From an uncultured Oscillospiraceae bacterium (GTDB taxonomy: Bacteria; Bacillota; Clostridia; Oscillospirales; Ruminococcaceae), in the NCBI GenBank assembly GCA_949299455.1, contig CASGAN010000010.1, forward strand, positions 1 through 45,311: 45,311 nt of DNA. Direction: 5' to 3'. The position numbers were made by a program, and so were the translations under genes. Below are positions 1-45,311 of this stretch, piece by piece. The notes beneath the pieces are model-generated. The model was not told where the DNA came from and did not search any database. It worked only from the letters and a program-made list of their open reading frames with translations. Position 1 is the stretch's first letter. Every line of letters starts with the position of its first letter.

Positions 1-19
1 TAAACTGGTATTTTCCCAT
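1..19 (-). CDS. start of a gene running off the left edge
   Basis: Only six codons are visible (M-G-K-Y-Q-F, leaving the window). The call rests on an ATG preceded by AAGGAG with a 10-nt spacer, and on a plausible promoter further upstream on the same strand. No function can be assigned. It could be a chance ATG, but the Shine-Dalgarno match and the lack of any other gene in 1-121 favour a real start downstream of the beta-mannosidase. Confidence 0.4.
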
Positions 20-44
20 TTTTCTTCAACTCCTTGACTCTTTT

Positions 45-73
45 ATTATACATCAAGGTGTCCTATATTTTAA
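45..73 (-). promoter_or_regulatory. putative promoter for the left-edge gene
   Basis: On the minus strand a TTAAAA box is followed after 17 nt by a perfect TATAAT. The -35 box is weak (4 of 6). It would place transcription start about 20 nt upstream of the AAGGAG site of the truncated gene. Confidence 0.4.
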
Positions 74-121
74 TGTCTACTTTTTAGGTATCATATCACC
101 AAAATTTTATGCAGCTATTTT

Positions 122-2560
122 TTATTCACCAATATCCGCAATGCTGTATACTTCAATTCCGGCTTTCATTTCGCTAAGACTTTTTGCATTGCCGCCAAGC
201 CACTTTTCAACCGTGAGCCATACCGGCTGATCATCTGTCAAATCGACAAAATTATCTGAAAGTACAACATCCGTATTTTTAAAGCGCACACACACGCCTT
301 TTGCAAAAACGTCTGATGCCAGCATGATACGCATTTCACCGTTATCCTGACGCACATCAGTCAGAATATTCGGCTTTTTCCATTCAAAATGCTTCGGTTT
401 TACAAACAAAAGCGTTTGCTTCGAAAGAAGCATTCCTGCTTCATCGTACAGTTCGTATACAAAAAACCGATCATATTTTGCATTTTCCACACTCTGTGCC
501 AGCGAAATCGTCGGCAATGTCACCGCAGAAAGCGCAGGACACTGCACCTGTTTTTCTCCCTGTGCAATCACATCAAATGCATTGCTTTTCACCGACCAGC
601 AAACACGGCAGGACACATCATTCCGTGTTTCGTTGGAGAGCGCCAATGTGACGGAAAAATCTTTTTCAAATGCAGTGAGCAAAACCGGCGCAAAAAAGCG
701 TTTCGCCTCATAATGAAGTGCTTTCCAACGACCAGCGGAATCAATCGACGACCAGCTTGCAACCGGCCAGCAATCGTTTAGCTGCCAATACAGCGCCCCC
801 ATACAGCGGCCGCGGTTGGCACGCCAATGCGTAATTGCCTGGCGCATAGCATCTGCCTGCAGCAGCTGCGAGGCATAGACAAACATTTCAAAATTTTTCG
901 GATACAAATAATCGTCCGCCAAATAATGCAGCATCTTCTGATTGCCGCCCACGCATTTTTGATGGCTTTCCATGACACGGGAGAACGGATTCCGTTCGTT
1001 TGGTGCGGAAAAGCTCTCACATGTCTTCAAATCCGGGAATGATTCAAAGCCAAACTCCGAACAAAACCGAAAATACGTATCCCGAAAATACGAAAACGGC
1101 TTTCCGCCATGCCATACTTCCCAACAATGCATATCACCGCGGTTTTCGTCGGCAGGATCGTCAAAACCACCACCTGACGACGGGCTGGACGGCCAATAAA
1201 ACGTATCCGGTGCGTATTCCTCACATAAATCCGGCAAAAGCCGCTCATACAAGTATAAATAGTCAAGCTTTGTACGCTCGTTTTGCGGAATCCCCCAGTT
1301 AAGCCATGCGGTTTCCATCTCATTATTGCCGCAGAGCAGACCGAGACACGCATGATTGCGCATCCGCTTGATATTTTCAATAAACTCCGGAATCAAATTC
1401 TTTTCAAATGCAGCGCTCATCCGATACGTTGCACACGCGAACATAAAATCCTGCCACACGACAAGGCCCAGTTCATCACATAAGTCAAAGAACCAGTCAT
1501 CCGGATAATAACCGCCGCCCCACACACGGATACAGTTGTAGTTCGCACGAATACAATCGTTTAAGAGATCGTTTGTTCGCTGCTTTGTAACACGAGACAG
1601 CAGATTGTCCTCAGGAATATAGTCTGCACCCATTGCAAACATCTTCTTTCCGTTTACAACAAAGCAAAACTCATTTCCATACGCATCTGCTGCGGTACTC
1701 ACTGTCATGGTACGCAGTCCAACCCGAACGGATTTACTGTCACAGCACAGCGCTTCTTTATCAACAACTTCAACTGTCACCGTATAAAGTGGATGATCGC
1801 CCCATCCATTCGGCCACCAAAGCTTCGGATCGCTGATCAGAATGTCCGGATTCTTTTTAAAGGTATCCACAAGTCGCTCACCAGTTGGCGACATCACAAT
1901 GGTATGTACATCGATTGGTTCACAAGCGTCAATTTCCGTCTCTACAAACAGACGAACATTTCCATCCGGGAGGTGTTTCTGACGTACCCAGACATCTAAA
2001 ATTTTTGCAGTCGAATATCCAATCAGTGTCACATCACGGAAAAGTCCCATATCGGGAAGCTGCGGTCCCCAATCCCAGCCATACATATAATGCGCCTTGC
2101 GAATATGCTGATAACCGTCAACCGTCGTATGCGTGACACCCCAAAGCGGATACTTGAGCGCTGCTTCTCTGGCTGCCTGCATGGGAGAATCAAATTGAAT
2201 CTCAATTTCATTCAGTCCGATCACAACCTGATCCTTGACATCAAATTCCCAAACACGATGCATATTCTCGGTGCGGCCAAGCCATTTTCCGTTTAAGTAA
2301 ATGTTCGCGAGCGTATCCACACCTTCAAACCGAAGACGCAGTTTTTCGTTTTGAAACATCTCCTCTTCCACGTCAAAAACAGCTGTAAAGGTGCATCCCT
2401 TTTCACACATTTCGCGTGATTTGTATTCATTGAGCCCGTAAAATGGATCTTCAATAATATGATTCTGGTATAAAACAGAATATAACGAACACGGAATCGT
2501 TCCTTGAAGTCCTGTAAAACTCTCATACGAAAGTGTCCATTCACGAATATATTGAATCAA
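122..2560 (-). CDS. glycoside hydrolase family 2 beta-mannosidase
   Basis: An 812-residue GH2 enzyme predicted to release terminal beta-D-mannose from manno-oligosaccharides. The order is jelly-roll sugar-binding domain (about 1-180), immunoglobulin-like domain, then a TIM barrel. The barrel holds the family signatures WGGGYY, GNNE (acid/base E414) and SEFGFES (nucleophile E502). The spacing of the two glutamates fits GH2 mannosidases. There is no signal peptide, so it probably acts in the cytoplasm on imported oligosaccharides. The HYMYGWDWGP and LYWQLNDCWPVASW stretches resemble beta-mannosidases rather than beta-galactosidases or beta-glucuronidases. It appears monocistronic, with its own promoter and an adjacent inverted repeat upstream. 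Substrate preference within GH2 is inferred. Confidence 0.9.
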   Translation of the reverse strand: MIQYIREWTLSYESFTGLQGTIPCSLYSVLYQNHIIEDPFYGLNEYKSREMCEKGCTFTAVFDVEEEMFQNEKLRLRFEGVDTLANIYLNGKWLGRTENMHRVWEFDVKDQVVIGLNEIEIQFDSPMQAAREAALKYPLWGVTHTTVDGYQHIRKAHYMYGWDWGPQLPDMGLFRDVTLIGYSTAKILDVWVRQKHLPDGNVRLFVETEIDACEPIDVHTIVMSPTGERLVDTFKKNPDILISDPKLWWPNGWGDHPLYTVTVEVVDKEALCCDSKSVRVGLRTMTVSTAADAYGNEFCFVVNGKKMFAMGADYIPEDNLLSRVTKQRTNDLLNDCIRANYNCIRVWGGGYYPDDWFFDLCDELGLVVWQDFMFACATYRMSAAFEKNLIPEFIENIKRMRNHACLGLLCGNNEMETAWLNWGIPQNERTKLDYLYLYERLLPDLCEEYAPDTFYWPSSPSSGGGFDDPADENRGDMHCWEVWHGGKPFSYFRDTYFRFCSEFGFESFPDLKTCESFSAPNERNPFSRVMESHQKCVGGNQKMLHYLADDYLYPKNFEMFVYASQLLQADAMRQAITHWRANRGRCMGALYWQLNDCWPVASWSSIDSAGRWKALHYEAKRFFAPVLLTAFEKDFSVTLALSNETRNDVSCRVCWSVKSNAFDVIAQGEKQVQCPALSAVTLPTISLAQSVENAKYDRFFVYELYDEAGMLLSKQTLLFVKPKHFEWKKPNILTDVRQDNGEMRIMLASDVFAKGVCVRFKNTDVVLSDNFVDLTDDQPVWLTVEKWLGGNAKSLSEMKAGIEVYSIADIGE

Positions 2561-2593
2561 GGCTGTCTCCCTCTTTTCTCTTCCTTTTCTTTA

Positions 2594-2622
2594 AGTTTAT
2601 CATAGTCGAAAACAAGTTTCAA
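2594..2622 (-). promoter_or_regulatory. promoter of the beta-mannosidase gene
   Basis: Minus-strand TTGAAA, 17-nt spacer, TAAACT. It lies about 35 bases upstream of the start codon and is followed by a purine-rich GAGGGAG ribosome-binding region. Confidence 0.55.
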
Positions 2623-2626
2623 GCCT

Positions 2627-2651
2627 TTCGATTTTGAAATACAAAATCGAA
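2627..2651. promoter_or_regulatory. 10-bp perfect inverted repeat, candidate operator
   Basis: TTCGATTTTG and CAAAATCGAA are separated by five bases, directly upstream of the -35 box of the beta-mannosidase promoter. A dyad of this size and position is typical of a regulator site. There is no T-run, so it is not a terminator. The regulator is not in the window. Confidence 0.5.
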
Positions 2652-2694
2652 TATCGTCGAACAATATTACTTTTCGTATAATAATATCATGAAA

Positions 2695-2722
2695 AAACAG
2701 CCCTCATCCAAGGACTGTTTTC
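2695..2722 (-). terminator. terminator of the lipoprotein gene
   Basis: AAACAG-CCT stem closed by AGG-CTGTTT with one wobble pair, six-base loop, then a T-run on the minus strand. It lies immediately after the stop codon of the upstream lipoprotein gene. Confidence 0.75.
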
Positions 2723-2727
2723 CTAAT

Positions 2728-3546
2728 CTAATCGAATGATTCTGCAAACTGAAGCACATTGCAAAGCGGCAGTGCATCGAACAATACTTGCAGTGTTGCG
2801 GCACTATCTTCTTTATATTCTGTATATCCTACTTGAACGCTCGTTAACGGCTCTTCCCACAGTGTTTGCAGCATTGGCTCACTGGAATGTTCCTTATAAA
2901 CTGCATCGATTCCTGCTTGCCATTGATCTTTCAGTTCCTGCGGCAAGTCCGTTGTCTGCGCCTTGCTTCTCAGCCGCGTGGTCTTTTTAAATCCGATGAC
3001 ATTATCTGAATCGTAAATATCCCCATCGAGAAAAATTTCATTCATCGTCTTGCTTCCGTCCGACTGCTGTATGATTTGATGCAGATGCTGTTCTTTCTCA
3101 AATTCCGCCTGCTGACGGTCAAATTCAGCGGACAGTTCGCCGGACACGATTCCCTGGGCTTCTTCAAAGTTGCCCGCAATCAATTCATAATTTGTGCGCG
3201 AAGCATCATTGATATTGACCCAGACACGGCGCAGCGCCAGTGGATCTTCCTCATTCCATTTGGAAAAACACAGCTCAATTTCCGCTTCATACGACAAAAA
3301 TGTTCCCGGCACTGTATATGAAACCATATAATCGAACGTGTCAACGGAACCTGTTTGTGTCTTTTGTGCTTTTGATTCTTCTGTTTTCAAAGAAGCAAAT
3401 GCTTCTTCAGGCGTCATCATCCATCGAAGCTGCGGATAATTGAGCTCTCCGTATTCTGAAATCGTTGGCTCGGGTGCGCACGAAGTGAGCAGTAGCAAAC
3501 ACAACCCCATCGCCAGCAAAGTCATTCGCCGTGTGTTCTTGCTCAT
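2728..3546 (-). CDS. secreted lipoprotein of unknown function
   Basis: A 272-residue protein with a type II signal peptide: positive N-terminus, hydrophobic run, lipobox LLTSC with the lipidated Cys at residue 23. The mature part is acidic and Gln/Glu-rich, with no recognised enzyme motif. A segment near the middle (EFDRQQAEFEKEQ) is likely helical. The start is taken at ATG 3546 because GAGGTG lies six bases upstream; a TTG/ATG three codons earlier is less well placed. The gene has its own promoter and terminator, so it is a single-gene unit beside the opp operon. Function unknown; the surface location is the only supported inference. Confidence 0.8.
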   Translation of the reverse strand: MSKNTRRMTLLAMGLCLLLLTSCAPEPTISEYGELNYPQLRWMMTPEEAFASLKTEESKAQKTQTGSVDTFDYMVSYTVPGTFLSYEAEIELCFSKWNEEDPLALRRVWVNINDASRTNYELIAGNFEEAQGIVSGELSAEFDRQQAEFEKEQHLHQIIQQSDGSKTMNEIFLDGDIYDSDNVIGFKKTTRLRSKAQTTDLPQELKDQWQAGIDAVYKEHSSEPMLQTLWEEPLTSVQVGYTEYKEDSAATLQVLFDALPLCNVLQFAESFD

Positions 3547-3596
3547 ATACAGCACCTCACTTTTATAAAATTGTAATACTTTTGTATTATAATTTT

Positions 3597-3625
3597 ATAT
3601 TAGCATGCACTATATATTTTGTCAA
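3597..3625 (-). promoter_or_regulatory. promoter of the lipoprotein gene
   Basis: Perfect TTGACA, 17-nt spacer, TAATAT on the minus strand. A perfect dyad TAATAC-TTTT-GTATTA follows at about 3570-3586, between promoter and start codon, and could bind a regulator or fold in the leader. Confidence 0.6.
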
Positions 3626-3654
3626 TGCAAATAGCATCGACCAGTACACATTAC

Positions 3655-3693
3655 AACAAAACCGGCGCATCAAAAAATGCACCGGTTTTTGTT
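3655..3693. terminator. terminator of the opp operon
   Basis: ACCGG(C/T)GCAT stem around a six-base A-rich loop, flanked by A- and T-runs on both sides. It directly follows the stop codon of the small membrane protein gene on the minus strand. Confidence 0.75.
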
Positions 3694-3893
3694 TAACGCA
3701 TAAAAAAGAACCAAATCACCAAGACAAAGAATCCGCCGACAACTAACACTGCCGGAAGCAGCACCAAAAGTGCAGCAATAATCATTGCCAAAGCATCGTT
3801 TTTTTCAAGCGGTGTATTTTTGAGCGTCTTTTTAAACGCTTCTTCACTCGCTTTTTCATCGATCACACGATCGATTTTCCGTTTAAAAAACAT
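3693..3893 (-). CDS. small single-span membrane protein at the end of the opp operon
   Basis: A 66-residue protein with a charged, helical N-terminal half (about 1-32) and one long hydrophobic segment (about 33-64) ending FFFMR. It starts 18 bases after the oppF stop codon with an ACGGAGAAC ribosome-binding site, and the operon terminator follows at once, so it is almost certainly co-transcribed with the transporter. I do not recognise the family. Position and topology allow an accessory or stabilising role for the importer, but that is inference. Confidence 0.7.
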   Translation of the reverse strand: MFFKRKIDRVIDEKASEEAFKKTLKNTPLEKNDALAMIIAALLVLLPAVLVVGGFFVLVIWFFFMR

Positions 3894-3911
3894 ATTGTTC
3901 TCCGTTTTGCT

Positions 3912-5471
3912 TTATTCAATCACTGCGTGATCGAGCGGATGGTGACAAGCAACAAAGTGACCCGGACGAAGCTCACGGAACTCCGGTGTAACCATTTCAC
4001 ACTCTTCTGTGCAGTATTTGCAGCGTGTGTGGAACTTGCAGCCTTTCGGCGGACGAATCGGGCTCGGAATATCGCCTTCGAGCGGAATCGATTGTTTGCG
4101 GTTTTCCACATCGGTTGTCGGAATTGCAAGCAGCAGCGCCTCCGTATACGGATGAAGCGGATGATCGAACATCTCCTGCGATTCGCAAAGCTCAACCATA
4201 TTGCCAAGGTACATAACGCCGATTCGGTCACTGATATATTTGACGACGCTCAAGTCATGCGAAATGAACAAATATGTCAGGTTCTCTTTCTCTTTCAGAT
4301 CCTCAAGCAGATTGATGACCTGCGACTGAATCGAAACGTCCAGTGCGGAAACTGCCTCGTCACACACGACAAATTTCGGTTTCATTGCAAGCGAACGCGC
4401 AATACCGATACGCTGACGCTGACCACCCGAGAACTGATGCGGATAACGATGGATCATGTACGGTGCAAGACCGCAGTTATCCATAACCTGCATGACGTAA
4501 TCCTGAATTCGTTCGTCGTTTTTGGTAAAGAACTTATGGGTGATCGGACCCTCACCGATGATCTGACCAACGGTCATACGCGGGTTCAGCGAAGAATACG
4601 GATCCTGGAAAATCAGCTGCATATCGCGGCGAAGTTTGCGCATCTCAGAATACTCCAGGCGCGCCAAGTCAATACCGTCGCTGCGATGCTGTTCATATTT
4701 CTGGAAGTTCTCATCGCTTTCCATCTGTTTGCGGAGCGCTTCAATCTCAGCATGTGCCGCATCCAGATCTTTTTGCTTCGCTTCAATCTGGGAAAGAAGT
4801 GTTTTTGCCTGCGCATTCAGTGCAGAAACTTTCGACTCCAGTGAGGAAGTCGATTTTTTCGCTTCTTTGCGTGCAGCAATTTTTCCTTCCAGACAGTTTT
4901 TGCGAATCTCGATTTCATTCTCTTTTTCACGCAGTGCAATCATTTCGGTTGCAATGCCGTATTCTTTCAAATACGCTGCGGAAACCGGAGCAAGATCTTT
5001 GCAAACCAGCAAACCGCCAACCAAGTTTGCGAGGTCATACAGCTTTGTATCTGCTTCGCGCACAATTTTTGCACGGTCATCTGCATGCACTTTCTGATCG
5101 TGCTCGTTCATTTTTTCATAGGAAGCAAGATATTCCTGCTTTTTCTTCTGTGCCAAAAGCATCTGATCGCGCAAAGCAGCGAGCTTTTGATACGTGTGTT
5201 TTGCATATTTCGGCGCAACTTCGTTGAGTGTTCTGCCGAAATACATCGTTTTGCCCTCGGTCTGATGATACAGCTGAAGCAGCACGCGTCCGAATGTCGA
5301 TTTACCGCATCCGGATTCACCAACCAGACCCAGTGTCTCACCCTCATAAATATCAAGGGAAATGCCGTCGTTTGCACGAACATAAAGCTGTTCCTGGCGG
5401 ATTTTCTCCTTCTTCACAGGGAAATATTGTTTTAAGTTCGAAATTTGGAGCAATACTTTTTTATTTTGCAT
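3912..5471 (-). CDS. oppF: oligopeptide ABC importer ATPase OppF with a large internal insert
   Basis: One of two cytoplasmic ATPases powering peptide import. Core motifs are intact: Walker A GESGCGKST (51-59), Q-loop FQDPYSSLNPR (Q near 289), signature FSGGQRQR, Walker B FVVCDEAVSALD, switch His in ISHD. The OppD/OppF-type C-terminal segment has four Cys (GCKFHTRCKYC...C...C), as in ATPases of this family reported to carry an iron-sulphur cluster. At 519 residues it is about 190 longer than usual. The excess lies between the first beta-sheet subdomain and the normal IDLARLEYSEMRKLRRDMQ segment (residues about 82-266). It is rich in Lys, Glu, Ala and Gln with heptad-like patterns. The ATG overlaps the oppD stop region and has AAGGAGG upstream. 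The frame is continuous, so the insert is genuine. Confidence 0.92.
   Translation of the reverse strand: MQNKKVLLQISNLKQYFPVKKEKIRQEQLYVRANDGISLDIYEGETLGLVGESGCGKSTFGRVLLQLYHQTEGKTMYFGRTLNEVAPKYAKHTYQKLAALRDQMLLAQKKKQEYLASYEKMNEHDQKVHADDRAKIVREADTKLYDLANLVGGLLVCKDLAPVSAAYLKEYGIATEMIALREKENEIEIRKNCLEGKIAARKEAKKSTSSLESKVSALNAQAKTLLSQIEAKQKDLDAAHAEIEALRKQMESDENFQKYEQHRSDGIDLARLEYSEMRKLRRDMQLIFQDPYSSLNPRMTVGQIIGEGPITHKFFTKNDERIQDYVMQVMDNCGLAPYMIHRYPHQFSGGQRQRIGIARSLAMKPKFVVCDEAVSALDVSIQSQVINLLEDLKEKENLTYLFISHDLSVVKYISDRIGVMYLGNMVELCESQEMFDHPLHPYTEALLLAIPTTDVENRKQSIPLEGDIPSPIRPPKGCKFHTRCKYCTEECEMVTPEFRELRPGHFVACHHPLDHAVIE
4674..5228 (-). other. coiled-coil-like insertion within OppF
   Basis: Codons 82-266 of oppF encode about 185 residues absent from ordinary OppF. 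The part nearest the C-terminus (about 175-260) has repeated hydrophobic residues at 3-4 spacing (for example LLSQIEAKQKDLDAAHAEI), typical of a two-stranded coiled coil. The middle (LANLVGGLLVCKDLAPVSAAYL) is less charged and could be a hairpin tip. The site is between Walker A and the Q-loop, so the insert should project from the NBD edge into the cytoplasm. Confidence 0.75.
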
Positions 5472-6450
5472 GACGCGCCTCCTTCTCCGGATAGAAGCAA
5501 CGAATCATATGATTGTCTTCTACCTGCACAAGCTCCGGCTCTTCTTCCATGCAGCGCTCTGTGCAGTATTTGCAGCGCGGTGCAAATTTACAGCCTTTCG
5601 GCAGATCCAGCGGATGCGGCACAGCGCCCGGAATTGCCTCCAAGCGCACGCCTGCCGGCATGTCCAAACGCGGAATCGAAGTCATCAAGCCCTCTGTATA
5701 CGGATGCGAGTAGCTGTTTTTGCCGAAAATCGTGTCAACAGAAGCCATCTCGACCACCTGTCCGCAGTACATGACAGCCACGTCATCAGCCATTTCATTG
5801 ATAACGCCGAGGTCATGCGTAATGAACAGAATCGAAGTGCCTTTTTCGCGTTTGAGTTCGTTCATCAGGTGCAGGATCTGCGCCTGAATGGTTACGTCAA
5901 GTGCTGTGGTCGGCTCGTCTGCAATCAGCAGGTGCGGCTCACACGCTAATGCCATTGCGATCATGACCCGCTGACGCATACCGCCCGAAAGCTGGTGCGG
6001 ATACTGTTTTGCCACGGCTTCCGGATTCGGAATTTTCACGGCAGAAAGCATCTCGACCGCTTTTTTGAGCGCATCTTTTTTCTTCATGTGCTGATGCACA
6101 ATATAGGACTCAGCAATCTGTTTGCCGATCGTAAATACCGGGTTTAAGCTGGTCATCGGCTCCTGGAAGATGACCGAAATCTCATTGCCGCGGATTTTAT
6201 ACATCTCATCCATCGAACATTCTTTGATGTTCTTTCCGTTAAAGATGATTTCGCCGCTGTCAATATAGCCGTTGCCGTCAAGCAATTTGAGAATGCTCAT
6301 TGCCGAAACACTCTTGCCGGAACCCGACTCACCAACGACGCCAAGCGTTTTGCCCGCTTCAACCTGATAGGAAACGCCGTTTACCGCTTTGACGATGCCG
6401 CGTTTTGTTTTAAAATATGTGTGCAAATCGTGCAGCTCTAACAATGCCAT
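5461..6450 (-). CDS. oppD: oligopeptide ABC importer ATPase OppD
   Basis: A 329-residue ATPase of normal family length, partner of OppF. Walker A GESGSGKS (about 39-46), Q-loop FQEPMTSLNP, signature LSGGMRQR, Walker B LLIADEPTTALD and ITHD switch are all present. The C-terminal tail carries the OppD four-Cys motif (GCKFAPRCKYCTERC...C). It starts 12 bases after the oppC stop with an AGGAGG site, and its 3' end overlaps the start of oppF, so translation of the two ATPases is probably coupled. Unlike OppF it has no insert. Confidence in family is very high; substrate (oligo- versus dipeptide) is inferred. Confidence 0.95.
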   Translation of the reverse strand: MALLELHDLHTYFKTKRGIVKAVNGVSYQVEAGKTLGVVGESGSGKSVSAMSILKLLDGNGYIDSGEIIFNGKNIKECSMDEMYKIRGNEISVIFQEPMTSLNPVFTIGKQIAESYIVHQHMKKKDALKKAVEMLSAVKIPNPEAVAKQYPHQLSGGMRQRVMIAMALACEPHLLIADEPTTALDVTIQAQILHLMNELKREKGTSILFITHDLGVINEMADDVAVMYCGQVVEMASVDTIFGKNSYSHPYTEGLMTSIPRLDMPAGVRLEAIPGAVPHPLDLPKGCKFAPRCKYCTERCMEEEPELVQVEDNHMIRCFYPEKEARHAK

Positions 6451-6462
6451 CGACTATTCCTC

Positions 6463-8262
6463 CTATCTGTCGTTCGATCTCGGGTCGATTGCGTCACGCA
6501 GGCCGTCGCCGATCAGATTGATACTGATGGTAGACAAGCTGAGTGCGAGCGACGGGAAGACCCAACGCCACCAATAATTCTGGATAACTGTGGATGCCTG
6601 CGAACCGTTGAGCATGTTGCCCCATGTCGGTGTCGGCTCCACAACGCCGAAGCCCAAGAAGGAAAGCGACGATTCAATCAGCATACAAGAAGCGAATGCC
6701 AGCGTTGTATCGACAATAACAACTGTGATGACGTTCGGCAGAATATGTTTAAAGATAATCGACCATTCTTTGATGCCCATTGCTTTTGCAGCAGTGACGA
6801 ATTCTTTTTCACGCTCTGCCAGAATCTGTGCACGAACAAGACGTGCAAGCGGCGGCCACGAAAGCACACCGAGAATCACCATGATCACGGCGATACGCTG
6901 AATTTCTGTCAAACTGTTGCCGACGATAACGGACAAAATCATTGCAAACGGCAAGAACGGAATCGATGCAACGATCTCAGCAAGACGCATGAGAATGTTA
7001 TCCACTTTGCCGCCGTAGTATCCGGAGAAGCCACCGATGATGACACCGATGATCACGGAGATGATGACCGAAATCGCACCGATTGTCATGGTCATACGAC
7101 CGCCTGCGATCAAGCGGGTGAAAATGTCACGGCCAAAGCCGTCGGTACCCATCAGATAACCGGAAAGGCCGCTTGTGAGCACTTTTCCGTCTTCTGTGAT
7201 GATATAGTTCTGATAATAGCCATTGGCAATCTGCGCTGCATTTGTAACAGACGGAACTTTTGTCTGGCCGAAGTTATCTCTGCCCCATGCGATCACAGAG
7301 CCGTCTTCCAAAATCGCAGTATAATGATATCTGCCGGCACTGATCGATTTGATTTTGCCCTGTGCATTCTCCGGAACCAGTTTCTGACCATAGTCATCAC
7401 TGCCCCAAACGTACACTCTGCCATCTTTTGTCAGTGCAGCTGCTGTGTTGTCAGTCGAAGCGACATCAATGACATTGCCCTGAATTTCCTGCGGAATTTT
7501 GCTGAAAATTGTCTCTTTCGAAGAGAGTGCCGCAACGCTTCCATCCTCTAACAGTGCAACTGCTGTTGTACTGTTTGCAGCAATTTTTTCAATATTGCCC
7601 TGATGCTCACTCGGATTGACATCCAAAATGTTCTGGTTGCCCCACCAGTAAAGCTCGCCGTCCTCAGACACGACAAACGACATCTGATAACCGGCAACAA
7701 TCTGTTTAATCTGAACCATGCCGTTCAATTCAAGCGGAATCATGTCAAGACCCAGACGATCATAGCCCCATGTAAACACTTCATTGCGGTCATTGACTGC
7801 AAGCACATGGTTCAAACCAGCAGAAATCATTGTGAGTTTTCCCATTTTCGTGGGAACTTTCAGCAGTTTTTTATCCATCTGACCCCAGGAATAGTAGTTA
7901 CCGTCTTTGTCAATGCCAACACCGAACGTTGCGCCGCCCGAAATCTGTGCGACATTATTTTTCAGCTCATTCGGTACACTTGTCATTGTAAAGCCCGGTG
8001 CAATATTCTGCTGTGAAACATCCTGATAGGTTGCATCCAGCGGATAAAAAATCGGCAGAATAAAGCAGGAAAGGAAAATCACCAAAAAGGTAATGCTTCC
8101 GATCATTGCAATTTTATTTTGACGGAAGTTCCGTACAACAGTACGGAACGGGCTTTGCATCTGCTCCTCTTCCAGAACGGAAAGTTCACGTTTAGAGCCG
8201 AGGAAAATCCGACTGAACATCCGCGAAAAAGAGTTTGGCTTTTTCTTTTTTTGACTATTCAT
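6463..8262 (-). CDS. oppC: oligopeptide ABC permease OppC with an inserted RCC1-type beta-propeller
   Basis: A 599-residue inner permease, about twice normal size. A cytoplasmic N-terminus leads into TM1 (about 52-75). About 270 residues of RCC1-like repeats follow, and then the normal OppC body resumes at LMGTDGFGRDIFTRLI. That body has five further membrane segments and the EAA coupling loop (EFVTAAKAMGIKEWSIIFKHILPN). The start is placed at ATG 8262 because AAGGAGG lies just upstream of it; an in-frame ATG at 8286 has that site inside its own codons and overlaps the oppB end. The permease is otherwise complete, so the propeller is an insertion into the extracellular TM1-TM2 loop. It forms the membrane channel with OppB. 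Confidence 0.93.
   Translation of the reverse strand: MNSQKKKKPNSFSRMFSRIFLGSKRELSVLEEEQMQSPFRTVVRNFRQNKIAMIGSITFLVIFLSCFILPIFYPLDATYQDVSQQNIAPGFTMTSVPNELKNNVAQISGGATFGVGIDKDGNYYSWGQMDKKLLKVPTKMGKLTMISAGLNHVLAVNDRNEVFTWGYDRLGLDMIPLELNGMVQIKQIVAGYQMSFVVSEDGELYWWGNQNILDVNPSEHQGNIEKIAANSTTAVALLEDGSVAALSSKETIFSKIPQEIQGNVIDVASTDNTAAALTKDGRVYVWGSDDYGQKLVPENAQGKIKSISAGRYHYTAILEDGSVIAWGRDNFGQTKVPSVTNAAQIANGYYQNYIITEDGKVLTSGLSGYLMGTDGFGRDIFTRLIAGGRMTMTIGAISVIISVIIGVIIGGFSGYYGGKVDNILMRLAEIVASIPFLPFAMILSVIVGNSLTEIQRIAVIMVILGVLSWPPLARLVRAQILAEREKEFVTAAKAMGIKEWSIIFKHILPNVITVVIVDTTLAFASCMLIESSLSFLGFGVVEPTPTWGNMLNGSQASTVIQNYWWRWVFPSLALSLSTISINLIGDGLRDAIDPRSNDR
7141..7959 (-). repeat. seven RCC1/BLIP-II-like repeats inside OppC
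   Basis: Seven units of 34-41 residues, each approximating G-I-S-A-G-x-x-H-x-x-A-x-x-x-D-G-x-V-x-x-W-G-x-D-x-x-G-Q-x-x-V-P. The best are units five and six (VYVWGSDDYGQ, VIAWGRDNFGQ). Unit four has lost the W-G pair and unit seven is shortened where it joins the permease. Seven such units are the usual number for a closed seven-bladed propeller of the RCC1 and BLIP-II type. Confidence 0.88.
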
Positions 8263-8275
8263 CGCATCTTCCTCC

Positions 8276-9262
8276 TTAGTTTCCAAGTTTAACGCGCGGA
8301 TCGACCAGCATATAAGCCAAATCCATCAACAAGTTGCCTGCCAATGTGATGATAACATAGAACATCTGCATAGCAAGAACCACCATAAAGTCACGCTGCA
8401 TCAGCGCATCATACAATATTTTACCGATACCATTCCACAAGAAAATGGTCTCAATAACAACCGAACCGCCGAATACGCTGACCAGCCAGCCGGTCAGGAC
8501 GGTAACAATCGGAATGAGCGCATTGCGGAATGCGTGCGAATAAATGACAACTTTTTCGCGCAGACCTTTTGCACGAGCAGTACGGATATAATCCTGACGC
8601 AGCACATCAATCATTGCAGCACGCACATAACGGGTAATGCCGCCTAATGATGCAAATGTCATAACAATGCACGGCAATGCCATATGATACATTCTGTCAA
8701 TGAACACATCAAATCCATCGCCGGTCATGCCCGGTGCATTCATACCGCTGATTGGGAAAATCGGCATAAGATTTGCAAACAAGAAAATAAATAAAAGTGC
8801 GATAACAAAGCTCGGCAGTGAATAACCAACGACTGTTCCTACCTGCACTGTGTTATCAAGCGGACTGTTTTTCTTGACCGCCGTAATAATGCCAAGCGGA
8901 ATGGTGATCAAGAACACCAGTATCATGGACACCAGGTTTAACATGATCGTATTTCCCATCGGAACGCCGACAATCTGGGAAACCGGCTGACGATACTGCG
9001 TGGAAAAACCAAGGTCACCTTTTAGCATATTGGTAATCCAACTGACATACTGCACCGGCAGCGGCTTGTCCAGACCGAGCTGTTCTCTTGCCGCCTGATA
9101 CATTTGTTCATAACGAACCGGATCGACCGATTGTTTGGATGAGTCGATCATCATACGTGCCGGGTCACCCGGAACGCTTTTGTAAATAAAGAACATGATG
9201 ATTGAAACGATGAAGAATACAAACACCAAATAAAGCAGACGCTTTAAAACATATTTTGCCAT
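8276..9262 (-). CDS. oppB: oligopeptide ABC permease OppB
   Basis: A 328-residue permease with a membrane segment at the N-terminus (LLYLVFVFFIVSIIMFF), the conserved GDPA motif, five later membrane helices and the EAA loop (YIRTARAKGLREKVVIYSHAFRNALIPIV). It forms the translocation pore with OppC. The start is ATG 9262, which has GAGGTGAT seven bases upstream. The frame stays open about 53 codons further upstream, but that segment runs through hairpin-rich intergenic DNA and lacks family similarity. The stop overlaps the upstream in-frame ATG of oppC, so coupling with oppC is likely. Length and sequence are ordinary, with no insert. Confidence 0.95.
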   Translation of the reverse strand: MAKYVLKRLLYLVFVFFIVSIIMFFIYKSVPGDPARMMIDSSKQSVDPVRYEQMYQAAREQLGLDKPLPVQYVSWITNMLKGDLGFSTQYRQPVSQIVGVPMGNTIMLNLVSMILVFLITIPLGIITAVKKNSPLDNTVQVGTVVGYSLPSFVIALLFIFLFANLMPIFPISGMNAPGMTGDGFDVFIDRMYHMALPCIVMTFASLGGITRYVRAAMIDVLRQDYIRTARAKGLREKVVIYSHAFRNALIPIVTVLTGWLVSVFGGSVVIETIFLWNGIGKILYDALMQRDFMVVLAMQMFYVIITLAGNLLMDLAYMLVDPRVKLGN

Positions 9263-9346
9263 AGTATCACCTCGTTGCTTTTCATAAAAGACAAGATTAA
9301 ACAAAGAACTGTTCATCTTCTGGCGAAGTTCCTGTTTCCGATGACA

Positions 9347-9398
9347 GGGAATAGATTTATACACTCCCGCATTTCCCGGAGTGCATAAATGCGTTCCC
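9347..9398 (-). promoter_or_regulatory. long imperfect hairpin upstream of oppB
   Basis: Two 21-base arms (9347-9367 and 9378-9398) pair with four mismatches or wobbles around a ten-base loop. The right arm shares 9392-9398 with the next hairpin, so the two structures exclude each other. Confidence 0.5.
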
Positions 9399-9412
9399 TG
9401 TTTCGGGGAACG
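9392..9412 (-). promoter_or_regulatory. short hairpin between oppA and oppB
   Basis: CGTTCCC pairs with GGGAACG around a seven-base loop. There is no T-run, so it is more likely an RNA stability or processing element than a terminator. Confidence 0.5.
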
Positions 9413-9429
9413 ACTATCCATGAACGATA

Positions 9430-9463
9430 CAAGAAATAGGGCATTTTCATGCCCTATTTCTTG
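9430..9463 (-). terminator. intra-operon stem-loop after oppA (partial terminator or mRNA stabiliser)
   Basis: A perfect 14-bp stem (9430-9443 with 9450-9463) and six-base loop, about 50 bases after the oppA stop. The stem ends in a U-rich arm (CCCUAUUUCUUG) but lacks a clean U-tract. That suits partial termination or 3'-end protection, which would let the binding protein be made in excess over the permeases. Confidence 0.6.
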
Positions 9464-9514
9464 CCGTCACATGAATATTAGATCAATATCGTACGATATG
9501 AAGCGGATGCCTGA

Positions 9515-11368
9515 TTATTCTTCAATCCAAGAATACAGGATTGCACTCTCCCAGCCCCACAGACCGTCCGGCTCATAGCCTTTGATCTTGTTGGAGAAGA
9601 AGTCATGGTACTGATCAGAGTACAGCGGAATGTTCGGAAGCAATTCGTTGTAACGTTTCTGATACTCAACCCATTTGTCGAGCCAAGCTTCTTTGTCGTC
9701 AGACGGAATTTTCTTCATCTCGAGAGCAATTTTCTCGATCTCTTCGTCTTTGATGTAGTTCTGGTTGTAAGAACCGAAGTATTTCTCATCGGTGCTCATC
9801 TCGTACCAGTAAGACGGGATCGGAACGAATCCAGTTGCGAGGTTGAACATGTGATAAGTCGGTTTATCAATGCCCTGACGGTACATGTTGTTCAAAAGAA
9901 CGCCGAACTCAACAGTTGTCGGATTCAGTTTCATGCCGACTTTCTCCATCTCGCCCGGAAGCATGGTGTTTAACAGGTCAGAAACCGGGTTGTTCGGAGT
10001 GTTTGCCCAGTTGATTTCGAGTGCCATCAGTTCGCCGTTTACGTTTTTGTAACGAACTTTGTCAGTGCCTTCGACAAATTCGCCGCCTTTTTCGTTGAGG
10101 GTCCAGCCGTCAGCGATCAGGACTTCTTTTGCTTTGTCGAGGTCTTTGTTGTACGGATTCAGTTCAGAATCGATGACGTCTTTTCTCTCTTTGTATTCCA
10201 TCGAGGAAAGACCATATTCACCGTTTACAACCTGTGCGAAACCGCCGGAGTACTGTTTTGCAAACTCTGTACGGTCGAGGCAGTAAGCGATTGCCTGACG
10301 AACAGCTGTGAACTGTGTCGGACCAAAGTCACATGCGAATGTGATCTGGCCGTAGCCTGCACGCAGGTAAGAAGCATACTGTGCAAGATTTTCATCGCAG
10401 AGATCGCGGCCTGCGTTGATTGCTGTACCGCCGGAAACACCTGCGATCAGGTCAACTGTGCCGTTTTTGAGCTCATCCATCTGAGTTGCATCGGTAACAG
10501 ATTTGAGTACGATTTTCTCGATGGACGGTTTCACGCCGTCGTGTGTGCCTTTGAACTGATCGTTGATCTGCAGAACAGCCTGTTTGGTTGTTTTGTCGTA
10601 GCTTACGAACTCGTACGGGCCGCAAGTTACTTTCGGCTGATAACGATAGCCGGTTGCTGTATCGTTGATTGTTTTCTCGAGCAGCTCTGTTGTGAAGTTG
10701 TCCGAGATGGTTGCGCCGTTGCCGTCATCGGTGATGTCGCAGTCCGGTGCAATGACAGCCATCGGATACGGGTTGATTGCTGCATATGCGATATCGAAGT
10801 GGAACGGCAGCTCTTCAGCAACGATCTGAACCGAGAAGGTGTAGTCATCGATCAGACGAACGCCGGAGAATGTTTTTGTTTTGCCGTCAAAGTAATCCTG
10901 GTAACCTGTAAAGCAGTTTGCATAGGTCATTGTGTCCTGTGCTTCCAGAGCATAGTAAGCCGGTGCAGTGTGCAGCAGAACCGAGAAGACATAGTCTTTT
11001 GCGGTGATTGCTGTACCGTCGTTCCATTTCAGGTCTTTCTGAAGTTTCACAGTGAATGTTTTGGTGCCGTCTTCGTTGTCAACACCTTCAACAGATTCTG
11101 CAACCTGGTTGTCAACTTTGAATACGCCCTCTTTTGTGTAAGTAATCGGGGAATAGCCAAAGATGAGGTTGCGGATAGAAGCGTTCTGTGCACCGTTGGT
11201 CCAACCGTCCATCATGTTGTCATCGAGGTCTGTAACAGAACCGACAACGACCTGGCCGCCAACTTTGTGCTCAGTTGTTTTGCTCGACTCTTCAGACGGT
11301 GTGTTGTTGCATGCTGCAAACACAAACACCATCACAAGTGCAAGCACGAGTGCCAATGCTTTTTTCAT
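9515..11368 (-). CDS. oppA: oligopeptide-binding lipoprotein OppA (SBP family 5)
   Basis: A 617-residue extracellular solute-binding protein anchored by a lipid: signal peptide MKKALALVLALVMVFVFAAC with the lipobox Cys at 20, then a Ser/Glu/Thr linker. The body shows SBP5 features such as LKWNDGTAITAKDYVFS, AVRQAIAYCLDR and the C-terminal NIPLYSDQYHDFFSNKIKGY. It captures peptides and delivers them to OppBC. The start at 11368 is fixed by GGGAGGG upstream; an earlier in-frame start lacks a good site and would bury the signal peptide. It is first in the operon, with a strong promoter, and is separated from oppB by about 250 bases holding stem-loops. Confidence 0.95.
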   Translation of the reverse strand: MKKALALVLALVMVFVFAACNNTPSEESSKTTEHKVGGQVVVGSVTDLDDNMMDGWTNGAQNASIRNLIFGYSPITYTKEGVFKVDNQVAESVEGVDNEDGTKTFTVKLQKDLKWNDGTAITAKDYVFSVLLHTAPAYYALEAQDTMTYANCFTGYQDYFDGKTKTFSGVRLIDDYTFSVQIVAEELPFHFDIAYAAINPYPMAVIAPDCDITDDGNGATISDNFTTELLEKTINDTATGYRYQPKVTCGPYEFVSYDKTTKQAVLQINDQFKGTHDGVKPSIEKIVLKSVTDATQMDELKNGTVDLIAGVSGGTAINAGRDLCDENLAQYASYLRAGYGQITFACDFGPTQFTAVRQAIAYCLDRTEFAKQYSGGFAQVVNGEYGLSSMEYKERKDVIDSELNPYNKDLDKAKEVLIADGWTLNEKGGEFVEGTDKVRYKNVNGELMALEINWANTPNNPVSDLLNTMLPGEMEKVGMKLNPTTVEFGVLLNNMYRQGIDKPTYHMFNLATGFVPIPSYWYEMSTDEKYFGSYNQNYIKDEEIEKIALEMKKIPSDDKEAWLDKWVEYQKRYNELLPNIPLYSDQYHDFFSNKIKGYEPDGLWGWESAILYSWIEE

Positions 11369-11398
11369 TACAAAATCCCTCCCATAGGTATTTGCCTT

Positions 11399-11427
11399 AT
11401 TATACAACACATGATTTAAAAAATCAA
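11399..11427 (-). promoter_or_regulatory. promoter of the opp operon
   Basis: TTGATT, 17-nt spacer, perfect TATAAT on the minus strand, about 30 bases upstream of the oppA start codon. Confidence 0.7.
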
Positions 11428-11577
11428 CGTTTCAAATCAAAAAAGCAAAAAAAATTCGAGCTTTTTATCCCTGAAATGAATAATTGAATCGAAATCCATG
11501 CATTTTAATACGTGATACTGATTTTTTTCGCAGATTTTTTTCAAAAAAACGAAATCTCATTCTTTTCAATTTGCAAT

Positions 11578-11606
11578 TTGACTTCGCATTCTGATTGGTG
11601 TATGAT
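11578..11606 (+). promoter_or_regulatory. promoter of pepF
   Basis: TTGACT, 17-nt spacer, TATGAT, divergent from the opp promoter. The 160 bases between the two divergent promoters are AT-rich and otherwise featureless. Confidence 0.65.
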
Positions 11607-11669
11607 GAATTTATCATTATATTTCCGATGAATTGCGGAAAATATACAGCAAAGGAAGGTTATCTGTCC

Positions 11670-13361
11670 ATGAAGTTTTCTGAAATGCCCTACAAGCGTC
11701 CGGATCTTGACACAATCCCAAAAGAGCTGGACGCACTGTGCGAAGCACTCAAAAACACACCGGATGCAGACGGTCAGTTTGCACTGTTTTTGAAATCGCG
11801 CGAAATTTTAAACACACTTGCAACGGAGTATTCGATCGCATACATCCGCAACACGGTCGATACAACCGACGCTTTTTATGAAGCAGAACGCGAAGCGCTT
11901 GACAATGCAATGCCGCTGTTGAACGAAAAAATCCTTGCATTCAGCAAGATGCTCTGCGAATCGCCGGTACGCAAGGAACTCGAAGACAAAATCGGTTCTC
12001 TGTGGTTTACGAATACGGAGCTTGAATTAAAAGGTTTTTCACCGGAGATTATTCCACTCATGCAGGAGGAAAGCCGTTTAGAAGCTGCCTATCAGAAACT
12101 GTATGCAAGCGCACAGATTCCGTTTGACGGAAAAGTCTGCACGATCCCGCAGCTTGCTGCATACAAACAAAATCCGGACCGCGCACTTCGCCGTGCCGCT
12201 TATGAGGCGGAAGGCAAATTCTTTGACGATCACCGCGAAGAATTCGACGATCTTTATACAAAGCTTGTCAAAAACCGTACCGAACAAGCAAAAGCACTCG
12301 GATTTGGCAGCTATGTAGAGCTCGGCTATATCCGCCGGATGCGCAACTGCTATGGTCCGAACGAGGTTGCAAACTTCCGCCGTCAGGTCATCGAAGATCT
12401 TGTTCCGCTTGTAAACAAAATCCGTGCTGCACAGGCAAAACGCATCGGCTGCGACGATCATTTCACGTTCGCCGACTTAATGTTTACCTTTAAAGACGGC
12501 AATGCAACGCCGCAGGGCACACCGGATGAACTGCTGGCAGCTGCAAAACAGATGTACACCGAGATGTCACCGGAAACTGCAAAATTCATCGAACTGATGT
12601 TTGAAAATGATCTGTTTGATGTACTGTCGAAACCGGGCAAAGCACCGGGCGGCTACTGCACCACACTGCCGGATTACAAATCGCCGTTCATCTTCTCGAA
12701 TTTCAACGGCACCTCGGATGACGTCGATGTGCTCACCCACGAAGCAGGCCACGCATTCGCGGCTTATATCGATACCCACGAGCATCCGATTGAAAAACAG
12801 ATGGAGCCGACCTACGAAACCTGCGAAACACACTCCATGTCGATGGAATTTTTGACCTCGCCGTATCATCATCTGTTCTTTAAAGATCAGACTGCGAAGT
12901 ACGAGCTGTCCCATACAGAAGACGCGCTGGCATTCATCCCGTACGGCACAATGGTCGATCACTTCCAGCAGCTCATGTACGAAAAACCGGACATGACACC
13001 GGAGGAACGCAACCAGACTTGGGCAGAACTCGAAAAACAGTACCGCCCGTATATCGATTTTGACAATCTCCCGTTCTACGGCCGCGGTGCAGGCTGGCAG
13101 CGTCAGCTCCACATCTACACAAGCCCATTCTATTATATTGATTACTGCCTGGCACAGACCGTTGCACTCCAGTTCTTCGCACTGTTCTTGAATGATGCGA
13201 AGAAAGCATGGGAAACGTATGTCGCGTTCGTCCGTTCGGGCGGCACCAAGACATTCGTGGACACCGTTCATGCAGCAGGCTTAAAATCCCCGCTTGAAGA
13301 TGGCTGTTTAAAAGAAATCACCGAAACAATCGCCGCTTGGCTCGATACTCATCAGATCTGA
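11670..13361 (+). CDS. pepF: oligoendopeptidase F (M3 zinc metallopeptidase)
   Basis: A 563-residue cytosolic peptidase that cleaves medium-length oligopeptides. The M3 zinc motif HEAGH lies at about 357-361 within LTHEAGHAFAAY, with the third zinc ligand in the downstream ETCETHSMSMEF helix. The N-terminal half is the helical PepF lobe. No signal peptide. The start is ATG 11670 behind AAAGGAAGG; an upstream in-frame GTG has no site and would precede the transcription start. It lies divergent to the opp operon, consistent with the two acting in series on peptides (import, then hydrolysis), although no shared operator was identified. Confidence 0.95.
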   Translation: MKFSEMPYKRPDLDTIPKELDALCEALKNTPDADGQFALFLKSREILNTLATEYSIAYIRNTVDTTDAFYEAEREALDNAMPLLNEKILAFSKMLCESPVRKELEDKIGSLWFTNTELELKGFSPEIIPLMQEESRLEAAYQKLYASAQIPFDGKVCTIPQLAAYKQNPDRALRRAAYEAEGKFFDDHREEFDDLYTKLVKNRTEQAKALGFGSYVELGYIRRMRNCYGPNEVANFRRQVIEDLVPLVNKIRAAQAKRIGCDDHFTFADLMFTFKDGNATPQGTPDELLAAAKQMYTEMSPETAKFIELMFENDLFDVLSKPGKAPGGYCTTLPDYKSPFIFSNFNGTSDDVDVLTHEAGHAFAAYIDTHEHPIEKQMEPTYETCETHSMSMEFLTSPYHHLFFKDQTAKYELSHTEDALAFIPYGTMVDHFQQLMYEKPDMTPEERNQTWAELEKQYRPYIDFDNLPFYGRGAGWQRQLHIYTSPFYYIDYCLAQTVALQFFALFLNDAKKAWETYVAFVRSGGTKTFVDTVHAAGLKSPLEDGCLKEITETIAAWLDTHQI

Positions 13362-13380
13362 TTCCATCTAATCGAAGCGA

Positions 13381-13415
13381 ATACCCCGTCCGAATCCTCG
13401 GACGGGGTATTTTTA
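13381..13415 (+). terminator. terminator of pepF
   Basis: Perfect 13-bp GC-rich stem (ATACCCCGTCCGA with its complement), four-base loop and TTTTTAT tail, 20 bases after the stop. Confidence 0.93.
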
Positions 13416-13435
13416 TAAAAATCGAAATAGTAGTA

Positions 13436-13464
13436 TTGACAGAAGTCGAACAATATGATATCTT
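13436..13464 (+). promoter_or_regulatory. promoter of the MFS transporter gene
   Basis: Perfect TTGACA, 17-nt spacer and TATCTT preceded by TGA (extended -10). The spacer contains GTCGAACAATAT, a 12-mer also present upstream of the beta-mannosidase gene. Confidence 0.7.
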
Positions 13465-13500
13465 ATTTTTAGATAATCATGAAAAGAGATGGTTCAACAC

Positions 13501-14742
13501 ATGTCAAAACTTTCTGTTTACCGACCGCTTCTCTCCCACCCGCAGTTTCTGAAACTGCTCATTGGCTCGTGCGTCAGCCGGTTCGGCGATTCGCTCGACG
13601 CCATCGCGCTTTCGTGGATTGTGTATGAAGTTACGCACAATCCCTCGTTGCTTGCACTTTCGGTTGCAATCAACTATCTGCCGAGTATCCTGCTCCAGCC
13701 GATTGCCGGCGTACTGACAGAACGGATGAATCAAGTGCGTGTGAGCGCCGTCTGCAACTTGATCCGCGGTGCGGCAGTCGCAGGCTGTGCCGTTTTGTTT
13801 TTCTTTGACCTGCTCACAGCGCCGCTTTTGTTTTTATTTATCATTGTAAATTCCACCGTCGAATCCTTCGAAATGCCTGCCGCAAATGCGCTGACACCAA
13901 AGCTTCTGCCGGCTGAACTATACACGACCGGCGCTTCTTTGCGCGGCGGTATCAGCAAAACGCTCGAACTTTTAGGCACCGCAATCGCCGGCACGATCAT
14001 CGGCCTTTTCGGAAGCCACACCGCACTGCTCATTGATGCAGGAACGTTTCTGTTCTGTGCAATCATGACCGCATGGGTTCGGTATGATTTTTCAAAGCAA
14101 GCATCGAACGAATGGTCCATTTCCGGGTATTTTTCCGATTTCAAAGACGGATTCAGACTCATTCGCGTAAACACGGTTCTGCCGTTTATTCTGTTGATCG
14201 GCGCGATGCTAAACGGTATCTTTGCACCGATGGGGGCATTTCAGGCGGCTTATATCGGCGATTATCTGCACATGGATGCCAATATGCTCTCGATTTTAAG
14301 CATCTCGATGTCCGCATGCATGGCGCTCGGTTCGTTCCTTGTGCCGTTTCTGCTTAAAATATTTGCGCGGCGTACGATGCTGTTTTGGTCGTTTCTGCTT
14401 CTGTTTCCAGTCTATCTTCTGCTGACATTTGCGCCGTACACCTCCGCACTTTGGCCGGCAGTCCTGACGATTCTGGCATTCGGCTGGTCAGGTCCGTGTG
14501 TCGGTGTATTAAGTGTACTCTTCAGCGGAATTTTTATGGAAACCGTCCCAAAAGACTATATGGCACGCATCAGCGGCATCAGCAACGCGCTGTTACTGTG
14601 TATTTCCCCTGTGATCACTGTCATTTGTTCGGCGCTGGTACTGTTTCTGCCGATTCCGGCCATTTTCTTCCTGTGCGGCGTGTTGTTTTTGCTCTTTTCG
14701 CTCTGTGTCCGCCGGATGAAAGGATTTTCTGCAATCAAGTAA
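13501..14742 (+). CDS. major facilitator superfamily exporter
   Basis: A 413-residue, 12-helix transporter. The opening (CVSRFGDSLDAIALSWIVYEVT) and the following LPSILLQPIAGVLTERM segment match the drug:H+ antiporter/macrolide-efflux-like MFS group. It probably exports a small hydrophobic compound; the substrate is not predictable. The start is uncertain: ATG 13501 has a weak GAGATGG upstream, while ATG 13489 four codons earlier is also possible. The ArsR-type regulator gene begins 16 bases after the stop, suggesting a transporter-regulator pair. Confidence 0.88.
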   Translation: MSKLSVYRPLLSHPQFLKLLIGSCVSRFGDSLDAIALSWIVYEVTHNPSLLALSVAINYLPSILLQPIAGVLTERMNQVRVSAVCNLIRGAAVAGCAVLFFFDLLTAPLLFLFIIVNSTVESFEMPAANALTPKLLPAELYTTGASLRGGISKTLELLGTAIAGTIIGLFGSHTALLIDAGTFLFCAIMTAWVRYDFSKQASNEWSISGYFSDFKDGFRLIRVNTVLPFILLIGAMLNGIFAPMGAFQAAYIGDYLHMDANMLSILSISMSACMALGSFLVPFLLKIFARRTMLFWSFLLLFPVYLLLTFAPYTSALWPAVLTILAFGWSGPCVGVLSVLFSGIFMETVPKDYMARISGISNALLLCISPVITVICSALVLFLPIPAIFFLCGVLFLLFSLCVRRMKGFSAIK

Positions 14743-14758
14743 CGAAAGGAATAACTTT

Positions 14759-15820
14759 ATGAATATTCGATTTGAACCTGCTTTTTTGCCGCTGCTTGAC
14801 GCAGCAGCACTCATCACCCGCGTCTACAACGCACAGTTTGACGGCGGCGAAGAGTCCGTCGACACGTATTTTGGGGAGTTTGCCAAAAAACATCAGCTGC
14901 CCGAATCTGCGTTCGCAGCCTATACCGAACCGCTTCGTGCACTCGAACGCGATGTCATGGCGTCCATTTCGTTTCTTGATGACGACCGCATGGACTTCTT
15001 TTTCCGCCTCGATGACAAGCAAAGCTGCCGGCAGTCACCTGCCACCGCGATTTCTTACTATTTCAGCTTCCCAGATCAGTGCACTGACCGCGAAGAAACG
15101 CGCCTCCACCTATCCTCCGCCTGTCTGCCGAGCGAAGACACAGAACCGTTTCCTACAAAAGAAGCGTTGTTCGCCGCGCTCGAATCGCCCGCTTCCCCCT
15201 ATTCCGACCGGCTGCGCTGGCGGACATTTTTATTGTATCAGCACTTTTTTGATTACGCTGAGGAGCTCCGTCCGGTGCTTGAGACGGCATCAAACGCCTA
15301 TGAACGTCACCGCAGTTTTATTGATTCCGCGATTCAAAACGCATTTTCCCGCATGAAGGAAAAACTCGGCGACCGTCCCGCCGAGATGCTCTCGGTGCAT
15401 TATCATTATGCCGCTGATTTTGACGAGCTTGTCGTGCGTCCGATGATCGGCGAATTTCACAGTCTGTCCTTTTTCTCAAATTTTACGAACGATTTTTTTA
15501 TCGGCATCTATGTCGACCTAATCATCGACTTAAAAGCGGCGCATTCCGCAGATTTCGATGCGTTTGCAGACCCGCTCAAAGCCATCGACGACAAAAACCG
15601 CTTTCAAATTCTGTTAGCGCTCGCGAAAGGGCCTTTATGCGGACAGGATTTGTGCGCAATGCTTAACCTCTCACCTGCCACCGTTTCACATCATATGAAT
15701 TTGCTCATTGGTGCTGACTTTGTATCGGTGGAAAAAATCGGGACGCGTATTTTTTATCAGTACCGACAGTCAAGCATTGCTGCCTTTTTAGATGAGCTGC
15801 GCGGTTGTTTGTGTGAATAA
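14759..15820 (+). CDS. large ArsR-family regulator with an unrecognised N-terminal domain
   Basis: A 353-residue protein whose last ~80 residues are an ArsR-type winged helix (KNRFQILLALAKGPL, LSPATVSHHMNLL recognition helix, wing around EKIGTRIFYQY). The first ~270 residues are not recognised; they are mixed alpha/beta and rich in Asp, Phe and Ala with no Cys cluster. Ordinary ArsR proteins are 90-120 residues, so the N-terminal part is probably a ligand-sensing domain. An AAAGGAATAAC site precedes the ATG. It lies directly behind the MFS exporter in the same operon, so it plausibly controls that exporter. Confidence 0.82.
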   Translation: MNIRFEPAFLPLLDAAALITRVYNAQFDGGEESVDTYFGEFAKKHQLPESAFAAYTEPLRALERDVMASISFLDDDRMDFFFRLDDKQSCRQSPATAISYYFSFPDQCTDREETRLHLSSACLPSEDTEPFPTKEALFAALESPASPYSDRLRWRTFLLYQHFFDYAEELRPVLETASNAYERHRSFIDSAIQNAFSRMKEKLGDRPAEMLSVHYHYAADFDELVVRPMIGEFHSLSFFSNFTNDFFIGIYVDLIIDLKAAHSADFDAFADPLKAIDDKNRFQILLALAKGPLCGQDLCAMLNLSPATVSHHMNLLIGADFVSVEKIGTRIFYQYRQSSIAAFLDELRGCLCE

Positions 15821-15849
15821 AAATCCGCAATAAAAAACAAGAAAACAGC

Positions 15850-15887
15850 AAACCGGGAATCACCTTTTCGTGTGATTCCCGGTTTAT
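15850..15887. terminator. bidirectional terminator between convergent genes
   Basis: 14-bp stem AAACCGGGAATCAC with its complement, CTTTTCGT loop, T-rich on both flanks. It serves the regulator gene (plus) and the aldo/keto reductase gene (minus). Confidence 0.88.
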
Positions 15888-15897
15888 TTATCTATTA

Positions 15898-16923
15898 TTA
15901 TATTGTTTTTGTCCCTGCCAGAATTTCTTTATAATCCGCGAGGTTTTTCTTTAATAGTGCCGGCGTATCCAGCCCATACGGACATTTCTTCTTACATGCA
16001 CCGCAGCCGATGCACTCTTCAATTTTCATCATCATTGCCTGACTTTCTTCTGTCAGAAAACCGGCGGACGGACTGCGGCGAATCAGCTGTGCCATCCGTG
16101 CACACTGACTGATCTCAATTCCTTTCGGACACGGCATACAATAGCCGCATGCACGGCAGAAATCGCCGATCAGCTCGGTGCGGTCTTTTTCCATCAGCTG
16201 CTCAAATTCCTCTGTCATCACCGGCGGGTTGTCCTGATACGACAAAAATTCGTCAAGCTCGCATTCGCGCTGTACGCCCCAGATCGGCAGTACATGGTCA
16301 AATTTCGCCTGCCAAGCATAAGCCGCTGCACTGTTTGTAATAAGACCGCCCGACAGCGCTTTCATCGAAATGAATCCGACGTTTTGTTCCTTGCACAGAT
16401 TCACAAGCGCTAAATCTTTCTCGGTCGCCAGATAGCAAAACGGAAATTGCAGCGTATCATACAGTCCCGAGCGCACCGCCTCTTCTGCGACATGCAGCCG
16501 GTGATTTGTAATGCCGATAAACCGAATTTTTCCCTGCTTCTTTGCCTCAAGCATCGCTTCATAAAGACCTGTTCCATCACCCGGTTTCGGACAAAACGAC
16601 GGATTGTGGAACTGATATACATCAATGTAGTCTGTTTTCAACAGCCGCAGGCTGGTCTCAAGATCCTTCCAAAAGCCCTCCACTGTAGTAGACGGTGTTT
16701 TGGTTGCGATAATAATCTCCTTGCGTACATCCGATAATGCAAGTCCGATTTTTTCCTCACTGTCCGTATATGAACGTGCGGTGTCAAAATAACGGATTCC
16801 GTTTGCATATGCTTTTTTTAAAAGCATTCCGGCATATTCTGTGCTCACCCGCTGAATCGGCAGTGCACCGAATCCATTTTTATTGACCGTGATGCCGGTT
16901 CTTCCTAATGTGACTTGCTGCAT
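15898..16923 (-). CDS. aldo/keto reductase with C-terminal ferredoxin-like domain
   Basis: A 341-residue protein: an NADPH-type aldo/keto reductase barrel (about 1-230) with a tetrad at Asp47, Tyr52, Lys75 and His106 (YQFHNP), then a Cys-rich tail. The tail has CRACGYCMPCPKGIEISQC and a typical 4Fe-4S motif CIGCGACKKKCPYGLDTP. Such AKR-ferredoxin proteins are common in anaerobes and presumably exchange electrons with ferredoxin; the substrate is unknown. The start is the ATG at 16923 behind GGGGGAUGUUUG; the preceding TTG is less likely. It is divergent from the GH18 gene. Confidence 0.9.
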   Translation of the reverse strand: MQQVTLGRTGITVNKNGFGALPIQRVSTEYAGMLLKKAYANGIRYFDTARSYTDSEEKIGLALSDVRKEIIIATKTPSTTVEGFWKDLETSLRLLKTDYIDVYQFHNPSFCPKPGDGTGLYEAMLEAKKQGKIRFIGITNHRLHVAEEAVRSGLYDTLQFPFCYLATEKDLALVNLCKEQNVGFISMKALSGGLITNSAAAYAWQAKFDHVLPIWGVQRECELDEFLSYQDNPPVMTEEFEQLMEKDRTELIGDFCRACGYCMPCPKGIEISQCARMAQLIRRSPSAGFLTEESQAMMMKIEECIGCGACKKKCPYGLDTPALLKKNLADYKEILAGTKTI

Positions 16924-16958
16924 CAAACATCCCCCTTTTTTATAGGCTCTTTTCTTTT

Positions 16959-16987
16959 ATCATAGCACACACAAATTCTCCGTACAA
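16959..16987 (-). promoter_or_regulatory. promoter of the aldo/keto reductase gene
   Basis: TTGTAC, 17-nt spacer, TATGAT on the minus strand, back to back with the GH18 promoter. Confidence 0.55.
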
Positions 16988-17066
16988 GATTCTATACAAA
17001 AATATTGTTTGCCGCGTTGACAAACGATATTTCCTGTGGCAAAATAGCGGCAGAAGATTCTATACA
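16986..17066. repeat. paired 13-bp direct repeat AAGATTCTATACA, candidate operators
   Basis: Identical copies at 16986-16998 and 17054-17066. The first touches the -35 box of the leftward promoter, the second lies just downstream of the -10 box of the rightward promoter. This placement suits one regulator acting on both divergent genes. Confidence 0.55.
17017..17045 (+). promoter_or_regulatory. promoter of the GH18 gene
   Basis: Perfect TTGACA, 17-nt spacer, CAAAAT, about 40 bases upstream of the start codon. Confidence 0.6.
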
Positions 17067-17083
17067 GAAAGGCGGATGTTTTT

Positions 17084-18103
17084 ATGAACTCCCCGATTTT
17101 CGCCGGATATGTCGTTGCTTCCGGTCTGCCTCATATCACCGAAAGCCAGGCAAAACGGCTCACCCATTTGAATGTTGCGTTCGGCATTGTCAAAGACAAG
17201 AAAATCAATGTGGAAGAAATCGAAAAATACTTCCGGTTTCTGCCGAAACTGCGCGCATACAATCCGAACTTGAACATTCTGCTCTCGACCGGCGGCGGCA
17301 ACCAGATCGGCCACGGCGAAGCAACCGCCGACGAAGCATCGTTAAACGCATTTGTCGATTCCACCATGGAAGTCGTCGAGCGCTATGACTTTGACGGTAT
17401 TGACTGCGACTGGGAATTTCCGGGTTACTATGGCAACAAAGAGGAAAAATATCAGTTCACCGCACTGATGACTGCATATCGCAAGGTACTCGACGAGTAT
17501 GCGCAAAAACGCGGCAGAAAATGCTTCCTCACAACGGCGGCAGCAGCAGGTCAGTGGTATCTCGACGACATCGAGATGGACAAAATTCATCCGCTTTTGG
17601 ATTTTGTAAACCTGATGACATACGATCTGCGCGGTTGGAACCAGCCGACCGGTCACCATACAAACCTGTTTGAGCCAAAAGACGCACCGATCAAATTCAG
17701 CACACATGAAGGCGTTTCTCTGCTGCTTGACGCAGGCGTTCCGGCAGAAAAAATCGTCATCGGCGCGGCGTTTTATTCGAGACGCTGGGACGGTGTCAAA
17801 TCGTGTGAAAACCACGGTCTTCACCAGGAAGCTGAAACAATCGGCGATTTCGGCCCGCGCTACACGGAAATTGCGCTCATCTATGAAAAGAGCCCGCAGT
17901 TTGTCAAATACTTCGATGAAACCGCAAAAGCGCCATTTTTGTTTGACGGCTATTCGTTCATCTCGTATGACGATCCGATGTCGCTTTCTTACAAAGCAAA
18001 ATATGTCAAAGAAAACGGCTTGGGCGGCATGATGTACTGGGAACACACCTCCGACGCAACCGGCACGCTGTTTGATGCAATTTACAACGGTTTGTTCTTA
18101 TAA
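17084..18103 (+). CDS. glycoside hydrolase family 18 (chitinase-like), cytoplasmic
   Basis: A 339-residue single-domain GH18 barrel. The catalytic DxxDxDxE motif reads FDGIDCDWEF, with the acid at about E111 and the assisting Asp at about D109. Downstream are the family segments LMTYDLRGW and the C-terminal MMYWEHTSDATG. It should cleave beta-1,4-linked GlcNAc-containing glycans. It has no signal peptide, carbohydrate-binding or cell-wall module, so it may act on imported chito-oligosaccharides or cell-wall fragments rather than polymeric chitin. The ATG follows AAAGGCGG. It ends in a clear terminator and is divergent from the aldo/keto reductase gene. Confidence 0.9.
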   Translation: MNSPIFAGYVVASGLPHITESQAKRLTHLNVAFGIVKDKKINVEEIEKYFRFLPKLRAYNPNLNILLSTGGGNQIGHGEATADEASLNAFVDSTMEVVERYDFDGIDCDWEFPGYYGNKEEKYQFTALMTAYRKVLDEYAQKRGRKCFLTTAAAAGQWYLDDIEMDKIHPLLDFVNLMTYDLRGWNQPTGHHTNLFEPKDAPIKFSTHEGVSLLLDAGVPAEKIVIGAAFYSRRWDGVKSCENHGLHQEAETIGDFGPRYTEIALIYEKSPQFVKYFDETAKAPFLFDGYSFISYDDPMSLSYKAKYVKENGLGGMMYWEHTSDATGTLFDAIYNGLFL

Positions 18104-18127
18104 GGTTGCACCAAAAGAAAAATGTGG

Positions 18128-18133
18128 TATACT
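18128..18133 (+). promoter_or_regulatory. extended -10 promoter element overlapping the GH18 terminator region
   Basis: TGG-TATACT forms an extended -10; the -35 match is poor (TTGCAC, 16-nt spacer). Transcription would begin inside the following hairpin, so the phosphatase mRNA would have its own start right at the upstream terminator. Confidence 0.4.
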
Positions 18134-18134
18134 A

Positions 18135-18166
18135 ATAGATGCAGGAAATCCTGCATCTATTTTTTT
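18135..18166 (+). terminator. terminator of the GH18 gene
   Basis: Perfect 11-bp stem ATAGATGCAGG with its complement, AAAT loop, then a run of Ts, about 30 bases after the stop. Confidence 0.88.
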
Positions 18167-18187
18167 GACTCAACACGGAGGCGTTTT

Positions 18188-18736
18188 ATGCACCTGCTCG
18201 TCACCCGCCACGGGGAAACCACTTGGAATGTGTTAAACAAAATCTGCGGCAGAACGGATGCACCGCTCACGCCGCACGGCATCGAACAAGCACATGCACT
18301 CGCACAGAAACTCTGCGGCACACAGATTGACACGATTATTTCTTCGCCACTTTCTCGTGCAAAGGAAACGGCACAGATCATTCAGTCGGTTTGCGGCGGC
18401 GAACTTTTCGTGGATGAACGGCTGATCGAGCAGGATTATGGCGTATTCGAAGGCGAAGACCGGTTCTCAGAAGCGTTTTTAGCGAACAAACGACAGTTTG
18501 CCTGCCGGTATCCGAGCGGCGAATCGATGATGATGCTTGCACACCGGGTGTATAGTTTGCTCAATGAGTTAAAAACGGACAATCACGACACGGACAATCA
18601 CGACAAAACGGTTCTGCTTGTCTGCCATAATGGTGTCTGCCGTGTGATTCACACCTATTTTCACGACCTCACGAATGAGGAATATGCGCAGTTTTCACTC
18701 GAAAACTGCGGTTTGCTGCGTTATTCTGTAAAATAA
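18188..18736 (+). CDS. histidine phosphatase (phosphoglycerate mutase-like)
   Basis: A 182-residue protein of the branch-2 histidine acid phosphatase/PGM superfamily. The phosphohistidine motif RHGET is at residues 7-11 and the second catalytic His is in VCHNGVCRVI. The small size and WNVLNKICGRTDAPLT opening resemble CobC/YwfE-type phosphatases rather than glycolytic mutases. The substrate is unknown. ATG 18188 has ACGGAGGCG upstream; the open frame extends further 5' only through the terminator. A short segment, DNHDTDNHDK, is a tandem duplication of DNHD. The FemAB-type gene follows 37 bases on, probably in one operon. Confidence 0.85.
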   Translation: MHLLVTRHGETTWNVLNKICGRTDAPLTPHGIEQAHALAQKLCGTQIDTIISSPLSRAKETAQIIQSVCGGELFVDERLIEQDYGVFEGEDRFSEAFLANKRQFACRYPSGESMMMLAHRVYSLLNELKTDNHDTDNHDKTVLLVCHNGVCRVIHTYFHDLTNEEYAQFSLENCGLLRYSVK

Positions 18737-18773
18737 ATTCACCGATCATCCGGTGCAAAGGAGGAGAGCGCGG

Positions 18774-19844
18774 ATGGGAACATCCCGTACATTTTCAAAC
18801 GAAGAAATCGACGCATTTGTCATTGCCAATAAAAAAGGACATTTCATGCAGTCACCCCGCTGGGGAACCGTCAAAAAGGAATGGACAAGCCGCATTTTAG
18901 TCAGCCAGCGTGAAGATGGCTCGATTGCCGGAACACTCCATGTGCTGATCCGCAAAACACCGGTATTCGGCTACTCGCTGATGTATGCACCGCGTGGTCC
19001 GGTCTGCGACATTCACGACGAGAAAACGATCGCCGATTTGATTTCGCAGGCAAAAACGCTCTGCAAAGAAATGCGCTGCTATGAGCTCAAAATGGATCCG
19101 GACGTTCCGATTCAGGACACGAAGTTTTCCGATCTCATGAAAAAGCAAGGCTTCCGCATTGACACATCGATGTCCGGCTTTTCGGCAGCACAGCCGCATT
19201 TCGTGTTCCGCTTAAACATCAAAGACCGAACGGAAGACGATATCATGGCTGGATTTGAAAAACAGACCCGCAAAAACGTGCGCCGTGCTGTCAAATTCGG
19301 CATTACAAGCCGTGTCGGCACGCGCGAGGATATTCCGCTGTTATATGAAATGGTGGAGGAAACCTCCCGCCGTCAGGGATTTGCGCACCGTCCGATCGAA
19401 TATTTCTATCGGCTTTACGACGCATTCGCACCCGAATATGCCCGCTTGTATGTGATGGAATATGAGGGCGAGGTCTGCTGCTGCAGTCTGGTTGTGTGCT
19501 ACGGCAACAAAGTCTGGTCGGTCTATAGCGGCACAAGCGATCACCACCGCGAAAAGAAAGCCACTTTTCTCATGCGTATGGAACAGATTCGCTGGGGACT
19601 CGAACGCGGATGCGAAATCTACGATCTGATGGGTGTGCCCGGCGAAGTTCCCGAGGATCATCCGCTGTACGGACTGTATGCGGTCAAACGCGGATTCGGC
19701 GGCGATCTCACCGAGTTCACCGGTGAAATGGATCTTGTCACAAACCGGTTTATCTACTTCTTGGCAGAGCATGGCGAGCGTACCGTTCGTTCGATCCGCC
19801 GCACAATCAAATCTGCCACACGCACAAAGAAAAAACAGCAATAA
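18774..19844 (+). CDS. FemAB/FemX-type peptidoglycan bridge aminoacyltransferase
   Basis: A 356-residue protein of the FemABX fold (two GNAT-like domains). Typical segments are HFMQSPRWGTVKKEW at the start, RKNVRRAVKFGI near the middle and the C-terminal YDLMGVPGE...LYAVKRGFGG. Family members add amino acids from aminoacyl-tRNA to the lipid II stem peptide. The long coiled-coil arm of staphylococcal FemA is not evident, which is nearer to FemX/MurM. The start is ATG 18774 behind AAAGGAGGAG; the in-frame GTG at 18753 has that site inside its coding region. The Lys/Arg-rich C-terminus could contact membrane or tRNA (inference). Confidence 0.85.
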   Translation: MGTSRTFSNEEIDAFVIANKKGHFMQSPRWGTVKKEWTSRILVSQREDGSIAGTLHVLIRKTPVFGYSLMYAPRGPVCDIHDEKTIADLISQAKTLCKEMRCYELKMDPDVPIQDTKFSDLMKKQGFRIDTSMSGFSAAQPHFVFRLNIKDRTEDDIMAGFEKQTRKNVRRAVKFGITSRVGTREDIPLLYEMVEETSRRQGFAHRPIEYFYRLYDAFAPEYARLYVMEYEGEVCCCSLVVCYGNKVWSVYSGTSDHHREKKATFLMRMEQIRWGLERGCEIYDLMGVPGEVPEDHPLYGLYAVKRGFGGDLTEFTGEMDLVTNRFIYFLAEHGERTVRSIRRTIKSATRTKKKQQ

Positions 19845-19848
19845 TCAA

Positions 19849-19878
19849 AACCGCCGCAGACTGCTGCGGCGGTTTTTC
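19849..19878 (+). terminator. terminator of the FemAB-type gene
   Basis: 11-bp GC-rich stem AACCGCCGCAG with its complement, ACTG loop and TTTTT tail, directly after the stop. Confidence 0.93.
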
Positions 19879-19897
19879 TCAAAAAGGAGGAATCCCC

Positions 19898-20464
19898 TTG
19901 CCCTCATTCAATGCGTTAACACTTGCACATTCATTTTTATCCTCACATGTCAAACCGGGTGATCTATGCATCGATGCCACCGCCGGACGCGGCCGGGATA
20001 CGGTGTTTTTGTGCCGGTTAGTCGGTGACAGCGGTCGTGTGCTCGCATATGATATTCAAAAAGACGCCGTAGACGAAACAGCCGCACTGTTAGAGAAAGA
20101 ACACCTGTCACACATCGGGCAGGTATTTCAAAAAAGTCATGACTGCATGGCAGAAGATGCAAAACCGGGGACGGTTCGCGCGATTGTATTTAATTTCGGG
20201 TGGCTGCCGGGCGGCGACCACAACGTATTCACCCGTGCCCAAACGAGCATCCACGCCATCGAACAGGGAATGAAGCTTCTTACCCCCGACGGTGTGATGA
20301 GCCTTAGCATTTACTACGGAAAAGAAAACGGCACCGACGAACGCGATGCCTTACTCTCCTATCTTTCGTCGATCGACCCGAAAACCGCCACGGTGCTCGT
20401 CGGCAATTTTATAAACCGGAAAAACAACCCCGCGATCCCTGTGTTTATCCTAAAAGGTGTATAA
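19898..20464 (+). CDS. mnmM: tRNA 5-(aminomethyl)-2-thiouridine methyltransferase MnmM (YtqB)
   Basis: A 188-residue class I SAM-dependent methyltransferase. The SAM-binding motif is CIDATAGRGRDTVFL (about 25-39), followed by LAYDIQKDAV. The family-specific FNFGWLPGGDH sits near the catalytic site. YtqB/MnmM proteins complete the mnm5s2U34 wobble modification in Gram-positive tRNAs. The start codon is TTG at 19898 behind a perfect AAAAAGGAGG; the nearby ATG at 19911 is out of frame. It stands between two strong terminators, apparently monocistronic, with its promoter not obvious (possibly read-through from the FemAB unit). Confidence 0.88.
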   Translation: MPSFNALTLAHSFLSSHVKPGDLCIDATAGRGRDTVFLCRLVGDSGRVLAYDIQKDAVDETAALLEKEHLSHIGQVFQKSHDCMAEDAKPGTVRAIVFNFGWLPGGDHNVFTRAQTSIHAIEQGMKLLTPDGVMSLSIYYGKENGTDERDALLSYLSSIDPKTATVLVGNFINRKNNPAIPVFILKGV

Positions 20465-20466
20465 AA

Positions 20467-20502
20467 ACGAAGCGACAGCGTTTTGCTGTCGCTTCGTTTC
20501 TT
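20467..20502. terminator. bidirectional terminator between mnmM and the lipoprotein gene
   Basis: 13-bp stem ACGAAGCGACAGC with its complement, GTTTT loop, A-rich and T-rich flanks. Confidence 0.9.
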
Positions 20503-21074
20503 TATTTCGCTTGTTCGGCGAAGAGTGCATCAATATATTCTCTGCCCCAGATCTCTCTGGCATCGGAAAGAAGATAGGTGTGCGTTTCAGATGCCGCATT
20601 ATTCTCTTCCTGCATCAGTTCCCAGCGCTTATCGTCCGAATAAGTCAATGTAACCGTCACGGTATATGGCGTTTCATCCCGATAAACAGACATCGAAAGC
20701 CCTGTGTATTCAAGCGCATCATCCTGCTTAAACACAAATTTGAGCATCCCATTCACAGGATATCCACTTCCCAATCCTGCCTCTGGTTCTTCTGTATCTT
20801 CTGCTGCATCGGAAAACAACGCTTCAATATATTTGTTTCCCTCTTCAGTTCCGGTCAAGTCAATCCATTGGCGTTTCGAACTGCCATTTGCCTTTTCATC
20901 AATCGTCAATTCATCAGGATGACTGCCTTCATACAATGCAACCGCTTCAATCTGGGAAGAAGAGGTCAAGCCCGCACGCGCTGCAAGACTGTCTTTTTGT
21001 GCCTTGACGCCGCACCCTGAAACAAGCAAGAGGAGCACCATACATGCAAGAAATAAACTGATTGCTTTTTTCAT
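20502..21074 (-). CDS. small secreted lipoprotein with an internally repeated motif
   Basis: A 190-residue protein with a type II signal peptide ending LLVSGC (lipidated Cys at 21). Two copies of a similar segment are visible: LTGTEEGNKYIEALFSDAAE near the middle and LSDAREIWGREYIDALFAEQ at the C-terminus. The protein may therefore consist of two related halves. No enzymatic motif is recognised. ATG 21074 has AAGGAGG upstream; the frame opens eight codons earlier across that site. It is a single-gene unit with a good promoter. A surface or extracellular role is the only supported inference. Confidence 0.8.
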   Translation of the reverse strand: MKKAISLFLACMVLLLLVSGCGVKAQKDSLAARAGLTSSSQIEAVALYEGSHPDELTIDEKANGSSKRQWIDLTGTEEGNKYIEALFSDAAEDTEEPEAGLGSGYPVNGMLKFVFKQDDALEYTGLSMSVYRDETPYTVTVTLTYSDDKRWELMQEENNAASETHTYLLSDAREIWGREYIDALFAEQAK

Positions 21075-21134
21075 ATGACCGCCTCCTTTTTCAATCAATC
21101 ACCTCATGAAAATGATTCCAATTGTTCTAATTTC

Positions 21135-21163
21135 ACTGTAGATCATTGATATCAATTTGTCAA
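21135..21163 (-). promoter_or_regulatory. promoter of the small lipoprotein gene with a palindrome in the spacer
   Basis: Perfect TTGACA, 17-nt spacer, TACAGT. The spacer contains the 12-bp palindrome ATTGATATCAAT (21145-21156), a suitable operator position. Confidence 0.6.
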
Positions 21164-21186
21164 TCAATTTTAGAATTCATTTCACA

Positions 21187-21220
21187 AAAAGCACCGATGC
21201 AATTCTGCATCGATGCTTTT
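21187..21220 (-). terminator. terminator of the aro operon
   Basis: 15-bp stem AAAAGCA(C/T)CGATGCA with one mismatch, ATTC loop, T-run on the minus strand, just after the aroA stop. Confidence 0.88.
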
Positions 21221-21227
21221 AAAAAGA

Positions 21228-22475
21228 CTATTTTATAAATGAAAGATCTTCAAAAAATGCCGGATACGATTTTTTGACACACTCAGCACCGATAATGGTC
21301 ACGGGATATTCTGCCGCATGTGCAAATATCGCAAGGCTCATCGCAATTCGATGATCATTATGTGCATCTACCGTACAAGGCGCGGTCATCGGGCGACGAG
21401 ACGTGATTGTGACACTATCCGCATCTGACGACATTTCGACACCAAGCTTTGAAAGCTCCGCTTCCATTGCGGCAATCCGATCAGACTCTTTTAATCGAAG
21501 CCGCCCTGCATGGAGAAAATGCGTCACACCATCAGCAAAAGAAGCCAGTACCATCAAAATCGGCCCCAAATCAGGACAATCCGCAAGATCCACCACCTGG
21601 CCGGTAAGCGGCGCATGCCGTACACGTACAGACCCAGCCAATCGGTCAACCTGCGCACCGAATTGCTCTAATAATTCGCAGATCACACGGTCTCCCTGCA
21701 GGCTGTCCTGTGAAAGTCCTGTGCATCCCACTTCACCGCACAGCGCACCAAGTACGCCGAAAAACGCCATCTGCGAATAATCGCCCTCGACCGCCATGTC
21801 ACACGGGTTATACTGCTGATTCCCGGGAATCCGAAACGTATAGGTGTCCGTCTGCTCAATGATAATCCCAAATCGGGAGAGTACATCACACGTGATCTGC
21901 ACATAGGAAGCCGATTCAAACGGCGGCGTAATCCGAATGATCGAATCGCCGCTACAAAGCGGAAGTGCAAACAAAAGCCCTGTGATAAACTGGGAGCTCA
22001 CACTGCCGTCAACCGTAATCTCTCCGCTTTTCACTGCACCGCGCACATGCACGCCCGATTCATCCACAAAAAAGGAATGCCCTTGCGACGAAAACAACGC
22101 TTCATATACGGTCTGCGGACGTTCAAGCAATCGTCCGTGGCCGGTCAATGTCACCGCTCCGCCGCAGAGCGAAAATACCGGAATCAAAAACCGAAGCGTC
22201 GAACCGGATTCGATGCAGTCAGCAGTACATTGTTCCCGTTTCGGCACGCCGCCTGTTCCTGTTACAATCAGCGTATCGCCGTCACGTTCGAATGAAGCTC
22301 CCATGGAAGAAAGCGCACCAATCGTCGCCTTCATATCATCGGAATCGCCGATATGCGAAAGACGGCTTTGCCCATCTGCCAATGCGGCACAGATGAGTGC
22401 GCGATGTGCAACGCTTTTTGACGGCGGAATCAAAATTGACCCCGACACCGCTTTCGGGAAAATGGTCTGCTGCAT
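21228..22475 (-). CDS. aroA: 3-phosphoshikimate 1-carboxyvinyltransferase (EPSP synthase)
   Basis: A 415-residue enzyme joining shikimate-3-phosphate and phosphoenolpyruvate to give EPSP, step six of the shikimate pathway. The N-terminal PPSKSVAHRAL motif (substrate Lys/Ser), ESGSTLRFLIP and the C-terminal KESDRIAAME and DAHNDHRIAMS motifs are all present. The start is ATG 22475, one base after the aroF stop codon (TGA-G-ATG), implying translational coupling. The frame extends 16 codons earlier into aroF, which is unlikely to be used. Last gene of the aro operon, ending at a clear terminator. Confidence 0.95.
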   Translation of the reverse strand: MQQTIFPKAVSGSILIPPSKSVAHRALICAALADGQSRLSHIGDSDDMKATIGALSSMGASFERDGDTLIVTGTGGVPKREQCTADCIESGSTLRFLIPVFSLCGGAVTLTGHGRLLERPQTVYEALFSSQGHSFFVDESGVHVRGAVKSGEITVDGSVSSQFITGLLFALPLCSGDSIIRITPPFESASYVQITCDVLSRFGIIIEQTDTYTFRIPGNQQYNPCDMAVEGDYSQMAFFGVLGALCGEVGCTGLSQDSLQGDRVICELLEQFGAQVDRLAGSVRVRHAPLTGQVVDLADCPDLGPILMVLASFADGVTHFLHAGRLRLKESDRIAAMEAELSKLGVEMSSDADSVTITSRRPMTAPCTVDAHNDHRIAMSLAIFAHAAEYPVTIIGAECVKKSYPAFFEDLSFIK

Positions 22476-22476
22476 C

Positions 22477-23493
22477 TCACATACCCCGGCCGACGACTTT
22501 TGCAATCGCACGGCCTTTTTCAATGAGAGTTTTGAATTTATCCGGTTTTAACGACTGTGCACCGTCGCTCCATGCACACTCCGGATTGTTATGCACTTCG
22601 ATGATCAAGCCGTCTGCACCTGCGGCAATCGCTGCAAGCGACATCGATTCCACAAGACGCCAGTCGCCGGTTGCGTGGGACGGGTCAATGATAATCGGCA
22701 AGTGTGTTTTCTGCTTGATAATCGGAATCACGCTCAAGTCAAGCGTATTGCGGGTATATTTTTCAAATGTACGAATACCGCGCTCGCAGAGAATGACATT
22801 CTCATTGCCGCCTGCCATGATGTACTCTGCCGCCATGATCCACTCTTCGATCGTATTGGAAAGACCGCGTTTTAACAGCACCGGTTTTCTGATTGTGCCA
22901 AGTGCTTTGAGCAGGTCAAAGTTCTGCATATTGCGCGCACCGACCTGAATGAGATCGACATTTTCGTCAAACTCCTGCAATTTATCAATGCTCATGAGCT
23001 CCGAAACGATCGGCATATGATAGGTTTCGCGCACCTCAGTCAGCCACTGAACACCGAGTGTTCCCTGTCCCTGGAACGCATACGGCGAGGTGCGCGGTTT
23101 GTATGCGCCGCCACGGAACATTTTGGCGCCTGCCGCGGCAACGCCCTCTGCAATTTGGAACAAGGATTCGCGTGTTTCCACCGAACACGGACCGCCGATG
23201 ACGACGATATCCTCATTGCCGCCGACTTTCACACCCGAAACGTCGATCACGCTGTCTGCCGGATGGAACATCCGGTTTGCCTTTTTATACGGCGCCGCAA
23301 CACGCTGTACATTGTCAACCGCCGGGTTGGCCGCAATAATCTTTTCATCCAAAACAGTCGTATCGCCGACAACGCCGTAGACATTATAGTTCGCACCTTC
23401 AATCACTGTGACATGAAGGCCTTTTTGCTCAATCTGATTGATAATTTTCTGAGCTTCCTCTTTGGAAGCTGTTTTCTTCAATGTGATAATCAT
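22477..23493 (-). CDS. aroF: 3-deoxy-7-phosphoheptulonate synthase (DAHP synthase, type I-beta)
   Basis: A 338-residue enzyme condensing PEP and erythrose 4-phosphate, the entry step of aromatic biosynthesis. An N-terminal ferredoxin-like regulatory domain (about 1-70) precedes the barrel. Barrel motifs are VIGGPCSVE, RGGAYKPRTSPYAFQG, LLKRG, CERGIRTFE and DPSHATGDW. The N-terminal domain is the kind through which feedback by aromatic amino acids or prephenate is exerted in this group; the effector here is unknown. It starts seven bases after the aroQ stop. Although it catalyses the first step, it is the penultimate gene of the operon. Confidence 0.95.
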   Translation of the reverse strand: MIITLKKTASKEEAQKIINQIEQKGLHVTVIEGANYNVYGVVGDTTVLDEKIIAANPAVDNVQRVAAPYKKANRMFHPADSVIDVSGVKVGGNEDIVVIGGPCSVETRESLFQIAEGVAAAGAKMFRGGAYKPRTSPYAFQGQGTLGVQWLTEVRETYHMPIVSELMSIDKLQEFDENVDLIQVGARNMQNFDLLKALGTIRKPVLLKRGLSNTIEEWIMAAEYIMAGGNENVILCERGIRTFEKYTRNTLDLSVIPIIKQKTHLPIIIDPSHATGDWRLVESMSLAAIAAGADGLIIEVHNNPECAWSDGAQSLKPDKFKTLIEKGRAIAKVVGRGM

Positions 23494-23500
23494 AATATAT

Positions 23501-23944
23501 TCACGCTCCGTCTTGTTCGATCAATTTTTTCAAATGCAGAATCGCCAGACGGTAGCCATCGAAACCGTAACCTGCAAATGTTGCACAGCACGCTTCTCTG
23601 ACATACGAAATCTGGCGGAACGATTCCCGTTTTGACACGTCGGACAAGTGAACCTCCACGGTGGGAAGTGCCACTGCCTTGACTGCATCGAGAATCGCAA
23701 CACTGGTGTGGGTATACGCAGCGGGGTTTATCACAATGCCGTCCGCATGCTGGTAGGCACTCTGAATGAGATCAACAAGCTCACCTTCGTGATTTGTCTG
23801 TGCAATCTGCACGTCGATCCCTTCCGCATCACATATACCCTGGATAAAGGCTTCCAGATCACGATATGTCTGCGCACCGTAAATTTGCGGTTCCCGAATC
23901 CCAAGCATGTTAAGATTCGGCCCGTTTAGTACAAGCAGTTTCAT
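23501..23944 (-). CDS. aroQ: type II 3-dehydroquinate dehydratase
   Basis: A 147-residue dodecameric-type dehydratase for step three of the shikimate pathway. Family motifs are LNGPNLNMLG with the catalytic Tyr in QIYG, QTNHEGELVD, INPAAYTHTS and EVHLSDV. Its length is normal for type II enzymes. ATG 23944 follows GAGGAG and lies inside the 3' end of the aroE-aroK gene (35-base overlap), so the two are translationally coupled. Confidence 0.95.
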   Translation of the reverse strand: MKLLVLNGPNLNMLGIREPQIYGAQTYRDLEAFIQGICDAEGIDVQIAQTNHEGELVDLIQSAYQHADGIVINPAAYTHTSVAILDAVKAVALPTVEVHLSDVSKRESFRQISYVREACCATFAGYGFDGYRLAILHLKKLIEQDGA

Positions 23945-25175
23945 AAAATTTCTCCTCGATTTTCTTGCAGACTGCGGACAAGTCTGCGTCATTTGTTACC
24001 GAAAACGTGCAGCACGATCGGTAAACCGGCATCCGCGCGTCATACAGCGCCGACACCTCCGCCATATTTTTGGTAAGCGGACGCCCTTCACCTACCGAGA
24101 GCAGAGAAAGCGGCCGGTCAATCAAACAAATCTCACCGTTTTGCAAAAGTGCACGTACATTCGCCTGTGAGAGCACGGTTCCGCCGCCGCAGGAAATCAA
24201 GCAGCCGGTTTCCTTTGCCCATTCGCGCACGACTTCTGCTTCGATTTTGCGGAATCCCGCTTCCCCAACTTCGTCAAAAATTTCGGGAATCGATTTGTTC
24301 TCCCGTTTGACAATCTCATCATCCAAATCAACAAACCGGCGGTTCATCATTTCCGCGAGCCGTTTTCCGATGGTGGTTTTTCCGCTCATCGGCATGCCGC
24401 ACAGCACAAGATTTTTCTTTTCTTTGATGACTTTATCATACACCGCGTCAATTTGTTCTTCGGGAAGCGTTTTTGACAGAAAATAGTCTGCTGCATATTT
24501 TGCCTGTGCAACCAGCATCAATAATCCGCCGATTGCAGGGATCCCGCGCGACTGTGCATCGAGCACAAGATTTGTCTTGATAGGATTATACACCACATCG
24601 ATCACAGTTTGCAACTGTTTAAAGTGAGAAAGCGGAAAATTTTCTTCGGCATTATTCGGATACATGCCTGCCGGCGAAGCATTGACGATGATCTGAATCT
24701 GCGAAAGCGACTGCGCTTGCTCATACGAAACGGTTCCCGGTTTATTGGAACGGCTTGCCACCGTAATGGAAGCGGCGCCCAGCGACTGCATCACAGCCGA
24801 TGCCGTTTTGCATGTTCCGCCGCTGCCCAAAATGAGCACATGCGCACCCTGAACGCTTGCACCTACGGCGCGGATAAGCGCCATCATCCCGGCAAAATCG
24901 GTGTTGTGTCCAATCAGCCGGCCATTTTCATTGACAATCGTATTGACCGCACCGATTGCCGCCGCGTGCTCATCCAGTTCGTCGCAATAGGGGATCACTG
25001 TTTCTTTATAAGGAATCGTCACGTTTACCGCACGAAATTTCTTTTCTGTTAAAAAGCGGTCAAGCTCCTTTAGCTCCATCGGCAGAAGTTCATACGAATA
25101 GCCGCCGAGCTGCTCATGAATCGGTTTTGAAAAGCTGTGTGAAAGCGTTTTTCCGATTAGTCCGTATTCTGCCAT
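23910..25175 (-). CDS. aroE: bifunctional shikimate dehydrogenase-shikimate kinase (AroE-AroK fusion)
   Basis: A 421-residue fusion of two consecutive pathway enzymes. AroE (about 1-250): substrate serines in SHSFSK, catalytic Lys57 (VTIPYKE) and Asp93 (HNTDF), glycine-rich NADP loop GSGGTCKT (117-124). AroK (about 253-421): P-loop GMPMSGKTT (260-268), Asp283/Asp285 in VDLDDE, substrate Arg in FRKIE, CGGGT (329-333), lid Arg in EGRPLT. Both active sites look complete and there is almost no linker (KEKKN). ATG 25175 has AAGGAGG upstream and overlaps the aroC end. Fusion in one continuous frame argues against a sequencing error. Confidence 0.95.
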   Translation of the reverse strand: MAEYGLIGKTLSHSFSKPIHEQLGGYSYELLPMELKELDRFLTEKKFRAVNVTIPYKETVIPYCDELDEHAAAIGAVNTIVNENGRLIGHNTDFAGMMALIRAVGASVQGAHVLILGSGGTCKTASAVMQSLGAASITVASRSNKPGTVSYEQAQSLSQIQIIVNASPAGMYPNNAEENFPLSHFKQLQTVIDVVYNPIKTNLVLDAQSRGIPAIGGLLMLVAQAKYAADYFLSKTLPEEQIDAVYDKVIKEKKNLVLCGMPMSGKTTIGKRLAEMMNRRFVDLDDEIVKRENKSIPEIFDEVGEAGFRKIEAEVVREWAKETGCLISCGGGTVLSQANVRALLQNGEICLIDRPLSLLSVGEGRPLTKNMAEVSALYDARMPVYRSCCTFSVTNDADLSAVCKKIEEKFYETACTKRAES

Positions 25176-26296
25176 GAAAACGCCTCCTTTTTCGGTTCTG
25201 CGACCCATTCAGGACCAAACCGCTCGATCAGCAGATCAAGCAGCACAATCGCCGCCGCACTGTCTACCACAACACGTGCACGGTGAATGATCGCCGGATC
25301 ATGCCGTCCGTGAATCTGCAAATCGGCATCCTCTCCCGTTTGCAGATCGACCGTTTCCTGCGGCAAAAAAATCGATGGCGTCGGTTTGATCATCGTTGTA
25401 AACCGGACGGGCATCCCGTTTGTAATGCCGCCGTTGATTCCACCGTTGTGGTTTGTTTTTGTGGAAACTTTGCCGTCTTTCATGCAAAATGGATCGTTTG
25501 CCTCACTGCCGTGCATGGCGCACATCTGGTCACCATCGCCGAAGATTACGCCTTTGACTGCCGGAATGCTGAACAAGAATGCGGACAGCCGGCTTTCCAC
25601 CGAGCCGAAAAACGGCTCACCGACACCGCCGGGAAGCCCGACAATCGCGGTTTCCACGGTTCCGCCGACACTGTCGCCCGCTTTTGCTGCGTCTTCCATA
25701 CGCTTTATCATCTGTGCGCAAACAGCTTCGTCGAGCACGGCAATATCTGCATCGTTCATCTGTGCGATTTCTCCACGAAGGAGCGCTTCGTCTGTGGAAA
25801 ACGACCGGTCGCTGAGTGTATGCAGTGTACGAATATGACTGCCGATCAAAATGCCGCGGCGCGCAAGCGCCTGCATGCAAATCGCACCTGCGGCCACGAT
25901 CGGTGCGGTGAGCCGTCCCGAAAAATGACCGCCGCCGCGGTAATCCTGATAGCCGCCATACCGCAAAAACGCCGTATAATCGGCATGCGACGGACGCGGC
26001 AGAAATTTTGTCGCTTCATAGTCTTTGCTGCGCTGAACCGTATTTTCAATGCGCAGACCGATCGGCGTACCGGTTGTATATCCATGAAAAATGCCGCTTT
26101 CAATGATCACGCGATCGGCCTCATGACGTTTTGTCGAAATATTTCCTTTGGCACGCCGCTTGTCCATCTGGCGGTCAATTTCCGCTTCATCCACCGGAAT
26201 CCCTGCCGGCATGCCATTTAAAACGGCACCGATCGACGCAGAATGCGACTCACCGAACAGGGTCAGCTCCAAGCATTGTCCTGTGCTGCTTTTCAT
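25157..26296 (-). CDS. aroC: chorismate synthase
   Basis: A 379-residue FMN-dependent enzyme converting EPSP to chorismate. Signatures are LFGESHSASIG, RRAKGNISTKRHEADRV, PRPSHADYT, GGGHFSGRLTAPIVAAG and, later, NHNGGINGGITNGMP with the flavin/substrate Arg region near the C-terminus. The ATG overlaps the aroB stop as ATGA and follows GGGAGGG, so the pair is coupled. Length is normal. Confidence 0.96.
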   Translation of the reverse strand: MKSSTGQCLELTLFGESHSASIGAVLNGMPAGIPVDEAEIDRQMDKRRAKGNISTKRHEADRVIIESGIFHGYTTGTPIGLRIENTVQRSKDYEATKFLPRPSHADYTAFLRYGGYQDYRGGGHFSGRLTAPIVAAGAICMQALARRGILIGSHIRTLHTLSDRSFSTDEALLRGEIAQMNDADIAVLDEAVCAQMIKRMEDAAKAGDSVGGTVETAIVGLPGGVGEPFFGSVESRLSAFLFSIPAVKGVIFGDGDQMCAMHGSEANDPFCMKDGKVSTKTNHNGGINGGITNGMPVRFTTMIKPTPSIFLPQETVDLQTGEDADLQIHGRHDPAIIHRARVVVDSAAAIVLLDLLIERFGPEWVAEPKKEAFSWQNTD

Positions 26297-27315
26297 TGAT
26301 GACCCTCCCGCATGATCTGTGCAAGCCGGTCAAACGAAATCGACTGGATGACCGCTTCACCCGGCTCGTTCACTACAATGACCGACACCGTTCCGCCCTG
26401 TGCTTTTTTATCGCGGGTTGCGGCTTCAAGCACTTGATCGATATCGTATGGCTTGTACGGATCAATCTCGATTTTCTGGAACACGCGCGCTACCCGCTCA
26501 CGCAGACTGTCGCTTCCGAGCATCGGCATCATGCCGACCGCAACGGCTTCGCCGTGCAGAAGGCCCGAAAGCCCATACACACTCTCGACACCGTGTCCGA
26601 TCGTATGGCCGAAATTGAGGATTTTACGGAGTCCCTTCTCCTCCGGATCGGTTTCGACGACATGCTGTTTTACGTGCAGGCTCCGCTTGATGATCTCAGT
26701 CAGATGGTCATATGGATTTTCCTGCTCAAACAATTCAAACAGCGCACTGTCTGCAATCAAACCGGATTTCACCGCCTCCACCAATCCGTTGTTCAAATGG
26801 CGGCGCGGCAGTGTACGCAGAAAATCGGGATCAACGATCACCAGCTCTGGCTGATAAAACGCACCGACGATGTTTTTGACGCCGTGTACGTTGATTGCCG
26901 TTTTTCCGCCGATGCTCGAATCAATCTGTGACAAACTGGTGGTTGGAATGTTGATAAATCGAATGCCTCGCATATACGACGCCGCACAAAAGCCGCCTAA
27001 GTCACCGATAACACCGCCGCCCACCGAAATGAGCAGGTCTTTTCGTCCGAATTTGTGGGAAAGCAGCATTTCACATACATCAGAAAACACCGAAAAGCTT
27101 TTCGCACCTTCTCCCTGCAAGACGGTCATAATAACCGGATGACTGCACTGGGATGCAATCGCTTCCACATGCGCACACGGCACGCCGTCGTCTGTCAAAA
27201 TGAGCGTCTTGCACGAAAGATCGGCCCACTCATGAAGAGAAGCATGCGCCTGTGCACCCACATAAATCGGATGAACCGTTTGCTTTGATGCAAGCGTCAA
27301 TGTGATTTGTTCCAT
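26293..27315 (-). CDS. aroB: 3-dehydroquinate synthase
   Basis: A 340-residue NAD- and metal-dependent enzyme for step two of the pathway. Motifs include ISVGGGVIGDLGGFCAASYMRGI, INIPTTSLSQIDSSIGGKTAIN and the metal ligands in LNFGHTIGHGVE and LHGEAVAVGM. GGGAGGAAUGG precedes the ATG. It is the first gene after the pheA stem-loop; no separate promoter is obvious in the 95-base gap, so either read-through from pheA or an atypical promoter serves it. Confidence 0.95.
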   Translation of the reverse strand: MEQITLTLASKQTVHPIYVGAQAHASLHEWADLSCKTLILTDDGVPCAHVEAIASQCSHPVIMTVLQGEGAKSFSVFSDVCEMLLSHKFGRKDLLISVGGGVIGDLGGFCAASYMRGIRFINIPTTSLSQIDSSIGGKTAINVHGVKNIVGAFYQPELVIVDPDFLRTLPRRHLNNGLVEAVKSGLIADSALFELFEQENPYDHLTEIIKRSLHVKQHVVETDPEEKGLRKILNFGHTIGHGVESVYGLSGLLHGEAVAVGMMPMLGSDSLRERVARVFQKIEIDPYKPYDIDQVLEAATRDKKAQGGTVSVIVVNEPGEAVIQSISFDRLAQIMREGHQ

Positions 27316-27362
27316 TTACCATTCCTCCCAAAAAGAAACTTCTCTCTGAAAATAGAGAAAAT

Positions 27363-27399
27363 CCGGTGTGCCATTTTTAAAAAACGGCAGACCGGTTTT
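27363..27399. terminator. stem-loop after pheA (possible partial terminator)
   Basis: CCGGT-GCC arms with a 2x2 internal mismatch around an A/T-rich loop, T-runs on both sides. A second, weaker stem (TTCTCT with AGAGAGAA) follows at about 27342-27360. Because aroB lacks an evident promoter, this may act as an attenuation point rather than a full stop. Confidence 0.5.
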
Positions 27400-27410
27400 T
27401 ATGTTATCGT

Positions 27411-28505
27411 TTATGCTTTATAATAAACGCCCAATACGCGGAACGTTGTACAGCGTGACTGCATTTCACAAAACAGCTGTTTTGCCTGTTCGCTTGATGC
27501 GTCGCCCTCAAGCTCCACATAAAAATAATACTGCCACGGCACATCGTGCACCGCTTTTGATCGCACACACTCCATATTAAATCCATGCTGTGCGATCACC
27601 TGCATGACGGCAGCAAGCTGACCTGCATCGTGACGCAGTGTAAACAACAGTGAAAAATGATTGCCTGCGTTCGCCGTCTGTTTTGCGATCACAATAAACC
27701 GTGTCGTATTCTGTGCGCTTTCACTGATCTTTTCTGCAAGCACCGAAAGGCCGAACCGCTCTGCCGTTTCTTTCGATGCAATCGCCGCCTTGTGAATATC
27801 AGCCTCTTTGGCGACATGTTCTGCTGCCAGTGCGGTATTCACATATGCGGTTGTATGAAATCCATGCGATTTGATGTATCCGCCACACTGCTTGAGCGCC
27901 TGCGGATGGGAAACAACCTCCTGAATCGTATCAAGCGATGCACCTTGCGGCGCCACTAAGCAATGTTCGATTTTCAAATCATAGATCTCGCGGATCGACA
28001 CCGGATACCGATATAATAAATCGAGCACTTCCTCGACCTCTCCGGTATAGGAATTTTCAAACGGAATGACGCCGCAGCCGATTTCATCCCGCATCACGGC
28101 TTCAAACACATCCTGCCACGTTTCAAACGCCTGTGCACGATGGCTCGGAAACAGCTTCGAGAGTGCAATCTGTGCATAAGCACCCTCGGTTCCCTGATAG
28201 CCGACTGTGCCGTCAAACAGCACCGAACGCTGATATCGCTTCGATTGTTCCATCACACTTTCCATGAACGAAACGAAATACGGCCGGTATGCATCCGAGT
28301 CAATCGCATCGCCGCACCGAGCGAGCACTTCCTTTTCTCTGACAGGATCAAACACCGGAAGACCGTGTTCCATTTTGTATGCAATCACATCTGCCACGGC
28401 ATCCATTCGCTGCACAAACAGCTTTGCGAGCGCTGCATCAACTTCGTTGATCGTCTTTCGTGCAGCCGTTAGTTTATTTTCCTGTTCTGTTTTCTTATCT
28501 TCCAT
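27411..28505 (-). CDS. pheA: bifunctional chorismate mutase-prephenate dehydratase (P-protein)
   Basis: A 364-residue enzyme directing chorismate to phenylpyruvate. Domain order: AroQ-type chorismate mutase (about 1-90, with TINEVDAALAKLFVQRMDAVADV), prephenate dehydratase (VGYQGTEGAYAQIAL, GVIPFENSYTGEV, NTTRFIVIA) and ACT domain (about 285-362). The usual ACT phenylalanine-site ESRP motif appears as VRSKA within FNMECVRSKAV, so feedback may differ. It begins three bases after the GH13 stop with only a weak ribosome-binding site, which suggests translational coupling to that gene. Confidence 0.93.
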   Translation of the reverse strand: MEDKKTEQENKLTAARKTINEVDAALAKLFVQRMDAVADVIAYKMEHGLPVFDPVREKEVLARCGDAIDSDAYRPYFVSFMESVMEQSKRYQRSVLFDGTVGYQGTEGAYAQIALSKLFPSHRAQAFETWQDVFEAVMRDEIGCGVIPFENSYTGEVEEVLDLLYRYPVSIREIYDLKIEHCLVAPQGASLDTIQEVVSHPQALKQCGGYIKSHGFHTTAYVNTALAAEHVAKEADIHKAAIASKETAERFGLSVLAEKISESAQNTTRFIVIAKQTANAGNHFSLLFTLRHDAGQLAAVMQVIAQHGFNMECVRSKAVHDVPWQYYFYVELEGDASSEQAKQLFCEMQSRCTTFRVLGVYYKA

Positions 28506-28508
28506 CTG

Positions 28509-30494
28509 TCACACCAACCGAATCATACAAAAACTGCACGGCGGCATCTCCGCCTGAATCGAACGGTCCGGCAAAATGCACACGGATGTATTTTTTCCGC
28601 ACAGCACCTCTGCCTGAGGGAACTGAACCGATTCAAACCACGCAAGATCGTCGCTTGCAATGCCTTCCACGCAGGAACGCAGCTGTACCTCTGTGCTGAC
28701 CGGTTCATTGCTGCGGTTAATCAGTGTCAGAATCATCTCATCTTGACCGGCTTTTTTGAACGCATCGCCATACGGGTTGATGTACCGTACAATGCCGATC
28801 ACACCGTCGCTCGGTGCTAAGAACACGGCCTTTCCGCGGGACAACGATGGATACGTTTTGCGGATTGCGGTAATCGAACGGAAAAATTCAACCAATTCCG
28901 GATCTTTCACAGCAAACGGCTGGCGGTTAAACGGATCTTTCCATCCATGCATGCCGCACTCATCGCCGTAATAAATCGACGGCGTTCCCGGCACTGTCAT
29001 CTGAAACACACCGGCTAAACGCATCAATTTGTCACCGCGCGCCTCCTGATCGGCTGTCGGCACAAACTCCGCCTGATCCTCACGCGAAAGTCCTTCTCCG
29101 TTCATTCCGGTCGCGAGCACTGTGCGCGCACGCGGCTCGTCATGGCTCGAAATCAGATTCATCAGCGCATGATACATCGGCCGCGGGTAATTCAGCTGCT
29201 GGGAAAGCAGGAAGTTCTGCAAATCATATGCGGTTCCGTATCCGTTCAAAAATCCGAGCACCGCATTTTTAAACGGATAGTTCATGACCGTATCCAAGCC
29301 TTTGCCAAGCGCATACTGCCGTTTTGAACCGTAACTCTGCTTCGTTGTAGCGTCTTCCCAGACCTCACCCAAAAGCACACGGTCGGGATTGCCCTCTTTT
29401 AACGAAGAACGCATCAGTTCAATCACACTGTCGGGCAGCTCATCCGCTACATCCAGCCGAATGCCCATCGCGCCAAGCTGTTTCCAATAGGAAAACACAC
29501 TGAACGAACCGGTGATGATATCCTTTTGCCAAACAGGATTCAGCTCATTGACTTCAGGCAATGTATCAAATCCCCACCAGCACTGATAGGAATCGCGGGA
29601 GCCCAAAAATGTATACCAGGAATAATACGGTGAACGCTCGCTCTGATACGCACCGACCGAAAGATAGTTGCCAAGTTTATTAAAATACAAGCTGTCCGAG
29701 CCCGTATGCGAATACACGCCATCAATCATGACACGGATGCCGGCCTGCTCCGCTTTTTCGCACAGCTCTTTAAAATCCTCGGGTGTTCCGAGAATCGGAT
29801 CGACATTTTTATAGTTTCCGGTATCATACCGGTGGTTGGATGCGGCTTCCACAATCGGATTTAAATACAGCACGCCAACCCCAAGCGACTGGAAATATGG
29901 AATCGATTCAATGATTCCGCGCAGATCGCCGCCGTAAAAATCACACGGCGCATAATATTTTTCACCCTCAAGCGGCTGATATAACACCGGTTCCTCCCAG
30001 TTTTCATGCACAACCACTTTTCTGCCCATGCTCTTATGGTAAGCGGCACCGCGTTCGAGATTTTTCTTGTCGCCGCGTTTAAACCGATCGGGGAAAATCT
30101 GATACATAATCGTTCCGCGGAACCATTCCGGCGTTTGAAACGATGCATCATAAACCGTCAGCTGGAAACTTGCCGGCGGCTGATCATAAATCACGCCTTC
30201 TCCCTGTGTTCTGCCCATCGGCGGTCCGTAATAGATCGTTTTGTCCGCATAGGAAATCACAAAGAAGTACCAAAGCACGCCCGGCGACTGCGGCAAAGCT
30301 ACATCACAGACAAAAAAACGGTCCATGCGTGTCATATCATATTCTGTGCTGTCTTCATAAAAAAACGTTTTCACCCGAACAGAGCGAATCTGCGGATCTT
30401 CTGCAAGCAGACGCAGCGTCACCAGATCGCCGGTGAGCACAGCACCAAGCGGTGTACGATAGCAGCAGCGGGCAGAATTGTGCTCGATTTTCAT
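28509..30494 (-). CDS. GH13 alpha-glucan hydrolase (neopullulanase/cyclomaltodextrinase-like)
   Basis: A 661-residue intracellular alpha-amylase-family enzyme. An N-terminal beta-sandwich domain (about 1-110) precedes the (beta/alpha)8 barrel beginning GTIMYQIFPDRF. Catalytic residues are nucleophile D348 (IRLDVADE), acid/base E377 (LLGEVWED) and D452 (SSHDEPRA). Residue YNLNP-like LYLNPIVEAASNHRYDT is typical of GH13_20/GH13_21 types. It probably degrades maltodextrin or glycogen branches, fitting the glg genes upstream. ATG 30494 follows GGGGGA; the open frame upstream crosses the glgA terminator. It is not a glycogen-debranching GlgX by its N-terminal domain, but exact specificity is uncertain. 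Confidence 0.88.
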   Translation of the reverse strand: MKIEHNSARCCYRTPLGAVLTGDLVTLRLLAEDPQIRSVRVKTFFYEDSTEYDMTRMDRFFVCDVALPQSPGVLWYFFVISYADKTIYYGPPMGRTQGEGVIYDQPPASFQLTVYDASFQTPEWFRGTIMYQIFPDRFKRGDKKNLERGAAYHKSMGRKVVVHENWEEPVLYQPLEGEKYYAPCDFYGGDLRGIIESIPYFQSLGVGVLYLNPIVEAASNHRYDTGNYKNVDPILGTPEDFKELCEKAEQAGIRVMIDGVYSHTGSDSLYFNKLGNYLSVGAYQSERSPYYSWYTFLGSRDSYQCWWGFDTLPEVNELNPVWQKDIITGSFSVFSYWKQLGAMGIRLDVADELPDSVIELMRSSLKEGNPDRVLLGEVWEDATTKQSYGSKRQYALGKGLDTVMNYPFKNAVLGFLNGYGTAYDLQNFLLSQQLNYPRPMYHALMNLISSHDEPRARTVLATGMNGEGLSREDQAEFVPTADQEARGDKLMRLAGVFQMTVPGTPSIYYGDECGMHGWKDPFNRQPFAVKDPELVEFFRSITAIRKTYPSLSRGKAVFLAPSDGVIGIVRYINPYGDAFKKAGQDEMILTLINRSNEPVSTEVQLRSCVEGIASDDLAWFESVQFPQAEVLCGKNTSVCILPDRSIQAEMPPCSFCMIRLV

Positions 30495-30550
30495 AAAGAA
30501 AAAGTCCCCCAATATTTCAAATATATCATCCATACCAAAACAAAAGAAAA

Positions 30551-30580
30551 GCCGGAGAATCCTCTCCGGCCTTTTCTCGT
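30551..30580 (-). terminator. terminator of the glg operon
   Basis: 8-bp stem GCCGGAGA with its complement, ATCC loop and TTTTCTTTTG tail on the minus strand, after glgA. Confidence 0.8.
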
Positions 30581-30593
30581 TCACTTCACAGGA

Positions 30594-32039
30594 TCAGTCC
30601 AACAAGCTCAGATACAAATCACGATACTTTTTCGCAGATACAATGAAGCTGTTATCTTCTTTCATCGCATTCTCAATCAGTTTTAGCCGTGTTTTCGGAT
30701 CACTGATTGTATGAAGCGCAAGCCGAATTACTTCAAGCATATCATGTGCGTTGTAATTTGTAAAGGAAAAACCGTTACCTTCTCCCGTAAATTCATTGTA
30801 CGGGGTCACTGTATCACGCAATCCGCCTGTTTCACGGACGATCGGCAGCGTACCGTACCGCAGCGAAATCATCTGCGAAATACCGCACGGCTCAAACTTC
30901 GACGGCATCAAGAACAGGTCGCTCGCTGCATAGATCTGATGCGACAGTGCATTGTCATATGCAATATACGAGCAGACACGTCCTTTATACGATGCTTCCA
31001 TTCCACGGAAGAAGCTCTCGTACATCGGATCACCTGTGCCGAGCAGAACGATTGCCACATCCTCTTCCATGATCTCGTTGAAGACGCGCATTACAAGGTC
31101 AAAGCCTTTCTGCGAGGTCAGACGCGAAATCATGCCAATCAGCGGTGTAGACGGATCAACCGTCAAGCCAAGATCACGCATGAGAAGTTTCTTATTCTCA
31201 TATTTGCCGCTCAAATCATCAACGGAGAAATGATATTTTAAGAATTTGTCGGTTTCCGGATTAAACGCCTCAACATCAATGCCGTTTAAGATACCGACCA
31301 GATCGCGGCTTCTTGCATTGAGAATGCCTTCCATTCCATATGCAAAATATGCCGTTTTGATCTCATCCGCATACGTCGGGCTGACTGTGTTGATCTTATC
31401 GCTGAACACAAGCGCCGCTTTCATGAAGTTTGCACAGCCGTATGCTTCCAGGCACTCGGAATTATAATACGACGGATCGACATTGAACCAATCACGCACC
31501 GTACCAAACGAGTATGTACCCTGATACATCATATTATGAATGGTAAATACTGTTTTGATATCTTTGAGTGCTGTTTTCTGGTACTGTGTTTTTAACAGCA
31601 TCGGAATCATGCCGGTCTGCCAGTCGTTTAAGTGCAGAACATCCGGAATAAAGTCGATTTTTTCAAGCGACTCAAGCAGCGCACGCTGGAAGAACGCATA
31701 CTGCTCGCCTTCTGCTTCGCCGCCTTTGTAGATCGGACCGCCGAAATAATATTCGTTATCGATCAAGTAATAGGTCACACCGTCGTGGACAAGCTCTTCC
31801 ACGCCGACATACTGGCTTCTCCAGCCAAGGTGAATCCAGAAATCGGTCAGGTGTGTTGTTTTTTCGCCGTATTTTTTCTTGATGATGCTGTGATACGGGA
31901 TCATCACGCGCACATCAAGACCCAGCGCAATCAAATCACGCGGCAATGTTCCGATGACGTCGGCCAAGCCGCCCGTTTTTGCAAACGGCGCACACTCCGA
32001 ACCGGCAATCAGAACAGATGCCACCGGTTTTTTTGCCAT
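30594..32039 (-). CDS. glgA: glycogen synthase (ADP-glucose type, GT5)
   Basis: A 481-residue glucosyltransferase extending alpha-1,4-glucan from ADP-glucose. The N-terminal substrate motif KTGGLADV is present, with HLNDWQTG, TIHNMMYQG and the C-terminal nucleotide-sugar region SKFEPCGISQMISLRYGTLPIVRETGGL. Its ATG overlaps the glgD stop by one base, so translation is coupled. Length is standard for bacterial GlgA. Confidence 0.96.
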   Translation of the reverse strand: MAKKPVASVLIAGSECAPFAKTGGLADVIGTLPRDLIALGLDVRVMIPYHSIIKKKYGEKTTHLTDFWIHLGWRSQYVGVEELVHDGVTYYLIDNEYYFGGPIYKGGEAEGEQYAFFQRALLESLEKIDFIPDVLHLNDWQTGMIPMLLKTQYQKTALKDIKTVFTIHNMMYQGTYSFGTVRDWFNVDPSYYNSECLEAYGCANFMKAALVFSDKINTVSPTYADEIKTAYFAYGMEGILNARSRDLVGILNGIDVEAFNPETDKFLKYHFSVDDLSGKYENKKLLMRDLGLTVDPSTPLIGMISRLTSQKGFDLVMRVFNEIMEEDVAIVLLGTGDPMYESFFRGMEASYKGRVCSYIAYDNALSHQIYAASDLFLMPSKFEPCGISQMISLRYGTLPIVRETGGLRDTVTPYNEFTGEGNGFSFTNYNAHDMLEVIRLALHTISDPKTRLKLIENAMKEDNSFIVSAKKYRDLYLSLLD

Positions 32040-33166
32040 CAGACATTCGCTCCCTTCGGAATAATCACCGGATATTCACGGCTGCCCGCCAATACCGAGT
32101 TCGGACGAACGGTTACTTTCTTATCGAGAATGACGTTTGTCAGCTGCGAGTTTGCATACACTTCGCTTGCCTGCATGATGATGCAGTCTTTGACAACCGT
32201 GCCTTTTGCGATGGTAACACCACGGAAGATGATCGAGTTTTCAACAGTACCTTCAATGATACAGCCGGAGCCGATCAGGCTGTTTTTGACAACTGCATCT
32301 TTGCCGTAACGGGTCGGTGCTTCGTCTTTGATTTTGGTGTATACTTTTGTGCCGCTGCCGAACAGGTCTTCCTGTACGTCGCGTTTGAGCAGATCCATGT
32401 TAGTGCTGAAGTAAGAAGCGACCGAACGGAGCTGGCCGACATATCCTTTGTGCTCATACGCATAAATTTTGAGCGTATCGAGGTGATTCATGATGATGTC
32501 GGTGTCGATGTTGTATTTGCCGCGGGAAGCAGCGTCATCGAGCAGGTACTGAAGCAGGTCTTTTTTGATCAGGTAAATGCCCAAGGACATTTTGTCGTAC
32601 GAACCTGCGGTACCGTGTGTTTTCATGTCAACTACGCGGCCGTCTTCGTCTGTTTTAAAGCGAACGTCGGAGAAACGGTCGAGTGTTGCGCTTGCGTTTT
32701 CCTGTACGCTGTACATCAAAGTGATATCTGCACCGGTTTCCATATGGAATTCAAACATTTTGTCATAGGTCTCGGTGTAAACGGCGCAGGAGCTTGCGAG
32801 CAGGCAGTATTTCTGCGGTGCACGGCGCAAGAACGGTGCTGCACCCTGCAAGGTATCGATCGTGCCCTGATGTGCACCATAGTTCTCGTTTGTATCATAC
32901 GGCGGAATGATGATCAGACCGTCTTCTTTACGGTTTAAGTCCCACTCTTTGCCGGAGCCCAGATGGTCCATCATGGACTGATAGTTTCTGCGCGGAATCA
33001 CGCCGATGTTGCGGATTCCGGAGTTGACCATGTTCGAGAGGATGAAGTCGATTGCGCGGTATCTGCCGCCAACCGGAAGTGCGCCAACACTTCTTTTATT
33101 GACCAGTTCGCGGAGATTCAGGTTTTCTTCGCCGGCATAAATCAAGCCGCATACATTTTTTCTCAT
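32039..33166 (-). CDS. glgD: glucose-1-phosphate adenylyltransferase subunit GlgD
   Basis: A 375-residue GlgC paralogue. It keeps the fold (EENLNLRELVNKRSVGALPVGGRYRAIDFILSNMVNSG is recognisable as the domain start) but lacks the GlgC consensus GGxGxRLxPLT nucleotide loop. The C-terminal part is a left-handed beta-helix with hexapeptide repeats. In Firmicutes GlgD partners with GlgC as a regulatory subunit that raises ADP-glucose pyrophosphorylase activity. It follows glgC by 42 bases and has an AAAGGTGG site. Confidence 0.95.
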   Translation of the reverse strand: MRKNVCGLIYAGEENLNLRELVNKRSVGALPVGGRYRAIDFILSNMVNSGIRNIGVIPRRNYQSMMDHLGSGKEWDLNRKEDGLIIIPPYDTNENYGAHQGTIDTLQGAAPFLRRAPQKYCLLASSCAVYTETYDKMFEFHMETGADITLMYSVQENASATLDRFSDVRFKTDEDGRVVDMKTHGTAGSYDKMSLGIYLIKKDLLQYLLDDAASRGKYNIDTDIIMNHLDTLKIYAYEHKGYVGQLRSVASYFSTNMDLLKRDVQEDLFGSGTKVYTKIKDEAPTRYGKDAVVKNSLIGSGCIIEGTVENSIIFRGVTIAKGTVVKDCIIMQASEVYANSQLTNVILDKKVTVRPNSVLAGSREYPVIIPKGANV

Positions 33167-33208
33167 ATCGTTGTTCCACCTTTATCTTACAATCTATCGC
33201 GTACCCGA

Positions 33209-34387
33209 TTATTTCGCACGAGGATAGAGCATCTCGCCCTCTTTGATCTCCGCACCTTTCGGGATGGTAAGTTCTGAACCGACAACGGTGATTTTTCCTT
33301 CGCCGCCGATCTGAGCGTCTTCGCAAATGGTAACGTCTTCGTCAACGATTGCACGTGTGACGGAGCTGTTTTTGCAAACGATCGTGTGCTGCATGACAAC
33401 GCTGTCTTTGACGACTGCGCCTTCCTCAACTGTGACGTTCGGGAACAGAATCGAGTTTTCGACTGTACCCAAAACGGTGCAGCCATCGCCGATGATGCTG
33501 TTTTTCACAGCAGCATTGTCACCGACAAAGTGCGGCGGAAGTACGAGGTTTCTGCCGTAGATTCTCCAGTTATCGTCGCGCAGATCAAGCTCCGGCTCCT
33601 CAGCAAGCAGGTCCATGTTTGCTTCCCACAGGCTGTCGATTGTTCCAACGTCTTTCCAATAGCCCGAGAACAGATATGCATACATTTTCTCGCCGCTGTT
33701 GAGCATGTTCGGAATGATGTTTTTGCCGAAGTCGTTCGACGAGTTCGGGTCCTGGTTGTCTGCGATCAAATATTCTTTCAGTTTTGCCCATGTGAACACA
33801 TAGATACCCATGGAAGCCAGGTTGTTTTTCGGAACCGGCGGTTTCTCTTCAAATTCGATGATCTGCATTTCGTCGTTTGTGTTCATGATACCGAAGCGGG
33901 AAGCCTCTGCCATCGGTACTTCCATAACGGCGATTGTTGCATCCGCACCTTTTTTCTCGTGCGCATCGATCATTTTTTCATAGTCCATTGTATAAATATG
34001 GTCGCCGGACAGAATCAAAATATAATCCGGATCATACTGCTCGATAAAGTGGATATTCTGATAGATTGCGCTTGCAGTACCCGAATACCATTCGCCTTTT
34101 TTACCTTTGACATACGGCGGCAGCACATATGCACCACCCGACATGCAGTCAAGATCCCATGTTGCACCGTTGCCGATATATGCGTTCAACTCAAGCGGCT
34201 CATACTGGGTCAGCACACCGACGGTATCGATGCCGGAGTGGATGCAGTTCGACAGCGGAAAGTCGATAATTTTGTATTTTCCGCCATACGGAACGGCCGG
34301 TTTTGCACGATTCTGCGTGAGCGCATACAAGCGGCTGCCCTGACCTCCGGCCAACAGCATTGCGACACATCTTTTCTTCACATTCAT
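33209..34387 (-). CDS. glgC: glucose-1-phosphate adenylyltransferase catalytic subunit GlgC
   Basis: A 392-residue enzyme making ADP-glucose, the committed step of glycogen synthesis. The N-terminal [26 protein letters not shown] holds the nucleotide loop and Lys; [12 protein letters not shown] is the metal-binding motif; IEFEEKP follows. A beta-helix domain with hexapeptide repeats ends the protein. It starts three bases after the glgB stop with GGGGGA upstream. A typical bacterial GlgC is slightly longer, but no domain is missing. Confidence 0.96.
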
Positions 34388-34390
34388 GGT

Positions 34391-36319
34391 TTAATCCCCC
34401 TGTTTCCTGTTTGTTTGATCTTCGTCAAACATGAAATATACGGTTGCCAGCGGCGGAAGCGTGATTGATGCACTTGCCTCCCTGCCATGGAACGGATCTG
34501 CGGTGACTTCGATTTCCGGCAGGTTTTTGACACCGCTGCCGCCAAACGAAGGATCATCGCTGTTTAAAATCTCACGAAGCACACCGGTCGTGGGCATTGC
34601 GATCTTATAGTCGTAATGCACAACAGGCGTAAAGTTCGTGACACTTACAATTTTTTGCACCTTGCCGCGCCAAGGTGTGGAAATGCGCATAAACGCAATG
34701 ACGCTGTTATCCTTGTCATCGACCGTGATCCAGTCGAATCCCTCCCAGCTGTCCTCGATATCATAAAATGCGCGGTGCTTCTGATAAAACGCATTCAGTT
34801 TTTTCATATATGTCTGCATGGTTCTGTGCGAGTCATAGTCAAGCAGGAACCAGTCGAGCTCTTTTGCAAAATTCCACTCGATGAACTGTGCAAACTCATC
34901 GCCCATGAACAGATGCTTTTTGCCCGGATGTGCAAAAATATAGCCGTAGAACGCACGGAGCGATGCGAATTTCTGCCAGTAATCGCCGAACATCTTGTCC
35001 ACCATCGAATGCTTGCCGTGGACAACCTCGTCATGCGAGAACGGCAGAATATAATTCTCTGAAAATGCATACTGCATGGAGAACGTCAGGTTGTTGTGCT
35101 TATATTTGCGGAACAGATGATCGGTTTCCATGTATTTGAGCGAATCGTTCATAAAACCCATGTCCCACTTGAATGTAAAACCAAGACCTCCGTCATACGG
35201 CGGTTTTGTCACCAGCGGATACGCCGAGCTTTCCTCCGCGATCATCATAATGCCCGGATAGTTTGTTAAAAGAACGCTGTTTAATTTTTTGATAAAAGCA
35301 ATCGCTTCAAGGTTTTCGGTTCCGCCGTATTTGTTCGGCACATACTGACCGTCTTCCTTGCAGAAGTTTAAGTAAAGCATCGAGCTGACTGCATCAATGC
35401 GCATACCGTCGATGTGGTATACGTCCATGAAGAACATTGCACTCGACACCAAAAAGCTCTGTACTTCCGGACGGCCGTAGTTAAACAGCATCGTGCCCCA
35501 CTGCGGCATCTCACCCTGCATCGGGTTTTCATGCTCAAACAGTGCGGTACCGTCAAAACGGCGCAGTCCGTGTGCATCGCGCGGGAAGTGTGCCGGCACC
35601 CAGTCAAGAATCACGCCAATGCCTGCTTCATGCAGTTTGTCCACCATATACATAAAGTCTTCCGGTGTGCCATAGCGCGATGTAACGCTGTAATATCCAG
35701 TGACCTGATAGCCCCAGGAACCGTCAAACGGATGCTCCGTGAGCGGCATGACTTCCACATGGGTAAAGCCCATTTTCTTTAAATACGGTACAAGCTCGTC
35801 GGCTGTTTCGCGATATGTAAAGAAGCTGCCGTCCTCATGCTGACGCCACGATCCAAGATGCATCTCATAGATTGAAACCGGGCGTTTCTGCAGATTGGTG
35901 CGCGCCCGTTTTTTTAAGAATTTCTCGTCTGTCCAGTCATAATCGGCAAGATCATACACGCGCGACGCCGTTCCCGGACGAAGCTCGCTGTAAAAAGCAA
36001 ACGGATCCGCTTTATAATAATCCTGTCCGTCATAGCCATGAATCAGATATTTATACATATCGCCGTGCTTTGCCTCTTTGACATAAGCGACAAACAAACC
36101 GCCCTCATGCGGCTCCATCGGGTTTTTGTCTGGATTCCAGTCATTAAATTCACCGACGACACTGACGCCTTTGGCATTCGGTGCCCAAACACAAAAGCGA
36201 TATTCTCCTGTTTCCTCCACCTTATGACAGCCCATCATCAGATAAGCACGCTGCGCTTCTCCGGTGTTGAACAAAAACACGTCATCCTGGAAAAGCTCTT
36301 TTTTTGTCATCATGATCAT
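34391..36319 (-). CDS. glgB: 1,4-alpha-glucan branching enzyme
   Basis: A 642-residue GH13_9 enzyme that makes alpha-1,6 branches in glycogen. A CBM48 domain (about 25-125) precedes the barrel. Catalytic residues are D309 (GMRIDAVSSM), E362 (IAEESSAYP) and D430 (FSHDEVVHG), with the same spacing as in E. coli GlgB (53 and 68 residues). The start is uncertain among three close ATGs (36319, 36313, 36310) behind AAGGATGG. First gene of the glg operon, with a promoter and structured leader of about 180 nt. Confidence 0.95.
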   Translation of the reverse strand: MIMMTKKELFQDDVFLFNTGEAQRAYLMMGCHKVEETGEYRFCVWAPNAKGVSVVGEFNDWNPDKNPMEPHEGGLFVAYVKEAKHGDMYKYLIHGYDGQDYYKADPFAFYSELRPGTASRVYDLADYDWTDEKFLKKRARTNLQKRPVSIYEMHLGSWRQHEDGSFFTYRETADELVPYLKKMGFTHVEVMPLTEHPFDGSWGYQVTGYYSVTSRYGTPEDFMYMVDKLHEAGIGVILDWVPAHFPRDAHGLRRFDGTALFEHENPMQGEMPQWGTMLFNYGRPEVQSFLVSSAMFFMDVYHIDGMRIDAVSSMLYLNFCKEDGQYVPNKYGGTENLEAIAFIKKLNSVLLTNYPGIMMIAEESSAYPLVTKPPYDGGLGFTFKWDMGFMNDSLKYMETDHLFRKYKHNNLTFSMQYAFSENYILPFSHDEVVHGKHSMVDKMFGDYWQKFASLRAFYGYIFAHPGKKHLFMGDEFAQFIEWNFAKELDWFLLDYDSHRTMQTYMKKLNAFYQKHRAFYDIEDSWEGFDWITVDDKDNSVIAFMRISTPWRGKVQKIVSVTNFTPVVHYDYKIAMPTTGVLREILNSDDPSFGGSGVKNLPEIEVTADPFHGREASASITLPPLATVYFMFDEDQTNRKQGD

Positions 36320-36505
36320 TCACCATCCTTCAAAAAACAAATCCTTTTTTCTTTTGAACGATTTTATATATATGCATGAAAAAGGAAAAATAGAACCTGT
36401 TTTCTTGTTTTGCGGAGCAGAACCGGAAGGGCTTTTAAAACACCCGGATTCCGCATGATTACAGGCAATTCCCCGTTCGGTATAATGCCTATAATTGTTT
36501 CCTAT
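36320..36505 (-). promoter_or_regulatory. structured leader of the glg operon
   Basis: The RNA leader can form a nested stem: outer CCUGU/ACAGG (36461-36465 with 36396-36400), middle GCGGA/UCCGC (36450-36454 with 36412-36416), inner CCGG/CCGG (36444-36447 with 36423-36426). An upstream arm AGGCA (36486-36490) can instead pair with UGCCU (36463-36467), competing for the outer stem. No known riboswitch class was recognised. The rest of the interval 36506-36668 holds the promoter and the MATE terminator only. Confidence 0.45.
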
Positions 36506-36535
36506 ATTATAGCACTGTTTATCCATATATTACAA
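36506..36535 (-). promoter_or_regulatory. promoter of the glg operon
   Basis: TTGTAA, 18-nt spacer, perfect TATAAT on the minus strand. Confidence 0.65.
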
Positions 36536-36608
36536 TAGCAAAATGCGAAAAATACAAAAAAATTAATTATTTTTTTGTGGTTTTTTGTTCTTTCGTAAAA
36601 ACGACGTT

Positions 36609-36649
36609 AAAAAGGCAGTGCTTTTTTATAAAAAGCACTGCCTTTTTTC
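36609..36649. terminator. terminator of the MATE gene
   Basis: A 16-bp stem AAAGGCAGTGCTTTTT with its complement and a short AT loop, followed by a T-run on both strands. Confidence 0.9.
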
Positions 36650-36668
36650 AGATCGACACAGTCGATTG

Positions 36669-38030
36669 TTACTGTTTACTTTGCGGCATCGCACGAGCAA
36701 TCCGCCGTTCATACACCCAAAACAGAATCGCCAGCACGATTCCTTTTAAAATACTCGAAATGGTAATACTCCACCAGATGCCGTCGAGTCCAAGCGCAGT
36801 GGAGGAAAGCCACATTGCCGCCGGAATACGTGCCGCTGTCAAAAGCGTTGCAACAATTGAAGGCGGAAGTGTTTTTCCAAAGCCCGAAAATGCACCGGAG
36901 GCAACGATCTCCACGCACATGAACACCTGCGAATAGCCGAGAATCACAAGATAACTGATACCCATCGGCAGAATTGTTTCATCGGGGATAAAGATTTGAA
37001 ACAGCGGACCTGCACAGAATACAAGCAGCGCCGTCGAAAACAGTCCCCAGCCGATGATGATGGACACCGCGGTATGATATCCTTTTTTGGCACGATGAAA
37101 GTCGCCTGCACCGTAATTCTGTGCAATAAACGAGCTGAGCGCCGACGCAAAGCCCTGACCGGTCATCCAGGAAATCGATTCGATCTGGCTGCCGACACGC
37201 TGCACAGCAACTGCCGCATCGCCAAACGAAGCAACCATGCGTGCAATCACCATCGCAACACCTGCAAAAATCATTTCCTGCACAGCAGAGGGAAATCCGA
37301 TGCGTACAATATCTTTGATGCACGCGCCGTCCGGACGGGAAAACAGCCGCACGCGCTTTAACAGCGAATCATGCAGGCAATAGCGCACAAACATCAGTGT
37401 CACGATGATCTGTGCGCCGACAGTTGCAATCGCCGCACCGGCGACCCCAAGTGTCGGAATCGGACCAAAGCCGAAAATCAGCACCGGATCGAGGATAATA
37501 TTTGCCACAAGGCCCACCGATGTTGCAAGAAACGGCGTTTTGGCGTTGCCCGCCGCCGTGATGAGTCCGGTAAAAATCATGTTGACAAATGAAAAGACCA
37601 TGCCGCCGCCCACAATCTGCAAGTAAATGATGGCGTCCCGCACAGTGGATGCTTCGTTGAAGCGGTAAAAGTCGATGAGCGGTCTTGCAAACACGATGAG
37701 CACCACGGTATACAGCAGTGCAAACACAATACCAAACTGCAAGGCATTCTGCGCATACAGTGACGCCCGTTCGTGCTCTTTTGCACCAAGCATCTGGCCG
37801 GTCATAACCTGTCCGCCGGTACGGGCAATCGTCGTGAACCCGCTCGCCAGCCACATGAACATACCCGCAGAGCCGACTGCTGCCACCGCGCTTGCACCAA
37901 GCCGGCCGATCCAGATCATGTCGGTGAGGTTGTACGCCATCTGAATCAGCGATGTCGCCATAATCGGCATGGCAAGCTTTGTTAAGACGGCGAGAATATT
38001 TCCCCGCGTCAAATCAATCGCATGTTTCAT
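36669..38030 (-). CDS. MATE-family multidrug/cation antiporter
   Basis: A 453-residue, 12-helix exporter. The opening (GNILAVLTKLAMPIMATSLIQMAYNLTDMIWIGRLG) is the diagnostic MATE start, and the second half repeats the pattern (FPSAVQEMIFAGVAMVIARMVASFGDAAVAVQRVG). It probably exports cationic or hydrophobic compounds using a Na+ or H+ gradient; the substrate is unknown. AAAGGAG lies ten bases before the ATG. A strong promoter was not found in the 60-base gap, so it could be transcribed with the upstream metallopeptidase gene. Confidence 0.93.
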   Translation of the reverse strand: MKHAIDLTRGNILAVLTKLAMPIMATSLIQMAYNLTDMIWIGRLGASAVAAVGSAGMFMWLASGFTTIARTGGQVMTGQMLGAKEHERASLYAQNALQFGIVFALLYTVVLIVFARPLIDFYRFNEASTVRDAIIYLQIVGGGMVFSFVNMIFTGLITAAGNAKTPFLATSVGLVANIILDPVLIFGFGPIPTLGVAGAAIATVGAQIIVTLMFVRYCLHDSLLKRVRLFSRPDGACIKDIVRIGFPSAVQEMIFAGVAMVIARMVASFGDAAVAVQRVGSQIESISWMTGQGFASALSSFIAQNYGAGDFHRAKKGYHTAVSIIIGWGLFSTALLVFCAGPLFQIFIPDETILPMGISYLVILGYSQVFMCVEIVASGAFSGFGKTLPPSIVATLLTAARIPAAMWLSSTALGLDGIWWSITISSILKGIVLAILFWVYERRIARAMPQSKQ

Positions 38031-38092
38031 AAAATGAAAACTCCTTTTCCTTACTTTTTTAAATCATACACTGAGCAATCGCACCTGCACAG

Positions 38093-38740
38093 TCACCAGT
38101 CAAAAAAGCGCGGCGCCCAAATTTCACACAACGCCTTGTGACGCGCCCGATAATCGGGCAAGAGACGCAAAAGCAGCTCATAAAACGCTTTTCCGTGGTT
38201 CATGTGCACCGTATGGCACAGCTCATGCAAAATCACCGCATCAATGAATGCTTCCGGTGCGGCCATCAGCCGAAACGACAGGCAAATCCCTTTTTTCGAG
38301 GAACACGAGCCGAACCGCTTTTTCGCGGATGTGATTTTTACGCCCGAGATAGCAATGCCAAGCTGTTCTGCGAGCAGTGCGGTCCGCTGTTTTAAGTACG
38401 CATTCGCCTCTTTTATGAAAAGCGCGCGAATCTGTGCGTCAATCGGTGCATCATCACGTACCACTGCATGAGATGCACAAAAGCACGGTGTTTCGCCGAA
38501 CACCACCGTTCGCGGTGTGCCAAGCAGCCACACGGTGCTGTGTTCTGCAAGCGGTACAGGCGGCGAATACGTCTCTTTCTGCTTCTCTGCCGTGCGCGCA
38601 ATCCAATCCGCCTTTTGATGGAGAAAGGCTTCAATCTGACGGCGGGAAATCGCTTTGGGTGCGCGGACAATCACTTCGCCCTGTCTGTTGATTTCGACTG
38701 CAAGCGTTTTTCTTGCCGACCGAATCAATGTATATTCCAT
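38093..38740 (-). CDS. YgjP-type (DUF45) putative metallopeptidase
   Basis: A 215-residue protein of the YgjP/DUF45 family. The zinc motif HELCHTVHMNHGKAFYE is close to the C-terminus, with the family-specific KKRFGSCSSKKGICLSFRL just upstream. Members are predicted metal-dependent hydrolases of SprT-like fold and are widespread; some accompany restriction-modification genes, but none are present here. ATG 38740 has GAGGCGG six bases upstream; an open frame extends 31 codons further but crosses the promoter. Function is not established. Confidence 0.88.
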   Translation of the reverse strand: MEYTLIRSARKTLAVEINRQGEVIVRAPKAISRRQIEAFLHQKADWIARTAEKQKETYSPPVPLAEHSTVWLLGTPRTVVFGETPCFCASHAVVRDDAPIDAQIRALFIKEANAYLKQRTALLAEQLGIAISGVKITSAKKRFGSCSSKKGICLSFRLMAAPEAFIDAVILHELCHTVHMNHGKAFYELLLRLLPDYRARHKALCEIWAPRFFDW

Positions 38741-38783
38741 CCTGTTCCGCCTCTTTTCCATCTCAATGCGCCAAACCTGATAT

Positions 38784-38812
38784 AGTGTATCACAAATTGC
38801 GTCGAAAGTAAA
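38784..38812 (-). promoter_or_regulatory. promoter of the YgjP-type gene
   Basis: TTTACT, 17-nt spacer, TACACT on the minus strand, about 45 bases from the start. Confidence 0.45.
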
Positions 38813-38863
38813 CGCAAACACGCCGCCTTGCATAGACTAAAATAAGAAGGTGAGGCGTTTTTG

Positions 38864-39520
38864 ATGGAAGCTTTTTGGGGTTTACATACATTCCTGCACG
38901 CGGCGCTGCTTGTAGCGGCTGTATCAGCTGACACACTGGCGGTCGGATTTTCATACGGTGCATCGCGCATCAAGGTGCCGTTTGGTTCGCTCTTGGTAAT
39001 CGCATGCGTCTGCACGCTGGTAACGGGCGGAGCGGTCTTTCTCGGCGCATTGGCGATGCCTGTCCTGGCTTCTGCCGCAGGCGTTGTGTCATTTTGTCTG
39101 CTGTGTACTGTTGCGTGTGTGCGGCTCTGCGACAGCACTGTAAAACAGCTCATCCGCTGTCATCCGTCGCTGTCTCGACGGCTCCAGTTCCGCATTTTTG
39201 ACCTGCGCGTGATCCTGCATATCTGTGCAGACAGCGCTGCTGCCGACTCCGATCATTCCAAAACCATCTCCGCCAAAGAAGCCGTTGCGCTGGCACTCGC
39301 ACTCTCACTCGATGGCGCGGCGGCAGGCATCGGCGGCGGTGTGGGTGCGGTAAGTGTCTGCCATACGGTGTTTCTCTCCTTTTTGTTTACACTCGCCGCG
39401 TTTTCACTTGGCAATCTGATCGGAAAACGGGTGGGCACTGCGCTTCATTTTGAATGCGGATTCATTTCGGGTGCACTGCTGCTCACATTGGCATGCCTGC
39501 GGGTGTTTCTGAAATTATAG
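38864..39520 (+). CDS. ytaF: YtaF/MntP-like sporulation membrane protein
   Basis: A 218-residue, six-helix membrane protein. Two acidic helix motifs, VSADTLAVGFSYG near the N-terminus and LSLDGAAAGIGGG in the second half, are those of the MntP manganese-exporter/YtaF family and reflect an internal duplication. YtaF proteins occur in spore-formers; MntP exports Mn2+. The middle is a cytoplasmic loop with charged residues. ATG 38864 follows AAGGTGAGG; the TTG immediately before it is possible. The precise role here, sporulation or metal export, is unresolved. Confidence 0.82.
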   Translation: MEAFWGLHTFLHAALLVAAVSADTLAVGFSYGASRIKVPFGSLLVIACVCTLVTGGAVFLGALAMPVLASAAGVVSFCLLCTVACVRLCDSTVKQLIRCHPSLSRRLQFRIFDLRVILHICADSAAADSDHSKTISAKEAVALALALSLDGAAAGIGGGVGAVSVCHTVFLSFLFTLAAFSLGNLIGKRVGTALHFECGFISGALLLTLACLRVFLKL

Positions 39521-39522
39521 AG

Positions 39523-39582
39523 AATATTTCAAAAGATATCGACTAAACAACAGTTATTTTGTAGGAATATTTGAAAAGTATC
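39523..39582. repeat. 17-bp near-identical direct repeats, candidate operators
   Basis: AATATTTCAAAAGATATC (39523-39540) and AATATTTGAAAAGTATC (39566-39582), spaced 42-43 bases, close to four helical turns. The second abuts the -35 box of the ABC exporter promoter. Confidence 0.5.
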
Positions 39583-39610
39583 TTTACAAATAAAAATTAT
39601 CTGCTATCCT
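39583..39610 (+). promoter_or_regulatory. promoter of the ABC exporter operon
   Basis: TTTACA, 16-nt spacer, TATCCT. Transcription would start near 39617. Confidence 0.55.
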
Positions 39611-39628
39611 ATTAGGTGTGGAAGCACT

Positions 39629-39696
39629 TGCGGCAGCGTATTTGCCGCACAATTCATCTGATGCTGCTGTGCTCACGAAGCAGCGTGTACGTTTTT
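39629..39696 (+). promoter_or_regulatory. two stem-loops in the ABC exporter leader
   Basis: Stem one TGCGGCA/TGCCGCA (39629-39635 with 39643-39649). Stem two GCTGCT/AGCAGC (39663-39668 with 39679-39684), followed after eight bases by six Ts, just ahead of the ribosome-binding site. This could be an attenuator, though the gap before the T-run weakens it. Confidence 0.4.
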
Positions 39697-39713
39697 TAAA
39701 AGGAGGCGTTTTT

Positions 39714-41543
39714 TTGAAAAAACCTTCATCCAATCCATTTTCGATGCTCTCCTCCCTGTCTCACGGATACCGGCTTTTGCTGATTACCTCTGCGGTCACG
39801 ACGATTTTATCAATCGTATTCAACTACCTGATGCCGCAGGTGATTCGTTTTGCAATCGACACAGTGCTCGGCGATCAGCCGAGTGCGCTTCCCGCTGCAC
39901 TGACGTCGATTTTAATGCCGGACAAGCAGGATACCATGCGAAACTTAATCGCCTGTGCAATCATGGCGATGGTTTTTTCGGTTTTATCGGGACTGTTTAC
40001 GTATCTTTGCCGCTACACAATGGCAAAAGCCTCGGAAGGCATGATCGAGCGGCTGCGCAACCGGCTGTTTTCCCATGTGCAGAAGCTCTCCTATCACTGG
40101 CATGTCACCCATCAGACGGGCGACATCATTCAGCGCTGCACCTCTGACGTTGAGGTGGTTCGCGGATTTTTGTCCGCACAGCTGCTTGAGATGTTCCGCA
40201 CCGTTTTTCTCATTGCGCTGTCACTCGTTTTGATGTTCAGCATCAGCGTAAAGCTCTCCTGGATCTCAGCGGCGTTTGTGCCGGTCGTCATGCTCTATTC
40301 CGGCGTGTTCTATGCAAAGATCTCGAAAAACTTCCGCAAAGCTGACGAGGCGGAAGGCGATCTGTCTGCCGCAGCACAGGAAAACTTCACCGGCGTGCGC
40401 GTCGTGCGTGCATTCGGCCGGGAAGCGTATGAGATCGACCGCTTTGAAAAGAAAAACAACCTGTTTTCGGCACTGTGGATCAAACTTGGGCACTGGCTCT
40501 CGTTTTACTGGGGCATCGGCGACTTTGTTTCCGCAATTCAGGTCATGGTCATTGTCATTTTAGGTGCGCTCGAAGCATATGCAGGTTCGATTACACTCGG
40601 CGACTTTTTATTGTTCTCCGCGTATAACTCCATGCTCGTGTGGCCGGTGCGAAGCCTTGGCCGTATTCTCTCTGAAATGAGCAAAACAGGCGTATCCATC
40701 AGCCGTTTAAACGAAATTTTGGACGAGCCGGAGGAAGCCGACGAACCGGATGCACTGTGTCCGTCGCTTGACGGGGATATTGTATTCGATCATGTTTCGT
40801 TCGATTATCACGGAATCAATCCGGTTCTGCACGACATCAACCTGACGATTCATGCAGGCGAAACGGTCGGCATTCTCGGTGCAACGGGAAGCGGAAAATC
40901 GACGCTCATGTACCTGCTCGACCGGCTTTATGATCTGCCGAACGGCTGCGGTACCATCAGCATCGGCGGTGTCGATATCCGAAACATCCGCCGCGACCAT
41001 CTGCGCCATCACATCGGTTTTGTCTTGCAGGAACCGTTTTTATTCTCAAAAACAATCCGCGAAAATATCGGCATTACATCACTTCAGAACGAGCTGTCCG
41101 CCATTCGGCACAGTGCTTCCGTGGCAGCCGTTGATGAAGCGATCTGCGAATTTGCACAGGGATATGACACCGTTGTCGGTGAACGCGGCGTCACACTCTC
41201 AGGCGGTCAGAAACAGCGCGTTGCGATCGCTAGAATGCTGATGCAGGAAGCGCCGATCATGATTTTTGACGATTCTCTTTCCGCTGTTGACGCCGAAACG
41301 GACGCAAAAATCCGTGCAGCATTAAAACAGGCGACCAACAAACGGACAACCATCTTAATTTCGCACCGCATCACAACACTCATGAATGCGGACCGCATTT
41401 TTGTGATGGAAAAAGGCCGCGTCGTCCAGTCCGGCACACATGAAACACTGTGCAAAGAAGACGGCGTCTACCGCCAAATCTATGAAATTCAAGGAACGCT
41501 CGAAGAAGAGCTTGCAAACATCAACAAGGAGGTGACTCCATGA
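39714..41543 (+). CDS. heterodimeric ABC exporter subunit with degenerate ATP site
   Basis: A 609-residue half-transporter: six-helix type I exporter domain (about 1-320), then an ATPase domain. Walker A GATGSGKST (389-397), canonical signature LSGGQ (495-499), Walker B MIFDDSLSAVD where Asp520 replaces the catalytic Glu, and H-loop ISHR. This is the pattern of the degenerate partner in BmrCD/LmrCD/TM287-288-type drug exporters. The start is TTG 39714 behind AAAAGGAGGCG. The frame stays open 32 codons upstream to a GTG at 39618, but that would be leaderless and crosses two stem-loops. Its last codons overlap the partner gene. Confidence 0.9.
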   Translation: MKKPSSNPFSMLSSLSHGYRLLLITSAVTTILSIVFNYLMPQVIRFAIDTVLGDQPSALPAALTSILMPDKQDTMRNLIACAIMAMVFSVLSGLFTYLCRYTMAKASEGMIERLRNRLFSHVQKLSYHWHVTHQTGDIIQRCTSDVEVVRGFLSAQLLEMFRTVFLIALSLVLMFSISVKLSWISAAFVPVVMLYSGVFYAKISKNFRKADEAEGDLSAAAQENFTGVRVVRAFGREAYEIDRFEKKNNLFSALWIKLGHWLSFYWGIGDFVSAIQVMVIVILGALEAYAGSITLGDFLLFSAYNSMLVWPVRSLGRILSEMSKTGVSISRLNEILDEPEEADEPDALCPSLDGDIVFDHVSFDYHGINPVLHDINLTIHAGETVGILGATGSGKSTLMYLLDRLYDLPNGCGTISIGGVDIRNIRRDHLRHHIGFVLQEPFLFSKTIRENIGITSLQNELSAIRHSASVAAVDEAICEFAQGYDTVVGERGVTLSGGQKQRVAIARMLMQEAPIMIFDDSLSAVDAETDAKIRAALKQATNKRTTILISHRITTLMNADRIFVMEKGRVVQSGTHETLCKEDGVYRQIYEIQGTLEEELANINKEVTP

Positions 41544-43366
41544 CGGAAGTCAAAGAAATCGACCGTCAGTCGTTTCATCTTGGGGTTTGGAAAAAGCTTC
41601 TGCCGTTTCTGCGTCCATATCGTGCGCGTCTTGCCTTTTTGCTGACCGCACAGCTTGTGTGCGCGGGAATCTCCATTTCGTATCCGCTGTTTCAGCGCTA
41701 TGCGATCACCCATTTTATTGAACAGCAGAATCTTTCCACCCTCACGCCATTTTGCATCCTATATCTGCTGGTAATCATCCTCGAATGCACATTGGTCGTG
41801 CTGTTCTGCCGTGCAGCCATCGCGATTGAGATGTATTTAGGACGTGACTTAAAGCAAAAAACCTTCGTCCATCTGCAAACGCTGTCGTTTTCCTACTATA
41901 ACGTCACACCTGTCGGCTATATGATTGCCCGTACCATGAGCGATACCAACCGCATCGGTGGTCTAATCGGCTGGGGTCTGCAGGACATGCTGTGGTGCTT
42001 GGCGTATGTACTCGGCACGTTTGTATCGATGCTATTTTTAAACTGGCAGCTGGCACTGCTTATCATGATTGTGGTACCGGTGATTGCTGTGCTGACGGTT
42101 TACTTTCAGCGCAAAATTTTAAACTTAAACCGTAAAATCCGTAAACTCAACTCCACGATGACCGGTGTATTCAACGAAGGCATCACCGGTGCGCGGACAT
42201 CCAAAACGCTTGTCATCGAGGATAAAAACGCCGAGGAATTCTCCGGTGTTGCACATGATATGTACAAATCCTCCGTGCACGCCACTGCCCTGAATGCGGT
42301 TTACATTCCGATCATCGTAACGTGCAGCTCGCTTGCGGTGGCCGTCGTACTCACAAAGGGCGGCTCGATGGTGACATTCGGCTCCATGGATTACGGCACG
42401 TTATCTGTCTTTTTCACGTATGCGCTGACGATTTTTGAGCCGATCCAGCAGCTCGCACGCATCATTGCAGACGTGATTTCCATGCAGGCAAACATCGAGC
42501 GTGTCACCGATATGCTCGAAACAAAGCCGACCATCGTCGACACGCCGGAAGTCATCGAGAAATACGGCGACACCTTTTCGCCGAAACGCGAAAACTGGGA
42601 GCCGATCAAAGGCGACATCACGTTTGATGACGTAACCTTTAAATACCCGGACGGCGAGGAATACATTCTGGAGCACTTTAATCTCCATATCAAAGCCGGT
42701 ACAACCGTCGCAATCGTCGGCGAAACGGGTGCAGGCAAATCGACGCTTGTCAACATCGCCTGCCGGTTCTTCGAGCCGACAAGCGGCCGTGTGCTGATTG
42801 ACGGCAAGGACTACAAAGAGCGCTCACAGCTGTGGCTGCACAGCAACCTTGGATATGTTCTGCAAAATCCGCATCTGTTTTCGGGCACCATCCGCGAAAA
42901 CATCCGTTACGGCCGGCTCGATGCCACCGACGAGGAAATCGAAGCAGCTGCCAAGATTGTTTCGGCGCACGACTTGATTCTCTCAATGGAAAACGGCTAC
43001 GATTCGGATGTCGGCGAAAGCGGCGACCGCTTGTCTACCGGTGAAAAGCAGCTCGTCTCGTTTGCACGCGCTGTGCTGGCGGATCCGCGTATTTTTGTGC
43101 TTGACGAGGCAACGTCCTCGATCGACACCAAAACGGAACAGCTCATTCAGGATGCGATCTCCCATCTGTTAAAGAACCGTACCTCATTCCTGATTGCGCA
43201 CCGTTTGTCGACCATCCGCAAGGCTGACTTGATTTTAGTGGTGCGCGATGGTAAAATTGTGGAACAGGGTACCCATGAAGAGCTCTTGCAGCAGAAAGGG
43301 TACTATAACACATTATACCGTAACCAGTTTGCACGTGAAATGAGCGAGCGTACACTGGCGGAATGA
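41540..43366 (+). CDS. heterodimeric ABC exporter subunit with consensus Walker B
   Basis: A 608-residue half-transporter, the partner of the preceding gene; the ATG overlaps that gene's stop (ATGA) behind AAGGAGGTG. Membrane domain about 1-330, then Walker A GETGAGKST, Walker B IFVLDEATSS with intact Glu523, H-loop IAHR. The signature is the non-canonical LSTGE (498-502), which in heterodimeric exporters completes the same degenerate ATP site as the partner's altered Walker B. Together they should form one asymmetric multidrug or lipid exporter; the substrate is unknown. Confidence 0.92.
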   Translation: MTEVKEIDRQSFHLGVWKKLLPFLRPYRARLAFLLTAQLVCAGISISYPLFQRYAITHFIEQQNLSTLTPFCILYLLVIILECTLVVLFCRAAIAIEMYLGRDLKQKTFVHLQTLSFSYYNVTPVGYMIARTMSDTNRIGGLIGWGLQDMLWCLAYVLGTFVSMLFLNWQLALLIMIVVPVIAVLTVYFQRKILNLNRKIRKLNSTMTGVFNEGITGARTSKTLVIEDKNAEEFSGVAHDMYKSSVHATALNAVYIPIIVTCSSLAVAVVLTKGGSMVTFGSMDYGTLSVFFTYALTIFEPIQQLARIIADVISMQANIERVTDMLETKPTIVDTPEVIEKYGDTFSPKRENWEPIKGDITFDDVTFKYPDGEEYILEHFNLHIKAGTTVAIVGETGAGKSTLVNIACRFFEPTSGRVLIDGKDYKERSQLWLHSNLGYVLQNPHLFSGTIRENIRYGRLDATDEEIEAAAKIVSAHDLILSMENGYDSDVGESGDRLSTGEKQLVSFARAVLADPRIFVLDEATSSIDTKTEQLIQDAISHLLKNRTSFLIAHRLSTIRKADLILVVRDGKIVEQGTHEELLQQKGYYNTLYRNQFAREMSERTLAE

Positions 43367-43384
43367 GAGAAAGGAACAAACGGA

Positions 43385-44143
43385 ATGAAATTTGTTTCAT
43401 GGAACGTAAACGGGCTGCGTGCTTGTCTTGAGAAGGGATTCCCCGATGTACTGCGGGAGCAGGATGCTGACTTTTTCTGCATTCAGGAAACAAAAATGCA
43501 GGAGGGACAGGCATCGTTTGACCCGCAGGGCTATGATGTTTATTATAACAGTGCACAGCGCAAAGGTTATTCCGGCACCGCTGTGTTTTCAAGACACAAG
43601 CCGCTTTCCGTCCGTCTTGGCATCGGGAAAGAGGACCATGACACAGAAGGACGTGTCATCACGCTTGAATTCCCCGCATTCTTTTTGGTAAACGTCTACA
43701 CACCGAATTCGCAGGCAGAGCTTGCGCGGCTTTCCTACCGTATGGAGTGGGAGGATGCGTTCTGTGCGTATCTTTGTGCGCTGGATAAACAGAAACCCGT
43801 CATTGTCTGCGGGGACTTCAATGTTGCACACAAGGAAATCGACCTGAAAAACCCGCAGTCAAACCGCAAAAACGCCGGATTTACCGACGAAGAGCGTGAG
43901 AAATTCACGTCTTTGCTCGATGCAGGCTTTGTGGACACATTCCGGCTTTTATATCCGGACCGTACCGAAGCATATTCTTGGTGGAGTTACCGTTTCGGTG
44001 CAAGAAAGCGGAATGCCGGATGGCGCATCGACTATTTTCTTGTAAGCAAACGGCTCTCTGACAAAGTAGAAGAAGCGACCATCTGTTCAGACATCTTAGG
44101 CAGTGATCACTGCCCGGTGACGCTTTCGATAGCACTTGATTAA
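43385..44143 (+). CDS. exoA: exodeoxyribonuclease III (AP endonuclease)
   Basis: A 252-residue enzyme of the ExoIII/APE1 family, acting in base-excision repair at abasic sites and damaged 3' ends. Motifs run in order: WNVNGLRA, metal-binding Glu35 in QETKMQ, GDFNVAH, and the terminal catalytic GSDHCPV (Asp241, His242). Length is normal. AAAGGAACAAACGG precedes the ATG, and the gene begins 18 bases after the ABC exporter, so it is probably co-transcribed with it even though the functions are unrelated. Confidence 0.95.
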
Positions 44144-44158
44144 ACACAACCAATCAAC

Positions 44159-44194
44159 GAAAAAAGGCTGCTCATATATGAGCAGCCTTTTTTA
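44159..44194. terminator. bidirectional terminator between exoA and the GNAT gene
   Basis: Long stem AAAAAGGCTGCTCA with its complement, four-base loop, A- and T-runs on both sides. Confidence 0.92.
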
Positions 44195-44206
44195 TTCAAA
44201 CAATCC

Positions 44207-44665
44207 TTATTTCAAGAAACATTCCATTTCATGATTTTTTTCGCAAAATCCCAATTTACGATAGAGTGATTTTCCTTGTGTGCTGCTGCTAAGCCACAGC
44301 CGCTTCAATCCCAACTCCGCACTATATGCCAGAATGGTTTTGAGAATCTGACCGGCGAATCCACGGTTCCGAAATTCCGGATGCGTATAAACATTCAAAA
44401 TATAACCTTCCCGTCCAGACAAATTTTCCGCATACGGAAGCCTCTCAAACAGACATAATGAACCGATTGACACAAGCTGACCTTCCACTTGAATGCCCCA
44501 ACTGAACAAATCTTTATTAACGTGGTCAAGATAGTATGTTTTGGTGGCGGTTTGCAGTGCTTCATAATCTGCATCTTTATGAAGTTCACCTAATTCGCGG
44601 AATAATTGCATTCGCAAATGCAAAAATTCATCGGCGTATGTTTTGTCCAGCTGTATGATGTTCAT
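44207..44665 (-). CDS. GNAT-family N-acetyltransferase
   Basis: A 152-residue acetyl-CoA-dependent acetyltransferase. The CoA-binding motif A reads VYTHPEFRNRGFAGQIL, preceded by the beta-strand GYILN and followed by a typical C-terminal LYRKLGFCEKNHEM. The acceptor substrate cannot be predicted. ATG 44665 lies behind GAGGGGATATC; an earlier in-frame ATG overlaps that site. It sits alone between a bidirectional terminator and the tRNA terminator. Confidence 0.85.
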   Translation of the reverse strand: MNIIQLDKTYADEFLHLRMQLFRELGELHKDADYEALQTATKTYYLDHVNKDLFSWGIQVEGQLVSIGSLCLFERLPYAENLSGREGYILNVYTHPEFRNRGFAGQILKTILAYSAELGLKRLWLSSSTQGKSLYRKLGFCEKNHEMECFLK

Positions 44666-44696
44666 ATGATATCCCCTCATTTGTGTCAATAAAAAC

Positions 44697-44731
44697 AAAC
44701 AGCGTCAGAACAAAGTTCTGACGCTGTTTTT
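44697..44731 (-). terminator. terminator of the tRNA cluster
   Basis: Perfect 15-bp stem AAACAGCGTCAGAAC with its complement, three-base loop, T-run on the minus strand after the last tRNA. Confidence 0.9.
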
Positions 44732-44806
44732 GGAGCTGATAACCAGATTCGAACTGGTGACCTCGTCCTTACCAAGGACGTGCTCTGCCTACTGAGCCAT
44801 ATCAGC
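44731..44806 (-). tRNA. tRNA-Thr (GGT)
   Basis: Full cloverleaf: acceptor GCTGATA/TATCAGC, anticodon stem CGTCC/GGACG with loop TTGGTAA (anticodon GGT), T-arm GTTCGAATC, encoded CCA. 76 nt. Confidence 0.95.
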
Positions 44807-44808
44807 AA

Positions 44809-44885
44809 TGGCGACCCGCATCGGGCTCGAACCGACGACCTCTAGCGTGACAGGCTAGCGCTCTAACCAACTGAGCTAGCGGGCC
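44809..44885 (-). tRNA. tRNA-Asp (GTC)
   Basis: Acceptor GGCCCGC with GCGGGTC (one wobble), anticodon stem CTAGC/GCTAG with loop CTGTCAC (anticodon GTC), T-arm GGTTCGAGCC, encoded CCA. 77 nt. Confidence 0.95.
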
Positions 44886-44888
44886 AAC

Positions 44889-44964
44889 TGGCAGGGGTTA
44901 AAGGACTCGAACCTTTGGCACGCGGTTTTGGAGACCGCTGCTCTACCAACTGAGCTAAACCCCT
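44889..44964 (-). tRNA. tRNA-Trp (CCA)
   Basis: Acceptor AGGGGTT/AACCCCT, anticodon stem GCGGT/ACCGC with loop CTCCAAA (anticodon CCA), T-arm GGTTCGAGTCC, encoded 3' CCA. 76 nt. Confidence 0.95.
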
Positions 44965-44983
44965 ATAAACGATCATGCAATAA

Positions 44984-45060
44984 TGGTGGGCCTTCAGGGA
45001 CTCGAACCCTAGACCGTCCGGTTATGAGCCGGATGCTCTAACCAACTGAGCTAAAGGCCC
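44984..45060 (-). tRNA. tRNA with CAT anticodon (probably tRNA-Ile2, else elongator Met)
   Basis: Acceptor GGGCCTT/AAGGCCC, anticodon stem TCCGG/CCGGA with loop CTCATAA (CAT), encoded CCA, 77 nt. The acceptor has C4-G69 and C5-G68, the pairs recognised by the lysidine synthetase TilS in E. coli tRNA-Ile2, which favours Ile2 over methionine. This assignment is inference. Confidence 0.9.
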
Positions 45061-45094
45061 GAATGTGTCCGCCTACCACGGAACTGCATGAAGT

Positions 45095-45123
45095 ATTATA
45101 TAACATAGAACCAAAAATGTCAA
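45095..45123 (-). promoter_or_regulatory. strong promoter of the tRNA cluster
   Basis: Perfect TTGACA, exactly 17 nt, perfect TATAAT on the minus strand, about 35 bases before the first tRNA. The cluster therefore does not depend on the rRNA operon transcript. Confidence 0.85.
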
Positions 45124-45176
45124 GAGAAATCTTTTCATTTTCATTGATTCTATGTGGAGAATCAAGATTCAACAAA

Positions 45177-45202
45177 TGCGTTGTCTCGTTTGAAACAACG
45201 CA
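45177..45202 (-). terminator. stem-loop after the 5S rRNA
   Basis: 8-bp stem TGCGTTGT/ACAACGCA with a ten-base loop and a short T-rich tail (TTTGTTG), 15 bases past the 5S end. Possibly the rRNA operon terminator or a processing stem; the tail is weak. Confidence 0.5.
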
Positions 45203-45216
45203 CTGTCGATCATTGT

Positions 45217-45311
45217 GACGGCGTCTATCTATCTTCCCGGGCCGTCTCCAGCCAAGTATTTTCGACGCTAATGAGCTTAACTTCTGTGTTCGGGATGGGA
45301 ACAGGTGGATC
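45217..45311 (-). rRNA. rrf: 5S ribosomal RNA, 3' part (cut by the window edge)
   Basis: The minus strand reads GATCCACCTGTTCCCATCCC, then GAACACAGAAGTTAAGCTC and CTTGGCTGGAGACGGCCCGGG, the standard 5S core and helices. The 5' end lies beyond the window. The exact 3' end is placed within a few bases by comparison with the usual terminal stem. The rest of the rRNA operon should lie to the right on the same strand. Confidence 0.93.

Follow-up and report, generated by a model that had tools for sequence, protein, structure and literature searches.

What might a propeller be doing inside the permease of a peptide importer? The stretch of DNA analysed here (45,311 nucleotides, hereafter the window) raises this question, as its oppC gene encodes a permease with a predicted seven-bladed propeller inserted between its first two transmembrane helices. 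We propose that the propeller could be a docking platform for OppA, the operon's peptide-binding protein, an idea to which we give an even chance of being right. The genes and features on which the argument turns are as follows, with the basis of each in brackets.

3912..5471, minus strand: oppF, a 519-aa ATPase with an inserted helical arm (Pfam, spacing, model)
4677..5231, minus strand: OppF arm between Walker A and Q-loop, residues ~81-265 (model, alignment, spacing)
5461..6450, minus strand: oppD, an ATPase without the arm (Pfam; Walker A to Q-loop spacing of 54 in locus L002)
6463..8262, minus strand: oppC, a 599-aa permease with the predicted propeller inserted in its TM1-TM2 loop (Pfam, phmmer, model)
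6466..7158, minus strand: permease core of OppC from residue 369, with the GTDGFGRD motif and BPD_transp_1 (Pfam; E. coli OppC alignment)
7168..7953, minus strand: predicted seven-bladed BLIP-II/RCC1-like propeller, OppC residues 104-365 (Pfam, repeats, model, fold search)
8047..8115, minus strand: OppC TM1, residues 50-72 (hydropathy; helix in the model)
8276..9262, minus strand: oppB, a permease of ordinary length, 328 aa (Pfam, NCBIfam scan)
9515..11368, minus strand: oppA, a peptide-binding protein (SBP_bac_5), the proposed docking partner (Pfam; lipobox-like start by eye)
11673..13361, plus strand: M3 oligoendopeptidase, divergent from the operon (Pfam; TIGR02289, 552.1 bits against a cut-off of 442.35)

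By its domain content and operon, the system is an Opp importer, with genes for an SBP_bac_5 protein, OppB and two oligo_HPY ATPases around oppC, a composition that places it among the Opp/Dpp importers. It is the sole Opp-type oligopeptide importer found in this 2.2-Mb genome, which has a single OppC_N match and two oligo_HPY ATPases. Relatives share the A-B-C-D-F gene order as far as each locus reaches, and the closest named record, Merdimmobilis hominis An559, has 97% identity over OppC. The divergent M3 oligoendopeptidase may cut imported peptides. NCBIfam gave no model above cut-off for OppA, OppB, OppC (among the best 25 of 27 matches) or OppF (among the best 25 of 185); the best match of OppC, Opp4C (NF045476), scored 318.1 bits against the curated 350.

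A propeller within the OppC reading frame

The initial annotation described an uninterrupted frame joining permease and propeller, and oppC is indeed open from an ATG at 8262, with AAGGAGG a few bases before it, to a stop at 6463. This start gives 599 aa, whereas the list of open reading frames gives 607 aa from an upstream TTG. The Pfam domains follow the order OppC_N (residues 37-89; 6.3e-12, 45.6 bits against a cut-off of 23.9), RCC1_2 repeats (1e-41, 140.1 bits against 22, with five stretches each above the cut-off alone) and BPD_transp_1 (residues 406-595; 1.9e-35, 122.7 bits against 26.4). In a phmmer search of the PDB, this single protein matched both E. coli OppC (3.1e-51) and BLIP-II (2.9e-30). 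With both permease domains above their Pfam cut-offs and the match to E. coli OppC, its identification as an OppC stands.

The alignments with E. coli OppC also uphold the position of the insert between TM1 and TM2. They set residues 62-79 of that protein against residues 75-366 here, an addition of approximately 275 residues, the N-terminal of the two alignments not being significant on its own (-0.9 bits). All 278 of the 278 residues of 8z21_B were paired by VIA-align across residues 35-594 of the OppC model, so the native TM1-TM2 loop has been retained. The interval originally assigned to the insert, 7141-7959, is correct to about 30 bases, the strands of the model spanning 7168-7953. Homology places the propeller outside the cell, probably on the outer face of the membrane. 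A cytoplasmic propeller, named at the outset as grounds for abandoning the idea, is ruled out by homology to E. coli OppC together with a basic N-terminus (12 K/R against 4 D/E in residues 1-55).

The insert comprises seven repeats, in which the tryptophan of the WG motif or its equivalent falls at residues 126, 165, 207, 246, 286, 326 and 364, a spacing of 38-42. The motif is degenerate in repeats 4 and 7 of this oppC (LSS and TSG); column 364 is W in 40 of 45 aligned rows. In the OppC model, seven sets of three strands lie within residues 104-365. The seven-repeat propeller fold read from the sequence is thus borne out by the Pfam RCC1_2 matches, the repeat spacing and the modelled strands, and the predicted fold is that of a BLIP-II/RCC1-like propeller. 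The likeness expressed in that label holds, but its two parts do not have equal standing, as structure comparison finds BLIP-II a closer match than RCC1. Blade 4 is the most variable (mean entropy 2.03) and blade 7 the most conserved (1.60).

Distribution of the fusion and its pairing with an OppF arm

Counting the source genome each time, the full-length fusion is present in 16 of 148 genomes of the family, 17 of 391 of the class and 14 of 398 of the phylum, 12 of these last being outside the class. Among the loci kept from the genome collection, 45 of 79 carry it, as called by pattern and a 450-aa floor. Carriers include Soehngenia longivitae, Acetivibrio ethanolgignens and Clostridium sp. 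Cult3, as well as Roseburia, Tissierellia and Oscillospiraceae MAGs. An assembly artefact is ruled out by the occurrence of the same fusion in independent genomes, and this recurrence takes the place of the resequencing that the initial annotation had named as a way for its claim to fail. Going beyond that annotation, propeller-OppC is an old subfamily spread over many genomes.

A tree built from 111 permease cores (104 of the rows different) sets the 62 fusion rows, own-genome and near-identical rows included, together as one side of a single branch with support of 100/100, the bootstrap being unsettled (0.977). Many separate origins of the fusion are therefore unsupported. No row of this clade is without a propeller, a count read from homologue searches that were queried with the whole fusion and so favour rows having one. 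Nearest to the clade is a group of 12 rows (its own fork 98/71, unstarred), eight of which (L020-L024, L026-L028, from genomes of the same family) have other long inserts at the same place in the TM1-TM2 loop. Pfam scans of the inserts in three of these, L020, L022 and L023, returned no match, so that these are not RCC1-like by Pfam. The OppC TM1-TM2 loop appears to be a place where domains are added. Estimates of dN/dS are 0.05-0.12 for the propeller (estimable in four of five pairs), 0-0.10 for the OppC core (all five pairs) and 0.06-0.08 for the OppF arm (three of five), with synonymous sites saturated in the wider pairs.

This arm is a second addition in the same operon, which the initial annotation overlooked. 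At 519 aa, OppF exceeds plain OppF-type ATPases (325-352 aa), and its model (block pLDDT above 90, save two blocks at 80-83) gives the arm long helices at residues 97-119, 130-156, 161-203 and 209-250. Beyond the arm, OppF matches E. coli OppF (TMt 0.87), and a fold search with the whole protein has ABC ATPases in its best 50 rows; for the arm itself, Pfam gives only weak matches, below cut-off. The arm may be a coiled coil that contacts a cytoplasmic partner or tunes the ATPase. Mycoplasma OppF proteins also have long insertions. A search of open-licence PubMed Central full text found no literature on OppF insertions.

The spacing between Walker A and Q-loop is 183-242 in all 37 of the OppF frames of at least 400 aa in fusion loci, corresponding to an arm of approximately 130-189 residues; the OppD proteins of fusion loci have 54 (58 in L072), and plain OppF-type ATPases 49-52. 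Shorter frames, the result of contig ends, broken frames or short loci, were excluded from the 37 (for example L048, L060, L064 and the short-flank loci L002-L017); most aligned OppF rows extend from one stop codon to the next and hold residues upstream of the start codon. Across the 391 class genomes, with three candidates scored per genome, the 17 with the propeller also have the arm, which no other genome shows among the matches listed. In sixteen of these the match starts at or before model position 10; in G319, with a 474-aa frame, it starts only at 235. Outside the class, the arm is present in nine of 11 fetched loci, a set to which G820 does not belong; the other two are unreadable, the OppF frame being broken in L155 and L164 ending before OppF. 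In L158, also outside the class, the arm is seen and the frame breaks later. The partner of DppB in E. coli Dpp is DppD, and that of DppC is DppF (PMC12136057, in excerpt), so that by homology the propeller and the arm would belong to the same half of the transporter.

Proposed docking of OppA and competing roles for the propeller

The propeller would sit in the outward TM1-TM2 loop of OppC, which meets the binding protein in the model of a related importer, pneumococcal Ami. We take AmiC to be the OppB-type and AmiD the OppC-type subunit of Ami, and the propeller presumably extends the equivalent of a short coil in AmiD. In the AlphaFold model, this TM1-TM2 coil (residues 64-99) touches lobe 2 of the binding protein (PMC11192437, in excerpt), and in E. 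coli Dpp the contact between scoop and DppA has been solved (PMC12136057, in excerpt). By analogy, a rigid propeller could keep loaded OppA seated on OppB and OppC, with blades 1, 6 and 7 as the anchored side and blades 2-5 probably facing OppA. The coiled-coil arm is carried by OppF, the ATPase paired with OppC by homology.

The closest kin of the system are the Opp/Dpp type I importers (E. coli OppBCDF, 8z21, and DppABCDF, 8z1y; M. tuberculosis OppABCD, 8j5q), from which it differs by the ~275 residues added in the OppC TM1-TM2 loop and the ~130-189 in the Walker A to Q-loop gap of OppF. BLIP-II (beta-lactamase inhibitory protein II; 3qi0, 3qhy, 1jtd) is a separate inhibitor protein, whereas the propeller of this system forms part of a permease. 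A large ectodomain in a peptide-importer permease recalls pneumococcal AmiC, in which residues 31-278 form the large ectodomains ECD1 and ECD2, a proposed clamp on the binding protein (PMC11192437, in excerpt). In Ami the ectodomain belongs to AmiC, AmiD contributing no more than a short coil (same excerpt), whereas here it belongs to OppC and OppB is of ordinary length (328 aa). OppC is not an AmiC, but may work like the AmiC clamp.

Co-variation was calculated as the partial correlation of distance matrices with slow and other fast regions controlled, an indirect measure in which genome pairs are not independent. Of 56 loci, 43 were complete, and 40 operons remained without near-copies. Across these, OppA and the propeller co-vary at 0.40 (0.31-0.49 for 5-95% of subsamples), and OppA and the OppB scoop loop, the positive control, at 0.30. 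Pairs assumed not to touch gave 0.11 (OppA-arm), 0.19 (propeller-arm), 0.13 (propeller-scoop) and 0.13 (arm-scoop). On plain p-distances, OppA-propeller reaches 0.56 and OppA-scoop 0.29. On ranks, the same two pairs give 0.22 and 0.23, with propeller-arm at 0.23 and propeller-scoop at 0.21; matched by these, the OppA-propeller pair ceases to stand out. A first run on 35 operons, controlling for slow regions only, gave 0.55 for OppA-propeller (0 of 2000 permutations), 0.36 for OppA-arm (p 0.0005) and 0.34 for propeller-arm (0 of 2000). All three pairs are significant and cannot all touch, so significance alone fails to separate contact from shared pace. The arm is a weaker control because it is near saturation (mean distance 1.39). 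We regard the co-variation of OppA and propeller as suggestive, not robust.

Resolved by blade, co-variation with OppA is 0.22-0.33 for blades 2-5, 0.13 for blade 1 and absent for blades 6 and 7 (down to -0.04). Together with the conservation of the blades, this pattern fits a membrane-side anchor with a variable side that follows OppA, and lends support to such an arrangement without amounting to proof. Blade 3 tracks the arm (0.27) as much as OppA (0.26), and the signal covers most of OppA (0.07-0.41, window by window along the protein), not one lobe. Two points count against docking: an Opp importer of the ordinary kind needs no propeller to function, and the idea leaves the OppF arm unexplained. 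The docking of OppA, one of several roles originally suggested, thus gains from position by analogy and from the co-variation of 0.40, and loses from a rank value no better than those of pairs assumed not to touch.

Other roles deserve weighing. The propeller might recruit a different partner, be it another binding protein, a peptidase on the cell surface or the wall itself, and place the importer where peptides arise; we consider this unlikely, if worth keeping in mind. BLIP-II and RCC1-like propellers have a range of protein partners, going by PDB entry titles, and this permease may also serve a second SBP_bac_5 protein in the genome, around which the 10 kb retrieved contain no permease gene. 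Yet the propeller co-varies with the operon's own OppA, within the same limits as for docking, and variability peaks in blade 4, which lies across from the anchor in sequence order, where a conserved outside partner should leave a mark. Somewhat more doubtful is a sensing device with propeller and arm as its two ends, in which the propeller would read loaded OppA or a surface ligand and the arm would signal the transporter's state to a partner in the cytoplasm, reporting or gating import. If so, a nutrient importer would double as a transmembrane sensor. Co-variation between propeller and arm is, however, weak (0.19), and since the tree gives the fusion a single origin, their co-occurrence may reflect one double gain that was then kept.

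That the propeller binds or screens peptides ahead of OppA strikes us as improbable. Residues 192, 314 and 350 are often Tyr or Phe, and Y353 never varies (45 of 45 rows), all at or beside turns of blades 3, 6 and 7; some of these aromatics may, however, be core residues of the repeats, and substrate binding is already supplied by OppA. We would be very surprised if the propeller were a neutral ornament in an insert-tolerant loop, even though eight neighbouring-group OppCs carry different long inserts there. It is under purifying selection, and none of the 62 fusion-clade rows lacks it, though the whole-fusion query favours such rows. Docking of OppA remains our preferred reading. The system is a natural experiment on how a permease holds its binding protein, and its propeller, taken by itself, should make a small domain that lends itself to testing.

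Novelty and genomic surroundings

Solved structures exist for Opp-type importers, and the form with an outside propeller and an inside arm, found in gut and other anaerobes, is apparently undescribed in the literature searched. Its interest lies mainly in this pairing of outside and inside additions. The initial annotation knew of no characterised peptide importer of such a build, and within open-licence PubMed Central full text we likewise found, among the papers listed, no description of one with a propeller; PMC9682168 does not contain the term RCC1.

Several further features were observed around the operon and elsewhere in the genome. A lipoprotein-like open reading frame (2728-3546, minus strand) follows oppF; it had no NCBIfam match, and among the fusion loci compared its relatives occur only in L032 and L034. 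Promoter-like sites number 20, against 13.8 (sd 3.7) in shuffles, and terminator-like sites 12, against 10.3 (sd 3.6); neither count enters the argument. The end of the window (44734-45311, minus strand) holds four tRNA genes and one 5S rRNA (Rfam). The second SBP_bac_5 protein (L145:2361-4010, G000:C5) adjoins an S66 LD-carboxypeptidase. The genome also encodes a second RCC1-repeat protein (L144:2777-4015, G000:C5), with 412 aa, seven stretches above the cut-off alone and, by eye, a hydrophobic stretch near its N-terminus.
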